Below are positions 1 through 45,077 of a stretch of DNA of 45,077 bases, piece after piece; position 1 is the first letter of the stretch, and each line of letters begins with the position of its first letter. The DNA lies in NCBI GenBank assembly GCA_026645775.1, contig JAPKMS010000061.1, positions 1 to 45,077 on the forward strand. Direction: 5' to 3'. The position numbers were made by a program, and so were the translations under genes. The stretch comes from Anaerolineae bacterium. Its GTDB lineage: Bacteria; Chloroflexota; Anaerolineae; CG2-30-64-16. A model generated the notes under the pieces. That model saw only the letters and a list, made by a program, of their open reading frames with translations, was not told the DNA's origin and did not search any database.

Positions 1-127
1 ACCCCCAGGCAGGCTAACAGCTCGCGCGCCAGCTCGGCCTTATGCTCGGCGTCGCGGCGGCTCCAGGTGCGGCTCTTCTCCTCGATGAAGTGGCCCAAGT
101 CAGGCTGGCCGATGCGATCCAGGTTCA
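1..127 (-). pseudogene. Fragment of a CYTH-like domain, partial copy of the end of the 885-2864 gene
   Basis: Read on the minus strand from about 127 to the window edge, an open frame of about 42 codons closely matches the C-terminal part of the amidohydrolase-CYTH protein encoded at 885-2864. Shared words include EKSRTWSRRDAEHK (EAKSRTWSRRDAEHK in the intact gene) and AELARELLA. The DNA aligns without gaps to 940-1066 with scattered substitutions. Homology stops abruptly near 127, where toxin-gene sequence begins, so no start codon or upstream domain is attached. The piece continues past the left edge. It may be a truncated paralogue or one arm of a duplication that brackets the toxin module; the window cannot decide. 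Confidence 0.7.
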
Positions 128-492
128 GAGTCGCTGCTGATCTTAACCGCAACGAAACGCATGAACTCACGAAAACCGGTCAGCAGATCGGTCGAGAAGG
201 GCGTTGAGATTACCTCATCCTGTGAGCCATCATGGAAATGGTAAGGGTAGCTGACGATGTCGCGCCAGGCCGTGTTGGGGAAGTTGTCGTAGCGATAGAA
301 CGTTCCATCCAGATGCCGGCGTTCCCAGTGGAAGCCGAAGCGCTCGTGCAGGCGACGGGAAAGCCAGAGGTCCACGTAGCTACTATCGCCGAGGAACAGG
401 CGGAGTTTCTCGCCGAGAGGTTGGCTGTCCGCCACCAGGCTGCCGAACTCGATCTCGGCAATACGGCGGAAATCTTCAAGCGTAACCGTCAT
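100..492 (-). CDS. TumE/DUF6516-family toxin-like protein
   Basis: The 130-residue protein resembles the TumE (former DUF6516) toxin family of small two-gene toxin-antitoxin modules. The recognisable part is the centre: HWERRHLDGTFYRYDN, followed by an aromatic and histidine-rich SYPYHFHDGS stretch, then a C-terminal helix ending near FVAVKI. The start ATG overlaps the stop of the upstream partner as ATGA (489-492), which indicates translational coupling. The last ten or so residues are read out of frame through the duplicated CYTH fragment, so the natural end of the protein may have been altered by that junction. The molecular target is not visible from sequence. The family call rests on motif memory, not on a search. 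Confidence 0.7.
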   Translation of the reverse strand: MTVTLEDFRRIAEIEFGSLVADSQPLGEKLRLFLGDSSYVDLWLSRRLHERFGFHWERRHLDGTFYRYDNFPNTAWRDIVSYPYHFHDGSQDEVISTPFSTDLLTGFREFMRFVAVKISSDSEPGSHRPA

Positions 493-761
493 AGTTGGCT
501 CAACAGCTCGCGCAACGACTCCCGTTCGCCTTCCAGGTAATCAAAGCGGAAGTAGTCTTCGAAGGCCTCCGGCTCATGGAATCGACCGGCCTGAACAGCC
601 GCGTCGAGATCAAACACCGTTCGTACGCCGTACCGCTCGGCTAGCAAGAACAGCTCACTCTCCGTAAGGCGCAGCTTGCGTTCTAGATAGACACGCAAGC
701 TATCGCGTTCGAGCTGCTCAGGCGTGGTATTGAGCCGTGTGGCAACCTGGTCAAGCAACAT
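489..761 (-). CDS. Putative antitoxin partner of the TumE-like toxin
   Basis: This is a 90-residue, acidic, helix-rich protein without an obvious DNA-binding motif. Similar small proteins are typically encoded just upstream of DUF6516 proteins. Its N-terminal half (MLLDQVATRLNTTPEQLERD) looks like a short helical dimerisation unit. The C-terminal half contains YGVRTVFDLDAAVQAG and FEDYFRFDYLEGER, which I recall as common in this partner family. The start at 761 is chosen because AGAGGGA stands a few bases upstream; the longer frame to 872 crosses a promoter-like region. It ends in an ATGA overlap with the toxin gene. An antitoxin role is inferred from gene order and coupling only. Confidence 0.65.
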   Translation of the reverse strand: MLLDQVATRLNTTPEQLERDSLRVYLERKLRLTESELFLLAERYGVRTVFDLDAAVQAGRFHEPEAFEDYFRFDYLEGERESLRELLSQL

Positions 762-843
762 CTGAGTCCCTCTCGGAGCTGCGCGGCCCTTCATGAAATC
801 GTAGCTCCCGCCGCGCGGCGAGAAATGTGATGGCGACAGCGCC

Positions 844-872
844 AGTATACTGCAAGGAGCATGATCTCGCAA
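844..872 (-). promoter_or_regulatory. Sigma70-type promoter of the TumE-like module with a palindrome at the -10
   Basis: On the minus strand TTGCGA (867-872) and TATACT (844-849) are 17 bases apart. The -10 lies inside the perfect 10-bp palindrome CAGTATACTG (843-852), a plausible operator for autoregulation. The leader before the chosen start at 761 would be about 75 bases. Confidence 0.5.
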
Positions 873-884
873 TACGTACGGCGC

Positions 885-2864
885 TCATTCCCCACCCGCG
901 ATCTGCACGTAATCCTCCGTCACCGTATTCTCGGTCGCCACCCCCAGGCTCGCCAGCAGCTCGCGCGCCAGCTCGGCCTTGTGCTCCGCGTCGCGGCGGC
1001 TCCAGGTGCGGCTCTTGGCCTCGATAAAGTAGCCCAGATCCGGTTGCTCGATCCGGTCGAGGTTGACGTAAAACTCGGTGCCGCGGAAGAGCACGCGCCA
1101 GCGCCGGCGATCCTTCTGGATGAACACCTCGCGGGCCGGCTTGAAATATTCGCGATAGAAGCGCAGGCTGTGCGTGGCCGGCGCCAGGAAGCGGCTGCGC
1201 GACAGCAGCACGTCGCTCTCGAAGCGCCCCTCGCGCGCCGGGCCCAGCAGCGTCAGACGGGAGCGCACGTTGCTGACCTTGCCCTCGGCGTCAATGAATT
1301 CGTCCTCGCGGTAGCGCAACTGCCCCTGGGCCGGATCGGCAAAGGCGAAGTAGGTATCGTATTCTCGGTAGTGACGCTCGTGCAGGATCTCCAGGTCGGG
1401 CATGGCCAGAGCAGCCAGCGCTGGGGCGGGATCGGCCAGGCGGGCCTTGGCCTGCACCTCGAAGCTCTCCCCCTCCTGCGCGCCGCCGATCGCGACCAGT
1501 TTTGAGAGCACCGACTGCTCGCGCTCGATGAGGAACGCGTCGATGCGCCGGGCATACTCCTTGGCCTGGGTCAGTAGATCCGCTTCGTTTAGGGTTTTTA
1601 ACTGCCGGTCTGTCATGACCCACCGGCCGTTCACCATGACATCGGTGACGTCGCCCGCGTGGCTGGCGTACACCAACTGCGCGTAAATACCCTCCGGCTC
1701 GCGGCGGAAACGGGGCGTGTTGTGGAGCGCGGCAATGTCCACCAGGATCAGGTCGGCGCGCTTGCCCGGCTCCAGCGAGCCGATCAACGCCTCCATGTGC
1801 AGCGCCCGCGCGCCCAGCCGGGTAGCCATCGCCACGGCCTGCGCCGCGGGCAGGACGGTGGGGTCGTTGTTGGCGCTCTTTGCCACCAGCGCTGCCAACC
1901 GCATCTCCTCAAACATGTCCAGGTCGTTGTTGGAGGCCGCGCCGTCGGTGCCGATGCCCACGGCCAGCCCGGCCTTGAGCATATCGCGCACCGGCGCGAA
2001 ACCCGAAGCGAGCTTGAGGTTCGAGGACGGGTTGTGGCTGACTCCGGCGTTGTAATGTCGCAGCGTCTGGATCTCGCGGCCATCCACGTGGACGCAGTGT
2101 GCGGCCACCACCTTGGCGCCGAAGATACCGTGCTGCTCGACGTGCGGGATCACCGTCATACCGTTTTCGGCCTGGCAGTTGGTCACTTCCAGGGCGGTTT
2201 CGGCCAGGTGAATCTGCATGGGCACGTCAAACTCGACCGCCAGCGCAGTGCAGGCCCGCAGGACCTCCGGGGGGCAGGTGTAGGGCGCGTGCGGCGCGAC
2301 CGAAGGCATGATCAGCGGGTGGCCCCGCCACGCCCGCAGGAACGCACGCGCCAGCTCTACCGACTCCTCATACGATGCGGCGTCCGGCGCGGGGAACTTC
2401 ATCACGGTCTGGCCCAACACCCCGCGCAGCCCCGCGTCGGCTGTGGCCTGCGCCACGCTGTCCTCGAAGTAGTACATGTCGGCAAAACACGTTGTGCCGG
2501 AGCGGATCATCTCGGCGCAGGCGAGTTGGGTGCCCAGCCGCACGAACTCCGGCGAGACGAACGACCGCTCGACCGGCATCATGTAGCCGAGCAGCCAGAC
2601 GTCCAGGCGCAGGTCGTCGGCCAGGCCGCGCAGCAGCACCATCGCCGCGTGGCCGTGCGCGTTTACCAGCCCGGGCATCAGCACCTTGCCACCGCAGTCG
2701 ATAACCTGGGCGGCCGGGAATTGGCCGCGCAGGTCGCTCTCGGGGCCGACCGCGACAATGCGATCGTCTTGCACGGCGACTGCGCCGGGCTCGTATTGGG
2801 TCAGGGCCTCGTCCATGGTCAGGACGATGGCGTTGGTCAGGAGAAGCATAGCGTTGTCTGACAT
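885..2864 (-). CDS. Amidohydrolase (MtaD/SAH-deaminase-like) fused to a CYTH-like domain
   Basis: The protein has 659 residues. Residues 1 to about 440 are a metal-dependent amidohydrolase of the 5-methylthioadenosine/S-adenosylhomocysteine deaminase type. It shows the metal-binding HGH (H70, H72) in GLVNAHGHAAM, IHLAET near 219, AAHCVH near 254, SHNPSSNLKLASG and GIGTDGAASNN near 304. Such enzymes are usually about 430 to 450 residues long. The remaining 190 residues resemble a CYTH (adenylate cyclase IV/thiamine triphosphatase) barrel: FEVQAKARL near 468 in place of the usual ExExK, then YDTYF, LRYRED, RRRWRVLF and GYFIEAKS. The substrate of either half is unknown. A -35/-10 pair lies upstream, with GAGG before the ATG. 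The CYTH end is partly duplicated at 1-127. Confidence 0.85.
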   Translation of the reverse strand: MSDNAMLLLTNAIVLTMDEALTQYEPGAVAVQDDRIVAVGPESDLRGQFPAAQVIDCGGKVLMPGLVNAHGHAAMVLLRGLADDLRLDVWLLGYMMPVERSFVSPEFVRLGTQLACAEMIRSGTTCFADMYYFEDSVAQATADAGLRGVLGQTVMKFPAPDAASYEESVELARAFLRAWRGHPLIMPSVAPHAPYTCPPEVLRACTALAVEFDVPMQIHLAETALEVTNCQAENGMTVIPHVEQHGIFGAKVVAAHCVHVDGREIQTLRHYNAGVSHNPSSNLKLASGFAPVRDMLKAGLAVGIGTDGAASNNDLDMFEEMRLAALVAKSANNDPTVLPAAQAVAMATRLGARALHMEALIGSLEPGKRADLILVDIAALHNTPRFRREPEGIYAQLVYASHAGDVTDVMVNGRWVMTDRQLKTLNEADLLTQAKEYARRIDAFLIEREQSVLSKLVAIGGAQEGESFEVQAKARLADPAPALAALAMPDLEILHERHYREYDTYFAFADPAQGQLRYREDEFIDAEGKVSNVRSRLTLLGPAREGRFESDVLLSRSRFLAPATHSLRFYREYFKPAREVFIQKDRRRWRVLFRGTEFYVNLDRIEQPDLGYFIEAKSRTWSRRDAEHKAELARELLASLGVATENTVTEDYVQIAGGE

Positions 2865-2918
2865 AGCGAGATCCTCAGGCCTCCTCGCAGCGAATCCAGT
2901 TTAACAGTGCGTGCCGCA

Positions 2919-2946
2919 ATTATGCACGTATCTGCTGCTGTGTCAA
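2919..2946 (-). promoter_or_regulatory. Promoter of the amidohydrolase-CYTH gene
   Basis: The minus strand carries a perfect TTGACA (2941-2946) and CATAAT (2919-2924) separated by 16 bases, about 55 bases upstream of the start codon at 2864. It is divergent from the higBA promoter at 2978-3006. Confidence 0.6.
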
Positions 2947-2977
2947 GCCAAATTTTGCTCACTGTTGTTCGATTGCT

Positions 2978-3006
2978 TTGACAAGTGTCACGTAACGCGT
3001 TACAAT
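2978..3006 (+). promoter_or_regulatory. higBA promoter with overlapping operator palindrome
   Basis: TTGACA (2978-2983) and TACAAT (3001-3006) are separated by exactly 17 bases. The perfect 12-bp palindrome GTAACGCGTTAC (2992-3003) spans the spacer and the start of the -10, so a bound HigA-type repressor would block RNA polymerase. The expected transcription start, about seven bases after the -10, falls on the A of the higB start codon at 3013, and no Shine-Dalgarno is seen, so the toxin mRNA is probably leaderless. Confidence 0.65.
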
Positions 3007-3012
3007 GAACTT

Positions 3013-3294
3013 ATGATTAAGACGTTTGCCGATAGAGAAACCCAGCGATTTTTCGCCACGGGCACATCCAAACGCTTACCACCCGACCTGGCGAAACGGG
3101 CGTTACGCAGGCTGGAATACGTTGATCTGGCAAGCGACCTGAACGATCTCAAAGTGCCGCCGAGCAATCACCTACATGCTTTGAAGGGCGATCGCGAAGG
3201 ACAGTTCTCGATCTCGGTTAACGACCAATGGCGCGTTTGCTTTCGCTTCGTGAACGGCGATGCGTATGATGTTGAGATCACGGATTATCATTAA
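3013..3294 (+). CDS. higB: HigB-type toxin (RelE/ParE superfamily)
   Basis: The 93-residue protein belongs to the plasmid-maintenance killer (HigB) family, ribosome-dependent mRNA interferases. It opens with MIKTFADRETQRFF and has the family's central LNDLKVPPSNHLHALKGDR and the C-terminal strands SISVNDQWRVCFRF and VEITDYH. The length is typical. The start at 3013 is preferred over the longer frame from 2911, because that frame runs through a near-consensus promoter and its extra residues do not fit the family. The antitoxin gene follows after 10 bases, in the toxin-first order usual for HigBA. Confidence 0.88.
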   Translation: MIKTFADRETQRFFATGTSKRLPPDLAKRALRRLEYVDLASDLNDLKVPPSNHLHALKGDREGQFSISVNDQWRVCFRFVNGDAYDVEITDYH

Positions 3295-3304
3295 GGAGCA
3301 GGCT

Positions 3305-3622
3305 ATGGAAATTATGAATACGGAGCCGCGCCAGATTCCTCCAACACATCCTGGAGAGATGTTGCGCGAGGATTTTATGCCTGACTACGGCCTGACTGCT
3401 GCTGCATTAGCGACAGCTCTCGGTGTTTCGCGCCAGACGATCCATGAGTTGCTAAGAGAAGAGCGAGCGATCACATCACTGATGGCTTTGCGTTTGTCTC
3501 GCTTGTTCGGCAATTCGCCTGCGTTTTGGCTGAGAGCGCAACAGGCTAGAGATCTCTGGGAGGTCGAGCGGAAACACCGCAATGAATTGGTACGCATCCA
3601 GCCGCTTCCGATCGCGGCATGA
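3305..3622 (+). CDS. higA: HigA-type antitoxin, XRE-family HTH protein
   Basis: The 105-residue protein has the HigA signature IPPTHPGEMLREDFMPDYGLT followed by a helix-turn-helix: AAALATALGVSRQTIHELLREERAI. The C-terminal FGNSPAFWLRAQQARDLWEVER is also typical. It should neutralise HigB and repress the shared promoter, probably at the palindrome 2992-3003. The start at 3305 is chosen because AAGGAG at the end of higB lies just upstream. The gene ends with UGA and is followed by a strong hairpin. Confidence 0.9.
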   Translation: MEIMNTEPRQIPPTHPGEMLREDFMPDYGLTAAALATALGVSRQTIHELLREERAITSLMALRLSRLFGNSPAFWLRAQQARDLWEVERKHRNELVRIQPLPIAA

Positions 3623-3643
3623 CAGACTGACGGCTTTTAGATA

Positions 3644-3678
3644 ACAAAATGGGCCTGCTGAATGCAGGCCCATTTTGT
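3644..3678. terminator. Bidirectional terminator between higA and nuoN
   Basis: A perfect 15-bp stem (3644-3658 with 3664-3678) has a 5-base loop TGAAT. Its outer end is A/T rich, giving TTTTGT on both strands, so it can end transcription of both converging genes. Confidence 0.85.
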
Positions 3679-3695
3679 CTAATTAATTCCCGGTT

Positions 3696-5147
3696 TTATC
3701 GCAGCGCCAGCGTGCTCACCGCCTGGATGATGCTTTGCATCCACGGGAACTGCCAGATGCCCAGCAGCAGGGTCGCCAGGGCCGCGATGGCGATCGTCGC
3801 CATGACGGGCCAGCCCGGTTTCGGCGCTTCGGCTGCATCCGCGGCCGGCTCAGACATGAACATCGCAACCGTCACGCGCAGATAGTAGTATGCGCCGATG
3901 GCGCTGTTGATCACGCCGACGATCGCCAGCCAGGCCAGCCCGGCCTCCACCGCACCGCTGAAGACGTACAGCTTCGCGAAGAAGCCGGCGAGCGGCGGGA
4001 TGCCAGCCAGCGAGAACATGAAGAGCGCCATCAACACGGCGAGCACCGGTTGACGGGCCGCCAGCCCGTGCAGCCGCTCGACCGAGACGTCGTTTTCTTC
4101 TCGGCGCTGCACAGCCAACAGCACGGCGAACGCGCCCAGGTTCATAAAGGTGTATGCCAGCAGGTAGTAGAGCGCGCCCTCGGCGCCCCGCGGGTTGCCC
4201 GCGGCCAGACCGGTCACGATGTAGCCGGCGTGTGCGATGCTGGAATAGGCCAGCATGCGTTTGAGGCTGGTCTGGCGCAGGGCTGCCAGGTTGCCCAGCG
4301 TCATGGTCAGCACCGCGAGGCCCGCCAAGGCCAGCAGCCAGGGCCGGTCATGGCTGCCCAGCGCGGCCAGCACCCGGATCAGCGCGGCGAAGGACGCCGT
4401 TTTGGTGCCCACTGACATGAACGCGGTCACCGGCGTCGGCGCGCCCTGGTAGACGTCGGGCGTCCACATGTGGAACGGCACCAGCGCTACCTTGAAGCCA
4501 AGCCCAACGAGCAGCAGGCCCACGCCCAGCGGCAGCAGGGGTGCGAACGGCAGTGAGACAGACAGCGGCGCAATGCCCTGGGCAATCGCCGCGAGGTTGG
4601 TCGTGCCGGTCGCGCCGTAGATCAACGCGATGCCATAGAGCAGGAAGCCGCTGGCGAACGCGCCCAGCAGGAAATACTTCAGCGCCGCCTCACTCGACCG
4701 GGCATCCCGTCGGTTGAAGCCGGAGAGGACGTAAAGCGCCAACGAGAGGATTTCGATTGCGACGAAGATCGTCATGAAGTCGCTGGCGATCGTCAACGCG
4801 GTCATGCCGGCTGTCGCCAGCAGGATCAGCGCGTAGTACGCGCCGGCGTGCCGGGTGAAGTCCGCTACGCGCTCTACCGATAGCAGCAGCGCCAGGGCAG
4901 CCGCTATCAATACCGCCGCGGTGGTAAACAGCCCCAGGCCATCGGCCAGCGCCATGTTCTGGAACGCGGGCGAGGCCGGGCGGTAGGTGAAGACCGTCGC
5001 CAAGGCGCCCAAGGCCGCGACCAGGCTGATCCACCCCAGGATGCGCTTTTGCACGATCACAAGGTCGGCGATCAGGATGACCAACGCGGCCACCACCAGA
5101 ACGATCTGGGGCGAGATAACGGGAAGGTTGAGAGTTGGGAAAGTCAT
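3696..5147 (-). CDS. nuoN: NADH-quinone oxidoreductase subunit N (operon 1)
   Basis: NuoN is one of the three antiporter-like proton-pumping subunits of the complex I membrane arm. The 483-residue protein is hydrophobic throughout, about 14 membrane segments. It shows family words LALYVLSGFNRRDARSSEAALKYF cut here to LSGFNRRDARSSEAALKYF, FHMWTPDVYQGAPTPVTAFM, LKRMLAYSSIAHAGY and LAGIPPLAGFFAKLYVF. It is the last gene of the minus-strand nuo operon. A 108-base gap with an inverted repeat separates it from nuoM, and it ends at the bidirectional terminator 3644-3678. A second NuoN of 497 residues is encoded at 27101-28594. Confidence 0.95.
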   Translation of the reverse strand: MTFPTLNLPVISPQIVLVVAALVILIADLVIVQKRILGWISLVAALGALATVFTYRPASPAFQNMALADGLGLFTTAAVLIAAALALLLSVERVADFTRHAGAYYALILLATAGMTALTIASDFMTIFVAIEILSLALYVLSGFNRRDARSSEAALKYFLLGAFASGFLLYGIALIYGATGTTNLAAIAQGIAPLSVSLPFAPLLPLGVGLLLVGLGFKVALVPFHMWTPDVYQGAPTPVTAFMSVGTKTASFAALIRVLAALGSHDRPWLLALAGLAVLTMTLGNLAALRQTSLKRMLAYSSIAHAGYIVTGLAAGNPRGAEGALYYLLAYTFMNLGAFAVLLAVQRREENDVSVERLHGLAARQPVLAVLMALFMFSLAGIPPLAGFFAKLYVFSGAVEAGLAWLAIVGVINSAIGAYYYLRVTVAMFMSEPAADAAEAPKPGWPVMATIAIAALATLLLGIWQFPWMQSIIQAVSTLALR

Positions 5148-5177
5148 ATGCGTTTTGCTCTCATGGGTGTGACGAGC

Positions 5178-5254
5178 GATTGGGGACCAGAGACTCGGGA
5201 TTAGGGACTAGGAATGAGGGCTATCGGTTCCTGCCCCCTGGTCCCTGATCCCCG
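5178..5254. repeat. Imperfect inverted repeat in the nuoM-nuoN gap
   Basis: The left part repeats a GGGGACCAG / GGGATTAGGGACTAGG word set; the right part carries its complement, CCCCCTGGTCCCTGATCCCC. The clearest arms are GGACCAG (5184-5190) and CTGGTCC (5238-5244). It belongs to the word-repeat class found in most gaps of this window. Confidence 0.6.
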
Positions 5255-5255
5255 G

Positions 5256-6755
5256 TCACTTATCCACCACGATACTCACTGCCGGATTTTGCCGATTCAG
5301 CGCGTCTACCACCGCTTGCGCGGATGGGTTGATCTTGTCGAAGAACAGATTCGGGAACAGGCCGATGACGAAGAACAGGATCACCAGCGGCGCCAGGGTC
5401 AGTACCTCGCGCACCTTGAGATCCGGGATTGCGGCATTTTCGGGCTTGGTCAGCGGTCCGTGCAGCATCTCGCGCACGGCGCGGAGCAGGTACCAGGCGG
5501 CCAGGATGATGCCGAAGGTGCCGAAGACGGCGAACACCTTGTTGGCCTGGAAAGCCGCCAGCAGGATGTTGAACTCGCCCACGAAGCCGTTCAGCCCCGG
5601 CAGCCCTGCCGACGACATCGCCACGATCAGGAATAGGAATCCGTAGATCGGTATCTGCTTCCAAAGGCCGCCGAAATCGGCCAGGAGCCGGGTGTGCCGC
5701 CGGTTGTAGAGCATGCCGACCATCAAGAACAAGGCGCCCGTACTCAGGCCGTGGTTGATCATCTGCAAGGTCGCACCGGCGATCCCCTGTGCGCTCAGGG
5801 CGAAGACGCCCAGCATCACGAAGCCCAGGTGGGCCACCGACGAATACGCGACCAACGACTTGAGATCCTTCTGAGCCAACGCCACCAGCGCGCCATAGAT
5901 GATGCCGATCAGCGCGAGCGTCGCGATCCACGGCACCAGCGTCTTGCTGGCCTGCGGGAAGAGCGGCAGGCAGAAACGCACGAAGCCATAGGTGCCCATC
6001 TTCAGCAGTACGCCGGCCAGGATCACCGAGCCGCCGGTGGGCGCCTCGACGTGGGCATCGGGCAGCCAGGTGTGGAACGGGAAGAGCGGCACCTTGATGG
6101 CGAATGCCAGGCCGAACGCCAGGAAGAGCCACAACTGCAGATTGGGCGCCAGGTTCAGCTTTTGCAGCGCCAGCAGGTCAAACGTGCCGCCCTGGAAGTA
6201 AAGTACGATGATGCCGACCAGCATCAGCGCGGAGCCGGTCAGGGTGTAAAGGAAGAACTTGAGCGCCGCGTAGATCCGCCGCGGGCCGCCCCAGACGCCG
6301 ATCAAGAAATACATCGGGATCAGCGTCAGCTCCCAGAACACGTAGAACAGCACCAGATCCAGCGCCAGGAAGACGCCGATCATGCCGCCTTCGAGCAACA
6401 GCATGAGGAACAGGTAAGATTTCAGCCGTTTCTCAATGCCTTCCCAGGAGAAGAGCAGCACCAGCACGGTCAGCAGAGTGGTGAGCAGCACCAGCAACAG
6501 GCTGAGCCCGTCGACGCCCAGGAAATACTGGATCTTGAACTGCGGCACCCAGTCGAAGCGTTCAACGAACTGCATGCCCGCCTCGCCGGCCCGCCACCAG
6601 ACCCACAGCAGGCAGGAGATGGCGAACGTCACCAGGCTGACCAGCAGTGCCCACCATTTCTGGAGCTTAGCGCCCGGCAGGAGCAGCAGCACCAGGGCCC
6701 CGGCGATGGGAAGGAAGGTGATGATTGAAAGTAATGGAATGTTTAGCGGATTCAT
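5256..6755 (-). CDS. nuoM: NADH-quinone oxidoreductase subunit M (operon 1)
   Basis: NuoM is an antiporter-like subunit of the complex I membrane arm. The 499-residue, 13-14-helix protein has VDGLSLLLVLLTTLL, FYVFWELTLIPMYFLIG, PLFPFHTWLPDAHVEAPT, LKSLVAYSSVAHLGFV and LPGLNGFVGEF, all standard for the family. In most nuo operons nuoM directly follows nuoL, but here 1.27 kb of small toxin-antitoxin-like genes intervene. No clear Shine-Dalgarno is seen before its ATG. It may be read through from nuoL or from an unrecognised promoter inside the cassette. Confidence 0.95.
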   Translation of the reverse strand: MNPLNIPLLSIITFLPIAGALVLLLLPGAKLQKWWALLVSLVTFAISCLLWVWWRAGEAGMQFVERFDWVPQFKIQYFLGVDGLSLLLVLLTTLLTVLVLLFSWEGIEKRLKSYLFLMLLLEGGMIGVFLALDLVLFYVFWELTLIPMYFLIGVWGGPRRIYAALKFFLYTLTGSALMLVGIIVLYFQGGTFDLLALQKLNLAPNLQLWLFLAFGLAFAIKVPLFPFHTWLPDAHVEAPTGGSVILAGVLLKMGTYGFVRFCLPLFPQASKTLVPWIATLALIGIIYGALVALAQKDLKSLVAYSSVAHLGFVMLGVFALSAQGIAGATLQMINHGLSTGALFLMVGMLYNRRHTRLLADFGGLWKQIPIYGFLFLIVAMSSAGLPGLNGFVGEFNILLAAFQANKVFAVFGTFGIILAAWYLLRAVREMLHGPLTKPENAAIPDLKVREVLTLAPLVILFFVIGLFPNLFFDKINPSAQAVVDALNRQNPAVSIVVDK

Positions 6756-6837
6756 GAAAGATTACCGATCCTACAAGCTGATTGCGAAAGCTCGCCCTAA
6801 CGCTGTGATGAGCTAAGCATCTTTCCGAATAGATAAC

Positions 6838-7113
6838 TCACCGCGAAGATGGCAAGGCTACCTGGCGCTTCAGAACTGCACTGGTAACGCCCTCAACTGT
6901 CACCAATTCCCATCCGTCTCGCCCCAAGAGTGCCAGTCACCTACCAAGAACGAGGCGCCAATTTTCGTTTGTGACCTTCGGGCGCGGATCAAGAGAGATC
7001 TCTTCAGCTCTATGGTTTCCATCAGCCGAGTAGTAATAGACTCTCAGGCCGAGCTGACTACTAGTCAGCCCGACGGAAGTCACCACGGCCCTACAGTATT
7101 CCCAGGTCTCCAT
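6838..7113 (-). pseudogene. DUF4177-like small gene interrupted by an in-frame UGA
   Basis: Starting at 7113, behind a strong GGAGGGGG ribosome site, 58 codons open with METWEYCRAVV and run to a UGA at 6937-6939. The same frame then continues for 32 more codons to a second UGA at 6838-6840, encoding LALLGRDGWELVTVEG and AVLKRQ. An N-terminal WEY and a C-terminal GxxGWELV...LKR are the hallmarks of DUF4177-like proteins, so the two halves look like one 91-codon gene with a nonsense mutation (or a read-through site). The function of the family is unknown. It is the last gene of the cassette between nuoL and nuoM. Too short to stand out in an ordinary ORF scan. Confidence 0.6.
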
Positions 7114-7191
7114 TTTGACCCCCTCCGGCCCGGTCGTCCCACGCTCTCACATGGCCTCGCGGGCCATATCTAGGCGTAAACGAGCACCGGC

Positions 7192-7320
7192 TCAGACGTG
7201 CTCTTCCACGTGAGTCTGATCCCAGTAGTCGGCCAGGCTATGCGTGTCCCAGAACTCGCCGATTTGCCTGACTGAATGCGCTCGCGAAATGCTGGTTTCG
7301 TCTGCGGTTTTGCTTCTCAT
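7192..7320 (-). pseudogene. 42-residue stub resembling the N-terminus of CopG-type antitoxins
   Basis: The start ATG (7320-7318) overlaps the DUF2283 stop as ATGA (7317-7320). The short product contains RQIGEFWDTHSLADYWDQT, the characteristic N-terminal motif of the CopG-type antitoxins of type II modules, but stops after 42 residues. The usual DNA-binding strand and helices are missing, and the following codons are not convincing. It is therefore either a decayed antitoxin or an expressed peptide that keeps only the toxin-facing segment. The tight overlap suggests it is, or recently was, translated. Confidence 0.5.
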
Positions 7321-7682
7321 GCTGTGACAGGCTCAGGATGGAGCCAAGTAATCGGAATCGTCTCCGCGGCTGAAGGCGTGTAAGCCGACAACGACAGAAC
7401 ATCGCTCACCGGCGGGCGTTGGATGACCTCTAACACGAGTTGACGCAGCTCCTTGGAAAGTTGAGCCAGGCCGCTCATGGGAAAACTACGCATCCCCCAT
7501 TCAGTTCGTTGCGCCAGAAGGGAATACTCAAAAAACGTCAATCCTACCGCACGCCGTTCAGCTTTGTTGATGCGCAGCAGAATGTGGTCATTCAACTCAA
7601 TGCCCGTCGCCTTTTCACCAGGAGCAAACGACACGTAGAGCGTGTCGCTCATCTCATCGTAGTTGGTAACTGATCTGTCCAT
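7317..7682 (-). CDS. DUF2283-domain protein, putative antitoxin
   Basis: The 121-residue protein begins with MDRSVTNYDEMSDTLYVSF, then GIELNDHILLRINKAERRAVGLTFFEYS, the DUF2283 pattern (Y.....D.LYI...........E.......D..G...G.......). The C-terminal half is a variable extension. DUF2283 proteins are often encoded beside DUF4258/BECR-type nucleases, as here, and are suspected antitoxins, but the role is unproved. The start at 7682 lies 4 bases after the upstream stop, with GTGAGAG upstream, so the two are coupled. The 3' end overlaps the CopG-like stub. The cassette is visibly more AT-rich than the flanking nuo genes. Confidence 0.7.
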   Translation of the reverse strand: MDRSVTNYDEMSDTLYVSFAPGEKATGIELNDHILLRINKAERRAVGLTFFEYSLLAQRTEWGMRSFPMSGLAQLSKELRQLVLEVIQRPPVSDVLSLSAYTPSAAETIPITWLHPEPVTA

Positions 7683-7686
7683 ACTC

Positions 7687-8016
7687 TCACCCGATCTCTT
7701 TTTGATACGCTGTTGTGATGTAGTTATTAGCAACTGGTCGCCACGATTGGTCCTCACTGAACCCAAACAGCACGATTGCGACGATATGAGTATTATCTTC
7801 TGCTAAACTATCGCACGGCTTGACATATCGGTATTTGCGCGGGTTAAGTGGATCCTGCCTGCGCTCCCCTGTTTGAACAGTATCCTTCAATTGTTCTTCA
7901 AAGTCCGCCATTTCAGGATGATTGATCGGCTCGATTATGTGATCCCACCGCTCTTGAGTGAGATAGATCTCATTCCCATAGCGGTCATGGACTGTCCAGC
8001 GTCGTCCGCCAACCAT
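7687..8016 (-). CDS. BECR-like (PBECR/DUF4258-type) nuclease, putative toxin
   Basis: The 109-residue protein contains WTVHDRYGNEIYLTQERWDH, an early HII, a central QDPLNPRKYRYVK segment and a final NNYITTAYQ. This layout, with histidine in ERWxHI and a terminal TAY, resembles the barnase-EndoU-colicinE5/D-RelE (BECR) nuclease superfamily, several of which are RNases in toxin-antitoxin modules. The start at 8016 has GGGAGGGAAGGC just upstream and follows the nuoL stop by 11 bases; a longer frame would overlap nuoL and is rejected. The DUF2283 gene is 4 bases downstream. Family placement is from pattern recognition; catalytic activity is inferred. Confidence 0.6.
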   Translation of the reverse strand: MVGGRRWTVHDRYGNEIYLTQERWDHIIEPINHPEMADFEEQLKDTVQTGERRQDPLNPRKYRYVKPCDSLAEDNTHIVAIVLFGFSEDQSWRPVANNYITTAYQKEIG

Positions 8017-8027
8017 GCCTTCCCTCC

Positions 8028-9950
8028 CTATCTTACCACCAGCCACGCCAACAACGCCACTGCACCGAACAGGATCGAGAGCGCGTACAACCCCACCAGG
8101 CCGGTTTGCAGCTTGCGGGCCTGCGCCCCGACCCAGCCGGTGACCGAGGCGACGCCATTCACGGCGCCATCGATGCCGCGCTGATCCACCGTGCGGGCGA
8201 ACCAGCCCGCGATGTCCTTCAGCGGCTGGACGATGATAGCGGTGTACGCCTCGTCCACATAGTACTTGTTCTCGACCAACCGGGCGAACCAACCCAGGGA
8301 TTCACGTACGCGCTTGGGCCAGTCGGTGTTGACCACGTAAGCGCGGTACGCCAGGTACGCGCCGCCCAGCGCCACCAGCGCCGACACGCCCAACAAGACC
8401 CACTCGATCGGGCTGTGCGCGGCCGTGGCCGCAGCCTCCGCTGACCCCGCGACCGCCGCCGCCGTTTCGCTCCCGTGGAAGACCGGCTCCAGCCAATGCT
8501 CGATCAGCGACAGCCGCGGCAGGCCGATGTAGCCCGCCAGCGCCGCGCCGATCGCCAGGATCACCAGCGGCACTGTCATCGCCTTGGGTGATTCGTGCGC
8601 GTGATGGTGCAGCTTTTTATCACGTTCCTGGCCCCAGAACGGCACGAACACCGCCCGGAACGAATAGATCGCGGTCAGCGCTGCCGTGGTCAGGCCGATC
8701 AGCCACAGCACCGGCGATTTTTGCCAGGCGTACCACAGGATTTCATCCTTGCTGAAGAAGCCGGAGAGCAAGGGAATGCCCGCCAGCGCGGCCGCGCCGA
8801 CCAGGAAGGTCCAGTAAGTGGTCGGCATCTTGGCCCGCAGGTTGCCCATCTTGCGGATGTCGAGCTCGCCGTGCAGACCGTGCATTACGCTGCCGGCGGC
8901 CAGGAACAACAGCGCCTTGAAGAACGCGTGGGTGGCCAGGTGGAAGATGCCCGACGCGTAGGCGCCGACGCCGACCGCCAGGAACATGTAGCCGAGCTGC
9001 GAGATGGTGGAGTAGGCCAGGATGCGCTTCAGGTCGACCTGTGTCAGCGCGATGGAGGCGGCGTAGAGCGCCGTGACCGCACCGATGACCGCGACCCACA
9101 TCGCGCTGGTGGGCGCCAGGCCGAAGAGCACGGCCGAGCGGGCGGTCATGTACACGCCCGCGGTCACCATGGTCGCGGCATGGATCAGCGCCGAGACCGG
9201 GGTGGGGCCTTCCATCGCATCGGGAAGCCAGACGTAGAGTGGGAGCTGCGCACTCTTGCCGGTCGCGGCCAGCAGCAGCAGCATGGTCACGATCTTGACG
9301 GTCGCGTTGCCGGCCCCCCAGACCTCAGGCGCCCGGGAGAAAACCTGGGTGAATTGGAGCGAGCCAAGCCCGGTCCAGATGAACATGATGGCCAGGGCCA
9401 GCCCGAAGTCGCCGATGCGATTGACCAGGAAGGCCTTTTTGCCCGCGTCCGCGGCCGATGGTTTTTCAAACCAGAACCCGATGAGCAAATACGATGCCAG
9501 GCCGACGCCTTCCCAGCCCACGTAGAGCAGGAGGTAGTTGTTCGCCAACACCAACGTCAACATCATCAGGATGAAGAAGTTCAGGAAGGCGAAGAAGCGC
9601 GGGAAACGGGCGTCATCGTGCATGTAGCCGACGGAGTAGACGTGGATCAGGAAGCCGACGCCGGTGACCACCAACGCCATGGTGATCGAAAGCTGGTCGA
9701 TCAGCAGCGCGACGTCCACCTTGAAGCTGCCGGTGGCCATCCACTGCCACAGCGTCACCTCATGGCTGCGCTCCTCAGCGGGCAGGCCCAGCAGCGTGAC
9801 GAATAGCCAGACCGCCACGCCGAAGCTCAGCGCGACCATGGCTGGCGCCAAAACGCCCACCACGCGTTTGCCCAAGCGCGTGCCGAACAGCGCAATAATC
9901 AACGTCCCCAACGCGGGGAATGCAAGCATCAACCAGGCGTATTCAAACAT
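8028..9950 (-). CDS. nuoL: NADH-quinone oxidoreductase subunit L (operon 1)
   Basis: NuoL is the distal antiporter-like subunit with the long lateral helix. The 640-residue protein shows HVYSVGYMHDDARFPRFFAF, ASYLLIGFWFEKPSA, SAQLPLYVWLPDAMEGPTPV, SALIHAATMVTAGVYMTAR, LKRILAYSTISQLGYMFLA and THAFFKALLFLAAGSVMHG, all family landmarks. The loop after SVMHG is short (LHGELDIRKMG), unlike NuoL2, where a repeat-derived His-rich segment is inserted. The C-terminus has NKYYVDEAYT and a final helix. The BECR-type cassette begins 11 bases after its stop. Confidence 0.95.
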   Translation of the reverse strand: MFEYAWLMLAFPALGTLIIALFGTRLGKRVVGVLAPAMVALSFGVAVWLFVTLLGLPAEERSHEVTLWQWMATGSFKVDVALLIDQLSITMALVVTGVGFLIHVYSVGYMHDDARFPRFFAFLNFFILMMLTLVLANNYLLLYVGWEGVGLASYLLIGFWFEKPSAADAGKKAFLVNRIGDFGLALAIMFIWTGLGSLQFTQVFSRAPEVWGAGNATVKIVTMLLLLAATGKSAQLPLYVWLPDAMEGPTPVSALIHAATMVTAGVYMTARSAVLFGLAPTSAMWVAVIGAVTALYAASIALTQVDLKRILAYSTISQLGYMFLAVGVGAYASGIFHLATHAFFKALLFLAAGSVMHGLHGELDIRKMGNLRAKMPTTYWTFLVGAAALAGIPLLSGFFSKDEILWYAWQKSPVLWLIGLTTAALTAIYSFRAVFVPFWGQERDKKLHHHAHESPKAMTVPLVILAIGAALAGYIGLPRLSLIEHWLEPVFHGSETAAAVAGSAEAAATAAHSPIEWVLLGVSALVALGGAYLAYRAYVVNTDWPKRVRESLGWFARLVENKYYVDEAYTAIIVQPLKDIAGWFARTVDQRGIDGAVNGVASVTGWVGAQARKLQTGLVGLYALSILFGAVALLAWLVVR

Positions 9951-9965
9951 GGGAACTCCACGTTG

Positions 9966-10050
9966 GCAGATTGGGGACCGGTAGATTGGGGATTGGTTTA
10001 CTAACTTACCGATTTACCAACTGACCCAACTCACCAGGGTTACCCGTTCC
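9966..10050. repeat. Inverted word repeat in the nuoK-nuoL gap
   Basis: GATTGGGGACCGGTAGATTG and GGGATTGGTTTAC are followed by complementary TTACCGATTTACCAACTGAC. It is of the GGTAGATTGG type, also seen at 12650, 24355 and 35787. Confidence 0.6.
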
Positions 10051-10054
10051 CGCT

Positions 10055-10357
10055 CTACCCCTTCAATAGATTCACATCCTCGATATTCGTCGTATCTCGG
10101 TGCCGCACGACGGTCATGACAATTGCCAGGCCCACCGCGACCTCGGCCGCGGCGACAACCATCGCCATCAGCATGAAGACCTGGCCGTTCAGGCTCAGGA
10201 AGTGCTTCGACAGCGCCGCGAAAGTCAGGTTAACCGCATTGAGCATCATCTCCACCGACATGAAGATGATCAGCACGTTGCGCCGCACCAGCACGCCGAT
10301 GACGCCGAGGGCGAACAGGATGGCGCTCAAGATCAGATAATATGTAGTAGGAACCAT
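10055..10357 (-). CDS. nuoK: NADH-quinone oxidoreductase subunit K (operon 1)
   Basis: NuoK is a three-helix membrane-arm subunit. The 100-residue protein has the family order YYLILSAILFALGVIGVLVR, FMSVEMMLNAVNLTF with the conserved glutamate in helix 2, and AAAEVAVGLAIVM with the glutamate in helix 3. The start at 10357 is chosen because GAGGGGTCATC precedes it and MVPTTYYL is a normal NuoK start. The longer frame would translate the repeat at 10373-10460. It lies between nuoJ and nuoL. Confidence 0.95.
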   Translation of the reverse strand: MVPTTYYLILSAILFALGVIGVLVRRNVLIIFMSVEMMLNAVNLTFAALSKHFLSLNGQVFMLMAMVVAAAEVAVGLAIVMTVVRHRDTTNIEDVNLLKG

Positions 10358-10372
10358 GATGACCCCTCTGAT

Positions 10373-10458
10373 CTGTGTGGGGGTATGGGGGTATGGGAGT
10401 ATGAGGGCTTTCGCGCTCCCACACTCCGTTACTCCCATACTCCGTTACTCCCACACTC
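10373..10458. repeat. Tandem and inverted word repeat in the nuoJ-nuoK gap
   Basis: Tandem GGGGTATGGGGGTATGGGAG is followed by ACTCCGTTACTCCCATACTC and its repetition, so the two halves can pair into a long imperfect hairpin. The word set is unique to this gap. Confidence 0.7.
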
Positions 10459-10969
10459 ACTCGTTTTTCGCCAACACCACCGCCCCGATCATCCCCACCA
10501 ACAACAGCACGGAGGCCAGCTCAAACGGCAGCACGTAGTCGGTGTAGAGCACGGAGGCAATGGCCTGCACGCTGCCGTTGTTGAAGGCGGCTGCGCTGCC
10601 CGAGGCGGAGTTCAACGTGCCGGTGATCAGCCCGTAGCCGATCGCTGCCAGCAACAACAGGGCCAACACTGCGCCGGTGACGCGCGGGGCTGTCAGTCGT
10701 CGCAGCAGGGTCTTGTTTGGGTCGCGGATATCGCGCAGCTCGCCGCCGCCGATCAGCATGATGACGAACAGGATCAGCACGACGATCGCGCCCGCGTAGA
10801 CGATGATTTGCACCGCGGCCAGGAATTGCGCCTGGAGCATGATGTACAGCGCGGCCAGCGTGGCAAAATTCACCAGCAGGAACAACGCACTGTAAACCGG
10901 TTTGCGGCTCAGGATCACGCCCAACCCGGCGACGATGGCGATAAGTGCGAAAACGATAAACAGGAACAT
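10457..10969 (-). CDS. nuoJ: NADH-quinone oxidoreductase subunit J (operon 1)
   Basis: The 170-residue NuoJ is a five-helix membrane subunit near the quinone-site end of the membrane arm. It carries the typical NFATLAALYIMLQAQFLAA, then VQIIVYAGAIVVLILFVIML, which includes the pi-bulge helix region, and the C-terminal LPFELASVLLLVGMIGAVVL. Standard length. It follows nuoI after an 89-base gap with a CCTTGAACC-type inverted repeat, and its stop abuts the repeat before nuoK. Confidence 0.95.
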   Translation of the reverse strand: MFLFIVFALIAIVAGLGVILSRKPVYSALFLLVNFATLAALYIMLQAQFLAAVQIIVYAGAIVVLILFVIMLIGGGELRDIRDPNKTLLRRLTAPRVTGAVLALLLLAAIGYGLITGTLNSASGSAAAFNNGSVQAIASVLYTDYVLPFELASVLLLVGMIGAVVLAKNE

Positions 10970-10984
10970 GCACGCCTCGTTCGG

Positions 10985-11048
10985 TCAGAAGGTTTGAGGT
11001 TGACAGTTGAAGGAAGCGAAATGCTGACTTGCAACCTTCAGCCTTGAA
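10985..11048. repeat. Inverted word repeat in the nuoI-nuoJ gap
   Basis: AAGGTTTGAGGTTGACAG and TTGAAGG on the left face CAACCTTCAGCCTTGAACCT on the right. It is of the same word family as 11540-11605 and 17244-17333. Confidence 0.65.
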
Positions 11049-11058
11049 CCTGGAACTG

Positions 11059-11532
11059 CTATTCCGCTCTCACGACCACATTCGGAGCCTTAGGATTCAG
11101 CAACTGCTCTTTTTGCAGGAGCAGTCCCGCGCGGTTGTACACTGCCAGCTCAAAATCGTGACCGAGCACCACCGCCTCCACCGGACACGCGGTCTCACAA
11201 TCGCCGCAGAAGACGCAGCGCATCAGGTTGACATCGTAGACCTTGGCGTAGCGTTCGCCGGGGCTGGTCGGGTGCTCTGGATCGTTCTCAGCCGCCTCAA
11301 CGTGGATCGCACCGGTGGGGCAGGCCGCCTCGCACAGCATGCAGCCGATGCAGCGTTCCAGGCCGTTCTCGTAACGCCGCAACTCGTGCCGTGCTCGGAA
11401 GCGCGGGTACACCGCGGCAGGCTGCTCAGGGTATTCCACCGTCAGTGGGCTGGACAGCAGCGCTTTCAGCGTCACGCCAAACGCCTGGGCGATCGCTACG
11501 GCGCCCCGGAAGACTTCATTCACATACGACAT
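11059..11532 (-). CDS. nuoI: NADH-quinone oxidoreductase subunit I (operon 1)
   Basis: NuoI carries the two 4Fe-4S clusters N6a and N6b that pass electrons to NuoB. The 157-residue protein has [12 protein letters not shown] (C61, C64, C67, C71) and [12 protein letters not shown] (C106, C109, C112, C116), both complete. It is the only nuoI in the window, because the second nuo operon lacks one. If the second membrane arm forms a redox-driven complex it would need this subunit or one encoded elsewhere. Confidence 0.96.
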
Positions 11533-11539
11533 GCCTTCA

Positions 11540-11606
11540 CCTCAGTTGCCAGTTGCAGGTTGCCGGTCTTTATGTGACCTTCAACCTGAAACCTTGAACC
11601 TTCAAT
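11540..11606. repeat. Inverted word repeat in the nuoH-nuoI gap
   Basis: TCAGTTGCCAGTTGCAGGTT is followed by ACCTTCAACCTGAAACCTTG and AACCTTCAA. It shares the CCTTGAACCTTCAA words with the repeats at 10985 and 17244. Confidence 0.65.
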
Positions 11607-12632
11607 TCAGAGCAACACCACACCCACCGCCGTGATCGCCATATAGATCAACGCCGCCGGGAACAGGAACGTCCAGCAGAACTTCAACAACTGATCATAG
11701 CGCGGTCTGGGCACGCTGGCGCTGGCCCAGATGAAGAGGAACACCATCGCCAGCAGTTTGATCGTGAAGTAGAGCAGCCCCAACCCCGGAAACTGCTCCA
11801 CGAATGGGCCGCGCCATCCCCCGAAGAACACGGAGACGGCCACCCCGCTCGCCCCCAAGACGTGCAGGTACTCGGTCATGTAATACAGGGCAAATTTGAT
11901 GCTGCCGTACTCGGTCTGGTACCCGGCCACCAACTCGTTCTCCGTCTCCGGAAAATCAAACGGCTTGCGGCCTGTCTCGGCCAACATGCAGATGAAATAG
12001 AGCGGGAAGGCCAGCCAGATCCACGCCCACAGCCACCAGGGCCGATCCATTCGCACGATCTCCACCAGGTTGAGCGTCCCGCTGCCATCGGCCGTGCCGA
12101 GCGCGGTGGTGAGCAGCAACGCGATGATCAGGATCCCCATCGGCAGCTCATACGAGAGCATTTGGGCGCTGGTGCGCAGCGCGCCCAGGAGCGAATATTT
12201 GTTGTTGCTTGCCCAGCCGCCCAGCACAGTGCCGTAGGTGCCGATACCGCCCACTGCCAGGACCCACAGGAGACCGATGTTGACATCGGCCACCACGAAC
12301 GGGATATCCTTGCCAAACATCCGGAGGGTCGGCCCCACGGGGATGACGGCGAAGATCAGCAGCGAAGGGGCAAGCGCCAGGCCCGGCCCCAGCGCAAACA
12401 AGATCTTGTCCGTGTAATTGGGGATGGTTTCTTCTTTGAAGATCATCTTGAGCGCGTCGGCGATGGGATGCCCCAGGCCGAACTTCCACGCCCGGTTCGG
12501 CCCGATGCGCTGTTGGAACCGGCCGATCAGCTTCCGCTCCACCCACGTGAGGTACGCGAAGCCGGTCAGCAGGACAACGACCAGGATGACCGATTTGATC
12601 GCCGGAATGAGAATCAGATTGATCCAGTCCAT
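11607..12632 (-). CDS. nuoH: NADH-quinone oxidoreductase subunit H (operon 1)
   Basis: NuoH forms the quinone channel at the junction of the peripheral and membrane arms. The 341-residue, about 8-9-helix protein shows WVERKLIGRFQQRIGPNR, the conserved GWASNNKYSLLGALR, AQMLSYELPMG, LAETGRKPFDFPETENELVA and a C-terminal ASVPRPRYDQLLKFCW, all expected. NuoH2 at 20949-22112 is longer (387 residues) and clearly divergent (RFQQRIG here, RIQNRLG there), so the two are not a recent duplicate. Confidence 0.95.
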   Translation of the reverse strand: MDWINLILIPAIKSVILVVVLLTGFAYLTWVERKLIGRFQQRIGPNRAWKFGLGHPIADALKMIFKEETIPNYTDKILFALGPGLALAPSLLIFAVIPVGPTLRMFGKDIPFVVADVNIGLLWVLAVGGIGTYGTVLGGWASNNKYSLLGALRTSAQMLSYELPMGILIIALLLTTALGTADGSGTLNLVEIVRMDRPWWLWAWIWLAFPLYFICMLAETGRKPFDFPETENELVAGYQTEYGSIKFALYYMTEYLHVLGASGVAVSVFFGGWRGPFVEQFPGLGLLYFTIKLLAMVFLFIWASASVPRPRYDQLLKFCWTFLFPAALIYMAITAVGVVLL

Positions 12633-12649
12633 AGCTTTAGTCCGTAGCT

Positions 12650-12690
12650 CGGTAGATTGGTAGGTTGGTCGCTTGGTGGGCTACACCAAC
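12650..12690. repeat. Short word repeat in the nuoG-nuoH gap
   Basis: GGTAGATTGGTAGGTTGGTC followed by CTTGGTGGGCTACACCAAC. It is of the GGTAGATTGG type and overlaps the last codons of nuoG. Confidence 0.5.
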
Positions 12691-15299
12691 TTGACTGCAA
12701 CACTCACGGGCTCTCCGCGAACGGCCCCTAGCGTTTCAGCGGGCGCACCGGCCAGGTTCGCGGGAACCCACGCTGTGCCGGGCTGAACGGAGGCATCGGC
12801 CTTCAAAGTCAGCGTGACGTTGCCGTAGGCTGAGGTGACGGTCACCTGGCGACCTTCGGCCAGCGCGGCCATTGTCAGATCGGCCGGGTTAAGCGCGACG
12901 AACGGTGTTGGTGTCAGCTTGCGCACCTGTTCGGCGCCGTATGGCATCAATGGGCCGTTGTCCCACAGCAGTGGGCCGCTCACCAACGTGAAGCTGCCCG
13001 CGGGCGCGGCCGCAATCGGGGCGACGTCCACCGGCTCCACGCGGCGCGGCGCACGGACCAGGGCGCTGGTGGACCACTGCACGCCGGCTTCGCCCAGCGC
13101 GTCCCAGCGCAGCGAGGCATAGGGGGGCACGGCCTTGCCGATCTCGTCCAACACGGCCTGGGCGGTGGGGTAGTTCCACGGCTTGGGCGCCGGGCCGGCC
13201 TTGATCTTGCGCCGCTTTTTCTTCCAGTCAGGCTGCTCGATGGCCTTCGAGACCTCGCCGGTGTCAACAGTCTGGCTGGCCAGCCACTTCTCGGCCAGCG
13301 CTGCCAGGATCGCCCAGTCAGCCTGACTTTCGCCCGCAGGCTTGATGCCCTGCGGGCCGCGCTGCACGCGGCGCTCCAGGTTGGTGTACGTCCCGTCGGC
13401 TTCGGCGAAGCTCGTGGCTGGCAGCACCACGTCGGCCAACTGCGCAGTTTCGGTCAGGAACAGATCTTGCACGACCAGGAAGTCCAGTTTGTGCAGCGCC
13501 TCGGCGCCTGCGACGGTCGCGGCAGGGTTCGCGCCCATCACGTACAGTGCCTTGACCCCGCCCGCAGCCATCGCGGCGTACGATTGTCCGGGTTCGGCCG
13601 GCGGCTGGACGCCCCACAGCTTGCCCAGCCGTTCGCGCACGGCCGCATCGGTCACCGGCTGATGGCCGGGCAGCGTGTCGGACAGCAGCCCCATGTCACG
13701 CGCACCCTGGCTGTTGGCCTCTGCGCCCACGTACGCCAGCCGGTCGCCGAAGCCCAGGGCAACCGCCAGGTTGCTCAGCGCGGTGACGGCCAACTTGCCG
13801 AGCTGGCCGCGTGCTGCATCGGGGCCGTAAATGAAGAGCGGCGCCTTTGCAGCGGCCAGCAAATCGTAAGCGGGTCGTAGCTCGGCCATGACCGCCACTT
13901 TGGTTTCTAGCTTCGCTTTGCCGGTGGGCGCTGGCGCGGGCTTGCTGCCCGCCTGGTTGGCCGCCCTGGCTGCCTGGAGCGCGGTTGCAAGCCCATTCAG
14001 GTCCCACGCTTCGCCGCCCGGCAGCACCGGTAGATACGCGCCGGGGTACTTCGCCAGGGCGATGCGCCGCGGGTTAATGACCAGCAGCTTCGCACCGGCA
14101 CGGCGGGCCGCGCGTTTGATGTGCAGATCGAGCACCGGGGCCGCCTCGCTCGGATCGAAGCCTACCAGGACGATCAGATCGCTCTTGGCGATGTCAGCGA
14201 TGGCAGAGAGCCCGGTCGGCTGCGCCTTCACGGCCGAGCCATCAGCGAAATCGATGTTGTTGGCGCCGACCAGCGCCCGGAAAAATTTCTGAAACAGGTA
14301 GGCGGCTTCATTGCTGACGCGGGCCGAGGCGATGCCGCCGAGCGCGTTGGCGCCGTTGGTATCGGCAATGTCGCCCAGCTTTTCAATGACGCGGTGCAGT
14401 GCCTCGTCCCAGGTGGCCGGGCGCAGCGCCTCGCCCGCGGCATCCCGCACCAGCGGCGTCCGCAGGCGTTCGGGATGATCGACGTACTGATGCAGGAAGC
14501 GGCCCTTGTCGCAGAGCCACTCGTCGTTAACGGCCAGGTTCTCGCGGGCAACGATGCGGCGCAGCTCGTGGACGCGCTCATCCAGGCGCAGGTTGCAGCC
14601 CACCGGGCACAGGGTGCACACAGACGGCGTCTTCTTCAGCTCCCAGGGCCGGAAGCGGAAGCGAGAGACGCGGTTCGTCAGCGCGCCGACCGGGCAGATG
14701 TCGATGATGTTGCCTGAGGTGGCCGCATCCACCGGCTGGCCAGGGAAGGTGTCGATGACGGTCTCGCCGCCGCGCTCGAACAGGCCGATCTGCGGCTTAT
14801 CTTCCCATTCGTCCAGGTAGCGGATGCAGCGCCAGCACAGGATACAGCGTTCCTGGTCCAGCAGGATCAGGTCGCTGATGGGGTAGTGCTTTTGCTTCTG
14901 GCGCTTGGCCTCGACGAATTGGCTGACGCCTGCCCCATAGGCCATGGTCTGATCTTGCAACGGGCATTCGCCGCCCTTGTCGCAGATCGGACAATCCAGG
15001 GGGTGGTTGATCAGGATGAAGCCCAGGTTGGCCTCGCGCACGGCCTTCACCTGCTCGGTGCTGGTGCGCACGGTCATGCCCTCGCTTACCCGCACGGTGC
15101 AGGCTGTGTCCAGCTTGCTGCCGCGCGGCCCGACGAACTCCACCAGGCACATGCGGCACGCGCCCAACGGGTCCAGCTTCGGGTGCGAGCAGAAGATCGG
15201 GATCTCGATCCCGGCCGCCTTGGCAGCATCCACCACCAGTGTCCCCGCGGGCACGGTTACTTTGACATCATCAACGGTCAGGGTGACCAGATCAGGCAT
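12681..15299 (-). CDS. nuoG: NADH-quinone oxidoreductase subunit G (operon 1)
   Basis: NuoG is the large iron-sulphur subunit of the NADH-oxidising module. The 872-residue protein carries the N1b 2Fe-2S ligands C37, C48, C51, C67; the N5 pattern H99, C103, C106, C112; the N4 set C152, C155, C158, C202; and an N7-type set C228, C231, C235, C263, which only some bacteria keep. A molybdopterin-oxidoreductase-like body follows. An alanine, proline and lysine-rich linker sits around residues 440-460. It starts 6 bases after the nuoEF stop, so translation is likely coupled. Confidence 0.95.
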   Translation of the reverse strand: MPDLVTLTVDDVKVTVPAGTLVVDAAKAAGIEIPIFCSHPKLDPLGACRMCLVEFVGPRGSKLDTACTVRVSEGMTVRTSTEQVKAVREANLGFILINHPLDCPICDKGGECPLQDQTMAYGAGVSQFVEAKRQKQKHYPISDLILLDQERCILCWRCIRYLDEWEDKPQIGLFERGGETVIDTFPGQPVDAATSGNIIDICPVGALTNRVSRFRFRPWELKKTPSVCTLCPVGCNLRLDERVHELRRIVARENLAVNDEWLCDKGRFLHQYVDHPERLRTPLVRDAAGEALRPATWDEALHRVIEKLGDIADTNGANALGGIASARVSNEAAYLFQKFFRALVGANNIDFADGSAVKAQPTGLSAIADIAKSDLIVLVGFDPSEAAPVLDLHIKRAARRAGAKLLVINPRRIALAKYPGAYLPVLPGGEAWDLNGLATALQAARAANQAGSKPAPAPTGKAKLETKVAVMAELRPAYDLLAAAKAPLFIYGPDAARGQLGKLAVTALSNLAVALGFGDRLAYVGAEANSQGARDMGLLSDTLPGHQPVTDAAVRERLGKLWGVQPPAEPGQSYAAMAAGGVKALYVMGANPAATVAGAEALHKLDFLVVQDLFLTETAQLADVVLPATSFAEADGTYTNLERRVQRGPQGIKPAGESQADWAILAALAEKWLASQTVDTGEVSKAIEQPDWKKKRRKIKAGPAPKPWNYPTAQAVLDEIGKAVPPYASLRWDALGEAGVQWSTSALVRAPRRVEPVDVAPIAAAPAGSFTLVSGPLLWDNGPLMPYGAEQVRKLTPTPFVALNPADLTMAALAEGRQVTVTSAYGNVTLTLKADASVQPGTAWVPANLAGAPAETLGAVRGEPVSVAVKLV

Positions 15300-15305
15300 A
15301 AGAAT

Positions 15306-17264
15306 CTATCTCCGATGCGTCGGCGCGTTGAACTTTTCTTCCAATGGCAGACTGGGCGACGTCACCCCAGACGGCACGCCGGTGTCGGGCCGGTAGGTTG
15401 GTCGGACCGGGATGACCGGCAGGCCCGTGGCCCCGGCGATGGCCGCATCGAACTCGGGCCGGAACTTCGCCAGGTTACTCTGCAGGCCCCACACGGCCGC
15501 GTAGCCGAACGGGCAGAAGCTCTTGCCGCCGATCATGTCGGCGAGGTAGTTGAGCAGGGCGATGTCTGCAACGCGGCCCTCGCCGTGCTCAATGCGTTCC
15601 AGGATGGCTTCCAGCCAGGGCGTGCCTTCGCGGCAGGGCGTACACTTGCCGCAGCTCTCCTCGCGGTAGAAGGCCAGCGTGCGCCGCGCGATCTCCACCA
15701 GGCTCTGGTTCGCGCCGATGACGATCACCGCGGCCGAGCCGAGGGACGAGCCCTGAGCAGCGACGTTCTCGTAATCCAGCGGGGTGTCGAGCTGGCTGGG
15801 ATCGAGCAACTGCACCGACAGCCCGCCCGGAATCACCGCCTTCAGCTCGCCGGCCTCCTCCGTGAGCCCGCCGCCGTAGGTGTAGATCAGCTCGCGCAAC
15901 GTGACGCCGTGCGGCAGCTCGTACAAGCCCGGCTGCTTCACCTGGCCGCTGAGGCAGAAGACGCGGAACCCGGTGCTCTGCGGCGTGCCCCACTGCTTGT
16001 ACCAGTCCGCGCCGCGGCGCAGCACGTGCGGCACGTTGGCGATGGTCTCGACGTTGTTGACGATGGTCGGCTTGGCGTAGAGGCCCTCGACCGCGGGGAA
16101 GGGCGGCTTGAGCCGCGGGTGGCCGCGGTAGCCTTCCAGTGACGTGAGCAGCGCGGTTTCTTCGCCGCACTCGTACGCGCCCGCGCCGCGGTGGACGACC
16201 ACTTTCAAGGCTTTGCCGCTGCCGAAGATGTTTTCGCCCAGGAACCCTTTGGCTTCAGCCTCGACCACCGCACCCGCCAGCCGCTCGGCCGCGAAGTAGT
16301 ACTCGCCGCGCACGTAGATAAACGCGCGCTCGGCGCCGATGGCGTAGCAGGCCAGGATCATCCCCTCAAGCAACTGGTGGGGATCGTACTCCATGATCAT
16401 GCGGTCTTTGAAGGTGCCCGGCTCCGACTCGTCGGCGTTGACCACCAGGTAGCGCGGGTATTTTCCGGCGGGGAGGAAACCCCATTTGGTGCCGGCGGGG
16501 AAGCCCGCGCCACCGCGGCCGCGAATGTTGGCGGCCTTCACTTCATCGCTGACCTGCTGTGGCGTTTTTCCACCCGTCGTGACGGCTTTAGCTGTCTCGT
16601 ATCCGCCATCGGCGATGTAGGTCTCGATCCGGTGCGAGTCGGGCTTATCCACGCGGGCCAGCAAGAAGTTGGTCTCCGGACTCCCGCCGTGCCGGCCCGG
16701 GCCGACCGGCCAGCGCTCGCAGGTGTCGAAGCCCTGGCCCGCGCCGATCAACGCCAGGACTTCGTCCAGCTTTTCCGGCGTGTCCAGCTCTTCAAAGTAG
16801 CGGATTTTCGCCGTGGCCTTTTCGGTGCACATGAACATCGGCGCGGTGGCGCACGCACCCAGGCATTCCACGTGCCCCAGCGAGAACTTGCCGTCCGGCG
16901 TGGTCTCCCCGAAGCCGATGCCTAGCCGCTCCTGTAATAGATCGCCCAGCCTGGCCGCGCCGCCCAGCATGCACGGCACGTTGTCGCAGATCTCGATGTG
17001 GTACTGCCCCGGCTCGCGGTGGGTGTTGTACATGTGGTAGAAGCTGGCGAACTCACCGACCTCGGTCGCGTCGAGCCCGAACAGCGCGGCCACCTCTGCC
17101 AGCACGGGGGGCGGCAGCCAGCCGATCTCGCGCTGCGCGACGTACAACGCCGACCCCAACGCCGAGCGGGGGACGGGGTAACGAGCCTGCAAGGCCCGGA
17201 TTTCGCTCTTGGCTTGTTCAGACAGCACGCGTGCCTCCCGGAACGTTGAAGGTGACAGGTTCAA
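15306..17264 (-). CDS. nuoEF: Fused NADH-quinone oxidoreductase subunits E and F (operon 1)
   Basis: A single 652-residue frame joins NuoE and NuoF. The NuoE part (about 1-170) has the N1a ligands C93, C98, C134, C138 in EICDNVPC and ECLGAC. The NuoF part shows the glycine-rich RGRGGAGFPAGTKWG NADH site, NADESEPGTFKDR and GAYECGEETAL for FMN, and the N3 cluster SCGKCTPCREGT near residue 540 with a fourth cysteine near 583. NuoE and NuoF are usually separate genes, and the fusion fixes their 1:1 ratio. No frameshift is needed to read through. It lies between nuoCD and nuoG. Confidence 0.95.
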   Translation of the reverse strand: MNLSPSTFREARVLSEQAKSEIRALQARYPVPRSALGSALYVAQREIGWLPPPVLAEVAALFGLDATEVGEFASFYHMYNTHREPGQYHIEICDNVPCMLGGAARLGDLLQERLGIGFGETTPDGKFSLGHVECLGACATAPMFMCTEKATAKIRYFEELDTPEKLDEVLALIGAGQGFDTCERWPVGPGRHGGSPETNFLLARVDKPDSHRIETYIADGGYETAKAVTTGGKTPQQVSDEVKAANIRGRGGAGFPAGTKWGFLPAGKYPRYLVVNADESEPGTFKDRMIMEYDPHQLLEGMILACYAIGAERAFIYVRGEYYFAAERLAGAVVEAEAKGFLGENIFGSGKALKVVVHRGAGAYECGEETALLTSLEGYRGHPRLKPPFPAVEGLYAKPTIVNNVETIANVPHVLRRGADWYKQWGTPQSTGFRVFCLSGQVKQPGLYELPHGVTLRELIYTYGGGLTEEAGELKAVIPGGLSVQLLDPSQLDTPLDYENVAAQGSSLGSAAVIVIGANQSLVEIARRTLAFYREESCGKCTPCREGTPWLEAILERIEHGEGRVADIALLNYLADMIGGKSFCPFGYAAVWGLQSNLAKFRPEFDAAIAGATGLPVIPVRPTYRPDTGVPSGVTSPSLPLEEKFNAPTHRR

Positions 17265-17333
17265 GGTTACAGGTTGCTATTGCTGGGCTTACCCGACCTT
17301 GGACCTTGGACCTTCAACCTTGAACCTTCAACG
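17244..17333. repeat. Inverted word repeat between nuoCD and nuoEF, reaching the nuoCD stop
   Basis: CGTTGAAGGTGACAGGTTCA on the left pairs imperfectly with ACCTTGAACCTTCAACG (17317-17333) on the right. The right arm covers the nuoCD stop codon at 17328-17330, so the repeat unit starts at the gene end with no spacer. Confidence 0.7.
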
Positions 17334-19082
17334 ATCAACATCCCCTAACGTGATATCCACGGACCCGATGATCAGCACGAGGTCGGCGATGAAGCCGCCG
17401 CGAGCCATGAGGTCCGTTGCCTGCAGGTTGACGAACGATGGCGTGCGGAAGTGCAGCCGGTATGGGTTCGCTGTGCCATCGCTGACCAGGTAGAAACCGG
17501 TTTCGCCGCGCGGGCTTTCGGCGCACTCGTACACCTCGCCCACCGGCGGCACGAAGCCTTCTGTGTTCAGTTTGAAGTGATGGATCAAGGCTTCCATGCT
17601 GGTGTCGAGCTCCTGGCGGGGCGGCAGCGACATCTTGCGGTCGGCTGTCCACACCGGGCCATCGGGCAGGTTCTTCAGGGCCTGCTCGATGATGCGCAGG
17701 CTTTGACGCATCTCCGCAACGCGACACAGGTAGCGGGCGAAGAGATCCCCGTCGGTCGCGGTTGGGATCTCGAAGTCGTAGGCTTCATAGCCGCTGTAGG
17801 GCCGTGTCTTTCGATAGTCGAACGCCAGGCCCGTGGCGCGCAGCGCAGGGCCGGTGACAGACATCGCGAGCGCCTGGGCCTGGGTCAATTTGCCGATGCC
17901 GATGGTGCGCGACTTCCAAACTGGGTTGTGGGTGACCATCCGCTCGTATTCGTCAATGCGTTTGGGGAAGGCGTCCAGTACGTCCTGTACGCGTTCGACG
18001 AAGCTGGGCGGTACGTCTCGCCAGACGCCGCCGGGGCGGATGTAGGTGGTGGTCAGCCGAGCGCCGCTCACCAGCTCCAGAATGTCCAGGATCTGTTCGC
18101 GCTCGCGGAAGCAGTACATCAGCAGCGCATGGCTGACGCCGGCAGAATCCAGCACGCTGGTGCCCAGCCAAAGCAGATGCGAGGCGAGACGCTGCAGCTC
18201 GGCCATGATGACGCGGATCACCTGGGCGCGCCGCGGGATATCGACCCCCATCAGCTTTTCGACCGCGAGCGAGTAGCTCAGGTTGGTGCACATGGACGAG
18301 ACGTAGTCTGCGCGGTCGGTGTAGAGGGTGAAGTCCTTGTACCGGATGCTCTCGCCCTGCTTCTCGAAGCCCGAATGGAGATAGCCGAGGTCCGGGTAAG
18401 CCGCGACAACCCGTTCGCCGTCCAGCTCCACGACCACACGCAGCACGCCATGCGTGGCCGGGTGGTGGGGGCCCATGTTCAGGATCATGTGCTTGTTGGC
18501 GTCGGCCTGCTTGGGCGGCACCTGGGGCACAGCCTTGGCTTCGACGATCTGTTTGCCGAAGGAAGCAAATTCCTCATCTTCCCAAGTCATCGAAAAAGGC
18601 ACCGTCTCGCCGCCGCGCGGGATCTCTTTACGCAGCGGATGGTTGGGCCAATTGAAGGGCAGGAGGATACGGCGCAGGTCGGGATGGCCGTCGAACTTGA
18701 CGCCCATCAGGTCGTAAACCTCGCGCTCGGGCCAGTTGGCGCCGGGCCAGAGACCGGTAAGCGAGGGCACGATCGGGCTGTCGCTGCTGGGTGCAGGCAC
18801 CTTCAGCGTCAGGCGCTGACCGCTGCGGGTCGAGAGCAGTTGATAGACCGTGCTGAAGCGTTCTTTGGCCGCGTGACCGGGGTATTTGCTCCAGTCCACC
18901 GCGGTGAGATTGGACAAGTGATTGAAGCGCAACTCGGGGTCGTCGCGCAGGAAACGCGCCACGGCAACCAGGTCTTGCGGCCGGAGGGTCACCGTGGTCT
19001 CGCCGCGAAACTCGGACTCGGCCTGGATTGCGCCCTCGAACTGCGCTCGGAGTTTTTCAACCGCTGGATTTGTCTGGCTCAT
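17328..19082 (-). CDS. nuoCD: Fused NADH-quinone oxidoreductase subunits C and D (operon 1)
   Basis: The 584-residue protein joins NuoC (about 1-190; WPEREVYDLMGVKFDGHPDL and FNWPNHPLRKE) to NuoD (from about 200; NMGPHHPATHGVLRVVVELD). NuoD forms part of the quinone pocket with NuoB and keeps HHPATHG, YTDRADYVSSM, RPYSGYEAYDF, PRGETGFYLVSDG and the terminal IIGSVDITLGDVDR. CD fusions are well known, for example in enterobacteria. No C or D gene accompanies the second nuo operon. The stop lies inside an inverted repeat. Confidence 0.96.
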   Translation of the reverse strand: MSQTNPAVEKLRAQFEGAIQAESEFRGETTVTLRPQDLVAVARFLRDDPELRFNHLSNLTAVDWSKYPGHAAKERFSTVYQLLSTRSGQRLTLKVPAPSSDSPIVPSLTGLWPGANWPEREVYDLMGVKFDGHPDLRRILLPFNWPNHPLRKEIPRGGETVPFSMTWEDEEFASFGKQIVEAKAVPQVPPKQADANKHMILNMGPHHPATHGVLRVVVELDGERVVAAYPDLGYLHSGFEKQGESIRYKDFTLYTDRADYVSSMCTNLSYSLAVEKLMGVDIPRRAQVIRVIMAELQRLASHLLWLGTSVLDSAGVSHALLMYCFREREQILDILELVSGARLTTTYIRPGGVWRDVPPSFVERVQDVLDAFPKRIDEYERMVTHNPVWKSRTIGIGKLTQAQALAMSVTGPALRATGLAFDYRKTRPYSGYEAYDFEIPTATDGDLFARYLCRVAEMRQSLRIIEQALKNLPDGPVWTADRKMSLPPRQELDTSMEALIHHFKLNTEGFVPPVGEVYECAESPRGETGFYLVSDGTANPYRLHFRTPSFVNLQATDLMARGGFIADLVLIIGSVDITLGDVDR

Positions 19083-19090
19083 ACTTTAAA

Positions 19091-19186
19091 CCTGACGAAT
19101 GACGAGTGACGAAAGACGAAGGACTGCGTGTGTGCATGGACGACAAAGGCTTCCCTTCGTCATCGGTCCTTGGTCATTCGCCCGTA
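19091..19186. repeat. Inverted word repeat between nuoB and nuoCD, covering the nuoB 3' end
   Basis: GACGAATGACGAGTGACGAA with GACGAAGGAC faces CCTTCGTCATCGGTCCTTGG and TCATTCG. The right arm begins inside nuoB and supplies its last codons (RMTKDR and stop), so the repeat has replaced or extended the end of the gene. Confidence 0.65.
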
Positions 19187-19666
19187 TGCTCGATCCCGGA
19201 ACTTCTCTTTGCTGATTTTCTGCTGTAACAGCGTCAACGCGTACAGCAGCGCCTCGGGGCGCGGCGGGCAGCCGGGCACGTAGACGTCCACCGGGATGAT
19301 CTTGTCCACGCCCTGGAGGATGGCATAATTATTGAAAGGCCCGCCGGCGCTGGCGCAGATGCCCATCGCAATGACCCACTTCGGCTCCAGCATCTGATCG
19401 TAGAGCCGCTTGACGACCGGCGCCATCTTATTGCTCACGCGGCCGGAGACGATTAACAGGTCGGCCTGGCGGGGCGAGGCGCGGAATACCTCGGAGCCAA
19501 AGCGGCTGATGTCAAAGCGGGCAACGCCCGAGGCGATCTGCTCGATCGCACAGCAGGCCAGGCCAAAGGTCAGGGGGTAAATTGAATACTTGCGTCCCCA
19601 GTTGACCGCTTGCTCGAGTGTGGTAGTGATAAACCCATCGTCGGGGAGACGTTCTTCGAGACCCAT
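19160..19666 (-). CDS. nuoB: NADH-quinone oxidoreductase subunit B (operon 1)
   Basis: NuoB holds cluster N2, the last electron carrier before quinone. The 168-residue protein has [10 protein letters not shown] (C38, C39), [27 protein letters not shown] and [15 protein letters not shown], giving all four cysteine ligands. It is the only nuoB in the window. The last six residues, RMTKDR, come from sequence that belongs to the adjacent inverted repeat. It lies 76 bases downstream of nuoA. Confidence 0.96.
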
Positions 19667-19676
19667 GATTGCTCCG

Positions 19677-19742
19677 AATTACGAATTACGAATTTGGGAT
19701 TGAGGACTGGGGATTATGCAGGCTTCGCCCAATCCGGAATCA
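19677..19742. repeat. Word repeat in the nuoA-nuoB gap
   Basis: GAATTACGAATTACGAATTT, then GGGATTGAGGACTGGGGATT, with partial complement CCCAATCCGGAATCAT to the right. Similar GAATTACG words recur at 20905-20935 in the other operon. Confidence 0.55.
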
Positions 19743-20099
19743 TCACTGCCACTTGAACGCGTCGTTCTTCCACGCGTAGATAAATCCGACCAGAAGAATG
19801 GCCAGGAAGATTGCCATCTCGACGAGGCCAAACACGCCCAGCTTGCGTGCCGAGACGGCCCACGGGTACATCAGGATCACTTCCACATCGAACAAGATGA
19901 AGAGGACGGCCACGACGTAGAACTGGACAGGGATGCGCCGCTTCGCATCGCCGAAGGGGAGGATGCCCGATTCGTAGGTTTCGTGCTTGGCTTGGTTGTA
20001 ACGTTTCGGCCCCAGGAGGGCTGAAACGACCAAGGCAATCGCGGCAAACGCGCCAGCGACAATGACCATCACCAGGATCGGCAGATAGCCTTCAGGCAT
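19743..20099 (-). CDS. nuoA: NADH-quinone oxidoreductase subunit A (operon 1)
   Basis: NuoA is a three-helix subunit whose loop reaches the quinone channel. The 118-residue protein has HETYESGILPFGDAKRRIPV, QFYVVAVLFILFDVEVILMY PWAV (split here) and a final AWKNDAFKW. The loop reads YESG, whereas the second copy at 20501 reads YECG. The start at 20099 is chosen for GGAGATAC upstream and a normal N-terminus; the frame open to 20189 would translate into the promoter. First gene of operon 1. Confidence 0.95.
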   Translation of the reverse strand: MPEGYLPILVMVIVAGAFAAIALVVSALLGPKRYNQAKHETYESGILPFGDAKRRIPVQFYVVAVLFILFDVEVILMYPWAVSARKLGVFGLVEMAIFLAILLVGFIYAWKNDAFKWQ

Positions 20100-20181
20100 A
20101 TGTATCTCCGCATCAAGCGCAAATGATGGAGTATGTGAGGTATGGGTCTGGCATTGCAACCCATTGGAAAAGCTTGCAGAG

Positions 20182-20209
20182 TTTATCACGAACCTTTGGT
20201 CTTTGTCAA
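20182..20209 (-). promoter_or_regulatory. Promoter of nuo operon 1
   Basis: The minus strand has a perfect TTGACA (20204-20209) and GATAAA (20182-20187) 16 bases apart. The shifted TAAACT at 18 bases is an alternative -10. It sits 83 bases upstream of the nuoA start and points away from the promoter of operon 2. Confidence 0.55.
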
Positions 20210-20338
20210 AACCGCTCCCTGGCGGGAGGGCAGAACGAAGGGCAAGTCTTCATAACTCGTGCACCTCTTCCGCCCGTTAGGGAGCTTCCAAGCCCTGATG
20301 AGCGTTCCTGGAACAGGCATCCGGCTTACATTCGCGCT
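20210..20338. other. Core of the divergent region between the two nuo operons
   Basis: The stretch between the two nuoA genes (20100-20500) contains no credible gene. Between the two promoters I see no clear operator palindrome, riboswitch or repeat. A redox or oxygen regulator site, if present, is not obvious by eye. Downstream of the plus promoter a 125-base leader runs to nuoA2, also without a recognised element. Confidence 0.5.
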
Positions 20339-20367
20339 TTGCATTCCCATTTGCGCTATGTTACAAT
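20339..20367 (+). promoter_or_regulatory. Promoter of nuo operon 2
   Basis: TTGCAT (20339-20344) and TACAAT (20362-20367) are separated by 17 bases on the plus strand. This places transcription about 125 bases before the GTG start of nuoA2. Confidence 0.55.
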
Positions 20368-20500
20368 GCGCACGCTCCGGGCCTGGCATATCAGATCCTC
20401 TGCCGGCGTTTGCGGTGCAAGTGATGTTTGGGCTCTGACTGACTTCCGGCCCGTTCCGGCCAATCCTCAGCGGGACGTGCCACCCAAGGGAGGGTGAACC

Positions 20501-20857
20501 GTGCTGTCGCAGTACGCATTCATCGGTGTTTTCGCCATTGTTGCTTTTGCACTACCTATCATCGGCCTCCTGATGGCGTGGCTGCTTCGCCCCAAAAAGC
20601 CGAACCCCGCCAAAAATTCGACCTACGAATGCGGCGTCGAGACGATCGGTGACACCTGGGTGCAATTCAAAGCCCAGTACTACCTCTACGCCTTGATTTT
20701 CGTCGTGTTCGACGTGGAAGCCGCGTTTGTCTTCCCGTGGGCGGTGGCCTACAACAAGCTCGGCGTGTATGCCCTGGTCGAGATGGTCCTCTTTGTGGCT
20801 ATCCTGCTGGGCGGCCTGCTGTACGCCTGGCGGAAGCAGGCTCTCGATTGGCATTGA
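20501..20857 (+). CDS. nuoA: NADH-quinone oxidoreductase subunit A (operon 2)
   Basis: This second NuoA has 118 residues. It starts at GTG with GGGAGGGTG upstream and shows NSTYECGVETIGDTWVQFKA, YYLYALIFVVFDVEAAFVF and PWAVAYNKLGVYAL. Its loop cysteine (YECG) is the one that reports the active/deactive state in mitochondrial ND3; operon 1 has serine there. The sequences differ enough that this is an old or foreign copy, not a recent duplicate. It opens an operon that continues directly with nuoH, without B, C or D. Confidence 0.94.
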   Translation: MLSQYAFIGVFAIVAFALPIIGLLMAWLLRPKKPNPAKNSTYECGVETIGDTWVQFKAQYYLYALIFVVFDVEAAFVFPWAVAYNKLGVYALVEMVLFVAILLGGLLYAWRKQALDWH

Positions 20858-20866
20858 TGAGAGCGG

Positions 20867-20940
20867 ATTTGGGATTTCGGATTGTGGGCTGACTGGCCTT
20901 TTGGCATTGCGCAATTCGTAGTTCGTAATTCGCAATCTGG
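20867..20940. repeat. Inverted word repeat in the nuoA2-nuoH2 gap
   Basis: GCGGATTTGGGATTTCGGAT on the left faces GCAATTCGTAGTTCGTAATT and CGCAATCTGG on the right. It occupies the place where nuoBCDEFG would normally lie. Confidence 0.6.
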
Positions 20941-20948
20941 AGATAGTG

Positions 20949-22112
20949 ATGGATTACATACGCGACTTCTTCATCAACTTCGCCCACTCCTGGACGACTT
21001 GGATCAGCGGCGGGCTGCCGGGCTGGGCTGTGACGGTGGTCAACTTTCTGCTCGGCGGCCTGATCCTGGTCATGATGCCGGTGATCGCGACGTTGGCGTT
21101 GACCTGGATGGAGCGCAAGGTCATTGGCCGCATCCAGAACCGCCTCGGGCCGAACCGGGTGGGACCCTGGGGCATCTTCCAGGCCATCGCCGACGCTGTC
21201 AAGATGTTGATCAAGGAAGATATCATCCCCGATAGAGCCGATCGGCCGGTCTTCAACCTGGCGCCCATCCTGATCTTTGTGGGCGCCGCTATGTTGTGGG
21301 CGGTGATTCCCTTCGGCCGCCGCATGATCGGGCAGGACTTGAACATCGGCGCGCTGTACGTCGTCGCGATCGGCTCCATCACGACGGTGGCCGTACTGAT
21401 GGCTGGCTGGGCGTCCAATAACAAGTTTGCGTTGATCGGTGCGTTCCGTGTGGTGGCGCAATTGCTGAGCTACGAGATTCCGATGGTGCTCTCGATCGGC
21501 GTCGTCGTGTTGGTGGTCGGTTCCATGCGCATGGGCACCATCGTGGAAAGCCAATGGGTGCCATTTTGCCTGGTGTTGCCGGTCGCGTTCATCACCTATG
21601 TGCTGGCCGCCATCGCCGAGACCGGCCGGGCTCCGTTCGATCTGCTGGAGGCCGACTCGGAGATTGTCGCCGGGTACTTCGTTGAGTACAGCGGCCTGAA
21701 GTTCGGTTGGTTTTACATCGCCGAATACGGCAATCTGATGGCTGTGTCGGCCATTACCACCACGCTCTTCCTGGGCGGCTGGCGGGGGCCGTTCGCGGGC
21801 GCCGCGCCGGTTTTGGGGCCGCTCTATTTCATCATCAAGACCGTGCTTGTGATTTTCGTGCTGATGTGGATTCGCGGCACGCTGCCCCGTTTTCGCATCG
21901 ACCAGATGCTGGCGTTTGCCTGGAAGGTGCTGGTGCCCGCTGCCCTGGTGAATCTGCTCTGGGTCGCGGCGGCGCTGAAGCTGCCCGTGCCGCAGGCAGT
22001 GCAGTACGCCGTCATGCTGGTTGGCAACCTGGCGATTCTCGGCGTCACGCTCACGCTGCTGGGGCAATCGGCGAAGCAGCATGCGAAACGACATGGCCTT
22101 GCGGGCGCATAA
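20949..22112 (+). CDS. nuoH: NADH-quinone oxidoreductase subunit H (operon 2)
   Basis: This 387-residue NuoH has WMERKVIGRIQNRLGPNRVG, GWASNNKFALIGAFR, AQLLSYEIPMVLSIG, AETGRAPFDLLEADSEIVAG, LKFGWFYIAEY and RGTLPRFRIDQMLAFAWK. The quinone-channel and arm-contact motifs are all intact, so it should still be able to dock a peripheral arm. The ATG at 20949 is preferred over the GTG at 20946 because GGAG lies 6 bases before it. NuoJ follows after 12 bases; nuoI, normally between them, is absent. Confidence 0.94.
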   Translation: MDYIRDFFINFAHSWTTWISGGLPGWAVTVVNFLLGGLILVMMPVIATLALTWMERKVIGRIQNRLGPNRVGPWGIFQAIADAVKMLIKEDIIPDRADRPVFNLAPILIFVGAAMLWAVIPFGRRMIGQDLNIGALYVVAIGSITTVAVLMAGWASNNKFALIGAFRVVAQLLSYEIPMVLSIGVVVLVVGSMRMGTIVESQWVPFCLVLPVAFITYVLAAIAETGRAPFDLLEADSEIVAGYFVEYSGLKFGWFYIAEYGNLMAVSAITTTLFLGGWRGPFAGAAPVLGPLYFIIKTVLVIFVLMWIRGTLPRFRIDQMLAFAWKVLVPAALVNLLWVAAALKLPVPQAVQYAVMLVGNLAILGVTLTLLGQSAKQHAKRHGLAGA

Positions 22113-22124
22113 GGACTGATCGCT

Positions 22125-22613
22125 ATGCAACACGTTATGTTCTTTCTTTTCGCTATCATTACGCTCGGCGCGGCGATCATGGTCGTGACCACCCGCAATC
22201 TGCTGCGCAGCGCGTTGTGGCTGATCCTGGTTTTCTTCGGCATCGCCGGCATCTTTGTGCTGCTGAATGCTGAGTTCCTGGCTGTGGTCCAGATTTTGGT
22301 TTACGTCGGTGCGATCGCCACACTGATCATTTTTGCGGTCATGCTCACGCGCCAGGTGATGGATCCGAAACAGCCGAGGTTCAACGACCAGGCTCGGGTG
22401 GTGGCCGGATTTGCGACGCTGCTGTTCGTCGTCCTGGCCGTGATTGTCACCCGGGTCGCCTGGCCGGTGGCAATCGGCGCGGCGCCCGTGGATGCTATCC
22501 AGCAGTTGGGCATGGACTTTGTCGGCCCCTACGCCGTGCCGTTCGAGGTGGCTTCGGTGCTGCTGGTGGTCGCGATGATCGGAGCGATCATCATCGCCCG
22601 GGAGCACGAGTAG
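22125..22613 (+). CDS. nuoJ: NADH-quinone oxidoreductase subunit J (operon 2)
   Basis: The 162-residue protein has the five-helix NuoJ pattern: ALWLILVFFGIAGIFVLLNA, EFLAVVQILVYVGAIATLII, and a C-terminal VPFEVASVLLVVAMIGAIII. It contains a mid-protein DPKQPRFNDQ loop. AAGGA precedes the start. It lies directly behind nuoH2 and is followed by a 102-base gap before nuoK2. Confidence 0.93.
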   Translation: MQHVMFFLFAIITLGAAIMVVTTRNLLRSALWLILVFFGIAGIFVLLNAEFLAVVQILVYVGAIATLIIFAVMLTRQVMDPKQPRFNDQARVVAGFATLLFVVLAVIVTRVAWPVAIGAAPVDAIQQLGMDFVGPYAVPFEVASVLLVVAMIGAIIIAREHE

Positions 22614-22715
22614 ATTCGCTGCGTGACGCGTGATCTTTGATACGTGGCAGGACGCAACCTCCGGTTTTCACGCATCAGCCATCACACGCACACTCCGTTT
22701 GCAGGAGCAGACTCC

Positions 22716-23024
22716 ATGGTTCCACTCTGGTATTATTTGGTCCTTGCTGCAGCGCTTTTCTGCATTGGCGCGTTCGGCGCACTGGCTCGAAAGAATGCCG
22801 TCGGCGTGCTGATGGGCGTCGAGTTGATGTTGAATGCTGTCAATATCAACCTGGTGGCCTTCTGGCGTTACACGACCGCGGCCCAATTGACCGGTCAATT
22901 GTTTGCGGTCTTCGTCATCACCGTTGCTGCTGCCGAAGCTGCTGTGGGGTTGGCGTTGTTTATTGCCATCTACCGGCAGCGTAACACGGTGAACGTGGAA
23001 GAGTTTGACACGATGAAGGGATAG
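22716..23024 (+). CDS. nuoK: NADH-quinone oxidoreductase subunit K (operon 2)
   Basis: The 102-residue three-helix protein has [20 protein letters not shown] with the helix-2 glutamate and [17 protein letters not shown] with the helix-3 glutamate, both needed for proton transfer in characterised enzymes. The start at 22716 is preferred because AGGAG lies upstream and [10 protein letters not shown] aligns with NuoK1; the longer frame adds an unrelated 24 residues. Confidence 0.94.
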
Positions 23025-23025
23025 G

Positions 23026-23080
23026 AATCAACGAATCAGCGAATCATCAGCAATCCTTGATTCGTCATTCGCTGATCCGC
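23026..23080. repeat. Inverted word repeat in the nuoK2-nuoL2 gap
   Basis: AATCAACGAATCAGCGAATC and ATCAGCAATCC are followed by complementary TTGATTCGTCATTCGCTGAT. The word set is unique to this gap. Confidence 0.7.
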
Positions 23081-23096
23081 TCATCTGGGGGCTTTC

Positions 23097-25397
23097 ATGA
23101 CCGAATCTGTGTCTTCATTTCCTGTGATTTTTAATCTTACCCCTATCCTGCCGTTGCTGCCGTTTGCGGCGTTCGTGCTCATTGTGCTGTGGGCGAACCG
23201 CAGCAAGAAGCTGAGCGCGGGGCTGGCCATCGGCGGCATCGGGCTGGCGTGGATCCTGGGCTGGGCCATTGCCATCACCACCTTCAGCGTCGAGCATTTC
23301 GGCGAGCACCCCTTCCGCGTGTTCCGCGATTGGTTGCCCACGGGGCGGACGTGGCAGGCGTTTGGCTTTGCGCTGGATCCGTTGGCCGGCGCAATGCTGA
23401 TCATGGTGCCGTTCGTCTGTTTCCTGATCTTCGTCTACGCCGTGGGGTATATGGGCGTGGGCAAGCCTGAGAGTGCAAACGACGAACGGGGCAAGCCGGC
23501 CGAGCCGGGGCACGTCGATCGGCTGGCCAGCCGCTTCTTTGCCTACATCGCACTCTTTGCCACGGGCATGATCGGCCTGATCCTGGCTGATAACCTGATC
23601 ATGCTGCTGGTCTTCTGGGAGATCATGGGCCTCTGCTCCTATCTGCTGATCGGTTTTTGGTTTGCGCGCAGCTACGATGACCCCAAGCAGATCACCCCGA
23701 AAGAGGCGGGGCTCAAGGCGTTTCTCACGACCCGCATCGGCGACACGCTGATGCTAGCAGGCATGCTGCTGCTCTACGCGCGCACTAATTCGTTGAGCTT
23801 TGCCGACATCTTCAAGCCCGAGATGTTGGAACAGCTTGCGACGACCACCGTGAATCTGCCCGGCGTGGGTGCAACGCCGTGGGCGACCCTCATCGCCATC
23901 CTGATCTTCTTCGGCGCCATCGGTAAGAGCGCCCAGTTCCCGCTGCACGTCTGGCTGCCCGACGCGATGGAAGGCCCCACGCCCGTTTCGGCGCTGATCC
24001 ACGCCGCCACCATGGTCTCTGCCGGCGTGTACCTGGTGATCCGCACCTACCCGCTGATGGCCGCGGTGGAGCACGGACCGGCGTTGCAGTTCATCGCCTT
24101 CACCGGCGCCTTCACGGCGCTCTTTGCGGCCACCATCGCGCTGGCGCAGAATGACATCAAGAAGGTGCTGGCCTACTCGACGATTTCCCAGCTCGGCTAT
24201 ATGTTTGCCGCGTTGGGCATCGGCGCCTACGTGGCGGCCACCTTCCACCTGCTCACCCATGCCTTCTTCAAGGCGCTGTTGTTCCTCGGCTCCGGCAGCG
24301 TGATTCATGGGATGGAGCACGGGCATCATCATGGACACCAGGGGCATGGGGAAGCTGGTAAACTGGTAGATTGGGAAACCGGTGGGCACGGCCACCAATC
24401 TACCGATCACCCATCTACCAACTTACCGTCTTTCGATCCCCAAGACATGCGCAACATGGGCGGGCTGTTCCGCAAGATGCCGCGTACGGCCTGGACGTTT
24501 ATTATCGGCGGGCTGGCGCTGAGCGGATTCCCGATTGTCACCGCCGGTTTCTGGAGCAAGGATGAGATCCTGGCAGACGCCTGGGCGCACAACCAGCTTG
24601 TCTTCGTGGTGCTGGCCGTTGCGGCGCTGCTCACCGCGTTCTACACCGCGCGGCAGATCGTGATGACCTTCTTCGGCCAGCCCCGCACCGCGGCCGCCGA
24701 ACACGCCAGCGAGCACGACAGTATCTTCCAGTGGATGACGATCCCGCTGATGGCGCTGGCGGTCTTCGCAGTGGCGGGCGGCTGGGTCGGCATCCCGAAG
24801 GAATTCCCCGGGCTGGGCGCCCTTTCGGCCAACCCGTTCCACCACTACATCGGCAGCCTGGCCGAGGCGCTGCACATCGAGGCCGCTGAGCTGCCGTTCA
24901 ATGCGGTGCCGCTGCTCACGTCGTTGGGGGTGGCGCTGGGCGGGCTGACGCTGGGCTGGCTGGTCTACCGGGGCGCTGGCAAGCTGCGGGCCGGACACCA
25001 TCTGGCGTCGCCGCCGGAATACGTCGATCCGTTGGCGCGGCCGCTCGGTCCGTTGTACCCGGTGCTACAGAACAAGTATTACTTCGACGAGCTCTACCAC
25101 AAGGTCTTCATCAAGGGCACGCAGCGGTTGTCCACCTGGCTGTTCAAATTCGATTCGAACATCATCGACGACACCCTCGTGGACGGCGTTGGCAAGGCAG
25201 GGCGCTGGCTGTCGGAAGTCGGTCGTTGGTTTGATACGCATATCGTCGACGGCGCGGTTAACGGCATCGGCGCGGTGACCGGCTGGTTCGGCAGCGTGAT
25301 GCGCGAATTCCAGACCGGCAAGGCGCAGAATTACCTGCTGGTAGGGCTGGTCACGGTGTCGGTGCTGTTGGGCGCGTTCTTGCTGTTGCCGAAATAG
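23097..25397 (+). CDS. nuoL: NADH-quinone oxidoreductase subunit L (operon 2), with His-rich insertion
   Basis: This NuoL has 766 residues, 126 more than NuoL1. Family landmarks are intact: LVFWEIMGLCSYLLIGFWFA, FPLHVWLPDAMEGPTPVSAL, IHAATMVSAGVYLVIR, IKKVLAYSTISQLGYMFAAL and THAFFKALLFLGSGSVIHGM. Between SVIHGM and QDMRNMGGL, residues about 402-443, is a segment rich in His and Gly (EHGHHHGHQGHGEAG) followed by LVDWETGGHGHQSTDHPS. Part of its DNA (24355-24425) is an inverted word repeat of the intergenic type. A charged loop (GKPESANDERGKPAEPGHVD) also lengthens residues 120-145. The reading frame is maintained throughout. Confidence 0.95.
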   Translation: MTESVSSFPVIFNLTPILPLLPFAAFVLIVLWANRSKKLSAGLAIGGIGLAWILGWAIAITTFSVEHFGEHPFRVFRDWLPTGRTWQAFGFALDPLAGAMLIMVPFVCFLIFVYAVGYMGVGKPESANDERGKPAEPGHVDRLASRFFAYIALFATGMIGLILADNLIMLLVFWEIMGLCSYLLIGFWFARSYDDPKQITPKEAGLKAFLTTRIGDTLMLAGMLLLYARTNSLSFADIFKPEMLEQLATTTVNLPGVGATPWATLIAILIFFGAIGKSAQFPLHVWLPDAMEGPTPVSALIHAATMVSAGVYLVIRTYPLMAAVEHGPALQFIAFTGAFTALFAATIALAQNDIKKVLAYSTISQLGYMFAALGIGAYVAATFHLLTHAFFKALLFLGSGSVIHGMEHGHHHGHQGHGEAGKLVDWETGGHGHQSTDHPSTNLPSFDPQDMRNMGGLFRKMPRTAWTFIIGGLALSGFPIVTAGFWSKDEILADAWAHNQLVFVVLAVAALLTAFYTARQIVMTFFGQPRTAAAEHASEHDSIFQWMTIPLMALAVFAVAGGWVGIPKEFPGLGALSANPFHHYIGSLAEALHIEAAELPFNAVPLLTSLGVALGGLTLGWLVYRGAGKLRAGHHLASPPEYVDPLARPLGPLYPVLQNKYYFDELYHKVFIKGTQRLSTWLFKFDSNIIDDTLVDGVGKAGRWLSEVGRWFDTHIVDGAVNGIGAVTGWFGSVMREFQTGKAQNYLLVGLVTVSVLLGAFLLLPK
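24355..24425. repeat. Intergenic-type inverted repeat inside nuoL2
   Basis: CTGGTAAACTGGTAGATTGG and GAAACCGGTGGG are followed by CCACCAATCTACCGATCACC and CATCTACCAACTTACC. Both halves use the GGTAGATTGG words of the repeats at 9966, 12650 and 35787, but here they are read as protein in frame. Confidence 0.75.
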
Positions 25398-25429
25398 TGT
25401 TATCCGATTATCTCGGAGGTTTTCTTATC

Positions 25430-27010
25430 ATGACGAACTCACTCCTGACCATCATCACCTTCGTCCCCCTGGTCGGCGCGTTGCTGACCTTGCTGCCGTG
25501 GGGCAAGTGGCTGAAGCTGGACAAGGCCGGCGAAGAGCGCCTGATCAAGAACGGCGCGATTGCGATCAGCCTTCTGCCGCTGGGGCTGGCCCTCATGCTG
25601 TGGTCCGGCTACGACCAGGCTCTCGGCGGCTTCCAGTTCGAGATCAACGTGCCGTGGGTCAAGGCGATCAACGTCAACTACCATATGGGTGTGGATGGGT
25701 TGAGCCTACCGCTGATCTTCCTGACCACCTTCCTGACGGTGCTCGGGCTGTGGTATTCGGCGCGCGTGATCAAGACACGGGTAAGGGAGTTCTTCTTCCT
25801 GTTTCTGCTGCTCGAGATGGGCATGACAGGTGTTTTCGTGTCGCTGGACCTGGTGCTCTTTTACGTCTTCTGGGAGGTGGGCCTGGTGCCGATGTACTTC
25901 CTGATCGGCATCTGGGGCCAGGCGAAGGACCGGCCGCAGTACTCGGCGATCAAGTTCTTCCTCTACACCCTGGCCGGGTCGGTATTCATGCTGCTGGCTA
26001 TCGTGGCGATCTACTTCACCACGGGTACCTTTGACATCGTCGAAGCGGCCAAGCTAAAACCGTTCGCCGACAGCATTCTGCTTTCCGGGCTGGCATTCTG
26101 GGCGTTTTTCATCGCCTTTGCCATCAAGGTGCCGAGTTGGCCGTTCCATACCTGGTTGCCCGATGCCCACACCGCGGCGCCGACTGCCGGCTCGGTGCTC
26201 CTGGCCGGCGTCTTGCTGAAGCTGGGCGCCTACGGTATCCTTCGCATCGTCCTGCCGATCTTCCCGGAGGCGTTCAAGCGATATGCGTTGATCGTCGTCG
26301 CCCTGGGCGTGATCTCCATCGTCTACGGCGCGCTGGTGTCGCTGGCCCAGTGGGACTTGAAACGGCTGATCGCCTATTCGTCGGTAAGCCACATGGGCTA
26401 CGTGCTGCTGGGCGTTGGCGCGGCCGCCTACGCGATCGGTACGCCCAAGTGGGTGGATGCGAGCGCAATGGCGCTGAACGGCGCAGCGATGCAGATGTTC
26501 ACCCACGGCATCAGCACCGGCGCCTTGTTCTTCCTGGTCGGCGTGATCTACGAGCGGGCGCATCTGCGGGACCTCAAGATGTTCGGCGGGTTCAGCAGCA
26601 AGTTGCCGTACTACTACGGTCTCTTCGCCGTCACCGCCTTCACCTCGCTGGGCCTGCCTGGCCTGGCCGGCTTCTGGAGCGAGCTTTTCGTTTTCCGGGG
26701 CGCGTTTGACATCGTGCCGATCTGGGCGGTGATCGGCGTGTTGGGCATTGTGCTGACCGCAGCCTACATCCTGTGGAAGATCATCCAGTACACCTTCCTG
26801 GGCCAGTATGACGCGCACAAGATCGCACACTGGACCGATGTGGAGACCGGCGCTGAGCTGCACGAGCCCAAGGATCTGGCGTTTTTCGAGAAGGTGACGC
26901 TTTGGCCGTTGGTGGCGTTTATGATCTTTCTCGGCATCTATCCCGCACCGCTCCTGAACCTTTTCAACACAGTGTTCGTGCGGCTGATGAGCGGATTCGC
27001 CGGGAAGTGA
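25430..27010 (+). CDS. nuoM: NADH-quinone oxidoreductase subunit M (operon 2)
   Basis: This 526-residue NuoM has NYHMGVDGLSLPLIFLTTFL, LVLFYVFWEVGLVPMYFLIG, WPFHTWLPDAHTAAPTAGSV, LKRLIAYSSVSHMGYVLLG and LGLPGLAGFWSELFVF. It is 27 residues longer than NuoM1. The start at 25430 is chosen because TCGGAGGT lies upstream; a GTG at 25397 would overlap the nuoL2 stop and adds an unlikely N-terminus. Unlike operon 1, L and M are adjacent here, with a 32-base gap. Confidence 0.95.
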   Translation: MTNSLLTIITFVPLVGALLTLLPWGKWLKLDKAGEERLIKNGAIAISLLPLGLALMLWSGYDQALGGFQFEINVPWVKAINVNYHMGVDGLSLPLIFLTTFLTVLGLWYSARVIKTRVREFFFLFLLLEMGMTGVFVSLDLVLFYVFWEVGLVPMYFLIGIWGQAKDRPQYSAIKFFLYTLAGSVFMLLAIVAIYFTTGTFDIVEAAKLKPFADSILLSGLAFWAFFIAFAIKVPSWPFHTWLPDAHTAAPTAGSVLLAGVLLKLGAYGILRIVLPIFPEAFKRYALIVVALGVISIVYGALVSLAQWDLKRLIAYSSVSHMGYVLLGVGAAAYAIGTPKWVDASAMALNGAAMQMFTHGISTGALFFLVGVIYERAHLRDLKMFGGFSSKLPYYYGLFAVTAFTSLGLPGLAGFWSELFVFRGAFDIVPIWAVIGVLGIVLTAAYILWKIIQYTFLGQYDAHKIAHWTDVETGAELHEPKDLAFFEKVTLWPLVAFMIFLGIYPAPLLNLFNTVFVRLMSGFAGK

Positions 27011-27100
27011 GCGCATCGCAAGCAACCAGTAACCCGTCGGAGCAAAGGCTGATCTGCTTACGCCTTGCACCTGATGGGTTGTGGACCGGGAGGCAGTCCC

Positions 27101-28594
27101 TTGAAACTAGCTGATCTGACTTATCTCTTGCCAGAACTGATCTTGCTGCTGACCGCCGCGCTGATCTTCTTGCTGGACCTGATCTGGTTCAAGCGTCCAG
27201 CGGTGTCGGAGCGTCGGACGGAATGGCTGCCCTATGTGGCGCTGGCCGGGTTGGGCGGAGCAGCCCTGGGCCTGCTCCCCAGCCTGGGCAAGACCGCGTC
27301 GGTTGCCACCGTGTTGACCGCTGACCCGTACGGCGTTTTCTTCAAGGCGTTGGCGATCATGGGTGTGGCGCTGGTGGTTTTGCTCGCGGCGCCGTACCTG
27401 CGCGGCCGCACCCCCTATCGCGGTGAATTCTATGCGCTGCTGCTGATCGTGGCACTGGCTATCTGCCTGGCCGTGGGCGCCACCAACCTGGTGATGATCT
27501 ACCTGGCTATGGAGTTTCTCAGCATCACCAGCTATGTGCTGACCGGTTATCTGCGCAACGACCGCAAGTCGGGCGAGGCTGCACTGAAGTACTTCCTTTA
27601 CGGCGCGACCGCCTCCGCAGTGATGCTGTACGGCATGTCGCTGCTTTATGGCGCTACCGGCACGGTCGATCTGGCGGGGATTGCCGCCGCGTTCCAGGGC
27701 AAGGCGCAGGGCACGCTGGCCTGGCTGTCGATGCCTGCGATCATCCTGCTGATGGCCGGCTTCGGGTTTAAGGCCAGCCTGGTGCCCTTCCACCAATGGG
27801 CCCCTGACACCTACGAGGGCGCACCGACGCCCGTTACGGCGTTTCTGTCCACCGCATCCAAGGCGACCGGGTTCGCCATCCTGATGCGCGTCCTTCTGAC
27901 GAGCCTGGGGCAGGCCGATATTGCCCGGCAGTGGATCTCTCTGCTGGTGGCTATCTCGGTCCTCACCATGACGCTGGGCAACCTGACGGCTCTGCGCCAG
28001 ACCCATATCAAGCGGCTGCTGGCGTATTCCTCCATCGCCCAGGCCGGCTATATCCTGATCGGCGTGGCGGCCGTGTTGGCCGGACCGGGCCGCACCTTCA
28101 CCGGCATCAATGGCGTGTTGATCTACCTGTTAGCCTACTTGTTCACCAATGTTGGCGCGTTTACGGTGGTGACGGCGGTGGAAACGGCCACGGGCAAGGT
28201 GGACATCCGGGACTACGCCGGTCTGGTGCAGCGCTCGCCCTGGCTGGCCGCGCTTCTGCTGGTCTTTCTGCTGTCGCTGGCCGGCATCCCGCCCACCGGT
28301 GGCTTTATCGGCAAATTCTTTGTCTTCGGCGCTGCGGTGCAGAACCAGATGTGGGTGTTGGTCGCGATCGCGGCCGTCAACAGTGTGATCGCGGCGTTTT
28401 ATTACTTGAACATTGTCCGCTACATATTCTTCACCCCGGCCGAGGAAGGCGCCGATCGGATTCCGGTCGCACTGCCCTTCCGGGTGGCGGTGGGGGTGAC
28501 TGCGGCGGTGACGATTCTGCTGGGCCTGGCGCCCAGCCCGTTGATCGCATGGGCCACCCAATCGGCGCAGGCGCTGCTGGTGGCGTTGCGGTAG
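27101..28594 (+). CDS. nuoN: NADH-quinone oxidoreductase subunit N (operon 2)
   Basis: This 497-residue NuoN has YLAMEFLSITSYVLTGYLRN, KSGEAALKYFLYGATASAVM, FHQWAPDTYEGAPTPVTAFL, IKRLLAYSSIAQAGYILIG and LAGIPPTGGFIGKFFVF. A TTG at 27101 is preferred as start: GGGAGGCAG lies 4 to 12 bases before it and MKLADLTYLLPELIL is a normal NuoN beginning. Upstream ATG and TTG codons add a glycine-rich piece unlike the family. It ends operon 2. Confidence 0.94.
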   Translation: MKLADLTYLLPELILLLTAALIFLLDLIWFKRPAVSERRTEWLPYVALAGLGGAALGLLPSLGKTASVATVLTADPYGVFFKALAIMGVALVVLLAAPYLRGRTPYRGEFYALLLIVALAICLAVGATNLVMIYLAMEFLSITSYVLTGYLRNDRKSGEAALKYFLYGATASAVMLYGMSLLYGATGTVDLAGIAAAFQGKAQGTLAWLSMPAIILLMAGFGFKASLVPFHQWAPDTYEGAPTPVTAFLSTASKATGFAILMRVLLTSLGQADIARQWISLLVAISVLTMTLGNLTALRQTHIKRLLAYSSIAQAGYILIGVAAVLAGPGRTFTGINGVLIYLLAYLFTNVGAFTVVTAVETATGKVDIRDYAGLVQRSPWLAALLLVFLLSLAGIPPTGGFIGKFFVFGAAVQNQMWVLVAIAAVNSVIAAFYYLNIVRYIFFTPAEEGADRIPVALPFRVAVGVTAAVTILLGLAPSPLIAWATQSAQALLVALR

Positions 28595-28624
28595 ACCACC
28601 TATTCGTCAGATCGGAATCTGCCT

Positions 28625-29176
28625 GTGAATACATCTGGTCCCCCAAACCGACGCCAGCCCAGTGAAAGCCGCTGGCGTCGGTTTTTGCGAGATTATCGGT
28701 TTGAGATCATTTGGGCTGCGGTCGTTGCCCTGGGCCTTTTTCTGATCCTGGAACGGTTCAGCATCCGGCAAACGTTGCGCGCGTGGATCGCGACGCTGAT
28801 GGAGACCAGCCGGGGAAGCATCGGGCGCCTGGCGGACGTGGTTCTGAGGTTTCTGGCGGCCACGACTCTCTCCGATGTCATCGGCTTTGTGCTGATTGCC
28901 GGGGCACTGGCCGCAATTGTGCTGCGCGTCCGCTGGCGACTGCTGCGCAGCCCTCAATTGGCTTTGCTGAAGTGTCCCGTGTGCGGCAGCGATCTGCATC
29001 GCGTCCACCGGCGCGGGCTCGATCACCTCATCAACGCCTTTGTGCCGGTGCGGCGCTACCGCTGCAGCAACCGGGAATGCGGCTGGCGCGGCCTGCGCGT
29101 CGGCGGGGGCCATGGCGCCAGCCACGCATCGACAGGAACCGGCAGGAGCGTGCGCGATCGCAATGCAACTCGCTGA
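28625..29176 (+). CDS. Membrane protein with C-terminal zinc ribbon, function unknown
   Basis: The 183-residue protein starts at GTG, has a basic N-terminus (RRQPSESRWRRFLRDY), then two hydrophobic segments (about 24-43 and 83-105). After the second it has a four-cysteine zinc-ribbon: LKCPVCGSDLHR, then RYRCSNRECGWRGLRV. I do not recognise a named family. It starts 30 bases after nuoN2 and its 3' end overlaps the MurE-like gene by 14 bases, so it may be transcribed with either. No enzymatic motif is seen. Confidence 0.6.
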   Translation: MNTSGPPNRRQPSESRWRRFLRDYRFEIIWAAVVALGLFLILERFSIRQTLRAWIATLMETSRGSIGRLADVVLRFLAATTLSDVIGFVLIAGALAAIVLRVRWRLLRSPQLALLKCPVCGSDLHRVHRRGLDHLINAFVPVRRYRCSNRECGWRGLRVGGGHGASHASTGTGRSVRDRNATR

Positions 29177-30818
29177 GTTGTTGGCTGCCCTCCCGGCTGT
29201 GCTCGCGGTCACGGGCGAGCCGGCAGGCGCCATCACCCACATCACAGCCGATTCGCGCCAGGTCACGCCTGGCGCGTTGTTTGTGGCCTACCGGGGCGTC
29301 GGCGCAGATAGCCAGCGCTTCATCCCCGACGCGATCGCCCGCGGCGCGGCCGCCGTGGTGGGCGAGCAGCCGATGGTCGGCCTGTCTGTGCCGGCCATCC
29401 AGGTGGCCGATGGCCGCGTCGCACTGGCGTGGCTGAGCGCGGCCTGGTGCGGCCACCCCAGCCGATCGATGGCGCTGGTGGGCATCACCGGCACCGATGG
29501 CAAAACCACCACAGCTAACCTGCTCTACAGCATCCTGCGGGCCGCCGGCCGCCGCGCCGGGCTGATCAGCACCGTGAGTGCCGTGATCGGCGACCGCACC
29601 TACGACACTGGGCTGCACACCACCACACCCGATGCGCCCGACGTCCAACGTTACCTGGCACAGATGCGCGACGCGGGCGTCGAGATCGCGGTGCTGGAGA
29701 CGACCTCGCATGGACTGGCGCAGCATCGCGTCACCGGCTGTGCGTTCGATGTCGCCGTGGTGACCAATATCACCCACGAACACCTGGATTTTCACGGCAG
29801 CTACGAGGCGTATCGCGACGCCAAGGCGCGGTTGTTCCGATCGCTGAGCGAACAGAAACCCGGTTTCTCGAAGAAACCGGGTTTCTCAGAACTGCCGAAG
29901 ACCGCGGTGCTGAACCGCGATGACAGTTCCTTCGAGTATCTGTCGGCCATCCCGGCTGAGCGTGTGATCACATACGGGATCGGGCAGGCCGGGGGTGCAG
30001 GGCAGGGAAACGGCGCGAGCATCCATCTCACCGCCGCAGCCATCCGCCATGCGGCCGGCGGGACAGAATTCGACCTCCACTTCACACCCGTACCCCCTCA
30101 CCGTGTCCCTGTGCCGCCTTGGCGCCTCGTCACGCCGCTGGTCGGTGACTTTAACGTCTCCAACATCCTTGCCGCAGCGGGCGCGGCGCTGGCATTGGAC
30201 ATCGAGCCGGAGGCGATCCGGGTAGGTGTGGCCGCGTTGGCCGGTGTCTCCGGTCGGATGGAGCGGATCGACCGCGGCCAGCCGTTCCTGGCGGTGGTGG
30301 ATTTCGCGCACACGCCCAACGCCCTGGCGCGTGCCCTGGACACCGTGCGCGGTTTGACCGAGCGGGATGGCCGGGTCATCGTTGTCTTCGGCTCGGCGGG
30401 CTTGCGGGATCGCGAAAAGCGCCGACTGATGGGCGAGGTGGCGGCGGCGCGGGCCGATTACACCCTCGTCACCGCCGAAGACCCGCGCACTGAAGATCTG
30501 GCTGCCATCATGGCCGAGACTGCGGGCGCGCTGCTCGCTGCAGGCCGGGTCGAAGGGCACGATTTCGTCTGCATCCCCGACCGGCAGCGGGCTATCCTCC
30601 ATGCCGTGCAGCATGCCCGGCCGGGCGATGTGGTGATCTGCTGTGGCAAGGGGCACGAGCAGTCCATGTGTTTCGGCGCAGTCGAGCATCCCTGGCGCGA
30701 CCAGGAGGCCCTGCGGTGGGCGCTGGATCGCCTGGCCGGCGTCACCGATGACGCGCCGCCTTTTGCCTTACCGACGTGGGACAACTTGCCGGTTATTCCC
30801 GAATTTGACCGGAGATAA
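29163..30818 (+). CDS. murE: MurE-like UDP-N-acetylmuramoyl-peptide ligase
   Basis: The 551-residue protein has the Mur-ligase order: N-terminal [19 protein letters not shown] loop [15 protein letters not shown] (residues 107-121), [47 protein letters not shown] with the carbamylated-lysine region, [13 protein letters not shown] and [20 protein letters not shown]. MurE adds the third amino acid to the cell-wall precursor. The DNPR motif of diaminopimelate-adding enzymes reads EDPR here (about 439-442), so the amino acid is uncertain. Residues about 231-243 ([13 protein letters not shown]) come from a palindromic repeat. Start at 29163, inside the preceding gene. The 3' end overlaps the convergent dehydrogenase gene by 26 bases. 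Confidence 0.85.
29854..29886. repeat. Palindromic AGAAACCCGGTTTCT pair inside murE
   Basis: AGAAACCCGGTTTCT (29854-29868) and its exact reverse complement AGAAACCGGGTTTCT (29872-29886) are separated by CGA. Each 15-mer is itself almost palindromic. The unit is read in frame as [11 protein letters not shown]. It resembles a dispersed palindrome that I recall from cyanobacterial and chloroflexal genomes, but I cannot verify that here. Confidence 0.85.
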
Positions 30819-31749
30819 AGGCGTAGCTGCTTCCTGTCAATTGCTCGGATATTGCCCACAACCGGGACGCTACCGCCTGATCGTGGGATCGGGCGTTGGA
30901 CTGCGCCTTGACCGGAAAGCCGCTCTGCCCCAGCAAGCCATCCGGGCCCAGGTAATCGCCGCCGCGCACATCGGGCGAAGTTGCCGCGTAGAGCATCGGC
31001 AGCGCACCCATCGCCGCACTTTGCGCGAGGACGCGGTTGGCTGCCGGCATGATCTTTGCCCAGAGCCGCGAACCCGCCATCTCGGGCCCAACGGCTTGCA
31101 GATTGGTGGCTGCGTAGCCGGGATGCGCAGCCACACTGATGACATCGCGGCCGGCCGCGGCGAGCCGCCGCTGTAACTCGTACGCGAAAAGCAGGTTCGC
31201 CAGCTTGCTTTGGCCGTAGGCGCCCCACTTGCTATACCCTTGTTCGCTCTGCAGATCGTCGAAATTGATCTTGCCCATCAAGTGCAGGCCGCTGCTCATG
31301 GTTGCCACGCGCGCGGCCGGCGTCATCAGCATCAAGGGCAGCAGCAGGCCGGTGAGCGCAAAGTGCCCCAGGTGGTTGGTGCCGAACTGCATCTCGAAGC
31401 CGTCGGCGGTCGTGCGGCGCGGGATCGCCATCACCCCCGCGTTGTTGATCAGGAGGTCCAGCCGGTCGTGCGTCTGCAAGAAAGCGGCTGCAGCGCTGCG
31501 GATGGAGGCCAGGCTGGCCAGATCGAGCGGCAGCAGCGCCAGGTCGGCTGCGGGCGCGCTGCGACGGATCTCCGCGATCGCCCGCTCGCCCCTGGCGGCG
31601 TCGCGCACGGCCAGCACCACGCGTGCCCCGCGCTGCGCCAGCACCTTTGCCATCTCGAAGCCCAGGCCGCTGTTCGCGCCGGTGATCACGGCAACTTTGC
31701 CGGTTTGTTCGGGGATGTTTTGCTCGACCCAACGATTGTAATCTGGCAT
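30793..31749 (-). CDS. Short-chain dehydrogenase/reductase, retinol-dehydrogenase-like
   Basis: The 318-residue protein is a classical SDR. It has the cofactor motif [20 protein letters not shown], the arginines of [12 protein letters not shown] that favour [30 protein letters not shown] and the catalytic Y-x3-K in [16 protein letters not shown]. The length and C-terminal [10 protein letters not shown] suit the group annotated as retinol dehydrogenase or WW-domain oxidoreductase-like in bacteria; the true substrate is unknown. The 3' end overlaps murE on the other strand. Confidence 0.88.
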
Positions 31750-31828
31750 GAATCTGTATCCTCACAGTTCTGGATGGTGTCTTCTCAAATCTCGGGGGCG
31801 TTGCTCGGCCGATGTGCGGAGAAGACGC

Positions 31829-31851
31829 CAGACAGGATGTCATCCTGTCTG
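31829..31851. terminator. Hairpin upstream of the dehydrogenase gene
   Basis: CAGACAGGAT (31829-31838) and ATCCTGTCTG (31842-31851) form a 10-bp stem with a 3-base loop. It stands in a 284-base gene-free stretch (31750-32033) between two diverging genes, so its role as terminator or attenuator is unclear. Nothing else was recognised in that stretch. Confidence 0.4.
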
Positions 31852-32033
31852 ACAAGCCACCATTGTACATTGCTTTCCTCAAGATGACGACAAAACCTGG
31901 GGCCATCGCGCGAAACCGCGGCCGGGAATCTGCGTAAACAAGAATGACCGCGCGCACTGGTAGGAGCAGTTGACGTTGAATCGCTCCTCCCGCACATCTG
32001 CGCCGAGCCATCGGCAGCTATCTGGAGGATTTC

Positions 32034-32375
32034 ATGACCAATTTCCTGATCACCTGGGGGATCACCGCCGTGAGCCTGCTCATCATCTCCGCGCTCCGGC
32101 TGGGCGTCGAGATCAAGGGCATCGGCACCGCGCTCGTCGCCGCGCTGGTGCTCGGCGTGCTGAACGCCACCGTGCGCCCGATCCTGGGCTTCCTGTCGTT
32201 CCCGATCACCATCCTGACGCTGGGGTTGTTCGCTCTCGTCCTGAACGCGCTGATGATCATGCTGATGTCCGCGGTTGTGGGCGGCGTGCGGCTGCACAAC
32301 GGCTTCTGGGGCGCGCTGATCGCATCGATCGTGCTGAGCATTCTCACCGCGATCCTATCCGCCATCATCAAGTAA
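32034..32375 (+). CDS. Small membrane protein, phage holin 4 / DUF family PF04020
   Basis: The 113-residue protein is almost entirely hydrophobic with about four helices. It contains [20 protein letters not shown] followed by [20 protein letters not shown], the typical core of the family named phage-holin-4 (Phage_holin_4_2), common in chromosomes and not a sign of prophage. Function unknown. CTGGAGG precedes the start. YjbQ follows after 7 bases, so the two are probably co-transcribed. Confidence 0.85.
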
Positions 32376-32382
32376 CGCGGCC

Positions 32383-32802
32383 ATGAAAAGCTATCGCAAG
32401 GAGCTCTGGTTCAACATCCCGGGTCGCCGCGGCTTCCTGAACATCACGCCGCAGGTGGAGGCCGCGCTGCGGGAAAGCGGCGTCAAAGAGGGCCTCTGCC
32501 TCGTCAACGCGATGCACATCACCGCCTCGGTCTTCATCAACGACGACGAGAGCGGCCTGCATCACGATTACGAGATCTGGCTGGAGCGGCTCGCGCCGCA
32601 CGAGCCGGTGAGCGGCTACTGGCACAACCGCACCGGCGAGGACAACGCGGACGCGCACATGAAGCGCCAGGTGATGGGCCGCGAGGTGGTGATCGCGATC
32701 ACCGACGGCCGGCTGGACTTCGGGCCGTGGGAGCAGATCTTCTACGGCGAATTCGACGGGGGGCGGAGGAAGCGCGTGTTGGTGAAGATCATTGGAGAGT
32801 AA
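32383..32802 (+). CDS. yjbQ: YjbQ family protein (UPF0047)
   Basis: The 139-residue protein is a YjbQ homologue. It has the family words [34 protein letters not shown], the [19 protein letters not shown] core with conserved Asn, Asp and His, and [19 protein letters not shown]. Members have been reported to have weak thiamine-phosphate synthase activity, but the physiological role is unsettled. It ends just before a strong hairpin. Confidence 0.9.
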
Positions 32803-32825
32803 GGGAGCGGGGGAGCAGGGGAATG

Positions 32826-32859
32826 ACGTGCCCGGCGACCTCCTGGTCGCCGGGCACGT
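32826..32859. terminator. Hairpin between convergent yjbQ and the SLC6-type gene
   Basis: A perfect 15-bp GC-rich stem (32826-32840 with 32845-32859) has loop TCCT. There is no T-run on either side, so it would work as a roadblock-type or weak bidirectional terminator. Confidence 0.65.
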
Positions 32860-32865
32860 GCGCGT

Positions 32866-34236
32866 CTACAGCTTGATCACGCCCAAGCCGTTCAGCAGGA
32901 CGATGAACACCAGCACCGGCGTCACGAATTTCACGATGCCGATAAACAGGTTAACGATGCGCGCGTTGGTGAGCGCGCCGCTGTTTGTCAGCTCGCGGCG
33001 CATCTCGGCCGCGCCCCAGCGCCAGCCCGCGAACAGGCAGATGAAGAGCCCGCCCACCGGCAGCAGCAGGTTCGAGCTGGCGAAGTCGAATAGGTCGAAG
33101 AAGGTCTTGCCGAAGAGCTTGGTATCGGCCAGCAGGCTGCTGGACAGCGCCGCGGTCGAGCCGACCAGGGCCAGCAGCAGGCTGGTGCCGATCGTGGCGA
33201 CCGTGCGCGACCATCCCAGCCGTTCGTTCAGGAACGCGACCGGCACCTCGAGCAGCGAGAGCATCGCGCCGGTGGCCGCGATCGCGGCCAGGATGAAGAA
33301 GAGCACCATGAAGGCTCCGCCCAGCGGCATCGAGTTAAACACCGCCGGGATCGTGATAAACAGCAGCGACGGGCCGGCATCGGGCTTGAACCCGAACGCA
33401 AAGACTGCGGGGAAGATGGCGATGCCCGCCAGGATCGAGACGAGCACATCGCCCAACATCACGCGAATCGCGGTGCCGGGGATGTCCTGGTCGGCGCGGA
33501 AGTAGCTGCCGTAGGTGGTCATCGTGCCCATGCCCACCGAGAGCTTGAAGAACGACAGCCCCATCGCGGCCAGCACCGTCGCTGCGGTGACCTTCGAGAA
33601 GTCGGGCTTGAACAGAAACGCCAGCCCTGCGCCCGCGCCCGGCAGCGTCAGGCTGCGGACGATGACGATCAGCAGCAGGACGAAGAGGGCCGGCATCAGC
33701 CGCTTGGTCATCCGCTCGATGCCCTTCGACACGCCCGCGATGATGATCACGCTGATGAACGCCAGCACGATCCACTGCCAGACCAGCGACTGGACCGGGC
33801 TGGTGATCAGGCCGTTGAACGCCTGTGCGGTGACGACGGGATCGTTCGTCGCCAGCCCACCGGTCGCTGCCTTGAAGATGTAGGCGAAGACCCAGGCCGC
33901 GACCTCGGTGTAGAACGCCAGGATCAGGAACGCCGCCAGCACGCCGGCCGCGCCGATGAGCCACCAGGGTTGCCCGGGCCCCAGCTTGCCGTACGACGTG
34001 ACCGCGTTGGCCCTGGCGCGGCGGCCGACCGCCAGCTCGGAGATCATCACCGGCAGGCCGACGATCAACGTGCAGGCCACGTAGAGGATCAGGAAGGCCG
34101 CGCCGCCGTTCGTGCCGGTGAGCGAGGGGAACTTCCAGATGTTGCCCAGGCCGATGGCCGAGCCCAGGGTCGCGGCGATGACGCCGAGGCCCGTGGTGAA
34201 GCCATCGCGGGGCTTGAGCGAAGAAGACGATTTCAC
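32866..34236 (-). CDS. Neurotransmitter:sodium symporter (SLC6/NSS) family transporter
   Basis: The 456-residue protein has about 11-12 membrane helices and opens with the NSS signature TTGLGVIAATLGSAIGLGNI WKFP (split here), the unwound helix-1 sodium and substrate site. It continues with NGGAAFLILY and, in helix 6, SFFKLSVGMGTMTTYGSYF. Bacterial members import amino acids such as tryptophan, leucine or tyrosine with sodium; the substrate here is not predictable. A GTG at 34236 is chosen as start because GGGAGGGA lies upstream; the frame open to 34299 adds 21 unrelated residues. Confidence 0.9.
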   Translation of the reverse strand: MKSSSSLKPRDGFTTGLGVIAATLGSAIGLGNIWKFPSLTGTNGGAAFLILYVACTLIVGLPVMISELAVGRRARANAVTSYGKLGPGQPWWLIGAAGVLAAFLILAFYTEVAAWVFAYIFKAATGGLATNDPVVTAQAFNGLITSPVQSLVWQWIVLAFISVIIIAGVSKGIERMTKRLMPALFVLLLIVIVRSLTLPGAGAGLAFLFKPDFSKVTAATVLAAMGLSFFKLSVGMGTMTTYGSYFRADQDIPGTAIRVMLGDVLVSILAGIAIFPAVFAFGFKPDAGPSLLFITIPAVFNSMPLGGAFMVLFFILAAIAATGAMLSLLEVPVAFLNERLGWSRTVATIGTSLLLALVGSTAALSSSLLADTKLFGKTFFDLFDFASSNLLLPVGGLFICLFAGWRWGAAEMRRELTNSGALTNARIVNLFIGIVKFVTPVLVFIVLLNGLGVIKL

Positions 34237-34400
34237 TGCAAAATCCCTCCCTATGGATGGAGATCGGGCGCACCCAGCCCGCAAAAAGACCCGGAACAAG
34301 TCTGCGCCAACGCGAGACCTGTCGCCGGGTCCGGGTGCCGAACTTGAGATCAGGGTTTGCCCCAGATTTCTCTAGCGGAAGCCATCCTACTCCAGAAGCG

Positions 34401-34871
34401 TTAGGCTGTCAAAAACATGCCTTCGCGACGCATCACGGTGATGTGTCTTTTTCCCCCGAAGCGCGCGGCAAGGGCGAAGAAAATGTCTGCTGCGCGGGTC
34501 ATACGGCGGAAGTAGGGCGGCATCTCGGCCGGGTGCAGCGCGCGAAACCCGAAGCGGACGTAGTAGCCCTCGAGCTCGTTGCGGCACATCAGGTGCAGCG
34601 GGCCCTGTTCTGACGCCAGCAATGCCTGGATCAGCGCGCCGCCGATTCCTTCGCCCTGGCGGTCGGGGACCACGGCCAGGGATGCAAGCTCGCGGCTGCC
34701 GTCGCCGTGCGCCTTGATTTGCGCCACGCCGACGATCCGCGGGGGGACGTCGGCCTCGGCCACCAGGAAGCGCGGCCAATGGAGATTGAACGGGTTGATC
34801 CCCGCAGCGCGCACGATGGCGGTGATGGCGGGTTGGTCGGACGCGGTCGCGGATCGAAGGCGGTAGGCCAT
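34401..34871 (-). CDS. GNAT-family N-acetyltransferase
   Basis: The 156-residue protein is a GNAT acetyltransferase. It has LASLAVVPDRQGEGIGGALI, the acetyl-CoA motif A, then PLHLMCRNELEGYYVRFGFR, the motif B usual for the family. Similar proteins are annotated as amino-acid N-acetyltransferases related to ArgA, but the substrate is not certain. Only 164 bases separate it from the downstream symporter gene; no shared function is evident. Confidence 0.82.
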   Translation of the reverse strand: MAYRLRSATASDQPAITAIVRAAGINPFNLHWPRFLVAEADVPPRIVGVAQIKAHGDGSRELASLAVVPDRQGEGIGGALIQALLASEQGPLHLMCRNELEGYYVRFGFRALHPAEMPPYFRRMTRAADIFFALAARFGGKRHITVMRREGMFLTA

Positions 34872-34921
34872 GGTTTTTTCGAGTTGTTCTTGATGCAGTG
34901 AACAGCGCCGCAGGCGGCAGA

Positions 34922-34998
34922 AAATCTCACCGCGGAGGCGCAGAGGACGCAGAGTATGTTAGATTTTCCCTGCGTTCTCCGCGTCTCTGCGGTGATTT
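34922..34998. repeat. Inverted repeat with CACCGCGGAGGCGCAGAGGA arms
   Basis: AAATCTCACCGCGGAGGCGC followed by AGAGGACGCAG faces CTGCGTTCTCCGCGTCTCTG and CGGTGATTT. This CACCGCAGAGGCGCAGAG type is another dispersed repeat, different in sequence from the GGTAGATTGG class. It fills the gap between the acetyltransferase and FabL-like genes. Confidence 0.75.
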
Positions 34999-35009
34999 AC
35001 AGTGCTGGG

Positions 35010-35780
35010 TTATGCCAGTAGCTCGTAGCCGCCGTCGATGACGAGCGTCTGGCCCACGATCATGCGGGCATCGTCGGTGCAGAGCCAGGCGACGAGCTTT
35101 GCAACCTCCTCAGGGGTCACGAAGCGACCGGTCGGCGTGCGGCGCAGCCCCTCGGCCAGGATCGCGTCCCGGCTGGGGAAGAAGTTCAGCGCCTCGGTCT
35201 CCACCACACCGGGGCTGACTGCGTTGCAGACGATGCCCTGCGGCGCCAGCTCCACCGCCAGGTAGCGGATCAACGCCTCGATGGCGGCCTTGCTGACCCC
35301 GACCATGCTGTACTCCGGGAGCACGCGGCGCGAGCCAAAGCTGGTGATGCCGATGATGCGGCCCCAGCCGCCCTTCATCATATACCCGGCCGCGGCCTGC
35401 GCACCGAACAGGATCGAGCGGGCGTTGATGTTGAGCGTCCAATCCCAGCCCTTGAGCTCCTGCTCGATAACCGGTTTCAGCACCCCCGACGCCGCGTTGC
35501 CGACGAAGATGTCCACGCTGCCGAACGCCTCGGCCGTCGCATGCACCAGCCGCTGCACCCCCTCGATCTCGCCCACGTGCGCCTTGACGACCGTCGCCCG
35601 CGCGCCGAGCGCCGCAATCTCGGCCGCGGTCTGCTCGGCCTGCGCCCGGTGGCGGAAGTAGTTGACGCCGATGTTGGCGCCGTGGCTCGCCAGCTCCAGC
35701 GCGATCGCCCGGCCGATCCCGCGGCCGCTGCCGGTGATGACCGCGGTTTTGCCGCGCAGGATTTCATAGGGATTGTTCAT
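35010..35780 (-). CDS. fabL: Enoyl-[acyl-carrier-protein] reductase, FabL type
   Basis: The 256-residue SDR strongly resembles FabL, the NADPH-dependent enoyl-ACP reductase of Bacillus, which catalyses the last step of fatty-acid elongation. Matching words are [54 protein letters not shown] and [20 protein letters not shown], with the Y-x6-K spacing of enoyl reductases in place of the Y-x3-K of ordinary SDRs. The C-terminal [16 protein letters not shown] also fits. The start at 35780 is chosen; the longer frame translates repeat DNA. A second enoyl-reductase-like gene lies upstream. Confidence 0.82.
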
Positions 35781-35786
35781 GGTCGC

Positions 35787-35922
35787 TCCAGGCTGGTAAC
35801 TTGGTAGACTGGTAACTTGGTAACTTGGTAACTTGGTTTCCAGAACCCGATGTACCAATCTACCAACCTACCCATGTACCGATGTACCAATCTACCAACC
35901 TACCCATGTACCGATCTACCCC
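35787..35922. repeat. Tandem plus inverted GGTAACTTGG / ACCAATCTACC repeat array
   Basis: Four GGTAACTTGG-type units (about 35793-35837) are followed by two tandem copies of ATGTACCAATCTACCAACCT ACCC (split here) and a third partial copy. The halves are complementary. It is the longest example of the word-repeat class, and its right end runs into the end of the upstream gene at 35916. Confidence 0.8.
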
Positions 35923-36716
35923 ACCACCGCCTCGCCGCCATCCACGAAGATCACCGAGCCGCTGACGAATCTCACATCCGGCTGGCTAAGCGCGACGATG
36001 GTCGCGGCGACGTCTTCGGGCGTGGTCATGCGGCCGGCGGGGTTGCGGCGCAGGGTGGCCTCGATCATCTTCTCGTTGCCCGGGATCTTGCGCAGCGCGG
36101 CGGTGTCGGTGACGCCCGCGTTGATGCAGTTGACCAGCACGCCGCGCGGGCCCAGCTCGAAGGCCAGTTGCCGGGTGTGCGATTCCAGAGCGGCCTTCGC
36201 CGCGGATACCGCGCCGTAGTTCGGCACCACACGCTGGCTGCCTTCGCTGGTCATGCTGAAGATCCGGCTGCCCCGGCCCAGCAACCCGCGGCGGACGAGA
36301 TCCTGCGTCCAGTAGACCAGGCTGTGCGCCATGACGTTCGAGGTCATCTCCATCTGGGCCTGGTCGATGGCGTCTTCGGGTGTTTCGGCGATGAACGGCT
36401 TCAGCGTGCCGAACGCCAGCGAATGCATGAAGACGTGAACCGTCTCGCCCGGCGCCAGCGCGGCGGTCAAGCCATCCAGCACCTTCGCCCGCCGATCAGG
36501 ATCGGCCGCGTTGGTGTTGAAGAAGAGCGCCTGGGCGCCGAGCGCCTCGATGTCAGCAATGGTTTGCTTGGCGATAGGCAACGTGGCGCGCAGGTCGAGG
36601 TGCACACCGGCGATGTTCATGCCGGCCGCGGCCAGCGCCTTGCCTGCTGCCGCGCCGAACCCGGACGATGCGCCGAGGATCAGGGCCCATTTGCCTTGGA
36701 GGGGTTTGTCGATCAT
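35916..36716 (-). CDS. SDR-family protein resembling enoyl-ACP reductase (FabI/FabL-like)
   Basis: The 266-residue protein has the glycine-rich LILGASSGFGAAAGKAL, VHVFMHSLAFGTLKPF where FabI proteins have a similar HSIAF segment, TSEGSQRVVPNYGAVSAAK with Y-x6-K, and the ending SGSVIFVDGG. The spacing of Tyr and Lys suggests an enoyl reductase rather than a classical SDR, but the substrate could be different. It lies upstream of fabL on the same strand, separated by a repeat array; the pair may be paralogues with different chain-length or cofactor preference. Confidence 0.7.
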   Translation of the reverse strand: MIDKPLQGKWALILGASSGFGAAAGKALAAAGMNIAGVHLDLRATLPIAKQTIADIEALGAQALFFNTNAADPDRRAKVLDGLTAALAPGETVHVFMHSLAFGTLKPFIAETPEDAIDQAQMEMTSNVMAHSLVYWTQDLVRRGLLGRGSRIFSMTSEGSQRVVPNYGAVSAAKAALESHTRQLAFELGPRGVLVNCINAGVTDTAALRKIPGNEKMIEATLRRNPAGRMTTPEDVAATIVALSQPDVRFVSGSVIFVDGGEAVVG

Positions 36717-36732
36717 GGAATGCTCCTTGAAA

Positions 36733-36893
36733 GATCAGGTATCAGGTATCAGGAGTCAAGACGATCCATCTATTATGTGCCTGAAACTACAGGAATTAAA
36801 CCCCGAATTCATCGTTTGTCGCGACATCTTCGCACATCCGCGGCTCAAACGCGTCCAATCCTCCGACTCCTGTTTCCTGATTCCTGATACCTA
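36733..36893. repeat. Inverted TATCAGGTATCAGGAGTC repeat flanking about 100 bases
   Basis: GATCAGGTATCAGGTATCAG and GAGTC (36735-36759) face GACTCCTGTTTCCTGATTCC and TGATACCT (36866-36893). The 100-base segment between the arms shows no gene. It lies between the proline dehydrogenase and the enoyl-reductase-like gene. Confidence 0.7.
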
Positions 36894-36896
36894 TGC

Positions 36897-37832
36897 CTAA
36901 TTCCCCACCAACGCCCGCAGGAAGAACAGCAGGTTCGCCGGCCGCTCGGCCAGGCGGCGCATGAAGTAGGGGTACCAGTGCGTGCCGTACGGGACGTAGA
37001 CGCGCATCCGGTGGCCGCGCTGCACGAGATCGGTCTGCAGCTCGCGGCGGATGCCGTAGAGCATCTGGAACTCGTAGGCCGCCGGCGGGATGTCGTGCTG
37101 GTAGGCGTAGGCGCGGACGAAGTTGATCACCTCGGTGTCGTGCGAGGCGATGGCGGCGTACGCGCCCTGGGCGCGGCCCTCCGGCGACAGACAAGTGCGC
37201 GCCAGCTCATTGAGCGCCTGCGTCACGCGCGACCGCTCGCGGTAGGCGATGGTCTCCGGCTCGTCGTACGCGCCCTTGCACAGCCGGAAGTGCCCCATCC
37301 CGTCGGCGATCAACGCCTCGACATCCCCCTGGCTGCGATGGAGATAGGCCTGGATGACGAGGCCGGCGTTGCCGTAGGTTGCGCGCAGCCGCCGGTAGAT
37401 GCCGATGGTCCGCTCGGTGTAGGGCGAGCCTTCCATGTCCACCCGCACGAAGTTGCCCAGCTCGGCGGCGCGGGCGACGATGCGGCTGACGTTGGCCAGG
37501 CAGAAGTCGTCCCCCAGGTCCAGGCCCATCTGGGTGAGCTTAACTGAGACGTTGCACTCCGCCCCGGCCGCATTCAGCGCGTCCAGCGCGACCAGGTACT
37601 CATCCGCCGCGGCCACCGCCTCGGCCTCGCCGGCAACGTTTTCGCCCAGGTGATCGAGGGAGGCGAGGATGCCCTGGCTGTTGAGCTGCTTGACCACGGC
37701 GATGGCGTCAGCCAGCGTTTCTCCCGGGACGAAGCGCCGCGCCATCTTGCGAGAGATGGGGATGCGCACGATGAGGTCTTGCAGCGCCCGGTTCTTGGAA
37801 AGGGCGATCAGGGTGGAGCGCATGATGGACAT
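36897..37832 (-). CDS. Proline dehydrogenase (PRODH), monofunctional
   Basis: The 311-residue protein is a stand-alone FAD-dependent proline dehydrogenase, which oxidises proline to pyrroline-5-carboxylate. It has LDHLGENV, NVSVKLTQMGLDLG, VRVDMEGSPYTERT, VIQAYLHRS, FRLCKGAYDEPETIAYRER, AIASHDTEVI, YEFQMLYGIRREL and a final YVPYGTHWYPYFMRRLAERP, the substrate-binding YxxRRxAER-type end. AGGAG lies 8 bases before the ATG. It follows the RNase J gene by 18 bases. The partner dehydrogenase (PutA-C/RocA) is not in the window. Confidence 0.93.
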   Translation of the reverse strand: MSIMRSTLIALSKNRALQDLIVRIPISRKMARRFVPGETLADAIAVVKQLNSQGILASLDHLGENVAGEAEAVAAADEYLVALDALNAAGAECNVSVKLTQMGLDLGDDFCLANVSRIVARAAELGNFVRVDMEGSPYTERTIGIYRRLRATYGNAGLVIQAYLHRSQGDVEALIADGMGHFRLCKGAYDEPETIAYRERSRVTQALNELARTCLSPEGRAQGAYAAIASHDTEVINFVRAYAYQHDIPPAAYEFQMLYGIRRELQTDLVQRGHRMRVYVPYGTHWYPYFMRRLAERPANLLFFLRALVGN

Positions 37833-37850
37833 CGTTCAGGACTCCTTTGT

Positions 37851-39497
37851 CTATACTTCCAGCACCAGCGGCAGGATCAGCGGGCGGCGGCCGGTGCGGT
37901 TGTAGCAAAACTGGCTCAAGGTATCTTTGATCTTGTTGCGCGCCGACGACGCGGCGCCGGGCATCCGGAGTACCTGCCACATCCGCTCTTTGGCGCCCTC
38001 GATCAGGTCTTCCGACTCGCCGACATAGACGAAGCCGCGGGTCAGGATCTCTGGGTCGGTCTCCACTTCGCCGGTCGCGCGGTTGATGGTGACGATCGCC
38101 ACCAGGAAGCCATCACGGGCCAGGTGCTTGCGGTCGCGCAGCACCGCCTCGCCGACCTCGCCCACGGTCAAGCCATCCACGAGCACATGCCCGCCGTTGA
38201 CCACCTCGCCCAGTTGCATCCGGTCTGGGAACACTTCAACCACTTGCCCGCTCTCGACGATTTGGATGGCAGTTTGGGGGAGCCCGACCTCGCGGGCCAG
38301 TCGGGCGTGGAGCACCAGGTGGCGGTATTCGCCGTGCATCGGGATAAAGAACTTGGGCCGGGTCAGCGTGAACATCAGCCTCAGGTCCTCGCGGCTGCCG
38401 TGGCCCGAGACATGCACGTCGCACAGGTCGGAGTAGATCACATCCGCGCCCAGGCGGAACAGGTCGTCGATGATGTGGTTGACCAGCTCCTCGTTGCCGG
38501 GGATGGGCGTGGCCGAGAGCACGACGGTATCGCCGGGCACGATTTCGAGCTGCGCGTGTTCCCCTGAGGCAAGCCGGGACAGAACGGCGCTCGGTTCGCC
38601 CTGGCTGCCGGTGCAGACGATCACCACCTGTTCGGGCGGCCGGTTGTTCATCTCCGACGTGCTTAGCAGATCATCGAACGCGATGTCCAGGAAACCCAGG
38701 TTGATGGCCATGCGCACGTTGTTGACCATGCTGCGGCCGATGACGCCGACGCGCCGGCCGTTGAGGCGCGCCACGTTGATCACCTGCTGGATGCGGGAAA
38801 TGTTCGAGGCGAAGGTGGCGATAATCACCCGTCCATGGGCTGTGGCGAAGACATCTTCCAGCGTGCCGTTGATGGACTGCTCCGACGGGGTGAAGCCCGC
38901 GGTGTCGGCGTTGGTCGAATCCGACATCAGCAGCAGCACGCCGCGATCGCCCAGTGCACGGAGCTTCTCCGTGTCGGTCAGCTTGCCGTCCACCGGGTTC
39001 TGGTCGAATTTGAAGTCGGTCGCGTGGACGACGGTGCCGACCGGGGTGTGCACGACGATGCCGACCGCATCCGGGATGCTGTGGCAGATGTGGAAGAACT
39101 CCACAGTGAAGCAACCCAGCGTCAGCACGTCATCGGTGGTGATGGTGTGCAGCTCGCTGTCGGCCAACAGCCCTGCTTCCTTCAGCTTGAGTTCGGCCAG
39201 CCCGCGCGTGAGCGCGGTGGCGTAGACCGGCACATCCAGGTATTTACATAAATACGGCAGCGCGCCGATGTGATCCTCGTGGCCGTGGGTCAGCACGATC
39301 GCCTGCACCCGGTCGGCGCGCTCGGTCAGATAAGTGATGTCGGGATAAACCAGATCGATGCCGAGCATGTCGTTTTCAGGGAACATCAGCCCGGCGTCGA
39401 GGATCAGGATATCCTGGTCGTACTCCAAGGCAAGCAGGTTCTTGCCGATTTCACCGAAGCCGCCCAGCGGGACGACGCGAAGAGGTAGGTCAGACAA
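37851..39497 (-). CDS. rnj: Ribonuclease J
   Basis: The 548-residue protein is an RNase J, a metallo-beta-lactamase nuclease of mRNA decay and rRNA maturation. It has VVPLGGFGEIGKN, the metal motif LTHGHEDHIGALPYL (about residues 66-80), VHATDFKFDQ, LLMSDSTNADTAG, VCTGSQGEPSAVLSRLA and DVHVSGHGSREDLRLMF. A TTG at 39497 is taken as start because GGAGG stands 6 bases before it and the next residues begin the family's first strand. The frame is open to 39884, but that stretch is the uracil-DNA glycosylase gene in another frame. Confidence 0.94.
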   Translation of the reverse strand: MSDLPLRVVPLGGFGEIGKNLLALEYDQDILILDAGLMFPENDMLGIDLVYPDITYLTERADRVQAIVLTHGHEDHIGALPYLCKYLDVPVYATALTRGLAELKLKEAGLLADSELHTITTDDVLTLGCFTVEFFHICHSIPDAVGIVVHTPVGTVVHATDFKFDQNPVDGKLTDTEKLRALGDRGVLLLMSDSTNADTAGFTPSEQSINGTLEDVFATAHGRVIIATFASNISRIQQVINVARLNGRRVGVIGRSMVNNVRMAINLGFLDIAFDDLLSTSEMNNRPPEQVVIVCTGSQGEPSAVLSRLASGEHAQLEIVPGDTVVLSATPIPGNEELVNHIIDDLFRLGADVIYSDLCDVHVSGHGSREDLRLMFTLTRPKFFIPMHGEYRHLVLHARLAREVGLPQTAIQIVESGQVVEVFPDRMQLGEVVNGGHVLVDGLTVGEVGEAVLRDRKHLARDGFLVAIVTINRATGEVETDPEILTRGFVYVGESEDLIEGAKERMWQVLRMPGAASSARNKIKDTLSQFCYNRTGRRPLILPLVLEV

Positions 39498-39511
39498 AAG
39501 GGCCTCCGTTT

Positions 39512-40138
39512 TTAGAATAGGCTCAACTGCTCGAATTGCTCGCCATCTGCTTGCGGAGGCGCCGCAGGCTTGGGCGCACGCGCAGCCGCAAGCTCCGCAA
39601 GCAGCTCCGGGATGCGGCGGATGTCGCGGCCCATTTCCGCGCGCAGCTCGGGCGTGCGCAGCGCCGCCGCAGGATGGAACATCGGCAGATAATACACATT
39701 GCCGACGCGCTTGGTCCGGCCGTGGATGCGCGAGATCGACTGGCCTGGGAAATAGCGCGCCATTGAAAACCGACCCAGGGTGACGATGACCCACGGCTGG
39801 ATCAGCTCGATCTGGCGGTCGAGATAGCCCTGGCACGCGGCCAATTCGGACGGCTCGGGGTCGCGGTTGCCCGGCGGCCGGCACTTAATCACGTTTGCGA
39901 TGTACACCTGGCGCCGGTTCATCCCGATGCCCGCCAGCAGCTCTTCCAGATATTGGCCCGATGCGCCGACAAAGGGCCGGCCCTGTTGATCTTCGTGGAA
40001 GCCCGGCCCCTCACCGATGAACATGATCTGCGCATCGGCGGGGCCTTCGCCCGGCACGGCATGAACGCGGCCATTGCTCAACGGGCATTTCTGACACACG
40101 CGCACTTCGGAGCTGATCTGTTCGAGTGAGTCCGGCAT
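39512..40138 (-). CDS. Family 4 uracil-DNA glycosylase (iron-sulphur type)
   Basis: The 208-residue enzyme removes uracil from DNA. It has the 4Fe-4S ligand pair VCQKCPL, the catalytic region GEGPGFHEDQQGRPFVG, NVIKCRPPGNRDPEPSE, ACQGYLDRQI and MFHPAAALR. These four cysteines and motifs define family 4. The start at 40138 has GGAGG upstream; a second ATG 24 bases earlier is less likely. RNase J begins 14 bases after its stop. Confidence 0.93.
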   Translation of the reverse strand: MPDSLEQISSEVRVCQKCPLSNGRVHAVPGEGPADAQIMFIGEGPGFHEDQQGRPFVGASGQYLEELLAGIGMNRRQVYIANVIKCRPPGNRDPEPSELAACQGYLDRQIELIQPWVIVTLGRFSMARYFPGQSISRIHGRTKRVGNVYYLPMFHPAAALRTPELRAEMGRDIRRIPELLAELAAARAPKPAAPPQADGEQFEQLSLF

Positions 40139-40183
40139 GTGTACCTCCGCAAAAGACTCCAAACGATGGCGACCGGGCGACGG

Positions 40184-40792
40184 CTAGGGTTTATCGTCCG
40201 GAATGGACGCTCCATCAAAGCATTTCTGCAGCCGGGCCATCGTTTCTGCGCGTGCAGCGGCCAGTCGTTCCTGGATCGCTGTATCGGCAAGCGGCGGGGT
40301 GGTCATAATGAGCCCATCCTCGCCGTCGCGATAGTAGCGGCGGCGGCGGCCGGTGATCTCATAGCCCAGCTTCAGGTAGAGCTGCTGTGCGGGCTGGTTG
40401 CTTGCCCGCACCTCGAGCGTCGAGGTGGTTGCGCCGCGCGCGATAGCTGCATCCAGCAGTGCCAGCATCAACTGCTGGCCCAAGCCGCAGCCGCGCCGGG
40501 CGGGGTGCGAAGCGATGGTGGCGATATGGGCCTGGTCCACCATGAGCCAGAAACCGCCATAGGCCACGATCTCTGAGGTTTGGGTGCTCACCACCCAGGG
40601 CGAGTTGCTGCTGTCTGGCGTTTGCGGTTTGTAACTCACCACGCGCAGCGTCAAATAAGTCGCCATCTCGTTCTGGGTCAGGTCCGAGAGATACATGTGC
40701 CGGGTCCACGGATCGGTGAAGCACCGGCGTTCCAGCACCATGACCTCATCCAGATCAGCGGGCGTCATCGGGGTTACCACAGGTAAGGTCAT
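40184..40792 (-). CDS. rimI: Ribosomal protein S18-alanine N-acetyltransferase
   Basis: The 202-residue GNAT protein fits RimI: VLERRCFTDPWTRHMYLSDL at the N-terminus, GGFWLMVDQAHIATIASHP, ARRGCGLGQQLMLALLDAAI as the acetyl-CoA motif, and LEVRASNQPAQQLYLKLGYE with RRRRYYRDGEDGL. It has about 45 extra residues compared with the usual 150-160, partly from a PQTPDSSNSP insertion and a C-terminal tail. Its ATG overlaps the tsaB stop (ATGA, 40789-40792). RimI commonly travels with tsaB and tsaE. Confidence 0.9.
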   Translation of the reverse strand: MTLPVVTPMTPADLDEVMVLERRCFTDPWTRHMYLSDLTQNEMATYLTLRVVSYKPQTPDSSNSPWVVSTQTSEIVAYGGFWLMVDQAHIATIASHPARRGCGLGQQLMLALLDAAIARGATTSTLEVRASNQPAQQLYLKLGYEITGRRRRYYRDGEDGLIMTTPPLADTAIQERLAAARAETMARLQKCFDGASIPDDKP

Positions 40793-41508
40793 TGCGCTGC
40801 CTGGCCTCCCGTTGGGATGGCGCCAGCCGGAGCGGCCTGGGCGCCATCGGGCTGTTGCAGATAGATCGGGCTGAGCGCCGTCGGGTCATCGGCTTCCCCC
40901 GCAGCATAGCGCGTCCAGGCCAGCTCAGCCAGATAGCCGGCCCGGCGCATGGCTAACGCCGGCGCCAGGAAAAATGCCCGCGGTTGGCCTGCCCACTGGA
41001 TCAGGGTCGCCCGGTCCGCGGCGGTCACTTCTCCGACGAATGCGGTCGCGCGTGTCAGCGTGTTCGCCAGCACGGGGATCGTGGAGAGCGCATACGGCGC
41101 CTGGGGCGCCCAGCCGCCTGGCCCATGCGCGTACGGCGCCCAGTAGACCCGGCCGCGGCCGGCCTGCAGCAGGGCGACGACCGGCACCGGCTGCGCCTGG
41201 TGCGGGTAGGCGACGACATCCAGCGTGGGAACGCCCAGGAGCTTGAGCCCGCGGGACAGCGCCAGCCCTTTGGCCGCGGCCACGCCCACTCGCAGACCGG
41301 TGAACGAGCCCGGCCCCAGCGCCACCGCGACGGCCCGCAGCTCGTGCGGGGCAGCGCCGGCCTGGGCCAACATCTGAGCGACGAGGGGCAACAACTCCTC
41401 AGTGTGGCGATTGGCAGAGTGCCAGTTGTATTCGGCGATCAGCCCGCGCGCCCCATCGTACAGGGCGATGCCGGCTTGTTTGGTGGAGGTGTCTATTGCC
41501 AGTAGCAT
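40789..41508 (-). CDS. tsaB: tRNA threonylcarbamoyladenosine biosynthesis protein TsaB
   Basis: TsaB is the scaffold partner of TsaD in making the t6A base next to the anticodon. The 239-residue protein has MLLAIDTSTKQAGIALYDG, NRHTEELLPLVAQML, VALGPGSFTGLRVGVAAAKG and LGVPTLDVVAYP, the standard sequence of a degenerate ASKHA fold. The tsaE stop lies one base upstream of its start, and rimI follows with a 4-base overlap, so the three are translated as a unit. Confidence 0.95.
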   Translation of the reverse strand: MLLAIDTSTKQAGIALYDGARGLIAEYNWHSANRHTEELLPLVAQMLAQAGAAPHELRAVAVALGPGSFTGLRVGVAAAKGLALSRGLKLLGVPTLDVVAYPHQAQPVPVVALLQAGRGRVYWAPYAHGPGGWAPQAPYALSTIPVLANTLTRATAFVGEVTAADRATLIQWAGQPRAFFLAPALAMRRAGYLAELAWTRYAAGEADDPTALSPIYLQQPDGAQAAPAGAIPTGGQAAQ

Positions 41509-41509
41509 A

Positions 41510-41995
41510 TCAGTCCGCGTTCTTTTCCAGGTGTTGCAAGAGCGTGACGTAGCGCGCGCCGTGAGCCGTCAAGCAAATCTGCCGCCGATCTTCGTCAAGA
41601 TAGGCGAAGGCGATTTCCAGAAATTCCTCGGGCAGCAGGGAGGGGATGCGATCGGCCCATTCGACCACGACGATGTCATCGCCGGCAAAGAGATCACCCA
41701 GCCCCGCATCCCACATCTCGACCGGCGCATCGGCCAGCCGATAGCAGTCGGCGTGGTGCAGGGTGCGCCCCTGACCATCGCGGTAGCGGTTGATCAGCAC
41801 AAAAGTCGGGCTGGTGATCGCGGCGCGGATGCCCAGTCCGTGTGCTAATCCCTGGGTGAACGTCGTCTTGCCTGCTCCCAGGTCGCCGACGAGGGCCAGG
41901 ATGTCGCCCTCGCGCAAGGATTGCGCGACACGCGCACCCAAGGCTTGGGTCTGTGCCGCAGCGGTCGTTTCCAATATCAGTTGCATCGTTTTCAT
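41510..41995 (-). CDS. tsaE: tRNA threonylcarbamoyladenosine biosynthesis ATPase TsaE
   Basis: The 161-residue TsaE has the P-loop VGDLGAGKTTFTQGLAHGLG, SPTFVLINRY, LHHADCYRL and VVVEWADRIPSLLP, all typical. It regulates the TsaBD complex by ATP hydrolysis. It heads a probable minus-strand operon tsaE-tsaB-rimI-udg-rnj-prodh. A TATAAT at 42007-42012 lies only about a dozen bases before the ATG at 41995, so the mRNA leader would be very short. Confidence 0.95.
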   Translation of the reverse strand: MKTMQLILETTAAAQTQALGARVAQSLREGDILALVGDLGAGKTTFTQGLAHGLGIRAAITSPTFVLINRYRDGQGRTLHHADCYRLADAPVEMWDAGLGDLFAGDDIVVVEWADRIPSLLPEEFLEIAFAYLDEDRRQICLTAHGARYVTLLQHLEKNAD

Positions 41996-42005
41996 AGGCG
42001 GCGTG

Positions 42006-42073
42006 TATTATAACGCGTCCGGCCTCAAATCGAAAGCCGAGAACTGGAAGCTGGCGGCGGGTAGTGGTATGAT
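42006..42073. promoter_or_regulatory. Divergent promoter region of tsaE and the metallophosphoesterase gene
   Basis: On the minus strand TATAAT (42007-42012) is preceded at 17 bases by a weak TTTCGA (42030-42035), which would serve tsaE. On the plus strand TATGAT (42068-42073) is a candidate -10 for the phosphoesterase, without a convincing -35. Confidence 0.4.
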
Positions 42074-42104
42074 AGACGCCAGTCAACAGAGGAGTGTGGC
42101 GGCT

Positions 42105-42845
42105 ATGCGTGTATTGGTGCTTTCTGACATTCATGCCAATCTTGCCGCGTTGGACGCGGTGCTTGCGGATGCCAAGGAGCTCGACTACGAGACCGTCTGG
42201 TGCCTGGGCGATACGGTGGGCTACGGGCCAGAGCCGGATGAATGCATCACGCGCATCCGGCTGCTGGGTGCGGTCACCGTGGCGGGCAACCATGACTGGG
42301 CCGCACTGGGCCGGATGGAGGTGGACGACTTCAACCCGGAGGCGCGGCGCGCCGTGCTCTGGACGCGCGACAATATCGGCGCGGAGAATCTGGCATGGCT
42401 GAGCAGCCTGCCCAGCCAGCCGTTGGTCCAGGGTGAGTTTACGCTGACGCATGGCAGCCCGCGCGATCCGGTGTGGGAGTACGTGCTCTACCCCTCGACG
42501 GCCACGGCCAACCTGGCGTTTTTCCCTACCCCCTTTTGCCTGGTTGGCCACACCCATGTGCCGGCATTGTACGTGGCGCAGTCGGAAGACCAAAAGGCAA
42601 GCCTGCTAAGACCGACCTTCGGCAAGCCGATGCCGTTGCGCGGCGGTACGCGTGCGATCTTGAATCCCGGCAGTGTCGGCCAACCGCGCGATAACGACCG
42701 CCGCACAGCTTACGCGATCCTGGACACCGATGCGCTGACCTGGCTGCCGCGCCGCGTCGCCTATCCCATCGAAATCACCCAGGCGCACATGCGGGCGGCC
42801 GGCCTGCCGGAGCGGCTCATCAACCGGCTGGCGTTCGGGTGGTGA
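42105..42845 (+). CDS. Metallophosphoesterase, YfcE/MJ0936-like
   Basis: The 246-residue protein is a calcineurin-like phosphoesterase. It has LSDIHANLAALDAVL, LGDTVGYGPEPDECI, VAGNHDWA, LTHGSPRDP and LVGHTHVPALY, giving the five blocks of the two-metal site. The C-terminus has LNPGSVGQPRDNDRRTAYAI, as in small cytosolic members that act on phosphodiesters in vitro; its substrate is unknown. The start at 42105 is chosen as the natural beginning of the first strand; the frame is open upstream to 41790 through tsaE. Confidence 0.9.
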   Translation: MRVLVLSDIHANLAALDAVLADAKELDYETVWCLGDTVGYGPEPDECITRIRLLGAVTVAGNHDWAALGRMEVDDFNPEARRAVLWTRDNIGAENLAWLSSLPSQPLVQGEFTLTHGSPRDPVWEYVLYPSTATANLAFFPTPFCLVGHTHVPALYVAQSEDQKASLLRPTFGKPMPLRGGTRAILNPGSVGQPRDNDRRTAYAILDTDALTWLPRRVAYPIEITQAHMRAAGLPERLINRLAFGW

Positions 42846-42931
42846 GGCGAAGGGGCGAAATGATGGAACTTACGGGGACGTGGTTGCGTCTGACGAGCAG
42901 TATGTAGCGTTCTTCAAGAGGAGGAGCACCC

Positions 42932-43855
42932 ATGAGAAAACTTGCCCTGGTCATCATCCTGTTAGGCCTGTTGGTCGCAACGGTCGGCTGCGGCGCCGCG
43001 GCGTTACCCTCGCCTGCGCCGGCCAGCCAGGCGGTTGTTGTCGAAAAGATGGTTGAAGCGCCTGCCGCTGGGCAGGAGTCATACGCCACGTCCGGGGGCA
43101 GCGCCGGTGACATCGCGAACGACGCTGAGCGGATGATCATTCGCACCGCCGATCTCAGCGTTGTAGTCACGGACGCCGTGCAGACGCAGCAGTTTGTTGT
43201 CGACACCGTGAACGGGCTGGGCGGCTACATTGCCGACTCGACGTCCTGGCGCGATGGGGAGCAGTTGCGGGCGCGCATGACCGTGCGCGTCCCGGCGGAG
43301 AAGCTGGATGCGCTGTTGGCGGCCATCAAGACGCAGGCCGTGCGCGTGCAGCAGGAGAACATCAAGGGCGAGGACGTGACGGAGGAGTACTCCGACCTCA
43401 CCGCCCAATTGACCAACCTGGAAGCCACCGAGGTGGAGCTGCGTGAGCTGCTGGCCGAAGTGCGGCAGAAGACGCAGAAGGCTGAGGATGTGCTCGCCGT
43501 GTATCGCGAGCTGACTACCATCCGCGGCGAAATCGAGCGGGTGAAGGGGCGCATGCAGTATCTGAGCACCCTGACGTCCCTTGCAACCGCCAACGTCGAG
43601 TTGATTCCCGATGTGCTGGCGAAGCCGGTGGTGGAACCGGGCTGGCGGCCGTTGGAGACGCTGAAGAATGCCGGTCGATCGCTGGTCAATATGCTCAAAG
43701 GCCTGGTGGATGCGCTGATCTGGCTCGTGGTTGCCATCCTGCCGGTGCTGCTGCTGATCGCGATCCCGGTCGCCTTGGTCATCTGGCTGATCCGGCGGCT
43801 GGGGCGACGCGGTCGTCAGAAGATGCAGCCGCCGGCGAAAACTGAAGAGTCGTAA
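42932..43855 (+). CDS. DUF4349-domain lipoprotein
   Basis: The 307-residue protein begins with a lipoprotein signal peptide: MRK, a hydrophobic stretch, and TVGC with C20 as the lipid-carrying cysteine. The DUF4349 body starts with IIRTADLSVVVTDAVQTQQF and includes VPAEKLDALLAAIKT, EDVTEEYSDLTAQLTNLEAT, a coiled-coil of about 60 residues and TSLATANVELIPD. Near the C-terminus are an amphipathic stretch and one membrane helix (LIWLVVAILPVLLLIAIPVA) followed by a basic tail. The function of the family is unknown. GAGGAGGAG stands just before the ATG. Confidence 0.88.
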   Translation: MRKLALVIILLGLLVATVGCGAAALPSPAPASQAVVVEKMVEAPAAGQESYATSGGSAGDIANDAERMIIRTADLSVVVTDAVQTQQFVVDTVNGLGGYIADSTSWRDGEQLRARMTVRVPAEKLDALLAAIKTQAVRVQQENIKGEDVTEEYSDLTAQLTNLEATEVELRELLAEVRQKTQKAEDVLAVYRELTTIRGEIERVKGRMQYLSTLTSLATANVELIPDVLAKPVVEPGWRPLETLKNAGRSLVNMLKGLVDALIWLVVAILPVLLLIAIPVALVIWLIRRLGRRGRQKMQPPAKTEES

Positions 43856-43866
43856 CGCTTAACGCA

Positions 43867-43897
43867 CATGCCAGGCACTGCCAAAGTGCCTGGCATG
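43867..43897. terminator. Hairpin between the DUF4349 and PH-domain genes
   Basis: A perfect 13-bp stem (43867-43879 with 43885-43897) with a 5-base loop GCCAA lies between converging genes. There is only a weak T-rich tail (TTGCTTG). Confidence 0.7.
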
Positions 43898-43915
43898 TTG
43901 CTTGAATCCCGCTCT

Positions 43916-45077
43916 CTACGAGAAACGCACCGGCGTGCCCTCCCGCTCCCCCATTCCGCGAATGTCATCGTACACCTGCAAGCTTTCGATCATCTCGCGT
44001 TGGCGATCCTCCGCCTTCTTGGCTTCCTGCCGTTGACGCAAAGCATCCAGCTTTTGGAAGACGACCTCTTGGACGTGTTTGGGATTGGGGACCATGATGA
44101 AGTCGTAGCCCTCATCGGCGGCCGCGGTGCGGATGGTGACAGTGCCGTAGTTGAAAATCACCGACAGCAGCCCCAGCCGCTTGAAATCCACCGACTGCAC
44201 CCGTTCGAGGTTGCCCTCGCGCCGCTTATAGTCCAGCCCGAAGGGTTTCATCTCGATGTCGATGATCTTGTCGTCTGTCAGCACATACATGTCGTTCCGA
44301 TAGTCTGCCACCTGGTACGCCAGGATCCCGATCGAGGCGATCACCATCAGCAGCAAGGGCAACACCAGGCCCATCCTGTTTAGACCCAGCACCGCGGTCA
44401 ACTCGGTCAACTGCTCAAATTGGAACAAGGCCGCGAGCAGCACGACGCTGATCAGAAACGGCGCCCAGGCGCGTTTGAACAATGCAATGGGGTGCCTGTG
44501 CCAGATAGTCTCTCCTGAGAGCGGCTGCGGGGTTGGGGGCGCCGTGACAGCCAGCGCCTTGCGCATCCGTTCGGGCAACGGCTGGGTGATCCAGCGCAAG
44601 AAACGTTTCGGCCAAGCGCTTTGCGACACCGGCAGGGCGCGGGGCGCTCGCGGGTGGCTGCGCCAGGGCCACCGGAATCGGGCAAGAGGGCCATAGGCCG
44701 GAGGCTGCGTAATGTTGCCGAGCGCACGCTGGCGTTCCGGGATCGGCAAGACCAGACGTAAGTTTGAGATCAGCAGCCGGCGCAGAACTTCTTTCTGTTG
44801 GCCGCGGGCCGCGGCCGCCGCCAGCGCCTTGCCTTCCAGGATGTTTTTCTTGACTACCTCCGGTTCGTCAATGTGTGCGAAGACGATGGCGCCCACTTTG
44901 GCGGCCGTGCGGATGGTTAGGTCGCCCCAGTCGAAAAATCGTCCCCAGAAATCCGCTTTCACCGTCACATCCTGGATCGTCTCGATGGGCGCTTCCATCA
45001 GGGTCTCGGAGAGGGCCAAGAGCTGGCGGTCGTAGCGCGTCACGCGGCGGTTGGTGACGACGTAGTGATCGTCGTAG
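43916..45077 (-). CDS. Membrane protein with two bacterial PH-like domains, 5' end cut by the window
   Basis: The frame is open to the right edge; the visible part is at least 386 residues. It begins within a bacterial PH-like strand set (YVVTNRRVTRYD, then ETIQDVTVKADFWGRFFDWG and LTIRTAAKVGAIVFAHI). After a proline and arginine-rich linker come two membrane helices (about 200-245 of the visible part). A second PH-like domain follows: DMYVLTDDKIIDIEMKPFG, LERVQSVDFKRLGLLSVIF, NYGTVTIRTAA and FIMVPNPKHVQEVVF. A charged C-terminal coiled segment ends the protein. It resembles the bPH2/DUF304 membrane proteins of unknown role. Confidence 0.75.
   Translation of the reverse strand, partial: YDDHYVVTNRRVTRYDRQLLALSETLMEAPIETIQDVTVKADFWGRFFDWGDLTIRTAAKVGAIVFAHIDEPEVVKKNILEGKALAAAAARGQQKEVLRRLLISNLRLVLPIPERQRALGNITQPPAYGPLARFRWPWRSHPRAPRALPVSQSAWPKRFLRWITQPLPERMRKALAVTAPPTPQPLSGETIWHRHPIALFKRAWAPFLISVVLLAALFQFEQLTELTAVLGLNRMGLVLPLLLMVIASIGILAYQVADYRNDMYVLTDDKIIDIEMKPFGLDYKRREGNLERVQSVDFKRLGLLSVIFNYGTVTIRTAAADEGYDFIMVPNPKHVQEVVFQKLDALRQRQEAKKAEDRQREMIESLQVYDDIRGMGEREGTPVRFS

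Follow-up and report, generated by a model that had tools for sequence, protein, structure and literature searches.

A palindromic word-array insert in a loop of the complex I subunit NuoL2 of an Anaerolineae bacterium and its candidate link to S23 genes

Introduction

Palindromic elements that are read in frame within protein genes are best known from Rickettsia, and dispersed heptamer arrays, which also occur in the RNase P RNA gene and in a tRNA-Leu intron, have been described in cyanobacteria as STRR sequences. The Rickettsia palindromic elements (RPEs) are short, belong to several families and are dispersed, many of them lying in frame in unrelated protein genes; a review in which Ogata et al. 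2000 and 2002 are cited names no mover for the elements (PMC10969869). A different arrangement has been found in the intervening sequence (IVS) of the Coxiella 23S rRNA, in which an S23 ORF lies in the loop of a stem formed by terminal inverted repeats and is preceded by tandem heptamers; the S23 family has no known function (PMC4990558). In marine Beggiatoaceae, TAACTGA heptamers are dispersed and mostly intergenic, and some of them are located in ORFs in the stop-free orientation (PMC4679880). Moreover, the tandem repeats of Borgs are reported to evolve fast at the DNA level and to give rise to protein segments that are disordered (PMC9879509).

Here, we describe an insert in the nuoL2 gene of an Anaerolineae bacterium (Chloroflexota). 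The window that was analysed is a stretch of 45,077 nucleotides of the contig JAPKMS010000061.1. The insert is probably a copy of a dispersed palindromic word array that is tolerated in a loop serving as a recurrent target, and S23-bearing elements are its putative source.

The nuoL2 gene and its insert

The nuoL2 ORF matches Proton_antipo_M, the domain of NuoL and ND5 (1.1e-76), and its product has the NuoL fold, the nearest solved chains being NdhF (6hum) and NuoL from P. denitrificans (8qby). Antiporter-like genes of the NuoL/M/N type form two distinct sets in the window (3696-9950 on the minus strand and 23097-28594 on the plus strand). Measured from the conserved HAFFKALLFL helix to the MGGL/MGNL motif, with NuoL1 from the same window as the reference, the NuoL2 loop is longer by 39 residues, about 26 of which come from repeat words (24349-24432). 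The original prediction had recognised the longer loop; its figure of about 42 extra residues has to be corrected to this count. The frame of nuoL2 is open across the insert, and both flanks are coding-like by codon scores in the same frame. The third-position GC content is 0.45 in the loop versus 0.86 in the remaining gene, as expected of non-coding DNA that is read as protein. The features are summarised in Table 1.

Table 1 Features of nuoL2 and its loop (positions in the window)
Feature	Position	Strand	Remark
nuoL2, NuoL-type complex I subunit, 766 aa	23097..25397	+	gene in which the insert lies
His-rich part of the loop, EHGHHHGHQGHG, no repeat words	24315..24348	+	wordless His-rich loops in other Chloroflexota
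Insert (palindromic word array), read in frame as about GEAGKLVDWETGGHGHQSTDHPSTNLPS	24349..24432	+	residues 418-442, internal segment with the lowest confidence in the model
5' arm, words GGTAAACT GGTAGATT GGGAAACC	24354..24379	+	
3' arm, complement words AATCTACC GATCACC CATCTACC AACTTACC	24395..24429	-	

An AlphaFold model of NuoL2 that was built with 31 sequences (mean pLDDT 82) predicts that the insert is disordered, its residues being the sole internal segment with a pLDDT below 50. In the model, 11 transmembrane helices precede the insert, and the loop is thus located between TM11 and TM12. If the N terminus lies on the periplasmic side, as in the E. coli NuoL, the loop is probably exposed to the cytoplasm.

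The 5' arm of the insert is followed by a centre and then by the complement words (about 24354-24429), and the arms are 72-78% complementary. Words of the GGTAGATT type with at most one mismatch occur 14 times in the window versus 1.35 expected, a number reached in 0 of 100 shuffles. This class consists of 8-nt words that are dispersed through the genome, most copies lying outside genes; the double word with at most two mismatches has 274 genome-wide matches versus 8 for the reversed pattern. Together with the open frame and the coding-like flanks, the dispersed matches bear out the earlier claim that a repeat class of intergenic type is read in frame within nuoL2. When folded as RNA, the sequence from 24350 to 24432 forms one hairpin (-32.5 kcal/mol, z -3.8), and none of 200 shuffles folded equally well. 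A longer stretch folded as DNA gave a weaker signal (z -1.6). A comparison of the insert with known Rfam RNAs yielded just a chance match far under the cut-off.

Inspection of a perfect forward array of at least three words revealed TAG in every frame, whereas its complement contains no stop in any frame (NLPIYQST). In the nuoL2 copy, the short forward arm avoids the stop (GKLVDWETG) and the complement arm reads QSTDHPSTNLPS. The forward arm of a copy in a DnaE2 gene of the same genome is in the same phase as that of nuoL2 (GKLVDWETGK). This suggests a stop filter, by which only copies and phases without stops would persist in genes.

Other repeats are present in the window. A palindromic array of another class, with words of the CGAATCAG / CTGATTCG type, immediately precedes the nuoL2 start (23023-23085), and S23 genes with arms of this type exist in relatives (L222, L231). 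Further words and arrays of the GGTAGATT class are located at gene borders (9965-10057, 12651-12690 and 35795-35920); one array of this class overlaps predicted ORF starts near 35850, where the start calls may be wrong. A separate recurring intergenic palindrome, AGAAACCCGGTTTCT..AGAAACCGGGTTTCT, is found at 29854-29886 and also at L139, L145, L149 and L156.

The same loop in family relatives

The genus of the source genome (G000) comprises a single genome and the family, with ten genomes, was therefore used for comparison. An inverted word array is present in frame and at the same position of the NuoL2 loop in seven of the ten genomes, and five word classes are involved: class A (GGTAGATT) in G000, class B (GGTATTG) in G003, class C (GCGGATT) in G002 and G007, class D (GGAGACAA) in G001 and G009, and class E (GGTGACAC) in G006. 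Each loop scored high for a single class, except for D/E cross-scores in G006, which are due to the similarity of the D and E words. No words were found in the loops of G004 and G008. In G005, nuoL2 (L026/L027, G005:C104) is split over two frames and most of TM11 beside the loop is missing; the gene appears to be broken or misassembled, and the remaining part of its loop has no words.

Genome-wide counts revealed that the class of each loop is also dispersed in its own genome (7/7). In G004, G005 and G008, where words are rare or absent, none were detectable in the loop; classes A to D have zero genome-wide matches in these genomes and class E has 4 in G008. Permuting the loop classes among the genomes gave an equal fit in 16 of 5040 cases (P = 0.003), a value to be read with regard to the fact that the class patterns were chosen from the loops, that matches and not elements were counted and that a few matches are the loops themselves. 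The fit is weak for G006, in which the loop class is rare (7 matches), and for G002, in which it ranks fourth of the five classes. It had also been supposed that the loop is variable and tolerant. Indeed, the loops of the relatives differ in sequence, and the insert is a low-confidence segment of the model. A peptide shared by relatives and encoded by unrelated DNA, which the original prediction had named as evidence against itself, was not found; the relatives have unrelated peptides that are made from the words of their own genomes.

Further genes with in-frame copies

Word clusters were combined with coding scores in a census of 710 kb of genome sequence that was partly chosen for words; this approach replaced a de novo census of gapped inverted repeats, which was noisy. 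The census uncovered 46 clusters of at least three words, with seven entries listed including nuoL2, and, apart from the intergenic copies of the window, six distinct loci in the 710 kb scored as coding in frame on either flank. Two genes clearly bear the repeat in frame. The gamma-glutamyltransferase (gamma-GT) L176 has 36 extra residues between positions that are nearly adjacent in the structure 2nlz, and the DnaE2-type polymerase L177 contains two in-frame inserts of different classes. The second of these, near residue 600, consists of GGTTGAA words (peptide VEGSRLKVEGGATFNLEPSTFN), and its site is empty in the G007 ortholog; at the site of the first insert, the G007 ortholog has different word-like DNA. 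The PMT-type protein L153 and the methyltransferase-like protein L141 (no Pfam match) likely bear the repeat in frame as well. A further in-gene case, L165, was set aside. Its frame links an S23 gene, by way of the array, with the beginning of a gene for an amino acid kinase, so that the array is probably intergenic.

S23 genes between word arrays

An in-gene candidate that adjoined an S23 gene (23S rRNA IVP, PF05635) beside a GGTAGATT array provided the lead to the S23 family. The genomes that bear words possess 4-14 S23 genes versus 0-2 in the three others, genome completeness being variable. For the detection of arms, the 350 bp before an S23 match were aligned with the complemented 350 bp that follow it. 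A score of at least 30 was reached by 37 of 43 S23 genes, by 21 of 3000 random places and, among 103 other genes of G000, by 1. The arms are mostly arrays of 6-8 nt words whose class varies between S23 genes. Outside the family, 15 of 28 S23 loci of Chloroflexota passed the same cut-off, and shifted controls from the same loci usually scored about 20. Moreover, the S23 arms match the class of the nuoL2 loop in six of the seven genomes (L211, L209, L225, L204, L208 and L199/L213). Twenty S23 loci that were compared with Rfam gave no match to rRNA or to any other family. The S23 loci (L189-L235 in the family, L236-L264 in the phylum) mostly have a word class of their own, and PF05635 matches occur in 48 of 151 Chloroflexota genomes. 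A transposase of the RAYT/Y1 type was also considered as the mobiliser and rejected; G003, the genome richest in words, has no match, and the few matches elsewhere do not track the word numbers.

It is quite possible, if somewhat less probable than its opposite, that the S23 genes are passengers, which tend to land in word arrays or to persist there and do not contribute to their spread. None of the S23 genes found in G007 has arms of class C, and the Coxiella S23 protein is probably not expressed (PMC4990558). However, inverted arms flank nearly every S23 gene, mostly with a class of their own, and the S23 counts are lowest in the three word-poor genomes.

Recurrent insertion or one ancestral event

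A NuoL2 tree calculated without the loop pairs G002 with G003, G001 with G006 and G009 with G007 with strong support. The word class differs within every pair, which indicates that several class changes occurred. These changes could have affected one ancestral insertion, with the array being rewritten in place by slippage or by conversion from other arrays. This scenario, which we regard as unlikely, agrees with the identical position in all seven genomes and with the peptides beside FDPQDM, which are alike in G000, G009 and G001 (STDHPSTNLPSFDPQ, STDHLSTHLPAFDPQ) although the word classes differ; the resemblance suggests common descent of that arm. However, the congeners G002 and G003 have unrelated words with an equal 7-nt unit in both arms, for which a wholesale replacement would be needed, and the new sites in the gamma-GT and DnaE2 genes show that inserts arise anew.

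The His-rich stretch

The His-rich peptide is located at about residues 407-418 of NuoL2. Measured between the same two motifs, the NuoL2 loops of other Chloroflexota comprise about 41 to 91 residues; many are His-rich and have no words. To judge from these sequences, the His stretch is most likely older than the repeat, contrary to the original prediction, which had assigned the His cluster to the repeat event. The composition of this stretch is loosely kept and the number and spacing of the His residues are not conserved, making a specific metal site unlikely; the His-rich loop may have a weak role. It is also improbable that the segment handles metal or protons under selection at the protein level, the repeat-like DNA being secondary. 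The frequency of His-rich loops in the phylum and the conservation of H404, E407 and H408 just before the loop would be in line with such a function. However, neither the sequence of the segment nor its His pattern is conserved, the words follow the repeats of the respective genome and the segment is predicted to be disordered. Tolerated turnover fits the insert better than the term "domesticated", if this is taken to mean that a function was gained.

The hairpins

All seven word loops fold as RNA into a single nested hairpin (z -1.8 to -4.7 versus dinucleotide shuffles), and the loops of G004 and G008, folded likewise, gave no special hairpin (z about 0). In comparison with synonymous recodings, the self-complementarity is significant in G001, G002, G003, G006 and G007, and it is not significant in G009 and in G000 (P = 0.16), where the arms of the nuoL2 copy are degenerate. 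The hairpin energy of the word loops was mostly not significant against such recodings because GC-rich recodings fold well too. Even less probable than selection on the His segment is that the hairpin is kept for an effect on the nuoL2 mRNA, such as a translation pause during the insertion of a membrane helix; the strong nested hairpins would suit this role, but the long loops of G004 and G008 do without a special fold and most copies of the repeat lie outside genes. An assembly error or contamination is very improbable, since the same place is occupied in frame by degenerate words of different classes in seven separate assemblies, even though most of the genomes are fragmented (160-750 contigs) and short-read assembly copes poorly with repeats.

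Proposed origin and meaning

We favour an origin of the nuoL2 insert from a dispersed element. Its two arms, which are inverted and made up of 7-8 nt words, fold into one hairpin and would move as a unit, and one copy would have landed in frame in the TM11-TM12 loop. This loop was already long and His-rich, and 26-odd extra disordered residues could therefore be tolerated, probably without a benefit of their own. As a recurrent target, the loop would repeatedly gain the element or have it overwritten by a class with dispersed copies in that genome. The S23 genes, which encode four-helix bundles and lie between arms of the same classes, may be the source or a mobility factor. Word-array elements with S23 would then be the parents, and hairpins without an ORF, such as that of nuoL2, would be MITE-like derivatives. 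The elements probably derive from elements of the S23/IVS type, with the mobility of S23 being inferred. We further propose, tentatively and with slightly more doubt than confidence, that a widespread mobile element of the Chloroflexota, of which no description was found, consists of an S23 gene between inverted arrays of a 7-8 nt word that is specific to each lineage of elements, that hairpins without an ORF are spread by the action of S23, also in frame into loops of proteins, and repeatedly replace one another in the same loop, and that the IVSs are a branch of this element.

In one loop of a core subunit of the respiratory chain, the turnover of repeat classes can be followed from genus to genus, which provides a natural series for studying how repeats turn into protein. 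Through the association of its genes with word arrays, the S23 family acquires a testable role, and the intervening sequences of rRNA are tied to dispersed palindromes. There is also a warning in these findings, since an unusual linker encoded by such a genome can be derived from an element. If the S23-element reading is true, a genome's own repeat class gets written into a subunit of complex I and the IVSs of the 23S rRNA are a specialised branch of the element.

Comparison with known systems

The cyanobacterial STRR sequences, which are dispersed heptamer arrays as well, are known from RNA genes and are not known from a protein loop. In contrast to the REP/RAYT system, the word copies do not follow a Y1 (RAYT-type) transposase. 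The Beggiatoaceae heptamers share with the present repeats that they are dispersed 7-nt words, some of which lie inside ORFs. However, they are mostly direct repeats upstream of start codons, with one indirect repeat, and S23 is unmentioned (PMC4679880). The Borg repeats differ in being direct tandem repeats and in residing on archaeal extrachromosomal elements (PMC9879509). With the 23S rRNA IVS, the putative parents have in common that an S23 (PF05635) ORF lies between inverted repeats, whereas the nuoL2 insert has no ORF and is located in a protein gene. Moreover, the Chloroflexota elements are dispersed outside rRNA, as judged from the 20 loci without an Rfam match, and their arms are word arrays of many classes.

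Palindromic word arrays of Chloroflexi or S23 genes with heptamer arrays were not reported in the literature searched, which for the most part did not include subscription journals. Within this literature, the build of the arms, the link to S23 and a single protein loop that bears each genome's own repeat class were not found and seem to be new. In contrast, the in-frame behaviour is already known from the RPEs (PMC10969869), as are dispersed heptamers that lie partly in ORFs from the Beggiatoaceae (PMC4679880). The arms described here are arrays of 7-8 nt words, whereas an RPE is one fixed sequence; one loop bears different classes depending on the genome, S23 genes lie between the arms and the host belongs to the Chloroflexota. 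Like the RPEs, however, the arrays are palindromic and form hairpins, both in nuoL2 and in the other word loops, and they are inserted in frame in several unrelated protein genes, to which they add a peptide. Thus, the best reading is that the nuoL2 insert behaves like an RPE, the likeness being one of behaviour.
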